Positions 1 to 64,000 of a DNA stretch of 64,000 bases are shown in pieces. The first letter of the stretch is position 1, and every line of letters begins with the position of its first letter. This DNA is from Cristatella mucedo (Eukaryota; Bryozoa; Phylactolaemata; Cristatellidae). The notes under the pieces were generated by a model that had not been told where the DNA came from, did not search any database, and was given only the letters and a program-made list of their open reading frames with translations. The translations under genes were made by a program, and so were the position numbers. The stretch is from the NCBI GenBank assembly GCA_009760855.2, contig WPIO01000054.1, forward strand, positions 2,302,001-2,366,000, in the 5' to 3' direction.

Positions 1-81
1 GCCACGGGGCTCGAGCTCACGACCTCCGCACGGACCTTGGTCGGGGCGACCACCTGAGCCTGTGGGTGAAACCGGCCCGGA
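1..81 (-). mobile_element. SINE-A copy, truncated by window edge
   Basis: Read on the minus strand this gives a tRNA-like head: a box-A-like stretch around GGTGGTCGCC, then the B-box-like GGGCTCGAGCC type sequence (here gtgagctcgagcccc). It matches the head of the full SINE-A at 60822-60951. The shared 3' tail would lie to the left of base 1 and is not visible. Confidence 0.7.
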
Positions 82-584
82 GGCACCGCTCGCTCGACGG
101 AGGGACTCAGCTGAAGCCGCGTGAAATAGAGGCCTCTGGTAAAGGGATTGTATTGTATATTTCCATTTATTTATTGTACTCATATTGCGCATTGTATTGT
201 ATGTATTTATTTTATTAGCGATGTTGCGCTCGTAAAGCATTGCGATGTTGCGCTTGAGGTCGCGGCGGATAAACGACTGCCGCCGTCACCGCCGCCACCG
301 CTGCCGCTGCCGCCGCCGCCGCATCTAGATTTTAGTTCACTCAGCCATCGGAAAATGCTTAGAAGATGACCCGGGGATGACCTTTTTTGGGGGCGGGGGC
401 ACGCTTGAGTCGCTCTAGCGACTAGCGACTGCTCAAGCAACGCAGGGGAGGGGGGAAATTTAGAAAACTGATGATGGCCGTGTCCGCCGTTATGCTTGGA
501 TTTATCCCCTCGGGGAAATCATTCTTCTAGCGAGGGAAACCTGTGGAGCGGTCGTCACGGCGCCACTTTCGGAAGCAAGGGTGG
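82..584. other. Spacer with a CCG-rich tract
   Basis: No gene is recognised. Bases 280-325 are an imperfect CCG/GCC trinucleotide tract. It opens frames on both strands, giving proline-rich and glycine-rich low-complexity peptides, but nothing supports their translation. Confidence 0.5.
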
Positions 585-815
585 CACCGTCGAGTGTCTC
601 TCTCCGCGTAGCGGCGTTTTCACGCTTGGCATCTGAAGTCAGATGCGGTCAAGGTCACTGTATCTAAGATCCGGATGTAAAGCGAGGGAAACTTGATGTG
701 TGCAAAATAGAGGATAACTTTGCAACACATTGTGCGCTATCTTTCCATGGTAAAACTATGCAGACTACTAATCAAGAAAACCATAAAAATAAATGTTTGC
801 TTAAGCAAGTATGAT
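585..815 (+). repeat. Dispersed repeat R1, copy 1
   Basis: The sequence aligns over roughly 220 bases to 13795-14045. Shared blocks include 'ttggcat.tga', 'ggtc.ctgt', 'atccggat', 'gggaaacttgat', 'tttgcaac', 'atctttc' and 'aatcaa.aaaa.c'. The second copy carries an extra block of about 35 bases. No coding capacity or LINE/SINE tail is seen, so the class is unknown. Confidence 0.65.
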
Positions 816-1075
816 TTATCAAGGTCAGATTAGCAAGTTTGACCTTTGCGGGCCCATGAGCTAGAGCTATACTTACTGAATGTGTACCGTCAATTTTTGG
901 CTCTTTTCTGAAAACCAAATCGTCAGTCAGTTGAAATAGAATTTAAAGTAGATTTTGGGTACAGACAACCTAGATGCGAAACATTGAAGGTAAGACGTAA
1001 GACCGCCACATAGAAATCTGCGCCGTAAGTCGTGCTTATTACAGCATTTATTGGGCCCTTGTGGTAGTTCGTCCT

Positions 1076-1288
1076 TTGCGTGTTTCTGGGTGCTGATGCT
1101 GTGCATGCTTCCACTAACGTCACCTCTAACACTTTATGATTTTGACATTGTGCATGCTGCCACTAACCATGTGATAATGCTTCCTTAACAACATATGTAA
1201 AGTGCCTAGAGCGAGAATTGAGTACTCTGAAGGCGCAATGCAAATGCGTTACTATTGTTCTTATTATCATTGTTATTATTAAGGTGCA
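1076..1288 (+). mobile_element. LINE-A 3'UTR fragment with tail
   Basis: It contains the LINE-A 3'UTR signature (GTGCATGCTGCCACTAACCA) and a decayed version of the tail hairpin (gtgcctagagcgag... followed by actctgaaggcgc), ending in an ATT-rich tract. Severely 5' truncated; non-coding. Confidence 0.75.
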
Positions 1289-2135
1289 AGACTGTTAAAG
1301 AAACGTGCACTGCGAGTCGTCCGGCGATTATTGTAGAGCAAGTAACTCGATGGTTCCGGGAATGCTAGTGAATCGTTTCGCAAGAGAATGTTCCTACCAA
1401 TGAGACTGCGTGTTCATTGTCAACACGGCAAAGTCCGTTAAGCACTGGAGGTGTATGGGATGCTTTACAGTGCTACAACGATGGAAATGCGTTTGCAGTG
1501 GAAACGAAATTACCTTGCAAAAACGAAACTGTCTGGTCGAAAGTTTTACGTCCAACAAGTCGCCTCTAGCAAAGAGCGATGCTGAAACTGAATCGCGCAA
1601 AAAGTTAGCGGCCCTTAGAGAAAACGCTCGGACAGCTGAAGCGACGACTTCGCAATGATCGCAAAATTAGACCTCGATGCTGGCTTACCTTGTCGTCCGC
1701 GAGGCAATTGCAGACGCCATTTTCTGTCACCAAATCGTGGCTCGGCAAGTGGAACCGAAAGGGAGTGCGGCAGCAGTTGCAAACAAAAACAAAGCCAACA
1801 GAGCAAACAGAGGCGCCTGCTCTACCGACAGAGATAGCTCCCTCGCGGCCGCAAGCTACCACCGCCGCTGGCTCGAGGGTTTTACAAGCATGCACAAGTT
1901 TCAATGAACGGTTTTGATATGCTGTTTAATTGAGGTAATTGAATTGCCTTCAATTCTTGTGCTGAAAGTAAAGCCTGCGCCCACGAATAATGCCCATAGT
2001 TAGCTAGCTAGCAAGTTGGTCCACGCATTTGAGAGATTTCTTCTCGATGTCTGCAAGTCAATACTTGGAGGTCTTCTGGCCTGAGCAATAAGGCACTTAA
2101 AGTTAGTGCAAAAGGCTATAGCTACTCTTGCTGTT
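1289..2135. other. Spacer, no recognised gene
   Basis: Several short frames overlap on both strands at 1400-1910, but none has a recognisable domain, splice context or repeat match. Nothing is supported here. Confidence 0.4.
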
Positions 2136-2265
2136 ATGACCAAGTGGCTAATACGCTCGCTCCGATCAAGGTCTGGCCGAGGTCGTGGGCTCAAACCCCG
2201 TGGCATATATGAAGCGCCTAAATACAGATTAAGTTATCTGAGGGGGCTATGCAAATAAATTATAG
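2136..2265 (+). mobile_element. SINE-A, near full length
   Basis: tRNA-like head (caagtggctaatacgctcgc), then the B-box-like gggctcaaacccc, then the LINE-A-like tail (gcgcctaaatacagatta ... ctgagggggct) ending at 'aaataaatta'. Same layout as the copy at 60822-60951. Confidence 0.85.
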
Positions 2266-2434
2266 TTTTTGTCTGGTGTCAACTTTGCAGTTGATTTACT
2301 GCACCACTTTTCACAAACCCGCACTTCATCCCCGTTAAGCGGCATATCAACTTCAAAGTTGTATCCCTCTCTCAAAGTTTTCTCACTCTCTATTAGAATT
2401 TCCTTCGTTCTTCTGCTCTTCTTTCTTGTCACGG

Positions 2435-2522
2435 CCTTCGCGTTGACGTCGCATGGTCTTCGCTTTGACGTCGCATGATCTTCGCGTTGACGTCGCATGG
2501 TCTTCGCGTTGACGTCGCATGG
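2435..2522 (+). repeat. 22-bp tandem repeat with CRE-like cores
   Basis: Four units of 22 bp (TTCGCGTTGACGTCGCATGG plus two bases). Each carries TGACGTCG, one base from the palindromic CRE TGACGTCA. The cores start at about 2444, 2466, 2488 and 2510. The exact 22-bp spacing, about two helical turns, places every core on the same DNA face. No adjacent gene was recognised, so a regulatory role is only an inference. Confidence 0.85.
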
Positions 2523-2629
2523 CCAACAAGATTCGTCTTTATGGCCTGTCAGCATGCTGTGAATGATGTAAGCCGATTCTATAATTTCGAGTGGTGATTT
2601 GGTTTGGTGTGCATTTAGCTCCTCATTTT

Positions 2630-2850
2630 TTCACCATTATCATTTAATAAATCTATTAAATAATAATAAATACAATATCTTAATAATCTAAGCAATAAAT
2701 TTAATTAAATAGTATTATCTTTATTATGAGTCTCGATGTTATGGTAATGTCACATGTTATATCATAGAGAAATACATATATATATATTATAATATATTAT
2801 TTAATTAATTATTAATTATTATTTAATATATATTAAAATATAATATGTTA
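2630..2850. repeat. AT-rich low-complexity tract
   Basis: Long runs of TTAATTAAT and TATATATAT type sequence with short inverted repeats. No gene. Confidence 0.7.
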
Positions 2851-3033
2851 ATATCATGCGTTTGTTGGGATCGTAATAGAGAATGCATAACCCAGCCTAG
2901 TACTGGCAGACAACAACATCTAGGTGCGGCACTGTCGTAGTGGCTGGCTAGCATGTTCATCGACACTACATGAGACACTGCTACATGGTCCAAACCTACG
3001 CTGAAATTCATTCTATGCTTTCACCGCGCTGAA

Positions 3034-3258
3034 CTAAGCGAATCGCTTTTCTAACTGGCGATGCTGTTGTGCGAGCGTAATCGTGTGCTCGGATTTTTGC
3101 ATGACCTCTTCGATATCCTTGTTAAAATATTTTAAGCGTTTCTTTGCGAAGACTGCCTCTGCAGCAAGACATCGCGTCCGATCCTTATAGAAGTTTACGG
3201 GCTGCCTGTCATAGTGGCTGGCTACAACTTGATTGGCTCCTTGCTTGATTACAAAGAT
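3034..3258 (-). other. Unidentified coding-like segment
   Basis: The minus strand is open from about 3258 to a TAG at 3034. It encodes a charged, helix-like peptide that includes VNFYKDRTRC, AAEAVFAKKRLKYFNKDIEE and LAQQHRQLEKRFA. The amino-acid mix looks protein-like rather than low complexity. I do not recognise the family. A related 'ASHYD' stretch recurs nearby on the same strand at about 2940, with the same underlying bases (agtggctggct), which hints at an internal duplication. It could be an exon or a transposon relic; no ATG or clear splice sites are assigned. Confidence 0.3.
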
Positions 3259-3569
3259 TCAAAACTGTCTACGCAACCAAAAAAAAAGCGACTAGGCCAC
3301 TGCAGCAGCAGATGATGAACACGGCTGGATGACTAGTCAAAGAATCCCAGAGGCGTAGTCATAGGTTCATAGGTCATAGTTAATAGCTTCAGTCACCTTC
3401 GCTGGATGACCTGGCATTGGTACCAGTCGATCAACGAATATAGCGCAAAAACAGCACCTCCCTCTGCCCCGCGATAATAAAAGTATAAAGTTCTTAGGGC
3501 AATCCGCACAAGGTCCTTCATAACTATCTGGGCTGCTGCACTAGTTTAAGTCTCCTTGTATCCTTAGTT

Positions 3570-3822
3570 CCGCAATAGACAATACATTAGCTGTTCCATA
3601 CTACTGTTAAAAGAATGTTCGGGCAGAAGCTGTTGCTTTGCTCGTCTTAGAAACGAAACTCACTTGCGCACTTCGTACATAACGACGTATGCTGGCTGCG
3701 TAATGCACACCGAAAGCCGCTTAGGCTGTGGGTGCGCTATGCAAAACTCTCCTACGTAACACCCGCATAGTCTTTGTGGCTTTGTGGAGTTACAGACGGA
3801 GATACTTGACATAACATACATC
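3570..3822 (+). mobile_element. LINE-B 3' fragment (first of two in tandem)
   Basis: A degenerate copy of the LINE-B 3' end, with matches to the C-terminal coding region (caatacattagctgttcca) and to the terminal block (ccgaaagccgcttaggctgt ... acacccgcatagtctttgtg ... acggagatac). Broken by frameshifts and not functional. Confidence 0.75.
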
Positions 3823-4085
3823 GATTCTCCTGCTGCTGACTGTGGCACATCTATTCCAGCCGTCTTGAGCTGCTACTTCCATGCTTCTAACTTCCTCGAC
3901 TGCCATTGTGACTCAGCTATAATTCTCACTGTCTCTTTGTTGCGTGAGATAAAGTCTGCAGTCTACCGTGGGCTCACCGAAAGCTGTGTAGGTTTAGTGG
4001 ATCATGGGGGAAAACTCTACACTGTAACACCCACATAGTCTTTGTGGCTTCGTAGAGTTACAGACGGAAATGACGTTAGACATTA
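3823..4085 (+). mobile_element. LINE-B 3' fragment (second of two in tandem)
   Basis: It restarts in the LINE-B C-terminal region (gattctcctgctgctgact; compare ctactctccaagtgccgact in the better copy). It runs through 'tctttgttgcgtgagat' to a second terminal block (acacccacatagtctttgtg ... acagacgga). The two fragments lie head to tail, so they represent separate insertions or a local duplication. Confidence 0.75.
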
Positions 4086-5224
4086 GACGAATGGCTACTC
4101 CCCTGTCCAGTTAGAGAAAACAAATCACACACATCCAACCTTGACATTGCATCAATAATGCGTTTAATTTTGAAATGCACTCAGCGCAGAAAAGAATCGC
4201 CTCGATTTTTCAAAGAGCCAACCATTGCGCTTCGCTGTTGTTTTGAATGGCAGCCACTCAACGATAAAAGCAACGGGGTTCAAGGACGGGCGGCGCTAAC
4301 CAGAAAACCGCCGGATGGCGGTACAGCAGCCCCACGTGCAGACCGCGCCCGCGTCGGTCGCAGGATACAGGCCGAAGCACTGTTTCAATTGTGTAACTTT
4401 CCCTTTCACTTTCTCAGCGTCGCTGACCGCAGCGATTGCCTCCGGAAACTACCTATCGGCGGCCGGCAGAGGCGCACTCGCAACGCGCCGTTCCGCTGGA
4501 CGTGACATGGCGGACATGGCTGGCCTGGCTCGCCGCTGTGGCCTGCAGCAGCAGCAGCCGAGCCGCTCCTACAAGCCGCTTGCGAGCAGCACTGCAATGC
4601 TCGCTGTACTTCTCGTTGTGCGTCTCGCTCAGCTTCCGGCACGGCTCGCTGTACGGCTCGCTCAGCTTCCGGCACGGCTCGCTGTGCTGCTGACGCGGCT
4701 CGCTAGCTCGCTCTTTGGCATCCGCACCTCCTGCCGAATGGCCGAGCAGCATTCCGGAGCGGCAGTCTTGTCGTCATTGCAGCCGCTCTCGGAAAGGACG
4801 ACGAGCCGTCTCGATGACGCAGGCGGTGAGCACCCTCTCACAGTCCAGCGAAGCTGCCTGCAGCAGGAGTATGGAGGCGACGACAGCGTCATTTCACGCC
4901 ATGGACAGCTTCCGCTTGGCCACCGGAAGCCCCGGCTCCGAGCTCCAATCTCGGCGGCTGCTGCCAGCAGCAAAACGTCCGCCACCGGTGGGTTCTCTTT
5001 AAATGTCGTGCGACCGTGTCATCTGTCTCCAAGCCGGCGGCGCCGAAGCGCTCCTCGTCATCTAGAAATCGCGTCCATCCAGCGGGCTTCGGCGGGGCAA
5101 AGCGAATGCAAAAAGTCAAGTCACCGGATAGCGCTCTCAGCTCGGGAACAGACCGGCTTCTTTAAGTCGTGGGCGGGGCTGAAGCGTGACCTTGTCTACC
5201 TTGTCTCAGCGCTGCATCTCTACT
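4086..5224. other. CpG-rich block, possible promoter or first-exon region
   Basis: GC and CpG content rise sharply. Open frames overlap in several phases on both strands, the longest about 300 codons on the plus strand (4315-5226). This is expected of GC-rich DNA, and no frame shows a recognisable domain. An unmethylated CpG island at a gene start is possible but unproven. Confidence 0.35.
4618..4702 (+). repeat. Short GC-rich minisatellite
   Basis: 'CTCGCTCAGCTTCCGGCACG' recurs about 36 bp apart, with 'gctcgctgt' between the copies: a roughly two-unit tandem repeat. It contributes leucine/alanine-rich low-complexity frames. Confidence 0.7.
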
Positions 5225-5545
5225 AATCAAAGCAAAACAGTCTGTCCTTCCATCCGCCGTGCGGCAAGGTGGCGCACACTTCCGTCCGTCACGCGGCGCT
5301 GCGACGTTGTCTGCCGTGACGGAACTACTATGACTGTCACATGACATGTGAAGCGGCGAGTCCTCCGCCGCAGGCAGCGAGCTGCTCGTTTGTAAAAATA
5401 TAAAGCGAGAAAGTCCGTCCTTCCGTCACGCGGCAAGATGGCGCATCGTTCCGCGGTCACTCGGCAAAGTCAGCGAAGCGAGCCAGCAGGCAGTGATCTG
5501 CTCGCGTCTATGTTAGTATGCGTTCGCTCACGCGTGAGCTCTCCC
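5225..5545 (+). repeat. Dispersed repeat R2, copy 1
   Basis: Bases 5390-5540 align with 33045-33215: agcgagaaagtccg, ttccgtcac, gcaagatggcg and ggc.aagtcag, ending near 'gaacgaacat/tatgcgttcg'. A partial internal duplicate lies at 5235-5300 (gtccttcc..., gcggcaaggtggcgc). A CAAGATGGCG core resembles a YY1/initiator-type site. At 5526-5539 there is a perfect palindrome, GCTCACGCGTGAGC. Confidence 0.6.
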
Positions 5546-6948
5546 ATGTAAATAATGTCTATCGAAGTTGTGCTCTTGCCCTTGAAACCTGGTCCTTCGA
5601 GAGCCGTCGAAGGCGGCTGCCCGGATATTCCATCGTCAGCAAGATATTTCAAAAATGTCGCAAACATCCAGTAGCTCCTGCGGTTTCCAATCCAGCTTCG
5701 CTGCCTCTTTAGGATCTAAAATGAGAGCAAAAAGTAGAAATTGTGGGGTCTGACGACCGAGACGCAGCAGCAAGTGCGGCATAAGCAAGCCTGCGACGGT
5801 TAGGTGGCCCGGCGGTGCTTTAAGCAGCCCGGCGATGCGGTGCGAGACGGCTTTTGGAATAGCGAGTGCTCGTTTCCTGCCATCGATTTAGGCAGCGGAA
5901 GCGCTCTGCAGAAGTGCCGCGCCGATGATACCGTATTTCCGAGCCGTAGCTACGGTAGGGGCGAGCGCGTGCCACGCTAGGTAGGCGGTAGTGCAGGAGG
6001 TCACTTCCGGCTTTCACCAGAAAGGAATGCATGCAGAAACAGCGGCTGATGTTTTTGCTAGATCACTGGTAAGTTTACTGCTTCGTTGAGCAATCTCTTC
6101 TACATATGTCAAGGTCTAAGATCAAGCAAAGGGAATGGCTCAAGCCCACGTGGGTAGATTCACGACAATGTGGCATACGAAAGCTTTTTCAGAAAATGGG
6201 AAAAGTGTGAGACTGCGTAGAGCCAAGGTGCAGGTGCATGCAGTGAGTTTCTCGAATAGATGGAATTGGCTTTGCGAACCCTTGTTCACGGAAGCGAACC
6301 GAAACGCCACGGAAGCTGAAACCTGAAAGACTCGCAGCAGCCTGTTTTCAATTTTTGTCTTCTAAAGACCTAAATAGTGCTCTCAAGCTTAAGGCTATAA
6401 TATATAATTGTAATTTTTCGTATAGCAATTCTCGCAAGCTAAGAAAGCGAGTACGATCAGCATCTTTCATAAATCAGAGTGTCTGAGGCCTACGGATTGT
6501 GTTAACGGACAGTCAGTTCACGCGTCCCTAATGGACAGCCGATTTGCCCATCCCTAATAGAGCAACCCTTACTTAAAGAAAATTAAATTCCCAAGTTTAG
6601 CTGTTAATACTCGAGGCGAATCGGCAGGTTTGCATACTTTGCATGCTTTGAAAACTCTGAAGCGGTTTAATAGTGTGGCCTTTTACTGTGACCACGTGAC
6701 CTTTCTAGCCTGCATTCGTACTCAGCACACTCGCTGAAAACATTGGCAAGAAATGTTGGGCAAATTGACGTCGCTAAGTATCTCTGCAATGTAAATGTTA
6801 ATTCGGTTATTGAGCAGCGCATTTATCTCGCGGGGCCAGAAAAACTTAAACGGCCGTTGAAGCTCGCTGAGAATTCTTTGGTGACAGCCACTAGTTACTA
6901 ATAATTAAGAATTAATAATTAATAATTAATTACTAATTACCGTCGGAT
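5546..6948. other. Spacer downstream of receptor 1
   Basis: No gene or named repeat is recognised. Bases 6898-6940 are AATTAATT-type AT-rich DNA immediately after the receptor stop codon on the minus strand. They probably form part of its 3'UTR, although no clear AATAAA is seen close by. Confidence 0.4.
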
Positions 6949-8133
6949 TCAAAGTTTTCTATTCTGGATTGCTGCGACGCGTCTGAGATCTGAGTCCTTG
7001 GCGAGATAATTGACAACCTCTAGACGTTCAAGATTTCCGTCTGAAGTCGCTATTGTGCTGATCTCGCACTGCAAAATTTGGAGACGATGCTGCTCCTGCC
7101 TGTCACTAGTGACTCCAGAGAATATCGAAGAAGCCCTGTGCATACCGGCTGCACCGGAATGTAGCAGATCTCCGAGTGCCTTCCTGAACTTGGCAGACAC
7201 TGCTAGATACACGCCAAAGGTTAGCGAGCTGCCCAGGTACATCAGTAGGCGACACAAGTCCCACGTGACCTTCAGAGCCTCGAATGACCTGCTGTCAAGG
7301 TTTTCCCAGTCGCCAGCCATTATGGGAATCGTTGTGACGACAAATATTCCGTTCAAGATGAGCATCATGACCGTTATGGGCTTGGCTCTCTTCACATTTG
7401 CACTGTCCTTGAGATGTGGATGGCATAGGATGTACAGCGTGAAGCCATTGCACGGAAGCATTATGGCCACTGGTAAGGCCACGTATATTATGCAGTGAGC
7501 GTACCGCCACTTCTGGAACAGGTTATCATCAACGACTCCGCAGACGCCATTCTCGTTCGAGAAGCCATGCGCCACATATGGAATGACGTTGAGGCCGATG
7601 AGGATTGCGACGATAGTAGCTGTCGCTATGACATTGTTAAGCCTGGTGAACCAAAATCTATACTTATGGGGCCTCGTAACGGCGAAAAATCGCTCAACGG
7701 ACACACAAGCTTCCATCCAGGAGTAGAGCTGAAGAGAAAAGTATACGGCTGCATAATACAACCGACATCCGGCATCCGTCGTCTGCTGTTGGAAAATCAG
7801 GTTGTGGCAGGATTGGTGTTTGACAATGGTCGAAAGTAGGCCAGAGTACAAAGCCATCAGCCCAGAGAGGGACATCGTCAGCAGAAATACCGATAACGGC
7901 GATGTGCGCATGGTCCGATTTATGAGGAGTACAAGAATGGAGAGCAAGTGTCCGACGGTGCCCAATAAAAGGATTGGATATCCTATGAAAGTCCACATTG
8001 ATTTACGTATTAAATCGTACTCGTCGTAGCCCTCGCAATAGTCCGGTAACCAAACTATTTGGCCAGAGTTATTCCACTGTGAATCATTCGATCGAACGAT
8101 GACTGTTCCGGTTTGATTCGCTGGGAAATGCAT
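6949..8133 (-). CDS. Class A GPCR, lineage-specific paralog 1
   Basis: A 394-residue seven-transmembrane receptor, expected in the plasma membrane and to signal through heterotrimeric G proteins. The N-terminus has three N-glycosylation sequons (NQT, NDS, NNS, residues 6-23). TM1 is about 46-71, TM2 79-101, TM3 123-146, TM4 166-187, TM5 212-236, TM6 252-273 and TM7 289-312. TM3 Cys123 and ECL2 Cys198 can form the usual disulfide; Cys33 and Cys109, kept in all three paralogs, may form a second. The DRY motif is ERF (147-149). Unusual features: His62 at 1.50, Gly91 at 2.50, Thr268 instead of Trp6.48, and TFGVY (305-309) instead of NPxxY; Pro221 and Pro270 are kept. The start is the first ATG after an acceptor-like site; an upstream in-frame GTG at 8142 is not a likely start. 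It is close to receptor 2 throughout. The ligand is unknown; a peptide or chemosensory ligand is an inference. Confidence 0.93.
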   Translation of the reverse strand: MHFPANQTGTVIVRSNDSQWNNSGQIVWLPDYCEGYDEYDLIRKSMWTFIGYPILLLGTVGHLLSILVLLINRTMRTSPLSVFLLTMSLSGLMALYSGLLSTIVKHQSCHNLIFQQQTTDAGCRLYYAAVYFSLQLYSWMEACVSVERFFAVTRPHKYRFWFTRLNNVIATATIVAILIGLNVIPYVAHGFSNENGVCGVVDDNLFQKWRYAHCIIYVALPVAIMLPCNGFTLYILCHPHLKDSANVKRAKPITVMMLILNGIFVVTTIPIMAGDWENLDSRSFEALKVTWDLCRLLMYLGSSLTFGVYLAVSAKFRKALGDLLHSGAAGMHRASSIFSGVTSDRQEQHRLQILQCEISTIATSDGNLERLEVVNYLAKDSDLRRVAAIQNRKL

Positions 8134-8150
8134 ATTCTTCACGTAGGTAC

Positions 8151-8165
8151 CTGGAAGAAAATCAG
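8151..8165 (-). promoter_or_regulatory. Putative 3' splice acceptor before receptor 1 ATG
   Basis: Minus-strand sequence GATTTTCTTCCAG is followed 17 bases later by the ATG. The pyrimidine tract and terminal CAG fit a U2-type acceptor, so a 5'UTR intron probably ends here. Receptors 2 and 3 have similar sites in the same place. The donor and upstream exon were not located. Confidence 0.55.
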
Positions 8166-8754
8166 AGAGAGATTTATAAAGCCGCAGCTATGGCAACTAC
8201 TACGTAGGGCCATGAGTAGAGCCGAACACGTGTCTTATAAATAAAATAATATAAATAATACCGCAATAAAATAAATAGATATAAAAAATAAAATGAAATA
8301 AAAAATAATAGCGTCGTGCCCAATGAGAATTCGAGCGTGCGAAAGAGATCAACATTTTGCAGCATTTTCGCATCTGGTACAAATTGAGCCATCTTCACGA
8401 GGCCTTCAAGCTGACAGCAAGACCGAAGTGGCTAAATTAACGACATTATGCAAAAAAGCTGCAGAAATATAGAAAATGGTGGCCCCAACTTACTAAAAAC
8501 GTTGCCTTTGTGGCAATGGCAGTGAGTAGCTTCAAATTATCGAATTTCATATGAAAAAACTTACAAATCAATTTAAAGCTTTTGGTTCACAATTAGCCAT
8601 GATAATAACAAAGAATCGATAGCATATATTCATTTTGAAGTCGGTAAAGAATAGGATCGCTGTAAAAATTATCCCTTGCTGGATTTTTAATTCATAAGAG
8701 TACATGTTCCAGAATTGCAGCTATACAGCATATCGAAATCGAAGACGCTGCTAA
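8166..8754. other. Upstream region or intron of receptor 1
   Basis: No gene. Bases 8236-8310 are an AAATAAAAT-rich low-complexity tract. A TTTATAAA sequence lies at about 8173-8180 (minus strand); it could be a TATA-like element if the acceptor is not used. Confidence 0.4.
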
Positions 8755-9290
8755 TAATTGAAATTATTTATTTATTTATTCCCATTATTATTTAATTGTA
8801 ATTATTATTATTGCATTATTCCCATCGTGCTTTTCCATTACACTGTCTTTGGTAATGGCGTTTCAAATCCGGTCTGCGCTTGTGACAGCCCTCCGGACAA
8901 CCTGCCGTCGGGATGGGTAATGAGCCCTAGCAACAAGTCTCCTGGCTCCAACGCCGCAGCCACTGTCTAGACGGCTGCCGCCGAAACGTACAGGGGATCG
9001 AGCTCTTTCATCCCCTCTTTTTCTCTTTCTCCCTCTCCTCCAGCCACTCCTCCGGCAGCTCTGGTATTCCGCGAATGCATTTATTTTTGCACTGTTAGAG
9101 CCATTGTTCGTTTCAAACGGCCGTCCGACAGCTGGGCGGCAGTTTGTGCTAAATGGGTGTCCCGGCAGATGCCGCCAATGCATGAGCTTGTACCGGACTA
9201 CCGCATTGTCCGCCATCGAGGGCCACTGCCCACTCCATCAACCGCTTGCTAGGCTGCGATTGCTCAGGCAGTCTGAGTTCTCGCAGGTGC
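8755..9290 (+). repeat. Dispersed repeat R3, copy 1
   Basis: The right half (9095-9290) aligns with 38235-38440. Shared blocks include ttcgtt.caaac, 'gacagctggcggca.ttg', gtcccagcag, gccgccaatgc and aggcagtctgagt. In both copies the block is preceded by an A/T-only low-complexity stretch (here 8758-8825). The class is unknown, and no coding domain is recognised. Confidence 0.6.
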
Positions 9291-9805
9291 TTATCGCGGG
9301 TCTGACAAAGAGACCCGCTTTGTTCTTTGCCCCTCCCCACATCCCCTTCGCCCCCACACCCCCCTCGACCCCATCTCCAAACCCCCTGGTGGTCCCTGGA
9401 AGCTGCTGACTCTTCATACGGTTTCCCTAGATAGAAACTAAGTCCTCCGAGGGCACTCTGCAAATGTATTAATATGTCAAGTGCGGTGAAAAATTGGTCA
9501 TAGAGGCCTAAGTTGATGTGCCGTGATTGCCTCGGCCTTCTTCTGATAGTTTCAAGCAGCAGCCGCTCCCACTTAATGCCGTTCGTCCCCTGACGAGCAG
9601 CATTGAGCCTCGTTGTGAGCCCCGAGGCAATTGCCGTCGGATTTGTACGACGGCATGCCTTAGTGTCTCAGCTGCCTCACAGGAAAACAAAACAAAACGA
9701 GGAAATTTTGTGAAACAATCATCGGGCGACCGTCAAGATTGGCTCAAACTAAAGACTCCGATGCCCTGAAAGCCGTGGCTGCTAAGCGGTCAGCAACATT
9801 TAGAC
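9291..9805. other. Spacer, no recognised gene
   Basis: Contains C-rich runs at 9340-9395 and short overlapping frames without recognisable domains. Confidence 0.4.
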
Positions 9806-10025
9806 TATCGCTCGTTGTATCTAGGTGTACCGCTCGTCGTTGTACCTAGATGTATCACTCGTTGTAGCTAAGCTCATCACTCGTTGTACCTAGGTGTACC
9901 ACTCCTTGTACCTAGGCGCCTCACTCGTTGCATCACTCGCTGTATCACTCGCTGTACCCAGGCGCCTCACTCATTGCATCACTCGCTGTACCTAGGCGCC
10001 TCACTCGTTGCACCACTCGCTGCGA
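9806..10025 (+). repeat. CTAGG minisatellite
   Basis: A tandem array of 12-bp modules in two main types, TCACTCGTTGTA/TCACTCGCTGTA and CCTAGGTGTAC/CCTAGGCGCC, arranged as 24-36 bp higher-order units. The CCTAGG cores are palindromic. Unit boundaries drift, consistent with replication slippage or unequal exchange. Confidence 0.85.
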
Positions 10026-10497
10026 CGCAAAAACTCAAAGAGAGCCACAGCAAGAGACGAACGCGTGTCCTCGTTTATAAGCAGCATGTCTTAGAGACTC
10101 CTGATTGAGCCGACATTGAATTGAGGCACCAATTCAACTGGCTCACAGGTCAAGGTGACTTGTGGGGCACAGGAAAGGCCGGTCGCATTGCTGCAGAAGC
10201 AAAGTGCATCTCGCCGACCGAAGAAACAGGAAAAATGTCGGTGGATTTGTCACCGATCTGTTACTTTCACACCCTGGTAATCCAACAAGTTCCGCTGCTC
10301 CTCGAGCCCATGCATCAGAAGTGCAGCAACATACTTGGTAAGACCACGGCCAAGGTGATAAGATCCTTGAATTCGTTCGGTTTGGATATGCGGGCGATTT
10401 TATCCCCTGGGCCTCTCCTCCATGAAATGGAATTTTTGGATACAAAATATCTTCTCTGAAATCTGATTTCACTACTCTCTCACAGGAGATATCTCCA

Positions 10498-10499
<2 letters not shown>
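10026..10499. other. Spacer, no recognised gene
   Basis: Overlapping short open frames occur on both strands between about 10120 and 10470, with no recognisable domain. Confidence 0.35.
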
Positions 10500-10570
<71 letters not shown>

Positions 10571-10660
10571 GGAGAGGAGAGGAGAGGAGAGACAGACAGA
10601 CAGAGCGAGAGAGAGAGAGAGAGAGGGGGGAGAGAGGGAGGGAGAGAGAGAGAAGATAGT
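10500..10660 (+). repeat. (GA)n microsatellite
   Basis: A long GAGAGA run with GGAGAGGA and GACAGACAGA interruptions. The Ser/Leu-rich open frame across it on the minus strand is an artefact of the repeat. Confidence 0.95.
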
Positions 10661-10981
10661 GAGAATGAGTGAAAGTGGGAAAGGGGAGCGCGTAGAGCCG
10701 CCAGATATCGCTTTTAGTGTAGCGGAATTAGCGGAGCCAAGGTAGGAAGAGCGGCCGCGTTGCATGAGTCCTTTGCTGTTTTTTCTGGATATATTGTTCA
10801 CAAGTACCATGATGGATCGGTTGAGTGCAAGCCGCCACCTCATACCGTGTCAATCATATATAATATTAACTCACTCTTCTCTTACAAGGCAATAACATGA
10901 ACTAAAATGTTCCCATAAGGTACCTGCACTTTTACACACGAGTTGATACTATTTTAAATAAAATAAATAGATAAATACTAA

Positions 10982-11142
10982 CTGATATAACAGCCTCTTT
11001 TTCTATAGCGACGGAGTAGCCTTTACGGCCATCACCGCCACTTGCAGCGGCAATAAAGAATCACCTATCTCAGGATTCGAACCCACAACTTTGGGAGCGA
11101 AGTCGTGAAAGGCAACCATCTTATTCGGTGTGCCATCACGGC
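10982..11142 (-). mobile_element. SINE-B copy
   Basis: Minus-strand order: tRNA-like head ending at 11142, B-box-like gggttcgaatcct, then a central gataggtgattctttattgc block, 'ggcggtgatggccgtaaagg', and a terminal GAGGCTG...CAG stem. Same layout as 27773-27936 and 39408-39570. Confidence 0.85.
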
Positions 11143-11275
11143 TTTATTAGAGCATAACAGGTACGTCCGCCCAGCACTCGCTAATTTTGGCAGAAGTAAA
11201 ATTAAAGAAAATCATAATTTATTTGTACGGGACCCTAAAAGAACTAAGTCTCTGTTAAGGCATTTCACATATACT
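11143..11275. other. Short spacer between SINE copies
   Basis: Nothing recognised. Confidence 0.3.
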
Positions 11276-11336
11276 CCGCGGAGCTCTGGTTCACGACCTC
11301 TGCACGGACCTCGGTCGGGGCGAGCTGGGCCAAAGG
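11276..11336 (-). mobile_element. SINE-A fragment (tRNA-like head)
   Basis: Minus strand gctcgccccgaccgaggtcc, then the B-box region around gtcgtgaaccagag, matching the SINE-A head but ending before the LINE-A-type tail. Confidence 0.65.
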
Positions 11337-11544
11337 GCACATTCTATACGTGCGAATCCAATGTCTGCACCACCGCGCTTAATAGCATTTAAAAATCTCG
11401 GTCCCGACCGCTGAAGCAAATTTATTGCCCGCAAAAAAGCCTATTTCAATTTATGGTAAGCCCGAGTGATGAAACGATTACAACATGCACCCACGGGAAC
11501 GCGATTGAAATATTCTACCTAGTATGTGTATTAGAATATATTAA

Positions 11545-12600
11545 ATGTATATATTACATTACTTAGCATATTTAGCATACGAATTTGGCCATGCCTTAAC
11601 GCTCTGCCTTGAGTGCCGGAGACGGGCGCGCCTGACCGACTCTTTCATCGCGAACTTACCGGTTGTAAGACGAACCTCTGACGGATCCGGCGGGTGGTGT
11701 CCTAGGTCCGCCGATTCGCTGAGTCTGAGACCCTGCGAGCTCCTGAGCCTGCGCCGACGGGCGAGCTCCGGATACCGACTCGAAACAGTTGCCAAGGTAC
11801 TGACTGTTTCGGAGATACGCGCCGCTCTCCCGCCGCCATGGGGGAGATCAGCGGTCACGTGATCCGCGGTCAGGTGATCAGCACTCTCGCTGATTAGCTG
11901 GCCGGCTGGCTGGCTGGCTGGCTGGCTGGCTGGAATGTGCTGGCTCCTTGCTCCTCCAACCGCGTACCGAGAAAGCGGTCGGCTGCAGTGTACCGCAATG
12001 CATTTCCGGCTGTACCCCTCCCCGGGCAATGGCGCAGGGCGAGTAACACCTGCGCGCGTGCGCCGGCTCTTCGCCTACGCACCCGCGAGCGACGCTCTCC
12101 TTGGCGTCGGCTCGGCCTGCTTTCTGTCAAGAGTCACATCGGAACTGGCGTCGCTGAGCGACGGCTCCGGCGTTGCTTTGGCACCGGCGGAAACTTTTTT
12201 GCGCAGAAGCCGCCGCCGCCGTCGCCGTCGCCGTCGCCGTTGCCGTCGCCGCCGCCGCGCGTTCGTTTCGTCGCAGCGTCGGACGCGCGACGGAAGCGAG
12301 CGCGGGACGGCTTTGGAGTGTGACGCTCGCACTTCCGTCGCGGATTGTCCGGCCTCCGGAAGCCGAAACCTCGTACCGGGAATAACAGACTGATGATTTT
12401 GTGTGCATGCATTTCCGACGACCCCCCTCCGCGGGCGGCGAGCGCACGCTCGTCTCGGAAAGTGAACGTTCAAGCGGGTACTTCCGAGCGGTTTTGGCGC
12501 AGCGCCCTCAGCCGCGCAGCGGTTTTAATCGCTCTTTATTTAGCGCGCGCCGGTTTAAATTACCGGCTCGGTTGACCAGCCGAACGGCAGCGCCCTCTGC
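11545..12600. other. CpG-rich block with simple repeats
   Basis: High GC and CpG with multiple overlapping open frames on both strands; none carries a recognisable domain. It contains a (GGCT)n tract at about 11893-11934 and a GCC/GTC tract at about 12206-12262. It may be a CpG island or first-exon region. Confidence 0.35.
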
Positions 12601-12608
12601 TGGACGTG

Positions 12609-12652
12609 CGGCACTGGTTTGACCCAGTGGCTAAGGTGCTCGCCCCGACCAA
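12609..12652 (+). mobile_element. SINE-A head joined to LINE-B
   Basis: The bases gcactggtttgacccagtgg and ctaaggtgctcgccccgacc match the Pol III head of SINE-A. They stop abruptly and continue without a gap into LINE-B coding sequence (aactagctccttagttctgt). Confidence 0.8.
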
Positions 12653-13345
12653 ACTTTTAACTAGCTCCTTAGTTCTGTCTAGGCTACCTTATTGTAATTC
12701 CCATTTGGCTGGGCTACCAAAACAAGCAACTAGGACACTGCAGCTGGCTATGAATATGGCTGCAAGGCTAGTTTTCGAGTCCCAGTGGCTTGACCACGTG
12801 TCTCCTTTGCTAAAAGAGCCCGTAAGGCTGCCGGTTGATCGACGGATACAGAGCAAAGTTCTTATGCAGACCCACAAGGCCCGCCACGGCTTGGCTCCTT
12901 CGTACTTAGCTGAACTGCTGCATCAGTTTCAGCCTGTTCGCGCCCTCAGGTCCTGTGTGGACAATACATTAGCTGTCCCATTCCTCTGCTTAAAGACAGT
13001 TGGCGACAGAAGCTTTAGCTCTGCAGGTCCTAGACTGCGGAACTCGCTTCCACGATTCTTACGCAACGACATCTACTCTCCAACTGCCGACTATGGCACA
13101 TATTTTTCAGCGGTCCTGAGCTGATACTTCCATGCTACTCACCACCTCAACCGCTCTCCTCACTCTGCTATGCTTCTCACTTTCTCTTTTTTTGCGTGAG
13201 ATAAAGTCAATTGGCTACCGAATGCGTACCGAAAGCCGCTCAGGCTGTAAGTGCGCTTTACAAAACTGTCCTGCGTAACACCCACATAGTTTGTATGGCT
13301 TTGTAAAGCTACAGATGTAGATACATTACATTACATTGAAATACA
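12653..13345 (+). mobile_element. LINE-B 3' half (reverse transcriptase C-terminal part)
   Basis: An open frame from the SINE/LINE junction to 13124 encodes the C-terminal domain of a CR1/L2-type LINE polyprotein (CNSHLAGLPKQ, AARLVFESQ, IQSKVLMQTHKARHGLAPSY, VGDRSFSSAGPRLRNSLP). It stops early (TGA at about 13122) relative to the copy at 40010-40732, and the remaining homology is non-coding. The terminal block ends with 'agatacattacattacat', the LINE-B (ATTAC)n signature. It lacks the catalytic RT core and endonuclease, so it is dead on arrival. Confidence 0.85.
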
Positions 13346-13361
13346 TTCGCGGTGAATGTAT

Positions 13362-13431
13362 TTGATGGCCGAGTTCGTGGGCTCGAGCTCCGTTGCTCAT
13401 GTGAAGCGTGTGAATGGAGAATTAGGTTCAC
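13362..13431 (+). mobile_element. SINE-A fragment
   Basis: 'gttcgtgggctcgagctccg' followed by catgtgaagcgtgtgaatgg matches the B-box and the start of the tail of SINE-A. Both ends are lost. Confidence 0.6.
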
Positions 13432-13576
13432 GGAGAGCGGTGTTCAAATCAATTGCCGTTCGTTTTTTTATGAGTACATGTTGCACTCTAAATTTATGGA
13501 CAGAATCCTTCGAAAACGTTTTTACTAAAAAGTAGTATTATTTAATATATAAATCACTTTGTAATATAAGTTTGCT

Positions 13577-13690
13577 TTAATCATCACAGTTAGCAAGAAA
13601 CTCGTCATAAGTATCGCTGCTAACATCTTCATAGTCTTCTGAAGCGTTGTCGATGTCTTAATCGTTACTTTCACTACATGCATTGACTGC
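13577..13690 (-). pseudogene. Acidic coding-like relic
   Basis: The minus strand encodes an acidic C-terminus-like stretch (DIDNASEDYEDVSSDTYDEF then LANCDD and stop), with an in-frame TAA just before it. Such acidic tails occur at the ends of several DNA-transposon transposases, but the family cannot be named from this short piece. Palindrome 1 begins inside it. Confidence 0.3.
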
Positions 13691-13713
13691 ATGTAGTGAA
13701 AGTAACGATTAAG
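13657..13713. repeat. Palindrome 1: 26-bp perfect stem, 5-nt loop
   Basis: Bases 13657-13682 are the exact reverse complement of 13688-13713, with loop ttgac. The stem ends abruptly at both flanks (T opposite T). Confidence 0.97.
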
Positions 13714-13717
13714 TAAT

Positions 13718-13794
13718 CAGTGACTCTACAATTGATGCGCTTTCGCCGAGCTCTAGCCGAGTTCGGCGAAAGCGCATCAATTGTAGAGTCACTG
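13718..13794. repeat. Palindrome 2: 32-bp perfect stem, short loop
   Basis: Bases 13718-13749 pair perfectly with 13763-13794. The 13-base centre can pair a further three bases (ctc/gag). It starts only four bases after palindrome 1 ends and abuts repeat R1 on its right. Confidence 0.97.
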
Positions 13795-14045
13795 CTCTCT
13801 TTTACCGTAGTATGGTTTTAATGCTTGGCATATGACGTCAGAGGCGTTCAAGGTCGCTGTCACTAGGATCCGGATATATGGCAAGGGAAACTTGATTGTC
13901 AGATAAGGATATCTTTGCAACCAATGGCGCCATATCTTTCAGTAGTAAAAATATGCAGAACCCCGAAGAAATATTGTGCATCATTTGCCATAGCACAGCC
14001 CGGATGCTTAATCAAAAAAACTATTAAAACTACTTACGCAAGAGC
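13795..14045 (+). repeat. Dispersed repeat R1, copy 2
   Basis: Aligns to 585-815, including the shared 'gcttggcat.tga', 'ggatccggat', gcaagggaaacttgat, ctttgcaac and atctttc blocks. It has an extra block of about 35 bases (near 13962-13998) that the first copy lacks. Confidence 0.65.
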
Positions 14046-14074
14046 TACTCCTCACGAGGCCAGTCATCGTACCA

Positions 14075-14375
14075 CCGGATTTTCTTAATTTAGTCCTTTA
14101 CCTACAGCTCGTACAATCTTCAAATCCTTTGGAGGTCACGCCTTCAGTTCGTACGTTCCCGAAGCCTGGAACTCACTACTGACTGACGTCACGTCTACCT
14201 TTGACTTGACGCCATTTAAATAGAAGGTAAAACGCACACATTTATCACTTCATTTAGTGGGTACGTGTGATTCGTATTTTGTGTGCTTACTAGTGCTGAC
14301 ACTGTGCATGCTGCCACAAATAACCCTGTTTGCAGTGCTGACCCCCTAGGCATGTAATCTCTAACCAATTACTTG
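14075..14375 (+). mobile_element. LINE-A 3' fragment, tail lost
   Basis: Matches the LINE-A C-terminal coding end (aaatcctttggaggtcacgc, gaagcctggaactcact) and the following 3'UTR (gctgacactgtgcatgctgc), but stops before the hairpin tail, next to a second LINE-A fragment. Confidence 0.75.
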
Positions 14376-14385
14376 CTTTACGATC

Positions 14386-15203
14386 CTTGCCACACGTCCT
14401 ACTCCGAAGTGACCTTTCAGTAGACGACCACATCAGCTCCACAGTCAAGTCCGCCCACTTTCATTTATATTACTTTGAAAACATTCGGGCTTGCCTAGAC
14501 TGGAACACCGCATACAAATTGATCGTTGCGTTTGTGACATTACGTCTCGACTTCTGTTACTCACTCCTTGCTGGTATACCATCCTATGCAAGCAGGCGCT
14601 TGCAGTTAGTACACAACTCAGCAGCTAGGCTTGTCTGTCTTGAGCGTCGGAGTTGCCACGTAGCAACACTTCTCGCCGACCTGCACTGGCTACCAGTCAA
14701 GCAGCGGATTGACTTCAAGGTTTTGTCACTCACGTTTAGGTCACTTCCTTATTTGGCTCCAGCCTGCCTATCAGATCTACTCCCCCACGAGGCTAGGCAT
14801 TGTATCACCACCAGCTTTTCTGAATATAATCTTTTACTTACAGCTCGTGCAAACTTCAATTCCTTTGGAGACCGTGCCTTTAGTTTGTTTGCACTCAAAG
14901 CCTGGAACTCACTTCCGACTGGCGTCAGGACATCTTTTGACTTCGCGCTATTAAAAAAGAAGCTTAAACGGTATCTTTTAATCACTGCATTTAGTAGCTG
15001 GTCAATGTGATTCATCCTTTGTGTGTTTATGCATGCTGACACTTTGCATGCTGACTCTGCATGTCACCCCCAACCCACTTTATGCTTGTTGTCATTGAGC
15101 GTGCTACCATAGCAATCCGATTGTGCTTCATTTGAAACAAAATTTAAGTGCTTAGATAGAGATCCATTTCTCTGATGGCGCTATACGAATGCACTATTTT
15201 TTC
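14386..15203 (+). mobile_element. LINE-A 3' third with 207-codon open frame
   Basis: An open frame from 14386 to 15010 encodes the C-terminal domain of an L2-type polyprotein: SDLSVDDHISSTVKSAHF, LDFCYSLLAGIPSYASRRLQ, LHWLPVKQRIDFKVL, LAPACLSDLL, FGDRAFSLFALKAWNSLP, ending in FKLLKKKLK-like basic sequence. The catalytic FADD-type motif is upstream of the truncation. After the stop come the 3'UTR and a decayed tail hairpin (gtgcttagatagagatccat ... ctctgatggcgctata). The frame remains open, which suggests a fairly young insertion. Confidence 0.9.
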
Positions 15204-15844
15204 GCTCTTTTTACGTCCCTTCATTCTCATGCTCATGCTCTGGTATCACCAATACGTGTTTGCGAGGCCAAACATAGTGCGACCGCTCTTTGGACTCAAG
15301 TCTTTTGAATGTGAATCGAACCAATACCACATTTCTTATATAGACCATACCTTTGTTTGTGTACTTGCTCCCGAAGGCCAAAATTGGCCGGCTTGCTTAT
15401 CTGAATAGCTTAGAAAGAATGAATATTTGTTTAAAGAATTTTAAATAGCAAAAAATGTCCTCACTAGAACACCAGTCTAGCCAGCAGTAGCGTACTGTTT
15501 TCTTTGACATCCTTCCGGCAGCCAGCCGTAACGACCTGATGCCGCCGCGGTTTTTGTAAACGTCTGAGCTCGACCTTGCCTCCGCACACCACCGTGCGCC
15601 AGCGACCGCACGCCACATATTGCTGCAAATTCCCGTCATCGCCGCCTTTTACCGGAATGGAACAGCCATTTTTTTAAAACCAGCCATTTACAGTTCTGAA
15701 TTTTCGTAAAACAGCTTGTGACTGCTGTTTACTGTTTTTTTCTATTTTTTCACCAACGCTTCAGGCACCTGCTTATTTGTGTGATGAAAACGTTAAGTTA
15801 TACATATTTCGTGATAATTTCTAATTCAATGCAGTTTTACTTCT
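15204..15844. other. Spacer or hAT 3' flank
   Basis: No gene recognised. 'aacagccattttttt' at 15661 resembles, in inverted orientation, aaaaaaggctgttt at about 18241-18254. A weak terminal-inverted-repeat candidate for the hAT relic is therefore possible, but no 8-bp target duplication matches. Confidence 0.3.
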
Positions 15845-16077
15845 TCTAAGAATATTTCAAGAATACGCGTGCATTATGCGACCTGCGTAAGAGACAAAAT
15901 CTTATTTTTACACAGAAATTCTTACACATCAAACAGCCTTTTGCAACGTTCTCTGATGTCGGTTTAATGGGAAGAACTGCGTCCCAAGATTTCTGGAGAT
16001 TTATTGCATGGGGGCCAGAGTTCGTAAAGAGCGTGAATTTAAACTTGAGACTTTTGAAATCGTGTTCCTAAGAAAAT

Positions 16078-16366
16078 AATAATAATATTGATAATAATAA
16101 GAACACATCTGTATATTGCTAGTAGAGAACTGAATCTCTCTGGGCAATTTACAGACACTGCATGTAAATGGTTACCAACGTTTGGTGGTAACATCCATAA
16201 GCAGCAGGCATAGTGTTAGCAGGTAAATGCATAAGATGGACGAATCACAGAGACCCCCAAATGCTGTAATAAAAAGGTGCGTTGTATGCTTCTTTTTAAA
16301 TTTCGTCATGCCAGGGACGCACTGACAGGTGTCGGAATTTAGTTTCAGGCTGCAATTGATGATCCA
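16078..16366 (-). mobile_element. LINE-A fragment nested in hAT relic
   Basis: Minus strand: the LINE-A C-terminal end and 3'UTR (gtgattcgtccatcttatgc-like, catgccactaaacctg-type remnants), decayed tail (aattgcccagagagattcag), then (ATT)n at 16078-16105. It lies between the fourth and fifth hAT coding blocks. Confidence 0.75.
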
Positions 16367-17447
16367 TCTTTTTAAAGCAACAAATTAAATTCATCTTGAA
16401 GAGACAAAGTCACAACTTTGGCATGGTCTGACTACTGTTTGACGACAACTTCTACATCGCTGACTTCAAGTAGACAAGACGCTAGACCACTAGATTTGCT
16501 GCAAAATTTAGAATAGTTTATAACGTGGATACGGATGGGTCTTTGAGACTGAGCAAAAGGTTCATGACATCCTCGTTCAATCGCTCTTCAAAGCGACACT
16601 TCGAATTTTCCTTAGCTATGCAGCAATGCCATTCTTCGGGTTAGAGAGCTTGTTGAGCATAAATTGTAAAATTGTGTCAGCACTCATCAACGTCGAGTCT
16701 TTTTTATTCTCAATAGCACGATTTACTGGTTCTATTTATGGCCTCCAAAAGAGTTTTGAGAGAATCCCATTCTGATGCCTCGATCATTACAAGCACTTTG
16801 AACTCGTTTAGCGTCACGCGGATCGCAGCATTTGTCTTTAATAGGGCTCTAACATTTGGCATTTATTTCAAGTGCGCCTTCAAGTCAAGATGCAGTTTAA
16901 TCTTGTATCCGAGCTCAGCTTTTACTATGGATTTACAGACATTATTTCAAACCGTTGATGTTTTAATGAATTTGAAAAGCTTGCTAAATCTCGTGAGAAG
17001 ATTGTGGTAGTCGACGTCTCCGTCTAATTTATTATCGTCGATCACTGCCAAGCCACTATCTACTATAAAATTATTCATTTTATCAAAATCTTCGCTATCC
17101 AAGTTTAAATCGTCCGTATTAGGTTAGTACTCTTCTTGTCCAATGTGTCCAAGGTGCAGACCATGATTTAGGAAGGTCAGTCCGATGACATTAATGTGGC
17201 TAATGCATTTCTTTTTTACAGCAGCGCCGTCCTGAGATCCCACAAATCTCTCTCTACTGTAATTCAAAAAACGCTAAAAATTCTGTTTTATTGATTAGGC
17301 CATATTGTAATCGAGCAGTACAAGAGCCAAATATGTAAGCAAGACCCGTCTTGATTTTTGTTTTTCTGCTGCTATGATGAATGTTGACTCAGAAAAAATG
17401 ACTTCCTCTCACAGTTGTGTATTCATTCACAGTCATGATACATTTTG

Positions 17448-17448
<1 letters not shown>

Positions 17449-17507
<59 letters not shown>
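17449..17507 (+). repeat. (CT)n microsatellite
   Basis: An almost pure CT run that interrupts the hAT coding relic. Confidence 0.95.
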
Positions 17508-17508
<1 letters not shown>

Positions 17509-18018
17509 AGATTTCCCTTGATGTCGGCAATCGTTCTGTTTCTATTTTCTTCATAATCATCATGCACCAGCTTCATCGGATAGCATTCGTTCGGTGGAAG
17601 TTTTAATTCGTCCCGTAAGATTGACTCCCGTATAAACTTGTTTCTAGTGCTAGCTATAATTGATACTTCATCACTAGCCAGATTGGTAGCAATCTCTTTC
17701 AGACTCTTTTGCCCTAAGAAATCGGCAATGCTTTTTTTCTCTCTCGTTGTTTAGGGGCTCTTAATTGCATGTAAACCTCCAACAAGTTTATTGAAAATTA
17801 ATTCCATTTTGTTTAGATGACTCTTTAACATTGTCGTTGAGTCTTGCAAAGCATTTGGGGATTTTTTCGCATCTTTCACATTGACCTTGTAGCTCTTTTG
17901 TAATTGGATTCTTTCGTTTAGCAGCGTATTCCCAAACTAAAAATACAGCTGAAAAGAACATCAATATTTGTTGATGCCACAAGATCAATTTAATTAATAT
18001 CTTCCGTATTTTTTTCAA

Positions 18019-18299
18019 AATTGCACTTTAATTTTATTTGTTGATCAATCTGATAGAATCGACATAACCAGCTCATAACATATTCAAAAGAAATTGTATA
18101 AATATATTTTCCTTTACATGTTACGTATCCATATTGAACGTTACAGCTTCAGATGTAGTATCTTTGTGTTTAAAAAAAATTTCCGTTAGAAGCAATAAAA
18201 TTGCTAGAACCAAAACAGCCTTTCATTCTTTTTTTGGGAAAAAAGGCTGTTTCACTGCTACTGTTAAATAATTACCGGAAAATCTATTGGACCCTACCG
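18019..18299. other. Spacer, hAT 5' flank
   Basis: AT-rich; nothing beyond the weak inverted-repeat candidate at 18241-18254. Confidence 0.3.
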
Positions 18300-18725
18300 C
18301 TGTTGCTGAACACGCTTCCGGTGAGAAGCATGCCGGAGGGGCGAGCAGATGCCCAGAAGGAGAGAGCGTGGCTCATTTTGCAATGGCCCCCCGACACGAG
18401 TGTGGCGCCTACTTTAAGCTGCCTGAAATTGCACAGCTCTTACTTTGTCTTAACGCGGCGGCAAGAATTAGCACATTTACGAGATGCGATGTCTATATCT
18501 TTTATAAAATCCTGCAAGTCTCTTTGGTCAGGCTAACCTTCTTAGAGTAACGAGCCGTTGCTCGCGAGGCAGGGGCTCAGCAGCTTGTGGGCGCCTTAAG
18601 TATTTGATTATTCGATGACTGCTGCTCGAGGCGCCTGGGGCCGGAGAGCGGTTCATGAGACGTTGCTGTGGCTGAGCTCGCTTCCGGTAAGCAGCATGCC
18701 GAACGCTGCGAACAGGAGGGTGGTA
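18300..18725 (+). repeat. Pair of about 60-bp direct repeats
   Basis: 18300-18360 and 18667-18725 share 'tgttgctgaacacgcttccg' versus tgtggctgagctcgcttccg, then gtgagaagcatgccgga versus gtaagcagcatgccgaa, and a gagggt/gcgagcag end. The copies are 367 bp apart. Origin unknown. Confidence 0.6.
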
Positions 18726-19760
18726 GCACTCACGGCTAGACACCGATATGTAGGCAGCTCAGAGGTAGCTAGGAGCTTTGCCAGAGTCGGTATTTGGAAT
18801 GGCTAATCGCAGACGCAGGTGTAACTGTCATACGCCTGCAGAGACTGGAATTTAATTTTTTAATTTTAATTTTCATTTTAAGTTTACTTTTAATTGCATC
18901 GCACTTCCTACTTCTCTTGGATTTTTTAAATCCTCCTCTACTGTCAGCCACAAGTTCCTACGGAATGTCATGCCACCAACAGGAAGCCGCGTCTTACCAT
19001 CCACGTTTCGCGATCAGGAGGCTGGTGGCAAACAAGCCAACGTGGCAAACGCGAAGGGCGCTGCCGAGATTCGTATTTGCTTGCTGCATCAACATTTGAA
19101 CCGGGGCGAGGATAATCTAAATTGGATTAGAATAGCTTCCTGGCTTATCGGAAGTACAGCAGTGCACGTGACGTAACGGAAAAAGGTTCTCGTGACTTCC
19201 TTGGCTTACGAAAACTGCTAGCCCGCTTCCTGCAGAGAAACACGAGTGGCTTAAGTACACAGCTCGTGCGCATTGGTTTCACATTTGAGAACAGATCGCG
19301 CCTCGCTACCTCCCAGCGGTAACGGTTTCGCTCTTTTTAATGATTCTTATGATCTTTCTTATGATTATTATAAATTCTTTCCCATGGTTTGCTCTTTCGT
19401 CAGCTCGGTTGGTGTCTTTGTGATTAGCAACAGGATGTGACTCAATCTAAGGTTTAGAAAGTAAGCAGTTGGTCTTGTTTATCAGTTCTACAGAAGCTAG
19501 CTGGCGATGTGCACGTGTGTTCACCTAGTTTAGCTTTGACATGCATTGCTATTCTTTTTTCAAGATGCGGACTTAGTATTTACCTTGGCTTTGACCTTCT
19601 TTAGCCTCTCCTCCAATTGACAATTGACCCTTGAGTGCAGTCATGGTCTCAGAAAGTCGCTGTAAAAGGAAAGCTTCGAAGTCTTCGGTGTCTGCCGCCA
19701 GCCAGCCAGCCGTCCAACGAGGCTCTAACTATTCAATAACTGCCTTTTGCCTGGAAATTT
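18726..19760. other. Spacer, no recognised gene
   Basis: An AT-rich tract occurs at 18850-18900; no domain or known repeat was recognised. Confidence 0.35.
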
Positions 19761-19900
19761 TAGCCCAGGAGGTAATGCGGTCGCTCTTCCCTACTCAGGT
19801 CGTGTGCTCAAGTCCCGGGTGGGCGATTATTTATTTCCTTCTGCAAGCGATAGCGATAGCAGTCAAGGCTCTCCTGCCGAAACGTAATCGAGGCTGTTTT
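19761..19900 (+). mobile_element. SINE-B copy, diverged
   Basis: Head tagcccaggaggtaatgcgg, B-box-like gtgctcaagtcccggg, 'gtgggcgatt', gcaagcgatagcgatagc, aaggctctcctg and gaggctgttt: the SINE-B landmarks in order. Confidence 0.75.
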
Positions 19901-20446
19901 ATTTTCTAACCCCTAGCGCCGTTGCTCGTGCTGTGTTTTCAGCAGAAAAATCCGTTCACGAGCAGCCATTGAGCATATTCCTAATCTCACAAAGATGACC
20001 AGAAGCCATCCAATGGAAGGCTCTGCACATAGCGACGGAATTGTATTAATAAATCGCTCGCCCGTGAAACACTTTTAGGCTGCTCTTTATTTGAATTACA
20101 ATACAATCCTGCATATAAATAGTCATGCATCTGGAAAATCTGTCTTTTTTCGTAAAAACAGATGCACATTTTGAAGCTCATTAACGGTATTAGCTTATAC
20201 TGCAACAGTTACCACAACCAAGCCTGCTGTCATACGCAGCCTCATGATTGATTAGAATTAAACGTTGACATCGTTATCGGTCGCAATTAAGGCACAGCGT
20301 CGGGCTGGCAGAGCATAAAAGGGAACATCGTTTCTCACTTCCTTTGAACTACACAGAAGTCGCTGAGTAGAAACAGACTGAATTACAGATCTCTTACAGT
20401 ATTTCTCCGTTACCACGTCCTGTGATCATGTGATCATACTGTGGGA
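19901..20446. other. Receptor 2 downstream region
   Basis: No gene recognised. 'tgatcatgtgatcat' at about 20425-20440 is a short palindrome just past the receptor 2 stop codon. Confidence 0.4.
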
Positions 20447-21649
20447 TCAAGTGTTTTCTTCTCTGGATGGCTGTGGCACGCGAGTGGTCATCGGATTTGA
20501 CGCGCCAGTAGTCATTAATGCGATATTGTCTTCGAGCGACTGAATTTCGAGCTTTCCTGCAGACGTCGCAATCGTGCTACTCTCTCGTTGCACTGCTCGG
20601 CTACGAGGTTGATCGCGTCCATCGAACGAACCACCTGACAATACCGACAGAGCCCTGTGAATTCCGGCTGCTCCCGAGTGCAAGAGCTCTCCTAGTGCCT
20701 TTCTATACTTCACAGACACGGCCAGGTAGACTGCAAAGGTGAGCGAGCTGCCCAAATACATCAGCAGGCGAGATATGGTCCACGCTACTTGCAAAGCCTC
20801 GTACGAGGCCTCGTCGAGGTTCTCCCAGTCGCCGACCGCAATAGGTAACGTCGTGACGACAAATATTCCGTTCAGAATGACCATCATAACCGTTACGGGT
20901 GTGGCTTTCCGTACATTTGCACTGTCTTTGAGATGAGGATGGCACAGCGAGTAAAGCGTGAAGCCATTGCACGGCAGCATTACGGCTACTGGCAAGACTA
21001 CGTATATAATGCTGTGGGCATAGCGCCATTTATGGAAAAGACTTTGGTTGACGACTTCGCAGCCACCATTGTCGTCCGCGAAGCCGTGCGCCGTATAGGG
21101 AATGACATTGACGCCGAGTAGAATTCCAACGATAACAGCGGTTGCTATGACGTTGTTTAGCCTGGTGAACCAAAATCTGTACTTGTGGGGCCTGGTAACA
21201 GTGCACAATCGTTCAACGGACACACAAGCTTCCATCCAAGAATAGAGTTGAAGCGAAAAGTAGATTGATGCGTAATACAGCTGACATCCCGCCTCCGTCG
21301 TCTCGCCTTGGAGGAACACGTTGTGGCAGGATTGATGTTTAACAATGGTTGAAAGTAGGCCAGCATACAAAGCAATCAGCCCAGAAAGAGACATCGTTAG
21401 CAAAAATATTGATAAGGGCAACTTGCGCATGCTTCTTTTTACCAGAAGCACGATAACTGAGAGCAAGTGTCCAACGGTACCGAAGATAAGGATCGGGTAT
21501 CCTAAATATACCCACAGCGACGTCAAAAGAAAATCGTGGTCATTGTAGCCGTCGCAATATTCGAGTGGGTGAACTGCAGAAGCGGAATGGCTCAACTGGG
21601 ACTCGTTCGCACGGTTTATCTCTCTGGTTTCATTTACTGGGTAGTCCAT
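20447..21649 (-). CDS. Class A GPCR, lineage-specific paralog 2
   Basis: A 400-residue seven-transmembrane receptor, probably on the cell surface and G-protein coupled. The N-terminus has NET and NES glycosylation sequons (residues 6 and 14) and Cys32. TM1 is about 44-70, TM2 78-100, TM3 122-145, TM4 165-186, TM5 211-235, TM6 251-272 and TM7 288-311. Cys122 (TM3) and Cys197 (ECL2) are the expected disulfide; Cys108 and Cys32 are a conserved extra pair. The cytoplasmic TM3 motif is ERL (146-148), followed by CTVTRPHKYRFWFTR. His61 replaces Asn1.50, Gly90 replaces Asp2.50, TTLP is found at TM6 without Trp, and TFAVY (304-308) replaces NPxxY. The C-terminal tail from about 325 is Ser/Thr/Arg-rich, a plausible phosphorylation region. 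The ATG has a good context (GGAACATGG). It is very similar to receptor 1 from TM1 to helix 8 and diverges at both ends. The ligand is unknown. Confidence 0.94.
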   Translation of the reverse strand: MDYPVNETREINRANESQLSHSASAVHPLEYCDGYNDHDFLLTSLWVYLGYPILIFGTVGHLLSVIVLLVKRSMRKLPLSIFLLTMSLSGLIALYAGLLSTIVKHQSCHNVFLQGETTEAGCQLYYASIYFSLQLYSWMEACVSVERLCTVTRPHKYRFWFTRLNNVIATAVIVGILLGVNVIPYTAHGFADDNGGCEVVNQSLFHKWRYAHSIIYVVLPVAVMLPCNGFTLYSLCHPHLKDSANVRKATPVTVMMVILNGIFVVTTLPIAVGDWENLDEASYEALQVAWTISRLLMYLGSSLTFAVYLAVSVKYRKALGELLHSGAAGIHRALSVLSGGSFDGRDQPRSRAVQRESSTIATSAGKLEIQSLEDNIALMTTGASNPMTTRVPQPSREENT

Positions 21650-21670
21650 GTTCCTTTCGGCGGCTTCTTT

Positions 21671-21683
21671 CTAGAAGTAAATT
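21671..21683 (-). promoter_or_regulatory. Putative 3' splice acceptor before receptor 2 ATG
   Basis: The minus strand reads AATTTACTTCTAG, then 21 bases to the ATG. Position and type match the acceptors before receptors 1 and 3, supporting a shared 5'UTR intron. Confidence 0.5.
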
Positions 21684-21820
21684 AGCAAGAAAGTACTGAA
21701 GCCGCTGCTTTAAGCTTAAGTAGCTCCGTGAGAGTAAACTAGACACAATCTGCTGATTGTCTAAGGGGAGCTTGAGCAAATTGACTTTCGGAGTGACTGC
21801 TCGAAAAAAGTGTGGAAACG

Positions 21821-22008
21821 TCATAGCAACACTGATCAACAACGCCAAGTAACACTGATCAACAACGTCATAGCAACACTGATCAACAACGTCATAGCAA
21901 CACTGATCAACAATGTCATAGCTGACCTGATCAACAACGCCATAGCAACACTGATCAACAACGTCATAGCAACACTGATCAACAATGTCATAGCTGACCT
22001 GATCATAG
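21821..22008 (+). repeat. 24-bp minisatellite upstream of receptor 2
   Basis: About seven to eight units of ACACTGATCAACAACGTCAT plus 'agca', with a variant unit type (gctgacctgatcaacaac). Each unit contains palindromic TGATCA. The length is a multiple of three, so it opens repeated frames (TLINNVIA on one strand). These are not evidence of a protein. It begins about 170 bp upstream of the receptor 2 ATG, in its promoter or first intron. Confidence 0.95.
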
Positions 22009-22065
22009 GGTCAGTGAAGCAGACAATGTGCCGGTCAATGGACTTCTCTTCCGTCGAAGTCAAAT

Positions 22066-22162
22066 AACCGTGCAAAGTCAAATTTAAAGCGCCTAGAGAG
22101 AGATTAAGTTCTCTGAGGGCGCTTTATCAAGTGAATTATTATTATTATTGTTATTATTAAAG
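22066..22162 (+). mobile_element. LINE-A tail fragment
   Basis: An almost intact tail hairpin (gcgcctagagagagattaag then ttctctgagggcgc) followed by tttatcaagtgaatta and (ATT)n. Extremely 5' truncated. Confidence 0.85.
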
Positions 22163-23160
22163 TCATCAGACGATGCCCCAGAGACGAATTCAATGCAGGG
22201 GTGTGATATCGCAGTGTGAAAAATTAGCAGTGTAAAAGCAGGACTATATTCACTTATGTATTAGGAACCACAGTAGAACACATTATTCTTTCAAAGAGCA
22301 CAAATTTGACGGCACCTCTTTGAAAGGAGCATTATTATTTGGGCAACGATGTCATAAAATATGAGTTTCAATGGAGAAATCCTCTCACTCTCACCTCACC
22401 TTAGTCGCAAATTGAAGGGAATACTCAAGAGATTCTGATATCCGCATAGTTTCTATAAACGCTGTGAAATAAACTTCTACGCATGTAACTTAACCATCTC
22501 ATCAGTAGCAGTTTGCTAAGAGCGCGTGGTCAGACGTCCTATGTTAGTAGTAATTGTCGCATTAGAAGTAGTGTAGACAAAGGCTAAGGCTGACTTGCAT
22601 GAAATTGCTGCAACCAGCTAAAAGATGAACTAAGCGTCGAAAAGAATTCTTAGACTGTTTTTAGACCAGTTTTCACGAGCTTCAAAAATGAAGAAAAATG
22701 TTTAGTGAATTATTTATTTTCTAAGCACATGCAGGCAAACAATAGCACAACTCCATTTTTAACGGCTGATAACTAAGCTTACGGAAAAATGTTCAGATTG
22801 CGATGATCAATATAACATTTTTACAAACATAGATAGTAAAAGCAAATTATTTCTGACCACGCATGCTTTGCTAGGGCCAGCCATCAGTGGTATTCCCTAG
22901 CAACACAAACATCAAATGAGATTATGTTCACCAGCAGCTGTAGTAAGTAAGGAGCTACAGCGTGAGATCTTGTGGCTACACGAATTGCCGAGCATCGCAC
23001 CAGCAGACCTGCGGCAATGTTCAGTCGAGACTATATCTGCAAGGACTAAAGATACTTTCCGATCGGCAAATCGACCAGTCGATTTGAAAATATAAATATA
23101 AAAATCTAACGGCCGACCAAGCAATGTACAGAGCAACGGTGATAATCATCAAGAGGTGAA
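22163..23160. other. Spacer, no recognised gene
   Basis: About 1 kb of moderately AT-rich DNA without domains, SINE heads or LINE tails. Confidence 0.4.
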
Positions 23161-23330
23161 CAAATCAGCAAGGATACAGATACAATAGACATGTAGAGAC
23201 AGATATAGATAGAGATACATCATATATCAATAGAGATATATGGAGAGATAGAGACACGTATATAGAGATACATCATATATAGATAGAGATACGCATATAT
23301 ATAGAGATATATGTATAAATAGATAGAGTG
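23161..23330 (+). repeat. GATA/ATAGAGATA-rich imperfect repeat
   Basis: Repeated 'atagagatacatcatatata' and 'atagagatatat' modules, an imperfect tandem array of about 40-60 bp units. Confidence 0.7.
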
Positions 23331-23440
23331 ACATCAATGGCTGATCGAACAATGCAGGGAGCATAGCTGCAAATAAAACCCGGAGGCCACCACAGTGAAC
23401 CACTAGCTGCCGGCTTGCCATTTAGTCCAAGAGTCGGAAG

Positions 23441-23654
<214 letters not shown>

Positions 23655-24181
23655 GGTTTCGTCGCTCACTTTTAGGTGACTTCATTCTTTCGCTCCAGCC
23701 TATCTCTCAGATCTACTCCCCCACCAGGCCTACCCACCAAGCATCGTACCACCCGCTTTTCGGAATCCTACAGTCTACCGATAACTCGTACAAACCTCAA
23801 ATCCTTTGGAGACCTTGCATTTAGTTCGTATGCTCCCAAAGCCTGGAACTCCTTCCCGACTTGGGTCAGAATATCCCCTGACTTGACCACATTTAAAAAG
23901 AACTTAAAAACACTTATTTAGGACAGCATTTAGTGAGTCCCTGTGATTCGTCCTTCATGTGCTTATGCGTGCTGACACTGTGCATGCTGCCACTAACCAC
24001 ATTTGCATGCTGACCCTGTGCACGTCAACCCTAACCATGTTATTCATGTTGTTTATCAAGCATGATATTACTCACCATTCAATTGCATTTCCCTTTGCAG
24101 CAAATGTACAGCGCCTAGAAAGAGATTGAGTTCACTGAGGGCGCTTTATCAAGTGCATTAATATTATTATTATTATTACAA
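23655..24181 (+). mobile_element. LINE-A 3' fragment with complete tail
   Basis: It encodes the C-terminal end of the L2-type polyprotein (FGDLAFSSYAPKAWNSFP, TFKKNLK). The 3'UTR signature follows (gctgacactgtgcatgctgc, accatgttattcatgttg), then the tail hairpin and (ATT)n. It is inserted beside the microsatellite. Confidence 0.9.
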
Positions 24182-24722
24182 TGTATCCGACCTTTCGGTC
24201 GGCGGCCCCGGCATGTTCTTTATATGCATTCAGCCAGCACCTCTTAGTGCGGATCTCTCAAATTAAAAATCGCAGAATACATCACGAGAATGAAAGCCTG
24301 GTTAGTTTAAACGTGTCGTTGATGAGTGGTTGCTGAAAATCTTGGGCCAAGAGGTAACCACTGCCTTTTTATTCAGAAGCTCCACGTCACTTCCACTTTA
24401 TGACAGCACTGAAGATGAGGCTGCAGCAAATTTCAGCGTCTGCTCCCGCCGCAGCTGCCGAAAGTACCGGAAGTGGCTGAGGACTCTCCTTGCCACCGTC
24501 GACTGCTTACCACACCCAACCTTCGTAAAGCAAAGAGCTGGATGCCAGGGACTCTGAATCTGGCGACAGTGACTTCAGTCTTACGGAGAGAACCACGACA
24601 AATTTTTGGAAGCCCTTGCTGCATCAATGAATCCAAAGAGTGCCCAGCTTCGCAGCCAGACTGCGAGCAGGGTTCTTCTCATGGCGGCAAAGGTACAGGA
24701 TAAGGTCAGGGTCAAGATTAAT
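24182..24722. other. Spacer, no recognised gene
   Basis: Overlapping frames occur at 24330-24700 on both strands but no domain was recognised. A small inverted pair, cctttcggtcgg, lies at 24190. Confidence 0.35.
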
Positions 24723-24812
24723 GGATTCGCCGAGTATCGGCGTGCGATTGAATTCTCTGAGGGCGCTTTATCAAGTGCATTATTATTATCATTATTATTA
24801 TAATATCGTTTA
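24723..24812 (+). mobile_element. LINE-A tail fragment
   Basis: The right half of the tail hairpin (attgaattctctgagggcgc, then tttatcaagtgcatta) and (ATT)n. First of four LINE-A 3' pieces in a row. Confidence 0.75.
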
Positions 24813-25150
24813 GCTGTACCTCGTTCGAACCGCAAATCCTTTGGAGACCGCATGCTTTTAGTTCGCATGCTCCCTAAGCCTGGAACTCACTCTTGACTAA
24901 TATCGCAACATACTCTCGCTTGACAACATTTAGGAAGAAGCAACAAACGCACCTGATTTTGAAAACACTTAGTTGGTTATCGTAGTTTGTAGCGCACTTG
25001 TGCATGCTGAAACTGTTCATTCTGCAACTGACCACATTTAGATGCTGATACTATTTCCTTTGCAGCAAATGTAAGGCACCTAGATAGAGATTGACCTCTC
25101 TGAGGGCTCTTTATCAAGTGTGTTATCATTATTGTGATTATATTACTGTG
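24813..25150 (+). mobile_element. LINE-A 3' fragment
   Basis: C-terminal coding remnant (aaatcctttggagaccgcat, aagcctggaactcactc), 3'UTR, and tail (gcacctagatagagattgac, ctctctgagggctc). It starts directly after the (ATT)n of the previous fragment. Confidence 0.8.
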
Positions 25151-25292
25151 CGAGTCACACTAACCATGGTTTACTTGTTGACATTGTGCCTGTTTCCTTA
25201 ACCGCTTGGTCGTGCTTCCTTTACAGCACAAGTGCATAGCCTAGAAATAGATTAAGTTCTCTGCGGGCACTACATAAAATGTATTAAGATTA
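25151..25292 (+). mobile_element. LINE-A 3'UTR/tail fragment
   Basis: 'cactaaccatggtttacttg' through tagcctagaaatagattaag and ttctctgcgggcac. Third piece in the tandem cluster. Confidence 0.7.
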
Positions 25293-25527
25293 TAAATGGG
25301 ATGCAGTTCCTTAGCTGTTTCGCGTCGAGGCGCTTGCTTCACTCGTACGTTTGTCACGTGCCGGCAGGGATTGGTACAGAATGGTGCAGCAGCTTTTCCT
25401 GTTGGTAAAGGATACTTGATAGAATCCACTGCAGCGTATCTGTAGAGTTATTTTTATGAATATGGAAATAGTTTCCATTAATATCATCCTGCCTGGTCCT
25501 ATTTCTAATTAGGGCGTGCGATAGCAA
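25293..25527. other. Spacer
   Basis: Nothing recognised. Confidence 0.3.
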
Positions 25528-25765
25528 TAATGGCCCTGTGGCATGCTGCCACTAACCACACTTGCATGCTGAACCTGTCCATGTCACCCCTAACCATGTT
25601 GTCCATCTTGTTTATTCAGCATACTACCACTCACCGTTCAATCGTGCTTCCTTTGCACCAAATGTAGGGCACCTAGAAAGAGATACTGGAAAGAATGGCG
25701 CCTAGATAGAGTTTTCTGATAGCCCTTTATCAAGCGTATTATTGTTATTACTATAAAAACCTCGC
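25528..25765 (+). mobile_element. LINE-A 3'UTR/tail fragment with internal duplication
   Basis: 'ggcatgctgccactaaccac', then two partial tails (gcacctagaaagagatactg and ggcgcctagatagagttttc) and 'ctttatcaagcgtattattg'. The left half of the hairpin is duplicated. Confidence 0.75.
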
Positions 25766-25899
25766 TGAAGCCTGGGTAAAATTCAATGTTTACCAAAAAG
25801 GATTGACCCCCGCATCCGCACGTATATTTGCTTGTGCTGTTACGAGCAAGAGTTTCCTGTACCCGCGTTGTGGCTGTGCTGCCTGCAGTGAGCATTAGG

Positions 25900-26200
25900 T
25901 GGCCCATGCATTCAATATATTCGATAAAACAAATGCGAGTTTATTAATAATTATACTATGCATAATTTAAATAATCTAATAACTATTTTTATAATATACT
26001 GTTTTTAAATAGTACATGGAATTATATAAATACAAATATGTATATATGCATATAATTAATTAAGCGTTAATATTATAACAACATTATAGTTATATAATTA
26101 TAATAAATATTATAATTATATAATTATAATAAATTATATTGTAATATGAAGTATTTAAATTTTATGTGCTATATAATACATATATATATATAATACATTC
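25900..26200. repeat. AT-rich low-complexity tract
   Basis: TATAATTATAATAA-type repeats with many short inverted repeats. Confidence 0.8.
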
Positions 26201-27109
26201 AATGAAAGGTAACAGGAGTAAGTGGGAAGCTTCGGATAGTCGGGAGGGCAAGGTCAAGACCGCGAGCGTTCTGGAAGTAGCTTCGCTTGACTGTGGCAGA
26301 GGAGCTGCCGTAAACGGCAGCAGGAAAGAACACCTTGTGGAGGCGACGACTGCTTTCTCACCAAATCTCTTTAAGCAAAGGACCGGGGACAGCTTTTTCC
26401 CAAGAGTCCGCAGAGTACCCGAGGGTTGCGAGGCGGGTGAGTCTGCGGGTGCAGCCAGGTTCGGCCAAGTGTGCGTTAGCCAAGGCGCGAGTGGACTCCG
26501 AGCAACGACAAAAACCGGAGCTGGGTCAGTGCATTCTGGTAGATAGCTAGCTAGCCAGCAAGATCGCAGCGCCTGCAGTTCTGTGCCCACAGTCGGCGAC
26601 CCGCTCCCAGCTCCTAATCCTATCGCTTCAAGCTAAGAACTTACAGAAAGTGCGATTCCTCCAGCTTCTCTCTCCAGCCGTCGTCCTCAGTGAGCTCGGT
26701 CGGTTTAGTAGGCTTAACTGGCGACGACCTCAACCTCGGGCAACCGGTACCGACTTGAAAAGCTGCTTGTCGGCAAACCGTTTAGATAAATGCGCGAGTA
26801 AGCCGCTGGCAATAAGCCGCCGGCCGTGGAGGTTGCGGAATCCCGTACACGTAGGCTGGCTGGAATGTGCTGGTTGGCCAACGTGGCCTGCCACCAGCGG
26901 CCCTCCGTATGTACGGTGGAACTAGTCGGCTGTAGCTGACGGCTGAGAGAACTGTAGCTTCGCTCAGCTAACAGCTCGCTGTTCACCGGAGCATAGCTTA
27001 GAGAGCGGAAACGTTAAAGCATCAATTACCAGCGGCGATTTGCATTCATGCTTCAATTGACTGCTGAAAGGCTGTCAAAAAGTGATCGCAATACCTTCTA
27101 TTTATAGTT
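26201..27109. other. Spacer, GC-moderate, no recognised gene
   Basis: Overlapping frames on both strands at 26160-26990 (up to about 140 codons) have no recognisable domain. A G/C-rich segment at 26640-26930 could hold an exon but gives no supporting signal. Confidence 0.3.
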
Positions 27110-27240
27110 TGACCTCTCCGATTTCTCGCCATTCGATCGTGCTTCATTTGCAGAACATGTAAAGTTCTTAAAAAGAGACTGAGCTATCTGATGGCGCTAT
27201 ATCAAATGCAGTGCTATTATTATTGTTACTGTTATTTCTT
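27110..27240 (+). mobile_element. LINE-A tail fragment, decayed
   Basis: 'tcgccattcgatcgtgcttc', then 'gttcttaaaaagagactgag', ctatctgatggcgctatatc and an (ATT)-rich end. Confidence 0.7.
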
Positions 27241-27241
27241 T

Positions 27242-27274
27242 CAGCAGCTGCCGAGCCTGGCTCGGTCGCTGCTG
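27242..27274. repeat. Near-perfect short palindrome
   Basis: CAGCAGC..CCGAGCC pairs with GGCTCGG..GCTGCTG across a 1-base centre, with one 2x2 mismatch. Confidence 0.85.
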
Positions 27275-27489
27275 AATGACGCTCTTACCCAAAGGGGCAT
27301 CGATCTGCGATGCCCCCTACCTTTGCCTCGGAATGTCATCTAGCAGGAAATGACGATCTGCCATCGGTCGATGAGCTACTTCCCCCTCATGAGTGTCCGT
27401 CTAATATGCAAGAAGATTTGCAGCTGCAAGTTTTCCGAAATCACGGGTCTTGCCTGCCGGCCTGGCCTCCTAAAAAAAAAAAAAAATCC

Positions 27490-27648
27490 TAGCTGCTTAG
27501 GCAGCCTCTTTTTTGTATAGTGACAGAAGAGCCTTTACGGCTATCACCACCGCTTGCAGTGGCGATAAAGGATCGCCCACCACAGGAATCGAACCCACGA
27601 CCTTGGAACCGAGGTCATGAAAGCAACCGCCTTACCTAGTGTGCCATA
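27490..27648 (-). mobile_element. SINE-B copy
   Basis: On the minus strand: tRNA-like head to 'ggtaaggcggttgctttcat', gtcgtgggttcgattcctgt, ggtgggcgatcctttatcgc, 'agccgtaaaggctcttctgt' and GAGGCTGCCTAAGCAGCT (terminal hairpin). A nearly identical neighbour lies at 27773. Confidence 0.9.
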
Positions 27649-27772
27649 CACAGACGTCTTGCGGGTCATTCCCCAATATGAAAATCGCGTTGCTCCGCCT
27701 AAATCTTTCGGTTTCGTCTCAGCCGCCAGCCTACCACCGTCGTGTTGGACCATTGATTTTGTACTGCATACA

Positions 27773-27936
27773 TAGCTGATTTAGCAGCCTCTTTTTGAAT
27801 AGCGATAGAAGAGCCTTTACGGCTATCGCCGCCGCTAGCTGCGGCAATAAAGGATCGTCCACTGCAGAATTCGAACCGGTGACCTCGGGACCGAGGTAGT
27901 CAAAAGCAACCACCTTACCTAGTGAGCCATCGCGGC
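27773..27936 (-). mobile_element. SINE-B copy
   Basis: Same strand and layout as the previous copy: B-box region gtcaccggttcgaattctgc, cctttattgccgcagctagc, 'agccgtaaaggctcttctat' and terminal GAGGCTGCTAAATCAGCT. Confidence 0.9.
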
Positions 27937-28359
27937 GTAGCAATTGGATAGTTAGTCAATCTCTGACTATTCTGCTAGTTCTTTGCGAGTCCATTGTCGT
28001 TCGCGTTAGGTGAGCATTCGCCAGCGAGCGAGTACGCTCTCGTTCTGCCCATATCTAAGCTTGACCAGTTCCTTAGCGAAAAGGCCTTGAACTCTCCCAC
28101 TAAGGCAAACGGAATCGAGGAGAGAGTTGCAAACCCGCAGGAAGTACGCTCAGTCCACTTCCCCGCAAAGTCAGTGAGCACGCGCTGACTCACAGATTTA
28201 GCGGCTCCCCCATTGACCTCTCGATTGCCATCGGGGCCGGTAGCCATTGGCAACAATTGCTCGCCAGCCCCGCCCACCCAGATTGTCTCGTTCTAGCCAT
28301 AGACGTTGTCTCGGATCCAATCAGTGCTGGCACCATATCTCCTGTTGAATATGTGTGTA
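27937..28359. other. Spacer, no recognised gene
   Basis: Open frames on both strands at about 27975-28280 lack domains. Confidence 0.3.
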
Positions 28360-28570
28360 ATGTATGTGTCATGTTCCAAAGAGTGACCTTTCGTTAGACA
28401 ACTTGGGCCACACAGGCCCCACAGTCAAGTCTGCCTGCTTTCAGCTGCTTAACGCGGCCAAAGATTCAGGATCGCTTAGACAGGGAAACAACATCCAAAT
28501 TGGTTCACGAATGGGCGACATCCCATCATCCCGCTTAGACATCAGTAACCTCCTGCTTGCGGGTCTCCCT
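28360..28570 (+). mobile_element. LINE-A internal fragment, plus orientation
   Basis: It encodes SDLSLDNLGH, TVKSACFQLLNAAKD and LDISNLLLAGLP, the post-RT domain of LINE-A, frameshifted. It abuts an oppositely oriented upstream fragment of the same element. Confidence 0.8.
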
Positions 28571-28790
28571 ATAAACGGCCTTTGCTATAAACGCAGACAG
28601 GAAGGATCTTGCTCGTCAGGTTTGAGGTCTCAATATAAGAGTTCAGATGGTCTGTCACAACTTGTTCTAGTATCTTTGAAAGCAACGAGAGACGGAAGAC
28701 AGGACGGAATCTGCTCAAGTTCCCTTGGTCTAGCGTGGCTTTTTTATTTAGTGGTTTAACAACAGCCTTTTTTAACCTTGGCACGCTACG
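28571..28790 (-). mobile_element. LINE-A RT N-terminal fragment, minus orientation
   Basis: The minus strand encodes LKKAVVKPLNKKATLDQGNL, RPVFRLSLLSKILEQVV and DHLNSYIETSNLTSK, matching the fingers region of the long LINE-A at 32040-31840. Together with 28360-28570 it forms a convergent junction. Confidence 0.85.
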
Positions 28791-29267
28791 ACACGATCAC
28801 AGCAGCAACGACGCCCTGGCCGCAGCTTCACTGGCATTTGTATCACGAATGACGGGTGACGATTGTCATCATAGCTAGCCTTGCGTTTGATGGCTCGAGG
28901 GCGATAGAACACAAGCCTCTATAGGCCTTTCGTCACAGTAAAACTGTTGGTTATCGGCGTGACTCTGCCTTCCCGTTATTTATTTAGGGCAGCAGCCCCC
29001 CCCCCCGTTGTGAAAGTGCATCACCAGTGATTTCGCGTTTCCGAATATTAGCCGCGGCAGGTGAGCGTATTTTTTCATCTCGGAAAATGGAGATGCGGGC
29101 CGTTACTTTGTTCTGGCGTCGGAAAGAGAAGCTTGCAGCAACAGATGGAGGGAGCTCTTTGGGCTAAGCCGCCATTCAATTCCCTGACTTTCCTGCTTTT
29201 TTACTCGATTTCCAGGATAAAATCAACGCTGGCAATTTGAGCGCTTAAAGCCAGGACGCACAGTTAC
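28791..29267. other. Spacer, no recognised gene
   Basis: A C10 run occurs at about 28998; otherwise nothing recognised. Confidence 0.35.
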
Positions 29268-29402
29268 TGTGAGTACAGGTGCATCCCTGTGCATACATGT
29301 GCGTACCTGCAAGAACAGATGTGTACGTGTAGGTACAGTTACCTGTATGGGTATACCTGTGTGCACAGGTGTGTATCTGTACGCTGCAGGTGTGTACCTG
29401 CA
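29268..29402 (+). repeat. Minisatellite of ACAGGTGTGTACCTG type
   Basis: Imperfect tandem units of about 16-22 bp with repeated CAGGTG, ACCTGT and GTACCTG. Many units are partly palindromic (acctgtgtgcacaggt). CAGGTG/CACCTG is the E2-box core. Confidence 0.85.
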
Positions 29403-30334
29403 GCGCTAGCAAGAGCGGAAGTATTTGACTGGGGGCTTCCGGTAGCCTTTCAGAAACCGTTCCGAGATCAGATCAGACTAAGATATACATACAGATTAGG
29501 AAGAAGTGCGGGTAGGTTAAGCAAACCACCGAAGACGTATGAATAACCGAGGGCAAGTGGAAGCGATTGCTGCACAGAATCTATATTAACAATCATAATG
29601 CGCTTGTAGAGCGTCCTCCGAGAACGTAATCTACTTCTAGGTACGTTACATAAGCTGCAAAGGAAGTGCGTTCGAATTTCTTTTTTAGCTTTTTAGCATG
29701 AGCATTGTTAACAAAGCATGTCATGATTAGATTTGAAATGCACAGAATCAACATGTAAATATGGCTAGCGGCAACTAAATCGTCCAATGCCTTAGCGAGG
29801 ATAGGATCGTCCAGTTGGCAGTCTCCGTCCACCTGGCGTCCACCTTGGCGAGGATAGGATCGTCCACGTGGCAGTCACGTGTCGATCGCTCATGGCCGCC
29901 TGAAGCGCATGCTTCAGCTAGAGACATGCGACTCCGACCGCAATTCGTTCGATTGATATATCTCTTTGGTTTCGCTTTGTAGGACTTCAGTTTCCGGCCG
30001 ACGGCGATGGGTACCTAGAAGAAACTACTGCAACTGCAGTGGTGAACTTGTGCAGAAAAATCAGGGCAAAAGAATATGGTTGGCAACGTTAAAGATGACT
30101 TCGGGCTGAAAATAAATTTTAGAGGAGCCGATCGAATAGTGGGATTTTATAAGCGGATTTTTGTTCGCTTTTGCTAATGTGGAAATGGAGATTTACCAAC
30201 CTAATGGAAACTGGTACTACTGTCCAAGCCGAGTGGTGAACGAATAAGTTCTTCTAGTGAACCAAAAGGCATTACGGATGTTTCAAAGAAGAGAGAATAA
30301 ACGCCCAATTTTCCAGAGTTGACTCGCAGTAAGG
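29403..30334. other. Spacer, no recognised gene
   Basis: A short duplicate, gcgaggataggatcgtccag versus gcgaggataggatcgtccac, occurs at 29796 and 29850 (54 bp apart). No coding domain. Confidence 0.35.
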
Positions 30335-32960
30335 AATAATAATAATAATACTGCACTTGATAAAGCGCCCTCAGTGAACTCAATCTCTTTCTAGGCGCTT
30401 TACATTTGCTGCAAATGTGAACGCGATTGAATGGTGAGTAATATCATGCTTGATAAACAACATGAATAACATGGTTAGGGGTGATATGCACGGAGTCAGC
30501 ATGCAAATGTGGTTAGTGGCAGCACGCACAGTGTCAGCACGCATAAGCACATGAAGGACGAATTACAGGGACCCACTAAATACTGTTCTAAGTAAGTGTG
30601 TTTTTTTTAATATGGTCACGTCAGGGGATGTTCTGACGCAAGTCGGGAGTGAGTTCCAGGCTTTGGAAGAATACAAACTAAATGCACGGTCTCCAAATGA
30701 TTGAGGTTTGTACGAGGTAGTGGTAAACTGCTAGATTCCGAAAAGCGGGTGGTACGATGCTTGGCCTGGTGGAAGAGTAGATCTGAGAGATAGGCTGGAG
30801 CCAAAGAATAAAGTGACCTAAAAGTGAGCGACTAAACCTTAAAGTCGAGCCGTTGCTTGACTGGTAGTCAGTACAGGTCGGCGAGAAGTGGTGTGATGTG
30901 GCAACTGTGACGCTCACATAGCAAAGCCTAGCAGCGGAGTTTTGCACCAGCTGTAATCGCCTGATTGCACATGCCGGTAGGCCAGCTAGCAGTGTCAGAA
31001 GACCAGGAGTCAAGATAATAGCAACAGAAGTCAAGCTGGGATGTCACAAATGCAGCGACCAACATAGACGTGGCATCCTTATCTAAACAAGCCAGAATTT
31101 TAGCAAAACGTGGTGTCCTTATCTAAACAAGCCCGAAATTTAGCAACGTTATGTAACTGAAAGTAGGCCGACTTTATTGTGGAGCTGATGAGGTTGTCTA
31201 ATGAGAGGTCAGTTTGGAACATGACACCTAGATTTCGAGCTGATTCAACAGGAGATATGCTGGCAGAGCCAATTTTGAGCGATAGCCTTTCCAATATCGG
31301 AATCACACTGAGTTGCTCATAACTAATAAGCTAATTTAATCATCGTTTAGTTTAGGAAAATTTGTTGCCATCCATGTGCGGATTTCATCAATACAGCAAG
31401 TGAGTTGAGAGAATTCGAGGTGCTCGAAGGCTGGGAGGGATCAAAGCCAATGTACAACTGAGTGTCATCCGCATAGAAGTGAAAGCCTAGATTGTGCTTG
31501 GCAATCTCATCAGCAAGAGGGAGAGTATAAACAGTGAAAAGAACCAGACCTAGCACGGAACGCTGGGCTGCCCCATATTTCTGAGGTACCTCGGACGATA
31601 TTTGTCAATTCACGTCAATACTCTGGAGTCTCCCACTAAGATAGGATCTGAACCATTGTAGAGCAGTGCCAGTGATGCCCACGCGAGATGAGAGGCACTC
31701 TAGGAGAACTTTGTGATCGATAGTATCAAAAGCTGCCGAAAGATCGTGCAAAACAAGCAGAGACAGTCTACCTATGTCTGCATTAATAAGTAGGTCGTTG
31801 TACACCCTAAGCAATGCTGATTCTGTGGAGTGATTATCTCTACAGCCAGACTGGAACTTATTAGCAAGGTTTAACGTTTCAAAATAAGAGTTCAGCTGGT
31901 CCACCACGGCCCGTTCCAGTGTCTTTAATAGGAATGGTAGAAGTGAGACTGGGCGACAGTTGCTCAAGTTCTCGTGGTCTAGTGTCGCTTTCTTGAGAAG
32001 CGGCCTGACTAAAGCTTTTTTGAAAGGTGCTGGGACATGACCTGAGGCTAATGACATATTAATGATGTTAGTTATGCATGGCAGCAGCAGATCAATGCAA
32101 CGTAGGAGCAGGGCAGTGGGAATAGGGTCCAAAGGACTTGTTGTCTTTTTTTATTGGAATATCAACTTCAGGACAAGATCCCAAGTGACCTGCTTAAATG
32201 TAGACATTGAGTTGCAGCCAGGAATCAGAGTACAACATTCTAGGGGGATGTTGCCATCACAGTGATGGATTCCCTGATCTTGTCTATCTTCTGGACAAAG
32301 AATCGAGAGAAGCGATCAGCTAGATCATCATAAGAATCATCAGGTAAGGAGCTAATCTGGGAGCGGTTGAGATGGATGATCGTTGACATCAGCATTTTCG
32401 GATTGTGCATCTGTGATTCAGCAATGTTTTTATAGAAGCTAGACTTGGACTTAACCAGGATCGATTGGTACGACCTACAGTAGTCGTCGTTTGCCTGTCG
32501 ATGGACAGTCAGTCCTGATCTTTTGTATGCTTTTCAAGCTTTCGCTTAGTAGACCTAGCTAGTTGAATTTCTGTGGTAAACCACAGGCCGTCTGTGCGAG
32601 GGCGCACAGTGCGCTTTGTCAGAGGTGCAAACTCGTCGAGCGTGTCAGCTAGTATCGTGTTGTAGCTATCTACCAATGATGACAGATCGGAGGGAGGACT
32701 GAGCAGCAGAGGTGAAGCAGATATTTTCGCACTGCAGCATCGATGTCAAGGGTCTTAAGGTTTCGCGATTCACAGATTATTTTAGAAGAGGTGGGCACAC
32801 ACAGTAGATTGAATGAGATCTGCATGTGGTCAGATAAGCAGGATTTGGTAATAATCGGTGATGACAAAATTCAGTTGCATAAGTAAATCTGGAAAAATAT
32901 ATTTGAAGTTTTCGCTTCCTGGAAGCTGCAGCCATATCACACCGCTCATATCTGTATATT
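30335..32960 (-). mobile_element. LINE-A, longest copy (L2-like, 5' truncated)
   Basis: On the minus strand, in order: the end of an endonuclease-like domain (SCLSDHMQISFNLL, about 32835), a linker, and the reverse transcriptase fingers and palm (MDPIPTALLLRC, 'FKKALVRPLLKKATLDHENL', [51 protein letters not shown] at about 31470). The C-terminal domain follows (LSLDNLISSTIKSAYFQLHN, LLAGLPACAIRRLQLVQNSA). Then come the 3'UTR, the GCGCC/GGCGC tail hairpin and (ATT)n at 30335. The L2/CR1-type palm motifs F/YADD and D..AAFDTIDH are intact, but frameshifts and stops separate the blocks, so the copy is inactive. This is the reference copy used to recognise the other fragments. Confidence 0.93.
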
Positions 32961-33044
32961 AGACAGCTCAAGCGATTCCTTCATGCATCAATTTTATGAG
33001 CAAAAGCTTACACACGCACCATCTCAATTTACTATAAATACAGA

Positions 33045-33215
33045 TCCCTTTCAATTAGAGCGAGAAAGTCCGACCGTACAGCGGCCATGTGTAGCTCTTT
33101 CCGTCACGATGCAAGATGGTGACGTGCCACATAGCAAGATATTCTGACTCGGCGAAGTCAGTCCGAAGACAGTGTGCTCTAGTGTAACTGTGAACGAACA
33201 TACTTGCGTGCGGCA
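33045..33215 (+). repeat. Dispersed repeat R2, copy 2
   Basis: Aligns with 5390-5540: agagcgagaaagtccg, ctttccgtcac, gcaagatggtgac, ctcggcgaagtcag, and gaacgaacatacttgcg versus tatgttagtatgcgttc. Confidence 0.6.
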
Positions 33216-33840
33216 CAGTCGGCCCAACTGACAATGGACTGAATTAAACATGCAACCCTTAACCCTAAATCCACGGTACAAAAACTTGGACAACGATTAG
33301 TTGGTCAACAAGATACGGGGCCCTGAATATTGGCGATTTTTATTGTATAGAAAATCCCGTGTTATATGTGACCGTTGCCTTTATCGATGTATTTACAGTT
33401 ACCCGAGGAATCTACATACACCAAGTGAAATGGGTGAGTTTGCTGCCAACTAAAATGGATAGCAAAGCCAGAGCAATTTCGAAAGGTCGTTAAAGACTTT
33501 TAGCATGGATTCACCAATTTATCCAAAAACTGTGACGGCTGACAGAGAAGGTCACCATGGCGGATAAAATTTAACTCTGGGACAGACACGTGACAAATTA
33601 CAAACTAGTATTCACACCGAGAGTGTATTACATAAATGTGAAAGAGTGACAACGAAGACCTTTCGGAATTTATAGTTAAGTGCTACGACTTCTTGACATT
33701 CTTGCAGTCTACGCTACCGGTGGGCTGTCCCAAACTTTTTCTGATACTGGGGCTAAAAAAATCAAAAGCAACGCCCGGTTGCACGGATCCATATTTATTA
33801 TTATTGAGGAGCTTGAGTCAGTGATTGAGTCGTACATCTG
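33216..33840. other. Spacer, no recognised gene
   Basis: No supported feature. Confidence 0.35.
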
Positions 33841-34068
33841 GATGAATTATATATATATATCAATCGATCGATCAACGGCCGGATCGATTATCCAAGATTA
33901 TTTATGACATTAGATTATATATATATAATTATAATATATATATATACATATAATTCATTTGTATAGCATAATAAATATAGCATAATATATATATATATAT
34001 ATAATTATATAGCATAATAATATAATTATATATCATAATATATTAATATATAGCATAATAAATATAGC

Positions 34069-34107
<39 letters not shown>
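33841..34107. repeat. AT microsatellite/minisatellite
   Basis: TATATA runs plus a repeated 'tatagcataataaatatagc' module of about 30-40 bp, and CGATCGATCGAT at 33863. Confidence 0.9.
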
Positions 34108-34111
<4 letters not shown>

Positions 34112-34258
34112 CATTTGTATAGCGCCCGAAAGAAATTAATCTCTATTCAGGCGCTTCACGTGTTCCACAGGACTCGAGCCCATGACCCCCCCCCCCGACC
34201 GTCAAATACGTTCACCTGACCTTGGCTCGAGGCGAGCACCTTAACCACTGAGCCATTT
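34108..34258 (-). mobile_element. SINE-A copy with C-run insertion
   Basis: Minus strand: head 'gtggttaaggtgctcgcctc', B-box region gggctcgagtcct, tail 'gcgcctgaatagagattaat', ending next to the (TA)n tract. A C10/G10 homopolymer run interrupts the head-to-B-box spacer. Confidence 0.88.
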
Positions 34259-34742
34259 AATACTATCGATTATCTCAGCTAAAACTCGCACCGGTCCTCT
34301 GCGGTTGCTTCCTTGTCTGTTTTACGAGCTAGCCAGCTCAGGACTCGTTGTGCACGATGCTGCACCGCGTCGAAGATACCGATCGACGCGGTTCAGCCTG
34401 AGAGGCTCAGAGCCATAGGTGAATGAGCGTTCGCCAGCTCCCACCCGCCCAGCAAGGCCGCAAGCAGAGAGGTGGCTCCAGTTGACGGTATCCTTTCTTG
34501 CTGGAGACACCTGGCACCGGTTTGGCAGCACCTGCTGCCTCGAGCACCCAAAGAAATCGGCCAGCTTCAAAGTCAGAATGCTTGCACGACTCCACTTACA
34601 GTTGAGAACACGTTCGAGAACTTGGATGCTTGCACTATCATTCTATCGCCTACGAACGGGATATGCTCGGCAGACGATCGGCTCGCCAAGGTCTTGGGAC
34701 CTTAACCTTGAGACCTAGACCAAAAAATAAGAAAGTATACAG
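34259..34742. other. Spacer, no recognised gene
   Basis: Overlapping frames at 34320-34720 have no recognisable domain. Confidence 0.3.
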
Positions 34743-34878
34743 TTAATTTATATGGCGCCCTAAGAGAACCTAATCTCAATTCAGGCTCATCGCATGTGCC
34801 TCGGGGCTTGAGCCTACGACCTCGGCCAGACCTTGGTCGGGGCATGCGCCTTGACCACTAGGGCAAACCAGCTCGGCG
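34743..34878 (-). mobile_element. SINE-A copy
   Basis: Minus strand: cgagctggtttgccctagtg, gtcaaggcgcatgccccgac, gaggtcgtaggctcaagccc, 'cctgaattgagattaggttc' and tcttagggcgccatataaat. Confidence 0.9.
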
Positions 34879-35763
34879 ATGTCTCGGGACCTTGACTCCG
34901 TTGCTCGCGGAGTTTATATGTTCCCCCTAAAGACTTCCACACCTGAACTCGGTTTCACAATAATAATTACATATCATGACCACCTTCTAGAGGGGCTTGA
35001 AAAGTCTTTAGATATCATAAACTTTGGATGGGCCTTCGGTCAGTGCCTCTGATAATAGCTAGTGGTCTAGCACTGCTAACAAACTGCTTGCAGTTCGCTC
35101 TAGTTTTTGGAAGGAGTTGCCGTAATCAAATTAATTACGCTCTATCTATTCAGCTACTTCTGTGCAGACCGTGAACCAGATAGTATAGCCCGGCTTTCTG
35201 AGGCCACAGACAGGCAGCGCTGGCATGGTAACCAGCTGCTCCGTCGGCAGAAGGTAAGCTCAGTACGACTCGGAACGAGGCCAGCCTCACTCCGAGTTCA
35301 GACTGACAATTCGCCAATAATGGCTCTGCTTGTGCCCCGCCCCTCTCGGCACCTTCTACCACTCCTGGACTTACCAAAATGGCTACGATCAAAATGGCTC
35401 TAGCGCCGTTACCGAACGTAAGCTTGGCGACAGGCAACCAACTTGAACAGCAGCTAGCATGCTAACTGCTAAGAGAGAACACATCTCTCGCACAAGTAAG
35501 AAGGCGATCAGAGGTCACGTCAAAGGATCTTTGAGAGGAGGATGCCCGGATTTAATGCCCTGGATGGCCCACCTCACTTCTGAGGACACATGACTCTTAG
35601 CTGAGGACCAGTGCAGTGCTAATAATAATAATAATAATAATAATCAAAGCTGGCTTGTAAAGCATTCGCATAGAATTTAATTTATATCTATGAGTGCTTT
35701 ACCGTTCTAGACCCAGCATTGGAGTCAGTACACACGGGCTAGTGGGACACGTGCCACTGGATC
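34879..35763. other. Spacer with (TAA)n
   Basis: No gene. A TAATAATAA run lies at 35621-35643. Confidence 0.4.
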
Positions 35764-35908
35764 TTAGCCCAGGGGTAAGGTGCTCGCTCTTCATGCTCCG
35801 GATCGTGGGTTTGAGTCCTGCAGTGGGCAATCTTTTACTGACCACTGCAAGCGTTAGTAATAGCCCCGAAGGCCCTTCTGTCGCTATACAAACGAGGCTG
35901 TCAATTTG
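35764..35908 (+). mobile_element. SINE-B copy
   Basis: tagcccaggggtaaggtgct, gatcgtgggtttgagtcctg, cagtgggcaatcttttactg, actgcaagcgttagtaatag, gaaggcccttctgtcgctat and acaaacgaggctgtcaattt. Confidence 0.88.
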
Positions 35909-37429
35909 TAACGCCGAAGGCTCGGCGGAGTAGGCGTAACCTGCAGCTTACCGAGCGGCATAGCCAATGGCCGAACGCGATTCGGTGGGTGCCTACGCGA
36001 AATAAGCAGGCCGTCACGAAATGAGTATTTCTGGCGCTGACCTACTTATCCTCGCTAAGCGTGTCGTGAGTTCGCCGCATAAATTAGAAAGCGAGATACA
36101 CGATTAGGGGATTTCAGTGAGCTTTATTCTCAAACGCACAGTGTTGCTGCGCGTCCAGCTTCGCTTTGTCCTCCGAGCTCCTCGTAGGCTCAAAGCAGCG
36201 AAAGCAAGCTTGCGGGGGAAATACGTCCCCGCACTTAGGCTGCCTATGTCTATTGTGGGGAACGACCCAAATATGTTGGAGGAGCCCGAGAACCAAGCCC
36301 TAGATCCTGACTGGAGAACTAGGGCTCCGCTTCCACTGTGAAGGCAAGAATACCTCACACACTGCACCGAACTACTTCTAGTTCGCATCGGCAAAACCCT
36401 ACGCCGGGACCAGGTTCGCGGGCGTGCGAACACACACACACAAAACACAAACACGAAATGGAAGCTCGGGTGCTATACGACCGTATTCGGTGGGGTCCAC
36501 CGAATTCTCCCGATGTTGACTCTCTCCTTCTTGTCGATCGTTGCCCTGAACGACCAACTAGCCTCGGTCGTTTTAAAGTGCCACCAGCCACCCAGTCCCA
36601 CCACTGTCGGCTGCTGGCTCCCCGCAGGGGCGATCTTCAGCCGAAACGCCATACCCTCGAAGAGCTACCCGTGACAATAGGGTTGACAGGCCAGCCGACA
36701 TCAATCAGCCGCTCCTACGGGGAGCAGGATGCTGTAGCTACTTAGCCTGGATGGTGCTGTGCTACAAAATCAGCTTTGTTATACATGTTATTACATTTAT
36801 GTGCTGGATCGAGCACGCAAAAGCAAACAGGTTTCATTCTTAGGTCAGCACGCTAAAGCAAACGTGAAGGCACTCATGCTGACCGGTTCGTGCCACCTTC
36901 GGTTGGCACCGTTTACCGAATCATCATGCACAGGCACGCACAGACACGCACGCAAAAGAACGCGAAGAACAAAGAAAAAGTACATGTTTACTGAGGCTGA
37001 AGCTGACCGGAAACAAGATGCGTCTTCGGCTGAGACTTGAAAAGATGCAAAGGTCTTTGCACGTACCTATCGTCGCCGGAAGTGAGCTCCTGACTTTCAC
37101 AGCATACGATCTGAATGCTCGACCACCGAAAGATTACAATTTAGTTGGAGGCACGGAGGCAAGTTGACGAAACGACGAGGAGAGGCTAGCTGGTGCGTGA
37201 GCAGACGACTACGGAGCAGGCGCCGAAGAGGGCAGACCGGAAGTGCGACGATCCAGACTTGGCGATGCCACGGGGTTATCGCTCTCTTCGCACCGTTCGA
37301 CCGTTGAGAGCCACAAATCTAAGCGTCCGGCAGCAGCAGCAGCAAGATAGAGGCACGCACGGTGCTTCTATCTACTTGCACATGATACCTATGTGCACGG
37401 CATCCACACGGTACTTACGGCCAGGCGCA
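35909..37429. other. Spacer, no recognised gene
   Basis: Several overlapping frames (36100-36750, 37190-37430) lack recognisable domains. Short (AC)n at 36430-36445. Confidence 0.35.
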
Positions 37430-37526
37430 TAGACAGCACTCCACATCGACGTAAGCACGTCGATACACGTATCGTCGATCACGTGATACACGTATCGTAT
37501 CACGTAGACAGCACTCCAAATCGCCC
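37430..37526. repeat. Palindrome-rich cluster with CACGTG between direct repeats
   Basis: Two copies of TAGACAGCACTCCA.ATCG start at about 37432 and 37506. Between them lie ATCACGTGAT (a perfect 10-bp palindrome containing the CACGTG E-box) and repeated GATACACGTATCG, which is nearly self-complementary. Confidence 0.8.
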
Positions 37527-37654
37527 TGCATTGACCACTCAGGGCACAGGCCTCAGCGGTCTGGCACGGGCCCTGTGCCACGCAGCCTAGGCCTGGCCTA
37601 GCCCTGGCCGAGGCTCGGCTGCTCGCCTGCATACTGAAAAGGGCAGACAACTGC

Positions 37655-37730
37655 AGTGGATTGATGCGCTTGAATAACTCAGCAGTGGACTGATGCGCTT
37701 GAATAACTCAGCAGTAGACTGGTGTGCTTC
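37655..37730 (+). repeat. 29-bp tandem repeat
   Basis: Two full units (agtggattgatgcgcttgaa then taactcagc) and a partial third. A related fragment recurs at about 38487-38530. Confidence 0.9.
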
Positions 37731-38094
37731 GACAGTGCCCTCCGCACGACCTCGTCGTCGGGCGCGTCGGTGGCGCGACCGAGCAACAAGCCTGCTGCTG
37801 CTGCTGCTGGCTCCAACACCGAGCACTTGATATTGTGCAAGCGCCGCCGGCCAAGCACGGCGTCTGCCCAGGCGACGGCCAGGCCGCCAGCCCGCCCGCA
37901 TGCCAAGGGCGATAACGGCCGAGTCACTCGCGCTACTATACCAGGGCGTCGCTACGTCGTGTTCGGAGCCGTAGTCGATCGCCTCCGCTGTCGCTACGCC
38001 CGTGGGCGCACACGGCTAGCAGCTTGACGGCTGCCGGCGTCGAGGAATCGAGAGCATGGGCTCCCCTTTGCTTCCCTTTGTTCTCCTTCTGCTG
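37731..38094. other. CpG-rich spacer
   Basis: GC-rich, with overlapping frames on both strands and a GCTGCTGCTG run at 37793; no domain. Confidence 0.3.
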
Positions 38095-38440
38095 CCTATA
38101 TTTATATTATATTATATTTTTTTTATTATTTTATTATTATTTATTATTATCTTTTATTATTTATATTTTATTTATTATTTCCTTATTTATGTATATTCCG
38201 TGCATTGCATTATTGTTGTTGCTGCTTTTTCGCCGATCCATCGTTCGTTCCAAACCGACAACAGCCGACAGCTGGCGGCAACTTGCTGTAGATAAATGTC
38301 CCAGCAGCTGCCTCCAATGCCTGTATTTGGGCCCGACTGCCGAGTCATCTGCCGAGAGCCGTTTTGTCTGCCCAGCTCTGCACAGCTCGTGAGCCTGCTG
38401 CTGCTGCAGAGGCAAGTCTGAGTCTGCACTCGTAGCGTCT
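38095..38440 (+). repeat. Dispersed repeat R3, copy 2
   Basis: An A/T-only stretch (38098-38205) followed by the same 200-bp block as 9095-9290 (cgttcgttccaaaccgac, gacagctggcggcaacttgc, atgtcccagcagctgcc, aggcaagtctgagtctgc). Confidence 0.6.
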
Positions 38441-38624
38441 CAGCCCAACGTAGCTCGCAGTCGCTGCCGAGTCATGCTACCTCAGACGTGCTTGAATACT
38501 TCAGCAGTGGGCTACTGTATTTGAATAACGAGACAAGATGACCTCTCCTAGAACCCTCGACGGAGCATACCCGTGCTCTCGCACGTACCGGCTTTCCAGC
38601 TTGCCTGCATGCTGCCAAGCATGT
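38441..38624. other. Short spacer
   Basis: Nothing beyond a relic of the 29-bp repeat. Confidence 0.3.
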
Positions 38625-38705
38625 CAATCATCATAATAATAGTAGTAATTAAAATAATATACTTTACAAAGAGCCCTCAGAGAACTCAATCTCTTTCTGG
38701 GAAGC
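38625..38705 (-). mobile_element. LINE-A tail fragment
   Basis: Minus strand: 'agaaagagattgagttctct', gagggctctttgtaaag and an (ATT)-like A/T end. The outer left stem is lost. Confidence 0.7.
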
Positions 38706-39264
38706 ATGCACGCAAGCTGACATGCCAGTGAGTCAGTGCATGCACACATGCACGCAGGCATGAGAGCCAACTACTAGCCGGTTCCTGGTGGTGCAGGGTC
38801 AGGCGGCTACTGGCGGTCAATTTGTGATGCACAAATTGACTTACATTGACGTCACTGTAAGTCTTACACTCACATTCCTTAAAAAGGCATTCATGCTGTA
38901 CATTACTGCATCCAAGCTTTGACGAATACTTAATAAACAAATATAATAGAATTAAATAATAAAATGAAATAAACAAAACAAAAAAATACGAATACTGACT
39001 GGCCTTTGAGGATAGATACTGACACATCAAGAAATTGCCCTCTACAGCCCACCATAGGTTCGAGCCCTGTATGATTGACTGTGTGCTTCTTGCTTACGTA
39101 CGTGTACACAGTGGCTGCACAGTGCTCATAGTCTGGCCATGCTAGCCAGTGCTTTAAGCTTTGACTGACCTGATTTCTTTGCAATTTGCTGACACCGAAT
39201 GGACTTACTCACTCACTCGGGCAAGCAGGCATTCATTTGAAATCTCATAGAATCGTACCTAAAA
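38706..39264. other. Spacer, no recognised gene
   Basis: No supported feature. Confidence 0.35.
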
Positions 39265-39340
39265 TTAAAAGAATAATAATTTTAATAAATGTGTACTGCC
39301 CTAAAAAAAACTAAATCTTTCTGGGCACCTTGCATGCGGT
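39265..39340 (-). mobile_element. LINE-A tail fragment, decayed
   Basis: Minus strand: 'aaggtgcccagaaagattta', then a decayed right stem and a 'ttattaaaattattattctt' end. Confidence 0.6.
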
Positions 39341-39407
39341 GCTAAGGTAGCATGTCAGCCCGGACCGGCCTGCACCAGTGTCTGTGCGCATTAAAATAAC
39401 TGGTGAT

Positions 39408-39570
39408 TCGTGATGGCCCCCACTAGGTAAGGCGGTTGCATATCACGAGCTTGGTCCCGAGGTCGTGGGTTCGAATTCTGCGGTGGGCAATCCTTCATGG
39501 CCTCTGCAAGCCGTGGTGATGCCGTAAGGTCTCCTCTGCCTCTCTATAAAAAGACGCTGTTAAATCAGCT
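39408..39570 (+). mobile_element. SINE-B, full length
   Basis: gatggcccccactaggtaag, 'gtcccgaggtcgtgggttcg' (close match to the Pol III B box GGTTCGANNCC), cggtgggcaatccttcatgg, a gaggag/cctctgcc block, and a terminal CGCTGTTAAATCAGC hairpin. A good reference copy for the family. Confidence 0.92.
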
Positions 39571-39781
39571 TGTATTCTTAACGTTTAGGTTGATTAACCC
39601 GGCCTCACTCTTTGCAGGGGAAAACTGCATCTATATGGGCTCCCATTTATAATTTCTAAAAGGAAACTTCTGGCAACTGCTATTTGAACGTGCACACGCG
39701 GCTCGCTCGCTCCTGCTGAAGAGCAAGGTGAGTCTTGGAGGGTGTGGTCACATGGTCATTCAAGCAGCCTCATTCATATAT
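39571..39781. other. Short spacer
   Basis: Nothing recognised. Confidence 0.3.
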
Positions 39782-39914
39782 GATTCATTTGTATAGCACC
39801 CCAAGAGAACTTAATCTCTATTCAGGCGCTTCACATGAGCCTCAGGGCTCGAGCCCACGACCTCAGCGAGACCTTGGTCTGGGCGAGCAACTTAAATGCT
39901 GGACCAATCCAGTT
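39782..39914 (-). mobile_element. SINE-A copy
   Basis: Minus strand: head 'agcatttaagttgctcgccc', gaggtcgtgggctcgagccc, 'cctgaatagagattaagttc' and tcttggggtgctatacaaat. Confidence 0.9.
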
Positions 39915-39993
39915 CATTTACACATTTAGCAGCAAAAAAGCATCGTCGGCTCTCGTCATCATGCAAGCAGCAGACGCCCTATAAGCAGCAGAC

Positions 39994-40798
39994 GTGCTAC
40001 AGCTGCCTCAATTTTAAAAGCTTCATTCAGAAGACTGCCTCTACAGCTAGCCATCACATCCGATCCCTATCCAAGATTAGAAGCTGTCTCCCACAGTGGC
40101 TTGTAAAAAATTTAACTAGCTCTTTAGTTCTGTCTCAGCTTGATTATTGTAATTCCCTTTTGGCTGGGCTACCAAAGAAAGCTATTATGCCACTACAGCT
40201 GACTATGAATATGGCTGCAAGGCTGGTCTTCAAGTCCCAGCGGTTTGAGCACGTGTCACCTTTGCTGAAAGAGCTAGGATGGTTGCCGGTTGAGCAAAGG
40301 ATACAGAGCAAAGTTCTTACGCTGACCCACAAGGCCCGCCACGGCTTGGCTCCTTCGTACCTAGCTGAACTGCTGCATCAGTTTCAGCCTGTTCGCACCC
40401 TCAGGTCCTGTGTGGACAATAAATTAGCTGTCCCATTCCTCCGCTTAAAGACAGTTGGCGACAGAAGCTTTAGCTCTGCAGGTCCTAGACTGTGGAACTC
40501 GCTTCCACAATTCTTACGCAACGACATCTACTCTCCAAGTGCCGACTATGGCACATCTTTTTCAGCGGTCCTTAACTGCTACTTCTATGCTACTCACTAC
40601 CTCAACTGCTCTCCTAACTCTGCTATGCTTGCCACTTTCTCTTTGTTGCGTGAGACGAAGTCTGTTGGCTACCGAATGCGTACCGAAAGCCGCTTAGGCT
40701 GTGAGTGCGCTATACAAAACTCTCCTGCGTAACACCCACATGGTCTCTATGACTTTGTGGAGTTACTGACGGAGATACATTACATTACATTACATTAC
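39994..40798 (+). mobile_element. LINE-B, best copy, with target-site duplication
   Basis: Open to 40732. It encodes the C-terminal domain of a CR1/L2-type polyprotein: HHIRSLSKIRSCLPQWLVK, LSQLDYCNSLLAGLPKKAI, AARLVFKSQRFEHVSPLLKE, LGWLPVEQRIQSKVLTLTHK, GDRSFSSAGPRLWNSLPQFL and SADYGTSFSAVLNCYF. It ends at NSPA and stop. The 3' end is 'cggagatacattacattaca', with (ATTAC)n. AAGCAGCAGAC at 39983-39993 recurs at 40799-40809 right after the tail, a convincing target-site duplication; an extra partial copy at 39964-39975 makes the exact 5' boundary uncertain by about 18 bp. The RT catalytic core is absent. Confidence 0.9.
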
Positions 40799-40944
40799 AA
40801 GCAGCAGACAATGAATGATTACCAGCCGCAGGACTCAAAACCGCGATCAGGATCTCAGACAAGATGCCGATTTCGAGAATCTACGTCATCTTGAACTGTG
40901 GATGAGATGGAAACTTTATCGATACGCGATTCCGTTTACAGTTT

Positions 40945-41336
40945 ACCAATACCACGTACAAACCTCAAATCCTTTGGAGACCGTGCATTTAGTTCGCATG
41001 CTCTCAAAGCCTGGAACTCCCTCCCGATTTGCGTCAGAACATCCCCTGACTTGACCACATTTAAAAAGAACTTAAAACACACCTATTTAGGACAGCATTT
41101 AGTGGGTCCCTTTGATTTGTCCTTCATGTGCTTATGCGTGCTGACACTGTGCATGCTGCCACTAACCACATTTGCAGGCTAACCCTGTGCATGTCACCAT
41201 GTTATTCATGCTGTTTATCAAGCATGATATTACTCACCATTCAATCGCGTTTCCTTTTGCAGCAAATGTAAAGCGCATAGAAAGAGATTGTGTTCTCTGG
41301 GGGCGCTTTATCAGGTGCATTGTTATTATTATTATT
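40945..41336 (+). mobile_element. LINE-A 3' fragment with complete tail
   Basis: Coding end (FGDRAFSSHALKAWNSLP, TFKKNLKHTYL), 3'UTR (gctgacactgtgcatgctgc), tail 'gcgcatagaaagagattgtg', ttctctgggggcgc and (ATT)n. Confidence 0.9.
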
Positions 41337-41799
41337 ACCCCGAATCACATTCCAGAATCGTTTAGTCGCTGAGCTGATTTGAGGAGACAGAGTAGATTGA
41401 GCCTCTGCTCGATCTGATTGATTGATCTATGTCTGATTGATTAATCTGGTGATTGATTGTTCTCGGTCTGATTTATTGATCGAGCACGACCCACCAGTCA
41501 TAAACGTGGGTCGTCGGACGAGGCCACTTTAAATGAAAAAAAGGAAGGCGACATTAGCCTGTTCCTGAGAATCTGCGAATGTGAACCAATTCACTCATTG
41601 GAATTAAATTCAAATCCATTTCCGTTCTTTTGTATATGCCTTTAATAAGGTCGCGAAATTGCAGAGCAGCGACCAAGCCTCGCCAGGGCGACGAGTGCGG
41701 CTCAGATGGCTGCATCAGATGGGGCAACTCTTCGTCGACCAGACTGCCCGGCTGCCCGGTCTACTAGGGAACGTTAATGAGCCTTCAGGATCAGCCCGC
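41337..41799. other. Spacer with ATTGATTGAT-rich stretch
   Basis: 41400-41485 has imperfect (TTGATCTGATTGA) repeats; no gene. Confidence 0.4.
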
Positions 41800-42660
41800 G
41801 TTGGCTACTAATTCGCGTCCTTGAGAAACCGTCTCGCTCGAGTTGCAACAGTGGGTTGTGCAAAATGGCCCACCCCCATCGCAGTGGGGCCTCCGGATGT
41901 GCGGCCGCAGAGACCAGCGTCTGTCGCTCCTGAATCGTGTGCACTCGGCTTAGGAAAAGCTTTGGCGTCGGCCTTCACTCGCGGCCTTGACACGCCATGC
42001 CTTTCAGCTAGTCGCCGCCGACAGGCTGGGTGCAGATTGCCGGTGCAGCCCGTGCGCGACGTTGCGCTGACGCACGCACACTGACGCACGCAAGCGAGAC
42101 CTCGAAGCGCCACGCGCAACGCGGCAAGGTTTGCAGACGCAAGCGGGCAGCGCTCGCGCGACTTTCGGGTGCTCCCGCGCCCAGCGCGCGGCGATCTCAG
42201 CGTAACGCGCGTCTTGACACGCGAACGTCACGTCCGAGCACTCGCCGTAGCCGCAGCAGACGCTGCGAGGCAGGTTAAGATATTTAGCTGCCCGGGACGC
42301 TCTGAGCTCCGCCCGGCCGCCCGCGAAATTGTCCTGGCTAGGCGGCGACTGCCGACAGCCTGCTGCTACCGCTGTCGGCTGCCGGAAGCCCGGCTTCGGG
42401 CAGCCGCACGGTAGTCGCGGACGTCGTCTGCGTCGCGGACGTCGTCGACCGACGTTGACAAAGAAAGACTGCTGCGCAGGCGCCACCCGTCGCGCGCTCT
42501 GCTGTGCAGAAATAGCTCCGCCGGAGGGAGCGGAAAAGACCGGTCCGGAAGAGCTAAAAGACCGGGGCAGGACCGGCACTTTGCAGGAAAAAGGCCGCCT
42601 GGGAAAGAAACGGCCGTCCGCGGGATCCGGAATGGGCCCAGGGTCCGGAATAGGCTGACG
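41800..42660. other. CpG-rich block
   Basis: Very CpG-rich. Arg/Ala-rich frames are open on both strands at once (for example minus 42004-42579), which points to composition rather than coding. It may be a CpG island. Confidence 0.35.
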
Positions 42661-43863
42661 AGCTGCAGTGTGCCGCGCTCACACGTGGCGACGAATAGTG
42701 TTTATTGACAAATAATTTTCCCGTCGCGTCTTGGAATGAACGTTTGGTAAGCTCTGGGGCCCGGCTTGGAAAAGCTTTTCCGTGCATTTGCGACAGCCCC
42801 CGTCTTGACCGTCGCAACTCGCCTCTCACGCACGAATTTCTGCCCGAGCGACTCACTGCCGCGGCCAGCCCACTGCCAGCTCACACTCCCGTCAGTAGTG
42901 ACGATGCTGCTCTCTCCGATGACTTAAGATTTTCTTCAAATAAATTAATTATAATTTAAATATATAATAATAAAACAGTCTCAGGAATCTCAATATGGAA
43001 TAATAAAACAGTCTCTTCCTGTTTCCGACGCACGAGACTTCACTTAAGGGCATTGAAAAACAAGACGATGGAAATCCGCTCGCATTTTCTCCGCGTATAC
43101 TGCTATATCCGCGATATATATCCGCGTATACTGCTCGCTGTACTGTTGCTGAATCTGCTCGCTATAGCCGACGAATGTGACTCGCTTTTTCTTTCAATTC
43201 ACTATTCACTTTTCAATTCACTACCGGCCAGTCCACTGCCAGCTCACACTTCCGTCAGTAGTGACGACGCTCTCTGGTGACTTATATCGCTCTCTGATGA
43301 CGTTACAGCTGACGAATGTGGCTCGCTCGCTTTCTCTCAGCAAAACGCATATTCACTAGAAGGAAGAGACCTAATTCGCTCAAGCTTCTACACAAGTACC
43401 CGATAGTCAGCGTTACTAAGCACAGTACGAAATGGCAAGGACTGGTCCGTCAGAACAATCCATCAAATCCTTCAGAATGCCTTCCTGCTAGGCTTTGAGG
43501 CGGGCGTGCGTGACTGCGTCGCGACTTCGAGCTGTCGGTGGCACCGAGATAGGTAGAATGCAGTCTCAAATGCAATAATACCAAGCATCCTACACATTTG
43601 TGCAACGCGCTGACAATGTGCTGCAGCATGCTACTACTAACCGTATGTTGACAGCGTGCTACGAACACTGAGCAACGAGTGCAACGAACCAGCTCGTGTC
43701 GTCACGTCGCGCTTCTTTTTCAGCCCAGCGAGAACTGCTTTTTTCTGCCTACAAAAAAATTAGGTTATCTGAGGACGCCATGCCAATTATTGTTAGCCGA
43801 GTGCTGCAATGTCAGAGTGCTGCAGGCACTGGCTCTTTTTGTGCTAATACAAATAAACAAACA
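42661..43863. other. Spacer with a 50-bp direct repeat
   Basis: 42876-42925 and 43226-43275 share ccactgccagctcacac, cccgtcagtagtgacga/ttccgtcagtagtgacga and ctctc.gatgac. A local duplication 350 bp apart. No gene recognised. Confidence 0.6.
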
Positions 43864-43985
43864 TTAGCTTATTTAGCCTCGTTTGTATATCGGCAGACGA
43901 GCTTCAGCGGCTATCGCCGCCGCTTGCAGTTTGCAATATAAAATCACCCACTGCAAGAATCTATTGGGTGACCTCGGTCATGAAA
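43864..43985 (-). mobile_element. SINE-B copy, 5' truncated
   Basis: Minus strand: gaggtcacccaatagattct, 'gcagtgggtgattttatatt', agcggcggcgatagccgctg and acaaacgaggctaaataagc. The tRNA-like head is mostly lost at the (AT)n tract. Confidence 0.78.
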
Positions 43986-44010
43986 TATATATATATATAT
44001 ATATATATAT
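43986..44010. repeat. (AT)n microsatellite
   Basis: A pure TA run between SINE-B and SINE-A. Confidence 0.95.
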
Positions 44011-44011
44011 A

Positions 44012-44148
44012 GTTCTTTTGTACAGCGCCCCAAGAGAACTTAATCTCTATTCAGGCGCTTTCTCATATGCCTCGGGGCTCGAGCCCAAGACCTCATCCAG
44101 ACCTTGATCTGGGCGAGCATCTTAACCGCTGGACGAAACCAGCTCGGC
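44012..44148 (-). mobile_element. SINE-A copy
   Basis: Minus strand: cgagctggtttcgtccagcg, gttaagatgctcgcccagat, gaggtcttgggctcgagccc, 'cctgaatagagattaagttc' and tcttggggcgctgtacaaaa. Its 3' end abuts the TA run. Confidence 0.92.
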
Positions 44149-44452
44149 ATGAAGTCCATGCATCTTGCCTCGGGGGATATCGCGGCCAGTTATATGCTAG
44201 TTGCAAGCAAACCGGTGTGATGGAACACATGCTTTTGCCTCTAACGTTGCTAATTATACCGATGTATAGCAATTGATTGATTTACGAATCTACCTTGGTT
44301 GACGTAACAATTACTAGGCAGCTTTTTAAAACCGCGTATTAACAACTCGTTCTAAAGCGCCGATCATCCCGCCTAAGTAATTACTCTTGCACTAGCAATG
44401 TCAGTTTCATGTTCTACCTCAGTAGTAGGAGAGACCCACAGTTGTACAAGTT
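44149..44452. other. Spacer
   Basis: Nothing recognised. Confidence 0.3.
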
Positions 44453-44731
44453 CATAATTTCTTACGTAACGACAACTACTCTCCTGCTGCCGACTACGGC
44501 ACATATTTTCCAGTGATCCTGAGACGCTACTTCTATGCAAATCACTACCTCAATTTATCTCCTGACTCTGCTATGCTTCCTACTTTCTCTTTGTTGCGTG
44601 AGATGAAGTCTGTTGGCTACCGAATGCGTGCCAAAGGCCGCTTAGGCTGTGAGTGCGCTACACAAAACTCTCATGCGTAACACCCACTTAGTCTTTATGG
44701 CTTTGAGGAGTTACAGACGGAGATACATTAG
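44453..44731 (+). mobile_element. LINE-B 3' fragment
   Basis: tttcttacgtaacgacaact, 'actctcctgctgccgactac', ttgttgcgtgagatgaagtc, ccgcttaggctgtgagtgcg and gagttacagacggagataca. Ends with a single ATTAG-like unit. Confidence 0.88.
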
Positions 44732-44749
44732 GAAAATTCAGAGATTGGA

Positions 44750-45030
44750 TTACCACAGTTTTCTGTACAGACTTTAAAGTATAGGTCCCACTTGAATTCA
44801 ATCTAGATAATACAATTTTCTCAATGGCTCTCACTGCATCTCTTGCCAATGCAATAGCTAAGCACGATCTGGGTAACTATTTGTACTTTATTTTATTTTT
44901 AGGCTTTTATTCTATACAGATTTCATACAGCTGTACCAGTGTAACACCCCTGGTACCACTTAGCACCTCAAACTATCTCAACTCCGTTACAGCTCGCATT
45001 GATGAAATTCGCTCTGGGACGGTATCTAAT
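44750..45030 (+). mobile_element. LINE-A internal fragment (RT palm region)
   Basis: It encodes ALTASLANAIAKHDLGNYLY and related residues corresponding to the stretch before and through YADDTQLY in the long LINE-A copy. A frameshift and replacement have destroyed the catalytic ADD. Both ends are truncated. Confidence 0.75.
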
Positions 45031-45889
45031 TTTTCAAATTAAATTAATTTTCTAATTAAATTAATACAAAACCCATCTCAACGATCATCAGAAAATTTCT
45101 TTGCCCGCGTGCCCTATCCTACTTACCTGACACTGACCTAGCGCAAAGTTAAATACAAGGGTTCTTGCATATTGGTAGCCTTAACTGTCTTCTTGTTAGC
45201 CACACTATGCTGACCACAACATGCTACTTGTTAAGTTTTTTTTGCACTCGTCTAGTCAATATTTTTAATTTATTTATTTTTCCTTGAATACGATAAAATT
45301 GACTGACATATTTTCAGTGATATTTTTATTTGTATTATCTCGTGCATCGTCTGCAAGCGCACACTCCGCCATTTTCCTTGCAAAAGGGTGAGTTTCCCTA
45401 AATAATCACTGCAAATGCCCAATTAAGTCTACATATTTTCAAGTGTCGATATTTTAGATGTGCATATGGTATATGTAGTGAGCGTATTTAAAATACTTAT
45501 ATATTTTCTATTTTCTATTTATTTTCTATTTTTCATTTCCCACTTGCAGTTTTCCGTTTTCCATTTGTATTTTCTATACGTTTGTATGTTATCGGAGAAG
45601 GATAAGCACGCCCGTGGGCAGGCGACTACCCGTGGCGGCTTTTACGACTTGCCCTTGAAGATCGACGAGCCGGAGCGATAAGACGCTCGTGCTTGTTTAA
45701 AAAAAACCGTAGCCTTCCATGTACGTCACGTCGTCTAGCATCGATGCTCACCGACCACTCGCCAACCGATTCATCTACTTAAGGCCTCTGTCACTAGAAG
45801 TCCAAGATCAGATCCGAGGACGCGTCAAAGGTCAGATTCAAGACCAGGTCCGAGGCCGGCTTCTTTTTCTGCTGCATAGCTACTTGACG
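45031..45889. other. Spacer, AT-rich; weak exon candidate
   Basis: At 45593-45681 the plus strand encodes EKDKHARGQATTRGGFYDLP then LKIDEPER and stop, preceded by a T-rich stretch. It could be a terminal exon, but the acceptor is poor and the family is unknown. 45795-45860 has a 36-bp near-duplicate (ccaagatcagatccgaggac, then tcaagaccaggtccgaggcc). Confidence 0.25.
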
Positions 45890-46075
45890 TACTTGCTCAC
45901 CAGGCCTTTGCCCACCGTCGCTCATCCACTCTTCAGGCTGCATTTGTTAAGCTGTGCCACTAAGCGACCTCAAATCCTTCAAAGATCTTGCACCAGCTCG
46001 TTTGCTCCCAAAGTTTCGAATTACTCCTTCCTGACTCTAGTCACTAACCCACCACCGTTGGCGACATTTTAAAAG
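45890..46075 (+). mobile_element. LINE-A fragment, decayed
   Basis: ttgctcccaaagtttcgaat and 'gcgacattttaaaagaagca' resemble the LINE-A coding end (gctcccaaagcctggaactc, acatttaaaaagaacttaaa). Confidence 0.55.
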
Positions 46076-46461
46076 AAGCAGAAAATCCACCCGCTCATCT
46101 GGGCAGATTTGCCGAGTCCGTTTAGATGAAGTTTCTTTCACTTTGAGGCTGCGTGCGCCTAAAACTTCGTTCGAAAAAAAGAGGCAAAGCCAGGAGCTTC
46201 GGGGGGCGTGGCGGCCTGTGCGTCTGGGGGGGGGCTTCCCACCAGCGCCTGCCTGCGGCAAACGAGAAGTGGCCGCAGTGACTCCGACGTGACGACAAAA
46301 CGACGCCGAGCACCAAGGGTGCGGCCGCTGGCCCACCCGATCGCTTCCGGACTCGGCTTCCACCAATTAGGCCAAGAGGTGGCAGCTGCCACTCCTGCCA
46401 CCTCCTGGCTACGCCTCTGTACTCTATCCTCAACCGATCGACATCCTTCTAAACTAGCATA

Positions 46462-46512
46462 CGCAAAGAGCCTGGAGAGAGATTAAGCTCTCTTAGGTGA
46501 TGTCGCAATTTT
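46462..46512 (+). mobile_element. LINE-A tail fragment
   Basis: gagcctggagagagattaag then ctctcttaggtgatgtcgca and TTATTAATTT. Confidence 0.55.
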
Positions 46513-46597
46513 ATTAATTTAGCTATTGGAATCATTTTTCTCAATCCACAGCAGCTGGCCAGCTAAGCCCTTCCTGCGGTTGCCGATATATCGCCAT

Positions 46598-46751
46598 GTT
46601 GAGTTTGCCCAGTGGTTAAAATGCTCGCCCTATCGAAGTTCAATGCGAATTTTGTAATGGCCGAGGTCGTGGGCTCGAGCCTGGAGGAGAGGCATATGTC
46701 ACGATCCACAATAGAGACCGAGGTATCTTAAGATTCTATACAAACGAATTA
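46598..46751 (+). mobile_element. SINE-A copy with internal insertion
   Basis: gagtttgcccagtggttaaa, atgctcgccc, a non-family stretch of about 25 bases (46633-46657), then gaggtcgtgggctcgagcct and a decayed tail (acaatagagaccgaggtatc, 'ttctatacaaacgaatta'). Confidence 0.75.
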
Positions 46752-47693
46752 CGTTATTATATTTGGCTGGCTTTACAAAGCCGTTCCTGCCCTTACCATG
46801 CGAACACTTTTGAATACTTGCGAACAACTTCCTTTAAAAGATAGAATAAATACTATTCCGCGAGGTCTCATCCACTCACTAGCGGCAAACGGACAGAAAT
46901 ACGTCGGCGTTCTACTGGAGCAGGCTACCGGCGATACCATTGAGGGAGGGGGGGGGTCGGCACTCTCAAAAGATGATTGGTTAGGAGGTCCACCATCCGG
47001 GCGGCTGCTCTCGACGTTAAAAGAGTGCAGTCGGTCGTGCTTGCAGCATTCTCGCGGAACCCGCCGACTGCGAAGCTAGCGACGCACGACTCCAGCTGTT
47101 AGTCGTCCGTGGGGCTACGCCGAGCCCGAGTGGCACACTTTGGAGCCGGAGACAGCAGACTGCACGCACTCCGCATCTACAAGACACCGACGGTAAGAAT
47201 GGGTCGTCGGCGATTTGATTAGCGTCCAAGACCGTTGTCGGTTAGATGCAATATGGCGCCGCCGTATATTCGCGGCTGGGTGGCGCTCTGCTGTCGGCTC
47301 GGGTGGGGGAGCGGGGAAAGACGCTCTCATTTAGGGCACTCGAATTTTGAACACAAAGCAGCCACGCAGAAGCGCGATGCTGCGATGACGTTACCGTCTA
47401 GGCTAGTCCCTGTTATCGCGTTTCGCGCGCGTCGGATCTTCGCGGGTCCTCGCCTATTGGGGGGGGGGGGGAAAGGCGGGGCGCGCTCTTCACGTCCGCC
47501 GCCGCCTTTCAGGTCGCCGCGAGTTCGAGTCGCTTCTGCTGCGGTCGATCCTCTCAATCGACTTTTCGCTGCAATCGTTGGCGATGGCCGCGATGGATGC
47601 ATCTTCGGCAGCCATGTCATGTGAATGAGGCATAATAAAACAGCTCTAAACCTTTTTTCGTTGATTTGACTCTCTGTATCGGTGCGAATAAAT
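46752..47693. other. CpG-rich spacer
   Basis: 47000-47600 is CpG-rich, with a G12 run at about 47460 and overlapping frames on both strands; no domain recognised. Confidence 0.35.
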
Positions 47694-47850
47694 CGGCTGA
47701 TTTGACAGCTTCATTTTGTAAAGCAGCTGAAGAGCTTTAGCGGCCATCGCTGCGGCTTGCAGTGAGACCTAGAGGTTCGCAGGAGAAAAAAAGGACTGCA
47801 AAGGACTGCAGGATTCGAACCCGCGACCCCGAGGTCGCGAAGAGCGAGCA
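47694..47850 (-). mobile_element. SINE-B copy, diverged
   Basis: Minus strand: cgcgacctcggggtcgcggg, ttcgaatcctgcagtcctt, 'gcaagccgcagcgatggccg' and aagctgtcaaatcagccg (terminal hairpin). A small duplication (aaaggactgcaaaggactgc) sits in the middle. Confidence 0.78.
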
Positions 47851-48069
47851 ATTGTAGTTGCAGCTGCGACTCTAAAGATTGGCTGGCCTTTTTTTATAGG
47901 AGCAGCAGTGTAATACAGCTCTGACGCGTACGCTGTAGCCGCGATGGCATCTTCTCATCATCTCATGAATAAAGATATATATATATGTGTATGTATGTAT
48001 GTATGTATGTATGTATGTGTATGTGCATAGATATACAGTATTGCATGTATATTTTTATAGTGGCAGCAC
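47851..48069. repeat. (TATG)n microsatellite and flank
   Basis: A GTATGTATGTATGTAT run at about 47988-48018. Confidence 0.85.
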
Positions 48070-48193
48070 ATGTTGGCTACCGAATGCGTACCGAAAGCCG
48101 CTTAGGCTGTGAGTGCGCTATATACAAAACTCTCCTGCGTAACACCCACATGGTCTTTGTGACTTGGTGGAGTTACTGACGGAGATACATTGC
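48070..48193 (+). mobile_element. LINE-B terminal fragment
   Basis: tgttggctaccgaatgcgta, ccgcttaggctgtgagtgcg, acacccacatggtctttgtg and tactgacggagatacattgc. It inserted next to the TATG microsatellite. Confidence 0.88.
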
Positions 48194-48690
48194 ATGCAGA
48201 GCGAGCAGCTGTGGATTTCTAAAAGGTACTTAGCTCACCTTGAATCTGGCGACTGTTGGCAGTCCAGTTGTTCCAATATTCCATAGCGACATCATAATGT
48301 AACCTTCGATCGAAGTCGCATGCCTTATGTCTTGATCGATATGCATTCGAAAGCAGCTGCCCTGCAACTATGCCATACTGGAATAAAAACTGCCACCCCT
48401 AATTAACTGGGTCGCACCAGTCGTCCTACGTATGGATGACGGAGGTGGATGACGGTTGGCCAAGAGCTGACCAACCGGCCAAGCCGTTAGCAGGCTTACG
48501 GAAATCAAGTAGTGACGTTAAGGCTCACCTGCTTTAGATGCGTAAAGAATAAACATCGTCTTCACAGATAGGCCATTTTTCTTTTTTTCAAAGGCTCACG
48601 TTTCTGCTGCACGCTCCTGCTTGACTGAAGTGATCGCACGATCGATTCGTCGCGGGCCCGACTTTACTCTGTTGGATGCACCCTCTATAA
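48194..48690. other. Receptor 3 upstream region
   Basis: No other gene. The frame is open upstream of the receptor ATG back to about 48621 but begins there without an ATG, so this is treated as intron/5'UTR. Confidence 0.4.
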
Positions 48691-48700
48691 TATTTTCCAG
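48686..48700 (+). promoter_or_regulatory. Putative 3' splice acceptor before receptor 3 ATG
   Basis: TATAATATTTTCCAG is followed 13 bases later by the ATG at 48714, equivalent to the sites before receptors 1 and 2. Confidence 0.6.
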
Positions 48701-48713
48701 TGACAAGGATCGA

Positions 48714-49841
48714 ATGGATCACGACGGCAACGACTTGGACGCACATTCAAACGTGGACGCGGTAGAGCCGCACAGCTATGAATTGGAAAGCGAAGCCTAC
48801 GAGGATCTTTGCGACAACTTCGGGAGTACGGAGTATGTTATTAGGTCCATGTGGATGTACGCAGGGTATCCGATACTAGCAGTTGGCACGGTCGGGCACG
48901 TACTGTCGGTGCTACTGCTTCTCGTCACCAAGTCGATTCGACAAATGCCAGTGTCCGTGTTCCTGCTCACCATGTCTCTGGCGGGACTCGTGTCGCTTTA
49001 CATCGGACTGCTGTCCAACATTGTCATGTATCAGTCGTGCCTCGTCACGCTGTTCCGGGACATGACGAGCGAGTTCGGCTGCCGGCTCCACGTTGCAGCA
49101 CTCTACGTGTCATTTCACCTTTACTCGTGGATGGAGGCTTGCATCGCCGTCGAAAGGATGGCGGCCGTCAGGTGGCCGCATCGCTACAGGTCCTGGTTTA
49201 CTAGGCGCAACAACTCGATCGCCGTCGGCGCCATCTTCGTGGCTCTGTGCGCCGTCAACTACGTCCCCTTCAGAGCGTTCGGATACCTGTACGGGTTCTC
49301 GTGCCAGGTCGTCGACGAGACCGCGTTCGGCTGGTGGCTCTACGTTCACTGCGTCGTCTACGTGGTACTGCCGGCCGCCATGGTACTCGCATCGAACGGC
49401 CTGACGCTGCACACGATGTGCAGCTCCAAGCTGAGCAGCAGTGTGTGCGTTCGCAAGGCCAAGCCCATCACGGCCATGATGATCGCGCTGAACGCGACAT
49501 TCGTCGTCACCGCCGGTCCTCTTCTCGTCGTCGAGCTGGACAGAATCGAAGGCAGCGCCGCCGCCAGCAGTATCATGGACATAGCTTGGTCCGGCTCTCG
49601 CTTGCTGGCGTACTTGGGAAACTCTCTGACGTTCGTTGTGTACTTAGCCATGGCTGCGAGGTTCAGGCGGGCCATGGGCCAGCTGGTGACGGGGACGAAG
49701 CGAAAGCAGCGTGATCTCCCGAGGAGGGCCGCCGCGCTGGGTGAACGGCAGCAGCAAAGTGCTCAATTTCATCGCCGAACGAGCTACTCGGAGACGAGCA
49801 GCACGACCTTGACCTACGACACGTCGGTCGGAGCAGTGTGA
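48714..49841 (+). CDS. Class A GPCR, lineage-specific paralog 3 (divergent)
   Basis: A 375-residue seven-transmembrane receptor. The acidic N-terminus (1-42) has Cys33 but, unlike the other two, no N-glycosylation sequon. TM1 is about 44-71, TM2 79-101, TM3 123-146, TM4 166-187, TM5 210-235, TM6 251-273 and TM7 288-313. Cys123 and Cys197 are the expected disulfide; Cys109 is kept. The TM3 end is ERM (147-149) followed by AAVRWPHRYRSWFTR. His62 at 1.50, Gly91 at 2.50, no Trp at 6.48 (TAGP) and TFVVY (306-310) instead of NPxxY are shared with receptors 1 and 2. The tail has basic clusters (KRKQRDLPRR) and ends SETSSTTLTYDTSVGAV, rich in Ser/Thr. Codon third positions are much more GC-rich than in receptors 1 and 2. 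It lies on the opposite strand and is more diverged. The start was chosen as the ATG just after the acceptor; an earlier in-frame TTG at 48621 is rejected. The ligand is unknown. Confidence 0.93.
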   Translation: MDHDGNDLDAHSNVDAVEPHSYELESEAYEDLCDNFGSTEYVIRSMWMYAGYPILAVGTVGHVLSVLLLLVTKSIRQMPVSVFLLTMSLAGLVSLYIGLLSNIVMYQSCLVTLFRDMTSEFGCRLHVAALYVSFHLYSWMEACIAVERMAAVRWPHRYRSWFTRRNNSIAVGAIFVALCAVNYVPFRAFGYLYGFSCQVVDETAFGWWLYVHCVVYVVLPAAMVLASNGLTLHTMCSSKLSSSVCVRKAKPITAMMIALNATFVVTAGPLLVVELDRIEGSAAASSIMDIAWSGSRLLAYLGNSLTFVVYLAMAARFRRAMGQLVTGTKRKQRDLPRRAAALGERQQQSAQFHRRTSYSETSSTTLTYDTSVGAV

Positions 49842-50254
49842 ATGTGCATTGTTTGCCTCGGGCAATCGAGTCGACGAACTCGAAGCCTGCTGCACGCCTT
49901 CCACCAGCTGAACGCTTTTCTGATAAGCCACCGCATTAACTCTAATTTCCCTTTTGCTCAGAAGCTGCTGCCCGAAAATTAGCTTAGAAACTGCTGCCCA
50001 CCGAGCGTATTCGAATGCTTAGTTACATGCAGTAATCAGTTTGAAGATTCGCTTGAGATAGCCGATGTAAAAGCAATTAAAAAAAATACTGCCGATGCAA
50101 TCGACATTCTTGCAAGACAAGAGTGTGGAGTTTGTAAGTTTTAAGTTTTTGTGGAGTTTTTAAGTGCATATGCAGTACTGAAAAAGTATGTGTGAAAAAT
50201 ATTTTTCATGATGCCTAATCTATCGGCTTAATGCTTGACGTTTTGCTACGAATG

Positions 50255-50260
50255 AATAAA
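50255..50260 (+). terminator. Possible poly(A) signal for receptor 3
   Basis: An AATAAA about 415 bp after the stop codon, in a plausible 3'UTR position. Usage is unknown. Confidence 0.4.
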
Positions 50261-50399
50261 TGCTTACGTTCTTAAATGCTCAGCTGATGTGGTCTGCACA
50301 TGACTTTTAGCTCAGTGCAATTCTCTGCGACTAGGCTTGTGTGTCAACAGTGATCTAGCAAGTGTGGCATCTCACCGACCCGTAAGGCTCACTGTCGAT

Positions 50400-50545
50400 C
50401 ACATTATCGACTTATTGAATAAGTATACAATATATACAAAAATATATGTATATACATTTATTTTATTATACATTACACGTGTATAATTTAATATACTAAT
50501 TATATACTAAAAATTATGATTATATATAGTGTTGTGATTAAGCAG
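50400..50545. repeat. AT-rich low-complexity tract
   Basis: TATACAATATATACAAA-type sequence; no gene. Confidence 0.75.
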
Positions 50546-50851
50546 AGTGACTGGTTGTTTCGCCCTAGCATTCTCTTTCGCGCTATTTTACCTTTCAGAC
50601 CTTGGCCTTGCCTGGATATCTGTAGCTGCACAAATACACTGCATCGCCACTGAACAGCTGCATTGCTGCAGCCAGTGAAGCTGGCGCGATCGACTTAGCA
50701 CAACTAGTGTCGAGCGAGGAGTGCTTTTACAAAAATGGCCATCTGTCAGCAAGTCGCTGAGTAGCTAAAACTTTTGACTTTCCAGATCGTCGATGGATCT
50801 GTGTGGAGTCGCATGCCGAGCCCCCGACAATAAAACGCTGGTGCTATGTCG

Positions 50852-50856
<5 letters not shown>
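50546..50856. other. Spacer
   Basis: Nothing recognised. Confidence 0.3.
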
Positions 50857-50922
<66 letters not shown>

Positions 50923-51085
50923 TCGCTCTTTCACTGTCTTTCCTCTATCTCTCTTGTCAATCTCTCGTCTCTCTCGTATCTCTCTGTCTCTCTCTCTCGT
51001 CTCTCTCTTCCCTCAACAGCTCTTTCTCTCCCTTCACCTCACTCGTATCTCTCTCTGTCTCTGTCTCTCTCTCTCGCTCTCTCTA
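50857..51085 (+). repeat. (TC)n microsatellite, long and imperfect
   Basis: A pure TCTCTC run to about 50918, then interrupted CTCTCTGTCTCTC. The Ser/Leu-rich frames across it are artefacts. Confidence 0.95.
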
Positions 51086-51569
51086 CCAGAGAGAGCTGTT
51101 GATTACGCTTCTTACGGCATTTGGGACGCACCTCATCCCCTTCGTTCGGCGCTCAATGGCTGCTCAGGGCGGCAAGTCTGACCGCAACGCTGGCGTTGCG
51201 CCAACGTAACTCTTCGGGGTCAAAAGGCCCTGGATCATCACCGTCAAGAACCCGCAGCACAGTCGCGTGGCGCCCGGCTTCACCCTGTTGAATCTGCTCA
51301 CGAAGCTAGCCGGCGCCGTATCGGCTGGTGCCGTAGCGATCCGTTCGATACGGCGCCTGCGATGCGACGACTGGGGGGGGTGGGGACACACACGCTCGCG
51401 TCTCGCACTGAGCGAGTCGCGAGCGCTCGCTCGACGCTATTGCAGAGAGACGACGTTGCTCGGCAACGTCGGCGTCTTCCACGCGGCGCTTTTTCCCTAC
51501 TGGGCATCTCAGGCATCCGATGCTTCCGGCGAATCCCATAAATAATAAAAAAAAACGTCTTGGCGGATT
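51086..51569. other. CpG-rich block
   Basis: Overlapping frames on both strands, a G8 run at 51373 and no domain. Confidence 0.35.
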
Positions 51570-51728
51570 CTACGCAGCCTCAGTCACGTACAGCGGCAAA
51601 AGAGCCCGACCGGCCGGCTATCGCCGCCGCCGCCGCCGCCGCCGCTCGCAGTGGGCAATAAAGGATCGCTCAACTGCTTCACAGTTCGAACCCGCGATAC
51701 CACGGTCGTCAAGAGTGAGCGCTGCACC
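51570..51728 (-). mobile_element. SINE-B copy with (GGC)n expansion
   Basis: Minus strand: gataccgcgggttcgaactg, cgatcctttattgcccactg, then GCGGCGGCGG repeats (51621-51645), agccggccggtcgggctctt and gaggctg-like 'tgaggctgcgtag'. The expansion replaces the usual agcggcggcgatagcc. Confidence 0.85.
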
Positions 51729-51770
51729 CCGCGGGCACCCGCTGGTGTGCAGCATCTCGCCCAGATAGTT

Positions 51771-51913
51771 ACCGAGCTCGTTTGGGGTCCAGCGGTTAAG
51801 CTGCTCGCCCCCGACCAAAGGTCAAGGCTGAGGTCGCGGGCTCCAGCCCCTGAGGCTCACGCGAAGCGCCTGAATAGAGATTGAGTTCTCTTGGGGCGCT
51901 ATACAAATAATTA
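51771..51913 (+). mobile_element. SINE-A copy
   Basis: 'accgagctcgtttggggtcc', agcggttaagctgctcgccc, gaggtcgcgggctccagccc, 'gcctgaatagagattgagtt' and ctcttggggcgctatacaaa, then AT-rich. Confidence 0.92.
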
Positions 51914-52867
51914 TTAAAAAATATATATATATATATATTTTCCCGTTTTAGTTATTGATGTGGTATATCGAGCGTTGGAGCCCTCAACTGCCCTAATAGC
52001 TAACGGAAAATGCGAGCGCCGCGTCATTGACGAGCGCACGCTCATGCTGCTAATATACCAATTAATTATGTAATCATTTAATTTACGCCACAATTAACCC
52101 GTGCACGCTACTTCCAAAAGTGCACCGTCGCGGCTTCTGCAGTTAACACGCTTAGGCCGCTCGCAGAGTGCTCGCTCGCAGCGGAGCTGACACGTGACGC
52201 GCTGACACGCGACACGACGCCGCCGTCCGTTCTGAACCCATGCAGCGCTGCTGAACCGTGCTCCAAAAGCGCCGCTAGCAAGTCGCAGGCATCGGCGCAG
52301 AGACTGCGCATGCGCACCGACGGCCTTCCGGCGATTGGTGTGCCGGCAGCACGGCTGGTTTATTTCTGTGCGATAACCTAACCAGATCCGATAGCGCAGA
52401 GATTAGCCGTCGCAGGAGAAGGGACGCACAGATCCGGCGGCAGTTGGAGAATGGAAGCGTCCTTCCGGCGTCAGCTTCGGTGAGAGAGAGACGCTCCTTC
52501 GGTTGCCACGGCTGAGGCAAGCGACCTGCGGTCGGGTGCGGCTTACCCGTACTTGGCTGCCGATAAAAATGGGCGAGCGGTTAGGGATCGTGGGTAGCCG
52601 CGGCATTAGCTGCAACAGCGGCACCAAAGAGGCCAACAACTCCAACATAATCGGTTCTCTCGCGTCAGCGACACAGAACGGTCTATTCGAGAACGAGGCT
52701 GCGACTGGTATCTATCGCTGACGGCAGAGGCTTTTGCTCGGCAGCTCCTGAGGACTGTGGAGCAAAATTTTAAAAAATTATGAACTTTGAATATGAAAAG
52801 TATTATACTTGAATTTATATTTTTTAATTTGAACCTGAAAATTATGGAGCTCGCTTTCATAATTTTT
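51914..52867. other. Spacer with CpG-rich core
   Basis: 52100-52720 is CpG-rich with overlapping frames; no domain recognised. Confidence 0.35.
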
Positions 52868-52975
52868 GCGAAACGACAGCTACTCTCCGGCCGCCGACCA
52901 TGGCACATGCTTACCAGCGATGCTGAGCTGCTACTTCCATGCGACTACCTGTGCGCAGCTAGTAGGCAGACTTGA
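52868..52975 (+). mobile_element. LINE-B fragment
   Basis: gcgaaacgacagctactctc, ggccgccgaccatggcacat, 'gctgagctgctacttccatg' match LINE-B just before its terminal block. Joined directly to a reversed LINE-A. Confidence 0.75.
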
Positions 52976-53255
52976 CTGTGGAGCCGATGTGATCCTCAAG
53001 CGCAAGGTCACTTGGAACGGGACACCTAGATTTCGTGCAGATGCAACTGGACTGGAGATATGCATGCTGAGCCAATTCTTAGTGCTAAGCTTTCCCATTT
53101 CTTAATTACACTTGGTTTTCGCATAGCTATTACGCTGACTTTGTCATAATTTAATTTGATAATTTTGCTGCCATCCATGTGCGGATGTCAGCAACACATG
53201 CAGCAAGGGAGTGGAGAAAATTTGACGATGTATGGGGCTGAGATGGAATAATAAT
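52976..53255 (-). mobile_element. LINE-A internal fragment, minus
   Basis: Minus strand matches 31180-31440 of the long copy (gatcacatcggctccacagt, gtcccgttccaagtgacctt, cacatggatggcagcaaaat). It encodes decayed post-palm sequence. Confidence 0.75.
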
Positions 53256-55315
53256 TAATAATATTCCATCCATAATAACTACGATATTATAATAGTATGT
53301 ACTTAATATTATGTTAACTATCATTGTCATAATAATAAGCGCTTACGCGAGTCCTCGTTCAAGTAATACGCACGAATTGGTAGCATTTTCTGTCGTGGCT
53401 GCGGCGAGCGGTGCGAGTCAGAGGGCATTCAACCCCGTTGCGGTACGTAACTTTACGTATCTGTGACAGACTATGACCACCTTTTTGTCGTTAATGCTCG
53501 CATGTGAATATCTGTTCCGCTGCGTGGCGTAAAATGCGCTCTCCTTACCTCAGATTCCTAATAACCTTAATTAAGGCATTTTAAGCAGGTCAACTACATC
53601 TGTGAAATAAAGATGATGTAAACTGCATAATTAGAAAACAGAGTAAATGTCTCATCTCTTCGTGTAATATAGATTAAAGTCGCTCACCTAGAACAGTATC
53701 AACCTTCAATCACTACAGCTACACATTTGATTTATCATTGAACTCAGTCTTTTCACAATATGGCCAAGTTGACTCAGTGGATGCAGTATTTAATATTTCA
53801 ATTTTCTCGACTTTGGCAAAAGTTTTTAGCTTCATGGATCTAGTAAATGCTCGTTCTCGTGAGATACTTAAAAAGCTCAATTAATTGAATTACGGAATAG
53901 CAGCCCACACAGGGAAATACTTTTTTGTAGATTTATCGAAGAGAAACTTGAGTACTTTTCATTACGGAGGTAGCAGACAGCCTCTTTTATGCTCTAGCAA
54001 AACCTGAATGCAGTAGTGCATCGGATGTGTTCAGATTTCGTCTAAAAACCTCCATAAAAGCAGCGGCAAAAGCGGAGGAAATGAGTGTCTGGCTATTGTG
54101 CCACTTTGCTTAAACAGTGCATGCTAGAGAATAGAATTGCTTTCTTTTTCTGGCGGAATGGAATACAACTCAGCTAAGGTGGCTAAGCGTGCATTTACGC
54201 TCTACTTTTGAATATAATCATAACCATCTAATGAAATTATATTAATTGATGCTATATTATAATGATTACAATCGTGTAATTCAAGTATGCGTAGCTCGAT
54301 CTATTCCGCCTCAACGTGGAGATTTTCCTGAAATCGTTCGATTACCGTGCAGTACAAGAAAGGTTTGCTCAGAAGTACTAATTTACGCCACGGCAGAGAA
54401 AGAGACTGACAGCTTTTAACACAGTTTCAGCTGGAAACAAGGAATCGCCACCCATTTCAGGCTGGAACCTTTTGCAGCTGTACCTTGACCTACGAGTTCA
54501 ATTCGCTCCGTGACGGTGGCGCTCGGGACTCAAAATACTCGCACGTCAAATTCATCAATTTCCCCGTTGAAACGAATAGGAACGCCCGTTGATCCGTTCC
54601 GGAACCCCGAGAAAACGTTGCGATGCTTTTTCCCGTGTTTTAAATCGCAAAGTGTACTCATGCGATGTGATTATTGTATGCAAACACCGTGCAATAGAAT
54701 TTACTGCGATAGACTATATTTTTAGTAAGTGTAACGTATAGCATTTACCTTGGCGGCGACCGGACGACTTGAAGATGCTGACGGAGTTGGAGGAGAAAGG
54801 CTGAAAAATAAGTACCTGAATGAATCTTATTCATTTGGTTGTGTCCATTTTTGCCTCGCTCTCCTCACATTCATCTGCGGGAGTTTCAATTAAAAAAAAC
54901 CCATCTAAAAACCCCATCTAATGAGGCCTGTTTCGTCCTCCCCTGCAGAAGTTTTGCGAAACGAGTTAGCAAACTGCCAGCAATCGCACTCCGTCGCACG
55001 CCCAGTGGCTACTTTTCTGGGCGTTTTCTCTTTTGAATAAAATCTCAAACCTTGTCTCACGACGTGATTATTTCCTTTATCTCGCTTGAAGAGATTACCT
55101 CCTCCACGTCACCCGTGTATTGCAAAGCCTCCGTCAAAGAACTGCGGCGTCTGCCGCAGTTCTTTCGCTCCTCCTTCCGGTCAGAGCTCCGCCTCGTGCT
55201 ACCCCGCAAGCGTTGTGCCATCACTGATGGAGACTAGCAGGGCTATGTATCCTTCAACGGCTACGAGGGTAGTATCAAAGGTTTACCTCCTTCCACTGCA
55301 ACGAGGGTAGTATGG
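53256..55315. other. 2-kb AT-rich spacer, no recognised gene
   Basis: Long stop-rich stretch. Short frames at 54510-54725 and 54839-55310 have no recognisable domain. Confidence 0.4.
55136..55165. repeat. Perfect 13-bp stem hairpin
   Basis: AAAGAACTGCGGC pairs perfectly with GCCGCAGTTCTTT across the loop GTCT. It is followed by tcgctcctcc, not a T run, so it is not a typical Pol III terminator structure. Confidence 0.95.
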
Positions 55316-55534
55316 ATGGTATGCCACTTACCACATTTGCACGCTGACCCTGTGCATGTCACCCCTAACCATGTTATTCATTTTGTTTGTTTATCAAGCA
55401 TGATTTTACTCACCATTCAATTGCATTTCCCTTTGCAGCAAATGCAAAGCGCCTAGAGAGAGATTGAGTTCTCTGAGGGCGCTTTATCAAGTGAATTATA
55501 TAATAATAATATTAATATTATTATTATTATTATT
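55316..55534 (+). mobile_element. LINE-A 3'UTR and complete tail
   Basis: ccacttaccacatttgcacg, atgtcacccctaaccatgtt, gcgcctagagagagattgag, ttctctgagggcgc, tttatcaagtgaatta and (ATT)n. Confidence 0.9.
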
Positions 55535-55618
55535 CTGGAAAAGCGACCATGACGACGACGAAGCTTTGCAAAATGGCTGCTGCGAGCGCAAGCTGACACT
55601 TCCACTGTCTGGGCTTCC

Positions 55619-55945
55619 GCCGCTTTGCACCAGCTGTAAGCGCCTGATTGCAAATGCCGGTAGGCCAGCAGGCAGTGGGTTACAGAAGTCAAGACGGAAT
55701 GTCACAAATGCATGGATCAACTTAGACGTGGTATCCTTATATAAACAAGCCCGAATTTTAGCAATGTTATGTATCTGAAAGTAGGCAGACTTGTTTGCGG
55801 AGCTGATGTGGTCGTCTAACGAGAGGTCACTTTGGAACACGACATCTAGATTTCGAGCTGATTCAACAGGAGATGTATGCTGGCAGAGCCACTTTTTGAG
55901 CGTTAGCCTATCCAGTTTCTGAATCTTACTGGGTTTGCCCATAAC
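55619..55945 (-). mobile_element. LINE-A internal fragment, minus
   Basis: The minus strand encodes SDLSLDDHISSANKSAYFQI, HNIAKIRACLYKDTT, HAFVTFRLDFCNPLPAGLPA and FAIRRLQLVQ. About 85 bp separate it from the (ATT)n of the plus-oriented copy to its left. Confidence 0.88.
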
Positions 55946-56837
55946 TAATAATTATTGGATTTGCCTGTTTGCCAGGTAAATATTCTGTGATGCCTAGATT
56001 TTGCCCCAGTAGAAATTCAAGTCAGTCACCGGCAGCACAGCTCTGCGTGCGCGTGCGTTTGCGTGCGCTCGTCGACGCCCGATACGCGGCCACGCCAGCA
56101 TGTCAAGCTACCATGGAACTGGTCTGCAAAACCCATTGAAGGTGAGGTATCCAAGCTAGATCGCGTTCGAGGATTCAGGCTCCTATCCTCGACAAGTGGC
56201 TCCGGACAAATTATTATAATAAATATAAAGAAAGAAATATAAGATAATATAAATAAATAAAAGACATAAAATAAATAAATAAAAGATTCATCTCTCGGCT
56301 CCGGACAAATTATTATCAGCGAAAAATTTCCAGAAAAGCGTCTAGTGCAATTTTGCGACGCTTCTGACAGGTTTCTTCGCCGAAATACGTCACGTGACAA
56401 TTTATGTGCTTCGATAGCTGACTCGATATATCACGGATGAAAGAATGGAATCTCTTTTGGAGAGCGCGTAAGACCATTGAATATGAATTGAGGAAGATAA
56501 ATCTGGAATCGGATTGACAGAAAGAAGCAGAGAGCGAAAGAGGGAGAGAGAAGGAGACACAAGGTTTTTTTTGAGTCCTGCAGCAAGAAATGTCACGCCG
56601 TCGCCTCATGAAGCTGGAAAGTCGATGCTCTTCTGACACTAAAGGAAAGAGATCGTTTAATCGGCTTTAGTTTTTCCTTTGCACCAGCGTTGATGTACTT
56701 TTCATCCGTACATTAACTAGTGCGTACTTTTCACGTCAGTCGATCAGCTGGCGCCAGTGGCAGTGCACGATCTGCCAGAGAACACACCTGCTGCGTCCAA
56801 TCTCCACGAGTCGGGCCGAAGTTGCAACAATCGCAAT
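55946..56837. other. Spacer, no recognised gene
   Basis: An AAATAAATA-rich stretch lies at 56210-56285. A 17-bp direct repeat (ctccggacaaattatta) flanks it at 56200 and 56300. No domain. Confidence 0.4.
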
Positions 56838-57468
56838 ATGTAATGCAATGTATCTCCGTCAGTAGCTCCACAAAGTCATAGAGACCATGTGGGTGTTGCG
56901 CAGGAGAGTTTTGCATAGCGCACTCACAGCCTGAGCGGCTTTCGGTACGCACTCGGTAGCCAACAGACTTCGCCTCACGCAACAAAGAGAAAGTGGGAAG
57001 CATAGCAGAGTCAGGAGAGCAGTTGAGGTAGTGAGTAGCATAGAAGTAGCAGCTCAGGACCGCTAAAAAAAGATGTGCCATATTCGGCACTTGGAGAGTA
57101 GTTGTCGTTGCGTAAGAATTGTGGAAGCGAGTTCCACAGTCTAGGACCTGCAGAGCTAAAGCTTCTGTCGCCAACTGTCTTTAAGCGGAGGAATGGGACA
57201 GCTAATTTATTGTCCACACAGGACCTGAGGGCGCGAACAGGCTGAAACTGATGCAGCAGTTCAGCTAGGTACGAATGAGCTAGGCCGTGGCGGGCCTTGT
57301 GGGTGGGTCAGCGTAAGAACTTTGCTCTGTATCCTTTGCTCAACCGGCAACCATCCTAGCTCTTTCAGCAGAGGTGACACGTGCTCAAACCGCTGGGACT
57401 TGAAGACCAGCCTTGCAGCCATATTCACAGTCCGCTGTAGTGGCATAGCAGCTTTCTATGGCAGCCCA
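56838..57468 (-). mobile_element. LINE-B 3' half
   Basis: The minus strand encodes the LINE-B C-terminal domain with one frameshift near 57300: NMAARLVFKSQRFEHVSPLL, ELGWLPVEQRIQSKVLTLTH, then LAVPFLRLKTVGDRSFSSAG and PRLWNSLPQFLRNDNYSPSA. It ends at the terminal block and 'agatacattgcattaca' on the minus strand. Confidence 0.9.
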
Positions 57469-57604
57469 GCCAATATCGTCCCCCCATGAAGATTAGCCGA
57501 AAAGATTTTGCCCTACGACGAGCGTCGACTTTTGATTCGGCTGCTTCTCTATCCTGGCTTTTCACACGGTATCTTGAAGGCACAAGATGAAAAGATGACA
57601 ACGA
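57469..57604. other. Short spacer
   Basis: Nothing recognised. Confidence 0.3.
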
Positions 57605-59935
57605 TATAGATTTCCGTATTTTCCTAGGCCCTTGCCGTCGATTGCCATGCATTGCCATCGAATGTACGTTCGCGACTGGTTGAAAGGATGCGGTTGCACT
57701 TTCAATACAGCACACTGTAATACGCAAGAAAAACTGAATCTTCTCCCACCAGCTTTGCTTGTAATTTTAACAGAAAAAACAGATTGCTGTACTGTCTCGG
57801 GCAATTGCTGTCGATTGCCGTGGATTGTCCAAGGTTGAATGCTCGAAAGGACAGCATGTGCGCTAACAGTGAGCGTTATGTGGTAGGATAATTACATACT
57901 CAAATTCAGCCGATTTCCAGCAAATTTGAAGCAGATTGCCCTAGACGCCGGGCCATTGCCATCGATTGCCTTTGTCGATTGTTTAAAAATTTGTGGCTGC
58001 ACGTTTAATGCAGTGTAGTGCAATACGCTAGAAAATTTGGAGCTTCTCTCAGCAACTATCGGTCCATTTGTAACGGACCGTTTAGCGGATTTCCCCGGGC
58101 TATTGCCTTCGATTGCCGTGCGTTGCCGTCGATTAAACGCGCCCATTGGGTGAAAATTATGCTCGCGCAGAGTTACATGTTACGTTAAATGAGAGTTGCA
58201 GTTTCTTACAGCCAATTTTGTCTATTTTGTACGGATTTCGCTATTGGCCCCGACCATTGCTGTGGATTGCCGTGCATTGCTGACAGTTAACGAGCAAAGC
58301 ATCTTGAAAATGCCACGGTTTCACTTTGAACGCAGCGGAATGTTATGTGCGATGAAATTGGGGCTTCGAGCTGCCAATTAAATTTTCCATGAGTTCGGGT
58401 ATTGATCGGGGCCATTGCGGTCGATTGCCATTCGTTGCTCGCGATTTTACGTTCGCGATTGGTTGAAAGATTGTTATTGCTCTTCAAACACAGTGTGCTA
58501 TGACAGGTAAGATAAATTTGATCTTGACCCAGTCACTTTCCAGTGATTTGCGATGGATCATAATGGATTGCCGTATTTGCATCGGTTCATTGCCGTTGAT
58601 TGCCATGGCAGCTCTTAGTTCTCGTCGATTTTCCACGGATTGCGATATTGGTCCCTGCCACTGCAGTCGATTGTCGCGCGTTCTGAAAATTAACGTGAAA
58701 AATAGATTGAAAGTCCTGCGATTGCACTTTTACCACAAAGAAATGTGTGAAATGTGAAATGAATGTGAAATGTGAAATGCCGTGACGATTGGCACTTTGT
58801 GCAGACAATTTGTGATCGACTTGCCACGGATTGTAGTGGATTGCTGCTTCGAGCCGAGCCACTACCACAGATTTCCATGAATTGCCCGAGGTCACGCGAG
58901 TGCAATTGCTTAAAATAATTTGGTTGACTTTAACCAGTGTGGTTTGTAACATGCATTCAAAATTGGAGCATTGCGAAACCAATTTCAGGGCATTTTGCAT
59001 CAGATTTCTGTAGATTTCGGTATGGGACCCGGCTGTTGCAGTTGATTGCTACGCATTGCATGAGAACGCATGCACAATGGAGTGATATTTTTTCGGTGCA
59101 CTGTGAACTGACTATAGTCATATATGCAATGTTAATTAGAGCTTCGCGACGGCGATTTGAGGATGGTTTCCAGTGGAACAGAGTGGATTGCGGTAGTTTC
59201 CCAGGTCATTTCAGGTGATTTCCTCCTATTGCCACAGCGCGAGTATGCACAATTTTTTATTTTACGTGGGTGTGCGCAAAGCACGGTTCACTTCAATATG
59301 CAGTAAGACCTGGAGCTCGGCTCAATCTATTTTTTATTTTCTTCCAGGTGGATTCGGTGGATTGAAGTGGATTGTGGTATTGAGCCGGGCTACTGCAGTT
59401 GATTGCAGCGCATTGCATGAGAACAGCAGTGCCAATGCACCGGAAATTTTTTTTAGTGCAATTGTCGCACAGTGTGCTGTCATATGCAATCAAAAATGAG
59501 CCTTTCGAACAGTATTTATTTAGTTTCGCGGTGGAATGCAGCGGATCGCGGTATTGGCCTGGGTCACTGCAATGTTATTTCAGTGGACTTCGTAAGAACG
59601 CGTGTGCGGAATCGCGCGAACTTTTCTGGATACATTTTAAGTAAAGCGTAGTTTGATAATTCAAACTTTTTGGAGCTGTGCGCAACTGATTTTTGGTGGA
59701 TTTTACGGGAACTAGAATGGATTGCAGTGGATTGCGATACAGACGTCCGGCGTCAAAGCTTATTTGCATAAGTGCGCGTGGGCACAGCGACGTGAAATTT
59801 GGTGGACATATACAATCAAACGCTTAATGCAATATTAGCTAAAATTTGAGCTCTGTATTGCTAATGTCTGGTTGATGTTAGCCAAATTAGAGTGGATTGT
59901 GGTGGATTGCGGTCATTCGTCGAACCCCTTAGAAT
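57605..59935 (+). repeat. Degenerate satellite, about 150-185 bp units, ATTGC-rich
   Basis: About 14 diverged units. Each starts with a C/G-rich GGGCCATTGC-like block and GTCGATTGCCGTGCATTGC-type repeats, then a 'ggttgaaa...tgc.gttgcactt' block, a caatacagtgt.ntg block, a gcttc.c..gc.a block and a 'gattt..' end. Block starts fall near 57628, 57799, 57950, 58096, 58247, 58407, 58582, 58845, 59025, 59200, 59385, 59552 and 59733. GATTGC or CATTGC occurs several times per unit. Frames of 60-137 codons on both strands are by-products. No transposon hallmarks are visible. Confidence 0.8.
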
Positions 59936-59959
59936 CTGGCCACGGATCACGAGTCTTTC

Positions 59960-60250
59960 TAAGGGCGGCTGATTATCGCGGCCATATTCAGATCAATCTC
60001 AGGGCTTCCCATCCGGTGCGTAAAACCAAGGCTGATGTGGAAGCGGAAGTGCTCCTCTTGCTGACGGAGCTTGGTTGATTCTGAGAGTCAGCGAGCACCG
60101 TAATGGTCGCTTGACACTCACCGTGAACATTAAGTCTTCATGTCTCGGTTCCTCTATCAAGATTTGTGGTGAATTTGGAAAGACCGAATCTTTTCGGCCA
60201 TTGCTCTTAACTCGGAACTGCCGACGACGCGATCTGCAAGCAAGAATGTT
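59960..60250 (-). mobile_element. LINE endonuclease-region fragment (probable), minus
   Basis: Aligns in inverted orientation with 61205-61480. Shared stretches include gcggccatattcagat, ctcctcttgctgacggagct and tggttgattctgag, with an 18-bp indel. The paired copy continues into a LINE-like ETWL motif, so both are probably pieces of the same LINE 5' region. Coding is broken. Confidence 0.55.
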
Positions 60251-60821
60251 ATCGCCTCTCGACACCGAGCGCTACAAGCGTTTCTTGTCCGGCGAAGAAT
60301 TCAATTCTGAAAACCGGAGCTCTTGCAAACATCGTATACGGAAACCGATATAGCTCAGACCTGTTTGAAGCTTATCTGTTCTTTGTTTGACCGTAGAACG
60401 TAAGCAGTTACGCACCCATGGGCATCTAGATGCCTATCCCATCAGGCTGGTTCTGCCACGCCGGCGGCAGCTTTAGATACGCCGGCGGCTAGTAACCTGC
60501 TTATTAGTTATGATCGCGCAGACCTTTTGTCGCTTCTTTATTTTAGCTCAAATGAATTCCTAGATTTTATTGCTCTACTGCTAAGCTAGATCCGCGAACT
60601 ATGCATTGACAACAGTAAAGCGGCCCGGAGCCGAAGCACCGACGGGTCGGAGGAGGAGCTCTTCCCGCCTCTCAAGCCTCTCTCAGCGCGTTCTCTCTCA
60701 AGCGTTCTCTCTCCTGCGAGTCTGGACTCTCTGACAAGTCTGCCAAGTTTAAGCCAGAGAGACTCGTGTGCTTATTTTTTATTTTATTTATTCATGTAGT
60801 GTGTTCATGCCAGCCATAACC
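60251..60821. other. Spacer
   Basis: A 'cgccggcggc' pair (60460-60490) and CTCTCTC-rich stretch (60665-60760); no gene. Confidence 0.35.
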
Positions 60822-60951
60822 GCCGAGCTGGTTTGGTCTAGCGGTTAAGGTGCTCGCCCCCCGACCAAGGTCGTGGGCTCGAGCCCTGAGGCATATGTGA
60901 AGCGCCTGAATAGAGACTAAGTTCTCTTGGGACGCTATACAAATGAATTAT
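60822..60951 (+). mobile_element. SINE-A, reference full-length copy
   Basis: gccgagctggtttggtctag then cggttaaggtgctcgccccc (Pol III A-box region), tcgtgggctcgagccctgag (B-box-like), 'catatgtgaagcgcctgaat', agagactaagttctcttggg and acgctatacaaatgaattat. The tail after 'gaagcgcc' matches the LINE-A 3' end: same stem, same inner AGAGA...TCTCT pairing and the same '.tata/tttatcaa.tg.atta' end. Confidence 0.95.
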
Positions 60952-61009
60952 ATTTTTATTTCATTTATTTTATATCAGCGGCGGCTTAACTTAACGCTTG
61001 TCTTTGGCA

Positions 61010-61126
61010 TCCAACGTAGAATTAAAAACGTACAATTAACAACGTAAACATTACATTAAAACGTACAAACTAACAACGTACAAATTAAAATAACAGCTTG
61101 CAAATTAACAACGTACAATTAAAAAG
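61010..61126 (+). repeat. AACGTACAAATTAAC minisatellite
   Basis: About seven imperfect units of 15-18 bp ('aacgtacaattaacaacgta', aaacgtacaaactaacaacg, and so on). Confidence 0.85.
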
Positions 61127-61127
61127 A

Positions 61128-61480
61128 GACTTAATTTCTGAAAGAGGCCTCGATCTGCTCGCCCTGCCTGAAACTTGGCTGAAATTGGTAAACTGCGCGA
61201 CAATTAAAGACGCAACCCCGACTTAGGGTTCTGAGTTACGAGCAACGACAGCGAAGCTTCTGTCTTTCGCAATCTCGCTAGCAATCTCGGTAGAGGAACC
61301 TTGACCTACGTCCTCTTTGATTCTCAGAATCAACCAAGCTCCGTCAGCAAGAGGAGCACTTCGGCTTCGGCTTCTGCGGTCCTGGGCATATCAGCCTTGG
61401 TTGTACGTACCGGATGGAAAGCCCTGAGATAGATCTGAATATGGCCGCGATAGTGAGCCGCCCGTAGGCGAGTGCTATAC
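61128..61480 (+). mobile_element. LINE endonuclease-region fragment, plus
   Basis: It begins LISERGLDLLALPETWLKL, matching the ...D(I/L)LALTETWL motif of L2/CR1-type apurinic endonucleases. ATIKDATPT, a stop and GSELRATTAK follow, where active copies typically have a PPGF-like turn. Later sequence is frameshifted and pairs with 59960-60250 as an inverted copy. Confidence 0.6.
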
Positions 61481-62684
61481 ATCATGGCAGCTGCCGATCT
61501 GGCCGGCTTTTTAAAGTTAGACCGGCTGGCACTTCCTGACAGATACTTATATAGCCACGTCTCTTAGGCTTAGTAGCGTCGGCTTGATGGAAATATCTAC
61601 CTGTAGACGTCGTAGCGAAGGCGTCAGCCGAGCGGTACTACGATTTGAAGCTGATTGGTCAGGAGATCGGCATCCAGATCCTAACCTTTAACTCTTGCCC
61701 CTGACTCAATAGTACCGCGGAGCTGTAGGGCTTGTCCACCATCTAGTGCGTTCCGGTAGACAGGAAGTGCTCTATCTCCATTCAGATTCATGCAGTAGAC
61801 GATTGTTACTTAGCTGCGTTGGGGCAAAACACCTTGCCTCAGTCTAACTGTGCAGCCTGTGTGCGAAGGCAGCTGCCAGAAGACGTACAGGTAAGTGCGG
61901 TCTATCTTTGATTGATCTGTACAAATGTACCAGTGTACATTGCAATGTGTGTATTTCGCGCGTGGCTTAACGGAGTGCCAACTATACGGACGTCGGGGTA
62001 GTTGAGCCAAAGGTTGGAAACGGTTAGCGGGCTTCGTTTTGATCAATGAGCACGCTTCGCTGCTACTGCCGTGTCTGTCCTTTGAGCTAGCTCGGCGTCC
62101 GAATACTTTACGTCTTGCCCACTCACATCACGGATAGCTACTACGTCGTGACCACTACGTTACGGCTACTCTCATTTCTCTAGCGGGCGTCTCTTGGCCC
62201 GTGGGGCTAGACAGGGCCTCGCATCATGTTACCCAGTGGCCGGCTAGCTAGCTCAGGTACTGCACCGCTAGGTCAAGCAGTTCTCGAAAGTTCAAGACGG
62301 CACTTCCTGGCCAAGGGTCGCCTGTGCAATCTTCTTGCATGGCAAGCGGGTCGAGTACGCCTGGCGCCAGAGCTCGTGTTTCCACAAAAGCTCTCTGGCG
62401 TGGGCGCCGCCTGACGAAAACGAGCTGGTGAGTTACTCGAGGTCAGGGTCTGTAATTCAATTTGACACTCTGCGACCAGGGGCTGTCGCCGGCTCGCTCG
62501 AACCATTTGCAGAGTTACTGGCTCGGCTAAGGTTTCACGGACTTCGAATGAGAGGCCCAAGGTGGTATCTTAATTAGAGGAGGGACCTGGCGAGGGGGCA
62601 AGTTCATGTGTGTGTTAGCAGCGGCGGCATCTGACCTCAGTCGGTAAGAACAGCAACAGCCGTACTGGACAGGCTGGGCGCAGG
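61481..62684. other. Spacer, no recognised gene
   Basis: Several protein-like open stretches occur on the minus strand at 61510-61800 (for example MNLNGDRALPVYRNALDGGQ), but stops interrupt them and no family is recognised. Confidence 0.3.
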
Positions 62685-62786
62685 TGGTGGACGCACCAGA
62701 TCGAAAAGCTGACCATGTGACCTGGCGGACGCACCTGATCGAAAAGCTGACCATGTGACCTGGCGGACGCACCAGATCGAAAAGCC
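62685..62786 (+). repeat. 38-bp tandem repeat
   Basis: Two full units and a partial third of tggcggacgcaccagatcga, aaagctgaccatgtgacc. They differ at two positions. Confidence 0.95.
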
Positions 62787-64000
62787 ACGGCCGCGAAAAG
62801 CGAAAAGCCCAGCGTACACCGAGCTCCGCTGAGAACGCTGGCTATAGGGCAGATACTCGACTCGCTGCATGCAGCGAAGTGGTGCTCTGAGATGTGGCTG
62901 CGCTACTGCGGCTGCTGCTGGTCGCGAGAGAGGCAGATCGATTGACGTCGATCGTCCCACCCCCAACCCGGGGCTGACGACGTCATCGAGCGAGCGCCAT
63001 CTTGCGGAGTCGCTTGGGGAGCTTTCGGGGAGAGGAATGACTCCTGCTGCCTTCGCTTCCTTCGTGATGCGCGTGCGCAAGCTTGTGTGCGGCAGCAGCC
63101 TTTTCAGATCCGAGATGCGAGGCAACGCAGCCAAGCAGCTGCAACAAATGCAACCTGAATGTGCTGGTGTCCATATACCTTGTATTGGCACACAAATAAT
63201 AGGAGGCAGCTACGAGATGACTCGTTGAATGCAATCTCATCCGTTCGTCTCGCAGATTCTAGGTGAAACGTGTGCGTTTACGCCAGTCAGTGCCCAGAGA
63301 GCAGTTGCTGAGCAACGGCCCTGAACGTGTCTCCTGACACTCAAGCAGCAGCAATTGCTGCAGTGTTTGAATGCGGAAGCCCGTTCATCGTGGCAGCAGC
63401 GGTCGAGGAGGCTTAGTCACTGCCTCAATAGATATATGGACGTTTGTCAATCGGCTTGCCCGGCGTTCTGCAAAGACTCTTCGAGCCAGGGGTCTGATGG
63501 GTGGCGGCCATCGTATGCTGCCCCGGGAAGCTGCTGCGAGGCAACTGTTACCCCATCGGCTACGATCGGCGTGCTCAGCCAAGGTCATGGTTCCGTCCGC
63601 CTACTTCAATGTCATGTGTTCGGTCCTCCTACTCCTTCAAGGTCATGGCTCGGTCATCCTACTCCTTCAAGGTTAGCATATCTTGAAGTGTTCAATTAGA
63701 GTGCAATGCTCGTAGCCAGCAATTGTCTCGTTCATTCAGCACCGCAGCCTTGCAGCCTTTCATGGTGGCTTCTGCTTCAAAGCGAGGCGCAGTCTGCGTG
63801 TTCTGCCAGTTTTCCGTTCGGTCGCTGTCGAAGGAGCGCCAGCTCGACGATGAGGACGACGCCATTCTCGACGAAAGAGTCGCTTCCGCTCCAGCTGCAG
63901 CTGCTGCTTCGTGCGGAAATGCGAGCGGCTCCTCCACAGCGGCTTCTCCTTCTACGATCGTGCGACTCGTCGCGCATCGTTGTGTGTGGGCACCTGCCTC
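62787..64000. other. CpG-rich block at window end
   Basis: GC/CpG-rich. CATCTTGCGG at 62998-63007 resembles an inverted YY1/initiator site in a CpG-rich setting, as at gene starts. Overlapping frames on both strands (up to about 185 codons) have no recognisable domain. A 'ctactccttcaaggtcatgg' direct repeat lies at 63629 and 63657. Confidence 0.35.

Follow-up and report, generated by a model that had tools for sequence, protein, structure and literature searches.

A pair of back-to-back hairpins in the genome of the bryozoan Cristatella mucedo is probably the scar of a break repaired by fold-back at both ends

Two long hairpins stand back to back in the genome of the bryozoan Cristatella mucedo, and we consider it probable that they are a repair scar left by one break at which both 3′ ends folded back, primed their own extension and were joined through the four bases TAAT. 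With somewhat less assurance, we lean towards a narrower reading in which this is a germline "double snap-back" end-joining scar, both ends having passed through hairpins with 5-nt loops so that a single mutation produced the two hairpins. The structure lies in a 64,000-nt stretch of DNA (C497:2302001-2366000; hereafter the window, meaning the whole stretch that was analysed) from an assembly of 572 Mb in 688 contigs. Read from left to right, the junction consists of sequence A, its inverted copy, TAAT, an inverted copy of B and B itself, A and B being the two sequences that flank it. Each side has an outside standard for comparison, on the left a repeat with many copies and on the right a near-identical local copy; with these, old DNA can be told from new and a natural repair junction read base by base.

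An inverted-repeat scan of the whole window gave hairpin 1 perfect arms of 26 bp (13657-13682 and 13688-13713) around the 5-nt loop TTGAC (13683-13687) and hairpin 2 perfect arms of 32 bp (13718-13749 and 13763-13794) around a 13-nt centre, the two being separated by the 4-bp spacer TAAT (13714-13717), exactly as an earlier note on this DNA had placed two perfect palindromes. Within the centre of hairpin 2, positions 13750-13753 lie opposite 13759-13762 and add three pairs and one mismatch; the stem in full is 36 bp, with G13750 x T13762 as its sole mismatch and TAGCC as its loop, which makes the loops of both hairpins equal at 5 nt. The scan covered perfect inverted repeats with spacers of up to 60, and with that limit hairpins 1 and 2 are the only inverted repeats of at least 17 bp in the window outside TA runs; long TA-repeat runs at 23443-23551 and 34072-34108 are the only others of that length. 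The same note had held chance to be essentially excluded, and the numbers bear this out: when the window was resampled 60 times from an order-3 Markov model, the longest perfect arm (spacer ≤60) reached 14, and the single-strand DNA fold of the double hairpin (-74.4 kcal/mol; z = -18.6) was equalled in stability by 0 of 200 shuffles. With low-complexity arms filtered out, no other perfect inverted repeat is as long as hairpins 1 and 2 in a 264-kb sample of the same genome, made up of the window and 20 ten-kb pieces (7 on C497 near the window and 13 on contig C222 at 1-Mb steps; 5 kb are N). Those that come closest, at L009:7181-7267 (21 bp, with 45 nt between the arms) and at L012:5667-5716 (17 bp, with 16 nt between them), are perhaps scars of single template switches. 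Extrusion of the hairpins as cruciforms is physically plausible, and the stems could possibly give rise to hairpin RNA. A structured RNA of known family was considered and rejected, the window containing no Rfam match at gathering score.

The surrounding window carries three uninterrupted reading frames that match the receptor family 7tm_1 in Pfam, at 6949-8142 (-), 20447-21649 (-) and 48621-49841 (+); these rhodopsin-type frames perhaps form a local receptor cluster. The Pfam scan covered 10 of the 28 window frames of at least 120 aa and returned no match for seven of the ten, among them two LINE-like frames (12606-13124 and 14387-15010). Many copies of a LINE-like 3′ end are present, which we take to be of LINE origin from their shared 3′ ends and their resemblance to LINEs. 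ARAGORN called no tRNA in the window. A short dispersed repeat recurs at 13366-13454, 2174-2261, 34766-34828, 39807-39867, 44017-44094 and 60865-60916; its motifs resemble box A and box B, and we presume that it is a tRNA-derived SINE.

To the left of the junction lies a truncated copy of element A on the minus strand, at 13456-13689 (the BLAST match begins at 13461, and 13456 was placed by eye). Element A is a dispersed repeat of ~313 bp whose terminal inverted repeats, of about 26 bp, begin CCGTATTT. TA adjoins three of the four left ends and three of the four right ends inspected; given this and the motifs at its ends, we assume that A is a non-autonomous relative of the Tc1/mariner-pogo elements. 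An acidic minus-strand reading frame sits within the element. What had been noted as an acidic coding relic is thus a real reading frame, yet one that belongs to a dispersed repeat, and for this reason we do not favour the view that it is a host gene.

Of the 43 matches that a genome search with 13600-13820 as query returned, one was the locus, two were the palindromes matching themselves, two belonged to a single place at a distance of 44 kb, where the match covers only the part from 13749 on, and the remaining 38 were dispersed places. All 38 dispersed places match the left part of the query only, starting at query position 1-5 and ending at 71-100, and 36 of them stop at or before query position 90, the other two ending at 93 and 100. 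Query position 90 is 13689, two bases past the loop of hairpin 1. When the full element was used as query, 39/39 other near-full copies continued through the point at which the window copy turns back (40 scored of 359 candidates, one of these being the query; 11 short rows representing pieces of the terminal repeat were excluded), and the same was true of all 15 copies that were aligned, five of them loci from the first search and ten from the best rows of the full-element search. The window copy lacks about 80 bp (as measured in the L003 copy, whose match to the window is confined to 13461-13689), including the second terminal repeat. Because other copies of A continue past the turn-back point with sequence that the window copy does not have, the left arm and loop of hairpin 1, both on the plus strand and collinear with A, are by this comparison old DNA and the right arm is an insertion. 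The final two bases collinear with A are the TG at 13688-13689, and the remainder of the right arm, 24 nt at 13690-13713, is a new inverted copy of 13657-13680.

The bases of the left arm also indicate where the copy came from. Positions 13676 and 13677 have bases present in 0/15 other A copies, and those at 13659 and 13666 are rare (1/15 and 2/15); all four are mirrored in the inverted arm. Since these private or rare bases recur there, the inverted arm was most likely copied from the window's own copy of A after that copy had gained its mutations, a statement that covers 15 copies and leaves room for a close relative with the same bases. Other copies of A are some 10-22% diverged from the one in the window. 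In the L003 and L006 copies, a natural 5-bp inverted repeat, CAGTG-ACTGA-CACTG, occupies the position matching 13689, and the break point of the window copy falls inside its 5-nt loop; a hairpin-prone spot in A may have favoured the break.

The right side of the junction is sequence B (13749-14034, plus strand), which was found at three places in the genome, all on C497 within 45 kb (three candidates were scored of three, and such counts do not prove rarity). Besides the window, these are C497:2271292-2271529, on the opposite strand at 98% identity, and a diverged copy at 616-764 of the window (plus strand, 79%), which is in no long inverted repeat found in the window. The nearer relative, the L002/L011 copy 44 kb away, aligns with window positions 14034 to 13749 over 289 columns, of which 5 hold gaps and 2 a substitution. 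It contains the right arm of hairpin 2 once and forms no palindrome, and at 13749 it leaves the window sequence, with other sequence to the left. Because this unfolded copy holds a single arm and departs at 13749, the right arm of hairpin 2 (13763-13794, collinear with B) and its centre are, on the strength of that relative, the old part, and the left arm is the insertion, with about 31 new nt at 13718-13748 that form an inverted copy of 13764-13794. The centre (13749-13762, plus strand; AGCTC, the loop TAGCC, then GAGT) is present in the unfolded copy except for a 3-nt GCG difference, and both mismatch bases, G13750 and T13762, occur there as well. An element of the earlier description requires amendment here: the hairpins had been placed between the acidic relic and a dispersed repeat, and B in fact separates them from the LINE-like repeat whose start is at 14041.

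Relative to the L011 copy, B in the window is cut at 13749, and judging from this single relative the start of B was probably lost at the junction. The copy at 616-764 does not really back the view that the left end of L011 is ancestral: the shuffle p was 0.044, but with a best alignment that was out of register, and it was 0.09 when the flank was taken by itself. For the window sequence on the right-hand side of B, comparison with this copy gave a shuffle p of 0.0065 (the best of three such tests), a hint that this flank is old. This bears on the notion that B is filler, copied into the window break from 44 kb away, which we do not favour: the right flank appears to be shared with the old copy, and it is the L011 copy that sits inserted in a LINE-like tail. 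That stretch (L011:1292-1578; C497:2271292-2271578) is 286 bp long, inverted, and carries 2 substitutions relative to the window, and LINE-like tails without the insertion are common. It has the look of a separate templated insertion, recent and short-range. Its location had raised the suspicion that B is a dispersed transposon, an idea that we dropped when the genome search, whose counts do not prove rarity, gave three places only, all on C497.

According to the reading that we prefer, the chromosome would have broken between the copy of A and B, or with loss of intervening sequence. On the left, the top strand would have ended in ...CATTGACTG-3′, its terminal TG (13688-13689) folding back over a 5-nt loop to pair with CA at 13681-13682, and a polymerase would then have copied 24 nt of the same strand. 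On the right, the bottom strand would likewise have folded back over a 5-nt loop, with GAGCT priming on AACTC through four of five pairs; the primer mismatch of hairpin 2 would persist today, and extension would have run for about 31 nt. The extended ends would then have been joined via TAAT, the proposed filler at their meeting point (13714-13717), and the second strands filled in. The net outcome would be two perfect hairpins back to back, with the end of A and probably the start of B lost and nothing added besides TAAT. Several observations speak for such a course. Both new arms run in the direction expected of 3′-end extension, of the top strand on the left and of the bottom strand on the right. 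The two loops are alike in measuring 5 nt. Each inner arm repeats, in inverted form, the sequence beside the proposed break, the evidence for copying in cis coming from hairpin 1, and sequence is missing at the junction, ~80 bp of A and, relative to the single copy L011, the start of B. We favour one event because only 4 bp separate the two longest non-simple perfect inverted repeats of the 264 kb; one break explains both the proximity of two rare structures and the truncation of their flanks.

We infer that both fold-backs came from one break and that the primers were those named, and the polymerase was presumably Pol theta or Pol delta. No hairpin-free allele, haplotype or related species was found, and the search with 13600-13820 gave no other place above 90% identity to the left part, so the singleness of the event is a matter of reasoning from the present arrangement. 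The proposed primer of hairpin 1 has just 2 nt (TG/CA). For hairpin 2, the L011 copy contains a 7-bp inverted repeat, CGCCGAA/TTCGGCG, with 25 nt between its halves; this 7-mer occurs in 0.2% of random 26-nt stretches of L011, and some arm-complementary 7-mer in 2.5%. It is thus possible that hairpin 2 was primed with a larger loop from which bases were lost later, and the G13750 x T13762 mismatch is not necessarily a fossil of the primer. As for TAAT, the GATTA in hairpin 1 was considered as a template, and we reason that a 4-5-nt match within ~100 nt is to be expected by chance.

The double hairpin is probably of recent origin, one of the options that the earlier note had drawn from its perfect arms. 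The 61 pairs besides G13750 x T13762 are intact, which bounds the divergence of the arms at less than about 5% (rule of three, 95% bound), and the few differences that separate B from its nearest copy agree with this. If B in L011 was copied from the unfolded locus, the event would be younger than 2 substitutions per 286 bp, a limit that becomes void with a hairpin-free allele as donor.

An unlikely alternative is that one polymerase switched templates serially, in the manner of MMBIR or FoSTeS. The nascent strand would have followed A as far as 13689, turned back on itself for 24 nt, switched to the opposite strand of B at 13794 and copied it toward 13749, then folded back a second time and continued along B. 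Such a path yields the identical sequence and accounts in one course for the lost end of A and start of B, and complex insertions of two inverted pieces are described for yeast RPA and rad27 mutants (PMC11724301). It requires three switches, however, as against two self-primings and one joining, and inspection by eye shows hardly any microhomology, beyond the hairpin itself, where inverted B changes to forward B; the jump from A to B at TAAT has no clear homology.

We consider it still less likely that two independent short-range template-switch mutations (TSMs) took place in A and in B, whether as neighbours by chance or with the second triggered by the instability of the first hairpin. Single TSMs are reported as common in great apes, with a median inverted copy of 12 nt and a maximum of 128, and perfect hairpins result from them (PMC7954356, PMC8794818); the 264 kb also contain the further 21-bp and 17-bp inverted repeats. 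An ordinary TSM resumes beside its switch point, though, and A does not resume here; that the two longest arms of 264 kb should fall within 4 bp of each other by separate events is improbable.

Fold-back chimeras occur in sequencing libraries, and an assembly, cloning or library artefact of fold-back chimeric molecules would be in keeping with the absence of a second haplotype of the locus from the genome search. We nevertheless rate this origin as very unlikely. The locus is inside a contig of 3.0 Mb, in an assembly whose contigs reach at least 24.8 Mb, and the usual read-scale chimera does not look like this structure, with its stems of 26 and 36 bp, loops of 5 nt, joint of 4 bp and lost repeat end. 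That the structure is a mobile element of the hairpin or foldback type, or a pair of hairpins organised to act in cis, has a next to negligible probability: two long perfect tandem hairpins give it the superficial anatomy of one, and foldback-element ends had been among the suggestions of the earlier note, but a search of the genome for the double hairpin yielded one full-length match in 572 Mb (repeat counts being lower bounds) in place of the several copies that such a transposon should have, the sequences on either side, to which the arms belong, have no match in common, the junction cuts A short, and a target-site duplication at 13656/13795 was not seen by eye. Hairpin ends made by a transposase, as P nucleotides of the RAG/hAT type, were rejected, because those give loopless palindromes of a few nucleotides. 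The locus is best explained as a repair scar, not as a functional or mobile element, and is not known to affect the organism.

If this interpretation is correct, several things follow for how palindromes arise. The junction suggests that fold-back priming at both ends of a break is possible, and that a perfect pair of hairpins can arise without a transposon and without a second accident. Two-ended short-loop fold-back repair would then occur and be transmitted in this lineage, through hairpins of a kind suppressed in yeast by MRE11 and SAE2, and tandem hairpins would arise at one stroke, as raw material for hairpin-RNA clusters or fragile palindromes. The scar also provides a signature that can be counted genome-wide, namely inner arms that copy the outer arms, truncated flanks and short loops, and the frequency with which short-loop fold-backs escape hairpin nucleases therefore becomes testable.

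The individual steps have likenesses in systems already described. In yeast, inverted duplications at breaks are mostly ~5-34 bp; one end folds back, and NHEJ or Alt-EJ captures its partner (Yu et al. 2024, PMC11724301). The present case resembles these in having a short inverted duplication beside a break, which may have been primed by fold-back of a 3′ end on microhomology, with 24 and ~31 new nt here. Unlike the yeast assay, in which one end is used with a 41-nt loop (PMC11724301), both ends would have been copied, over 5-nt loops, and inverted copies are found on both sides of the joint where the one-ended course would have left one side joined without fold-back. Snap-back synthesis is credited with inverted-repeat insertions in a review of Pol theta (PMC9962433), and the likeness to Pol theta snap-back and SD-MMEJ is that intramolecular hairpin priming can give such insertions at end-joining junctions; the differences are that both ends would have been used here and that the arms are long and perfect. 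Foldback inversions with short loops are reported mainly from yeast with defective MRE11 or SAE2, with median loops of 4 and 3 nt (PMC7467729; compare PMC10622511). There too resected ends fold back via short-loop hairpins, but the products are hairpin-capped chromosomes and large inverted duplications, whereas here the copied strand would have been released after 24-31 nt and joined.

In apes and at microRNA loci, perfect hairpins result from template switching (PMC7954356, PMC8794818), and our case is similar in that a perfect hairpin would come from one mutation and be a possible source of new RNA hairpins. A TSM resumes beside its switch point, the resumption of ancestral sequence being part of the four-point description; here a different neighbour sequence follows, and 15/15 A copies continue with sequence absent from the window. 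In small inverted triplications (PMC13334657), an inverted piece is likewise copied by fold-back or by a misannealed 3′ flap. Those have the order DUP/IN/DUP; at the present junction A is followed by its inverted copy, then by inverted B and B, and there is no direct duplication. No description of a break with fold-back at both of its ends was found in the literature searched, as judged mostly on titles and the openings of abstracts. Because the yeast fold-back is one-ended, the TSM resumes and the triplications differ in order, the case is best explained as fold-back repair, an event of a type already described, which here would have been two-ended.
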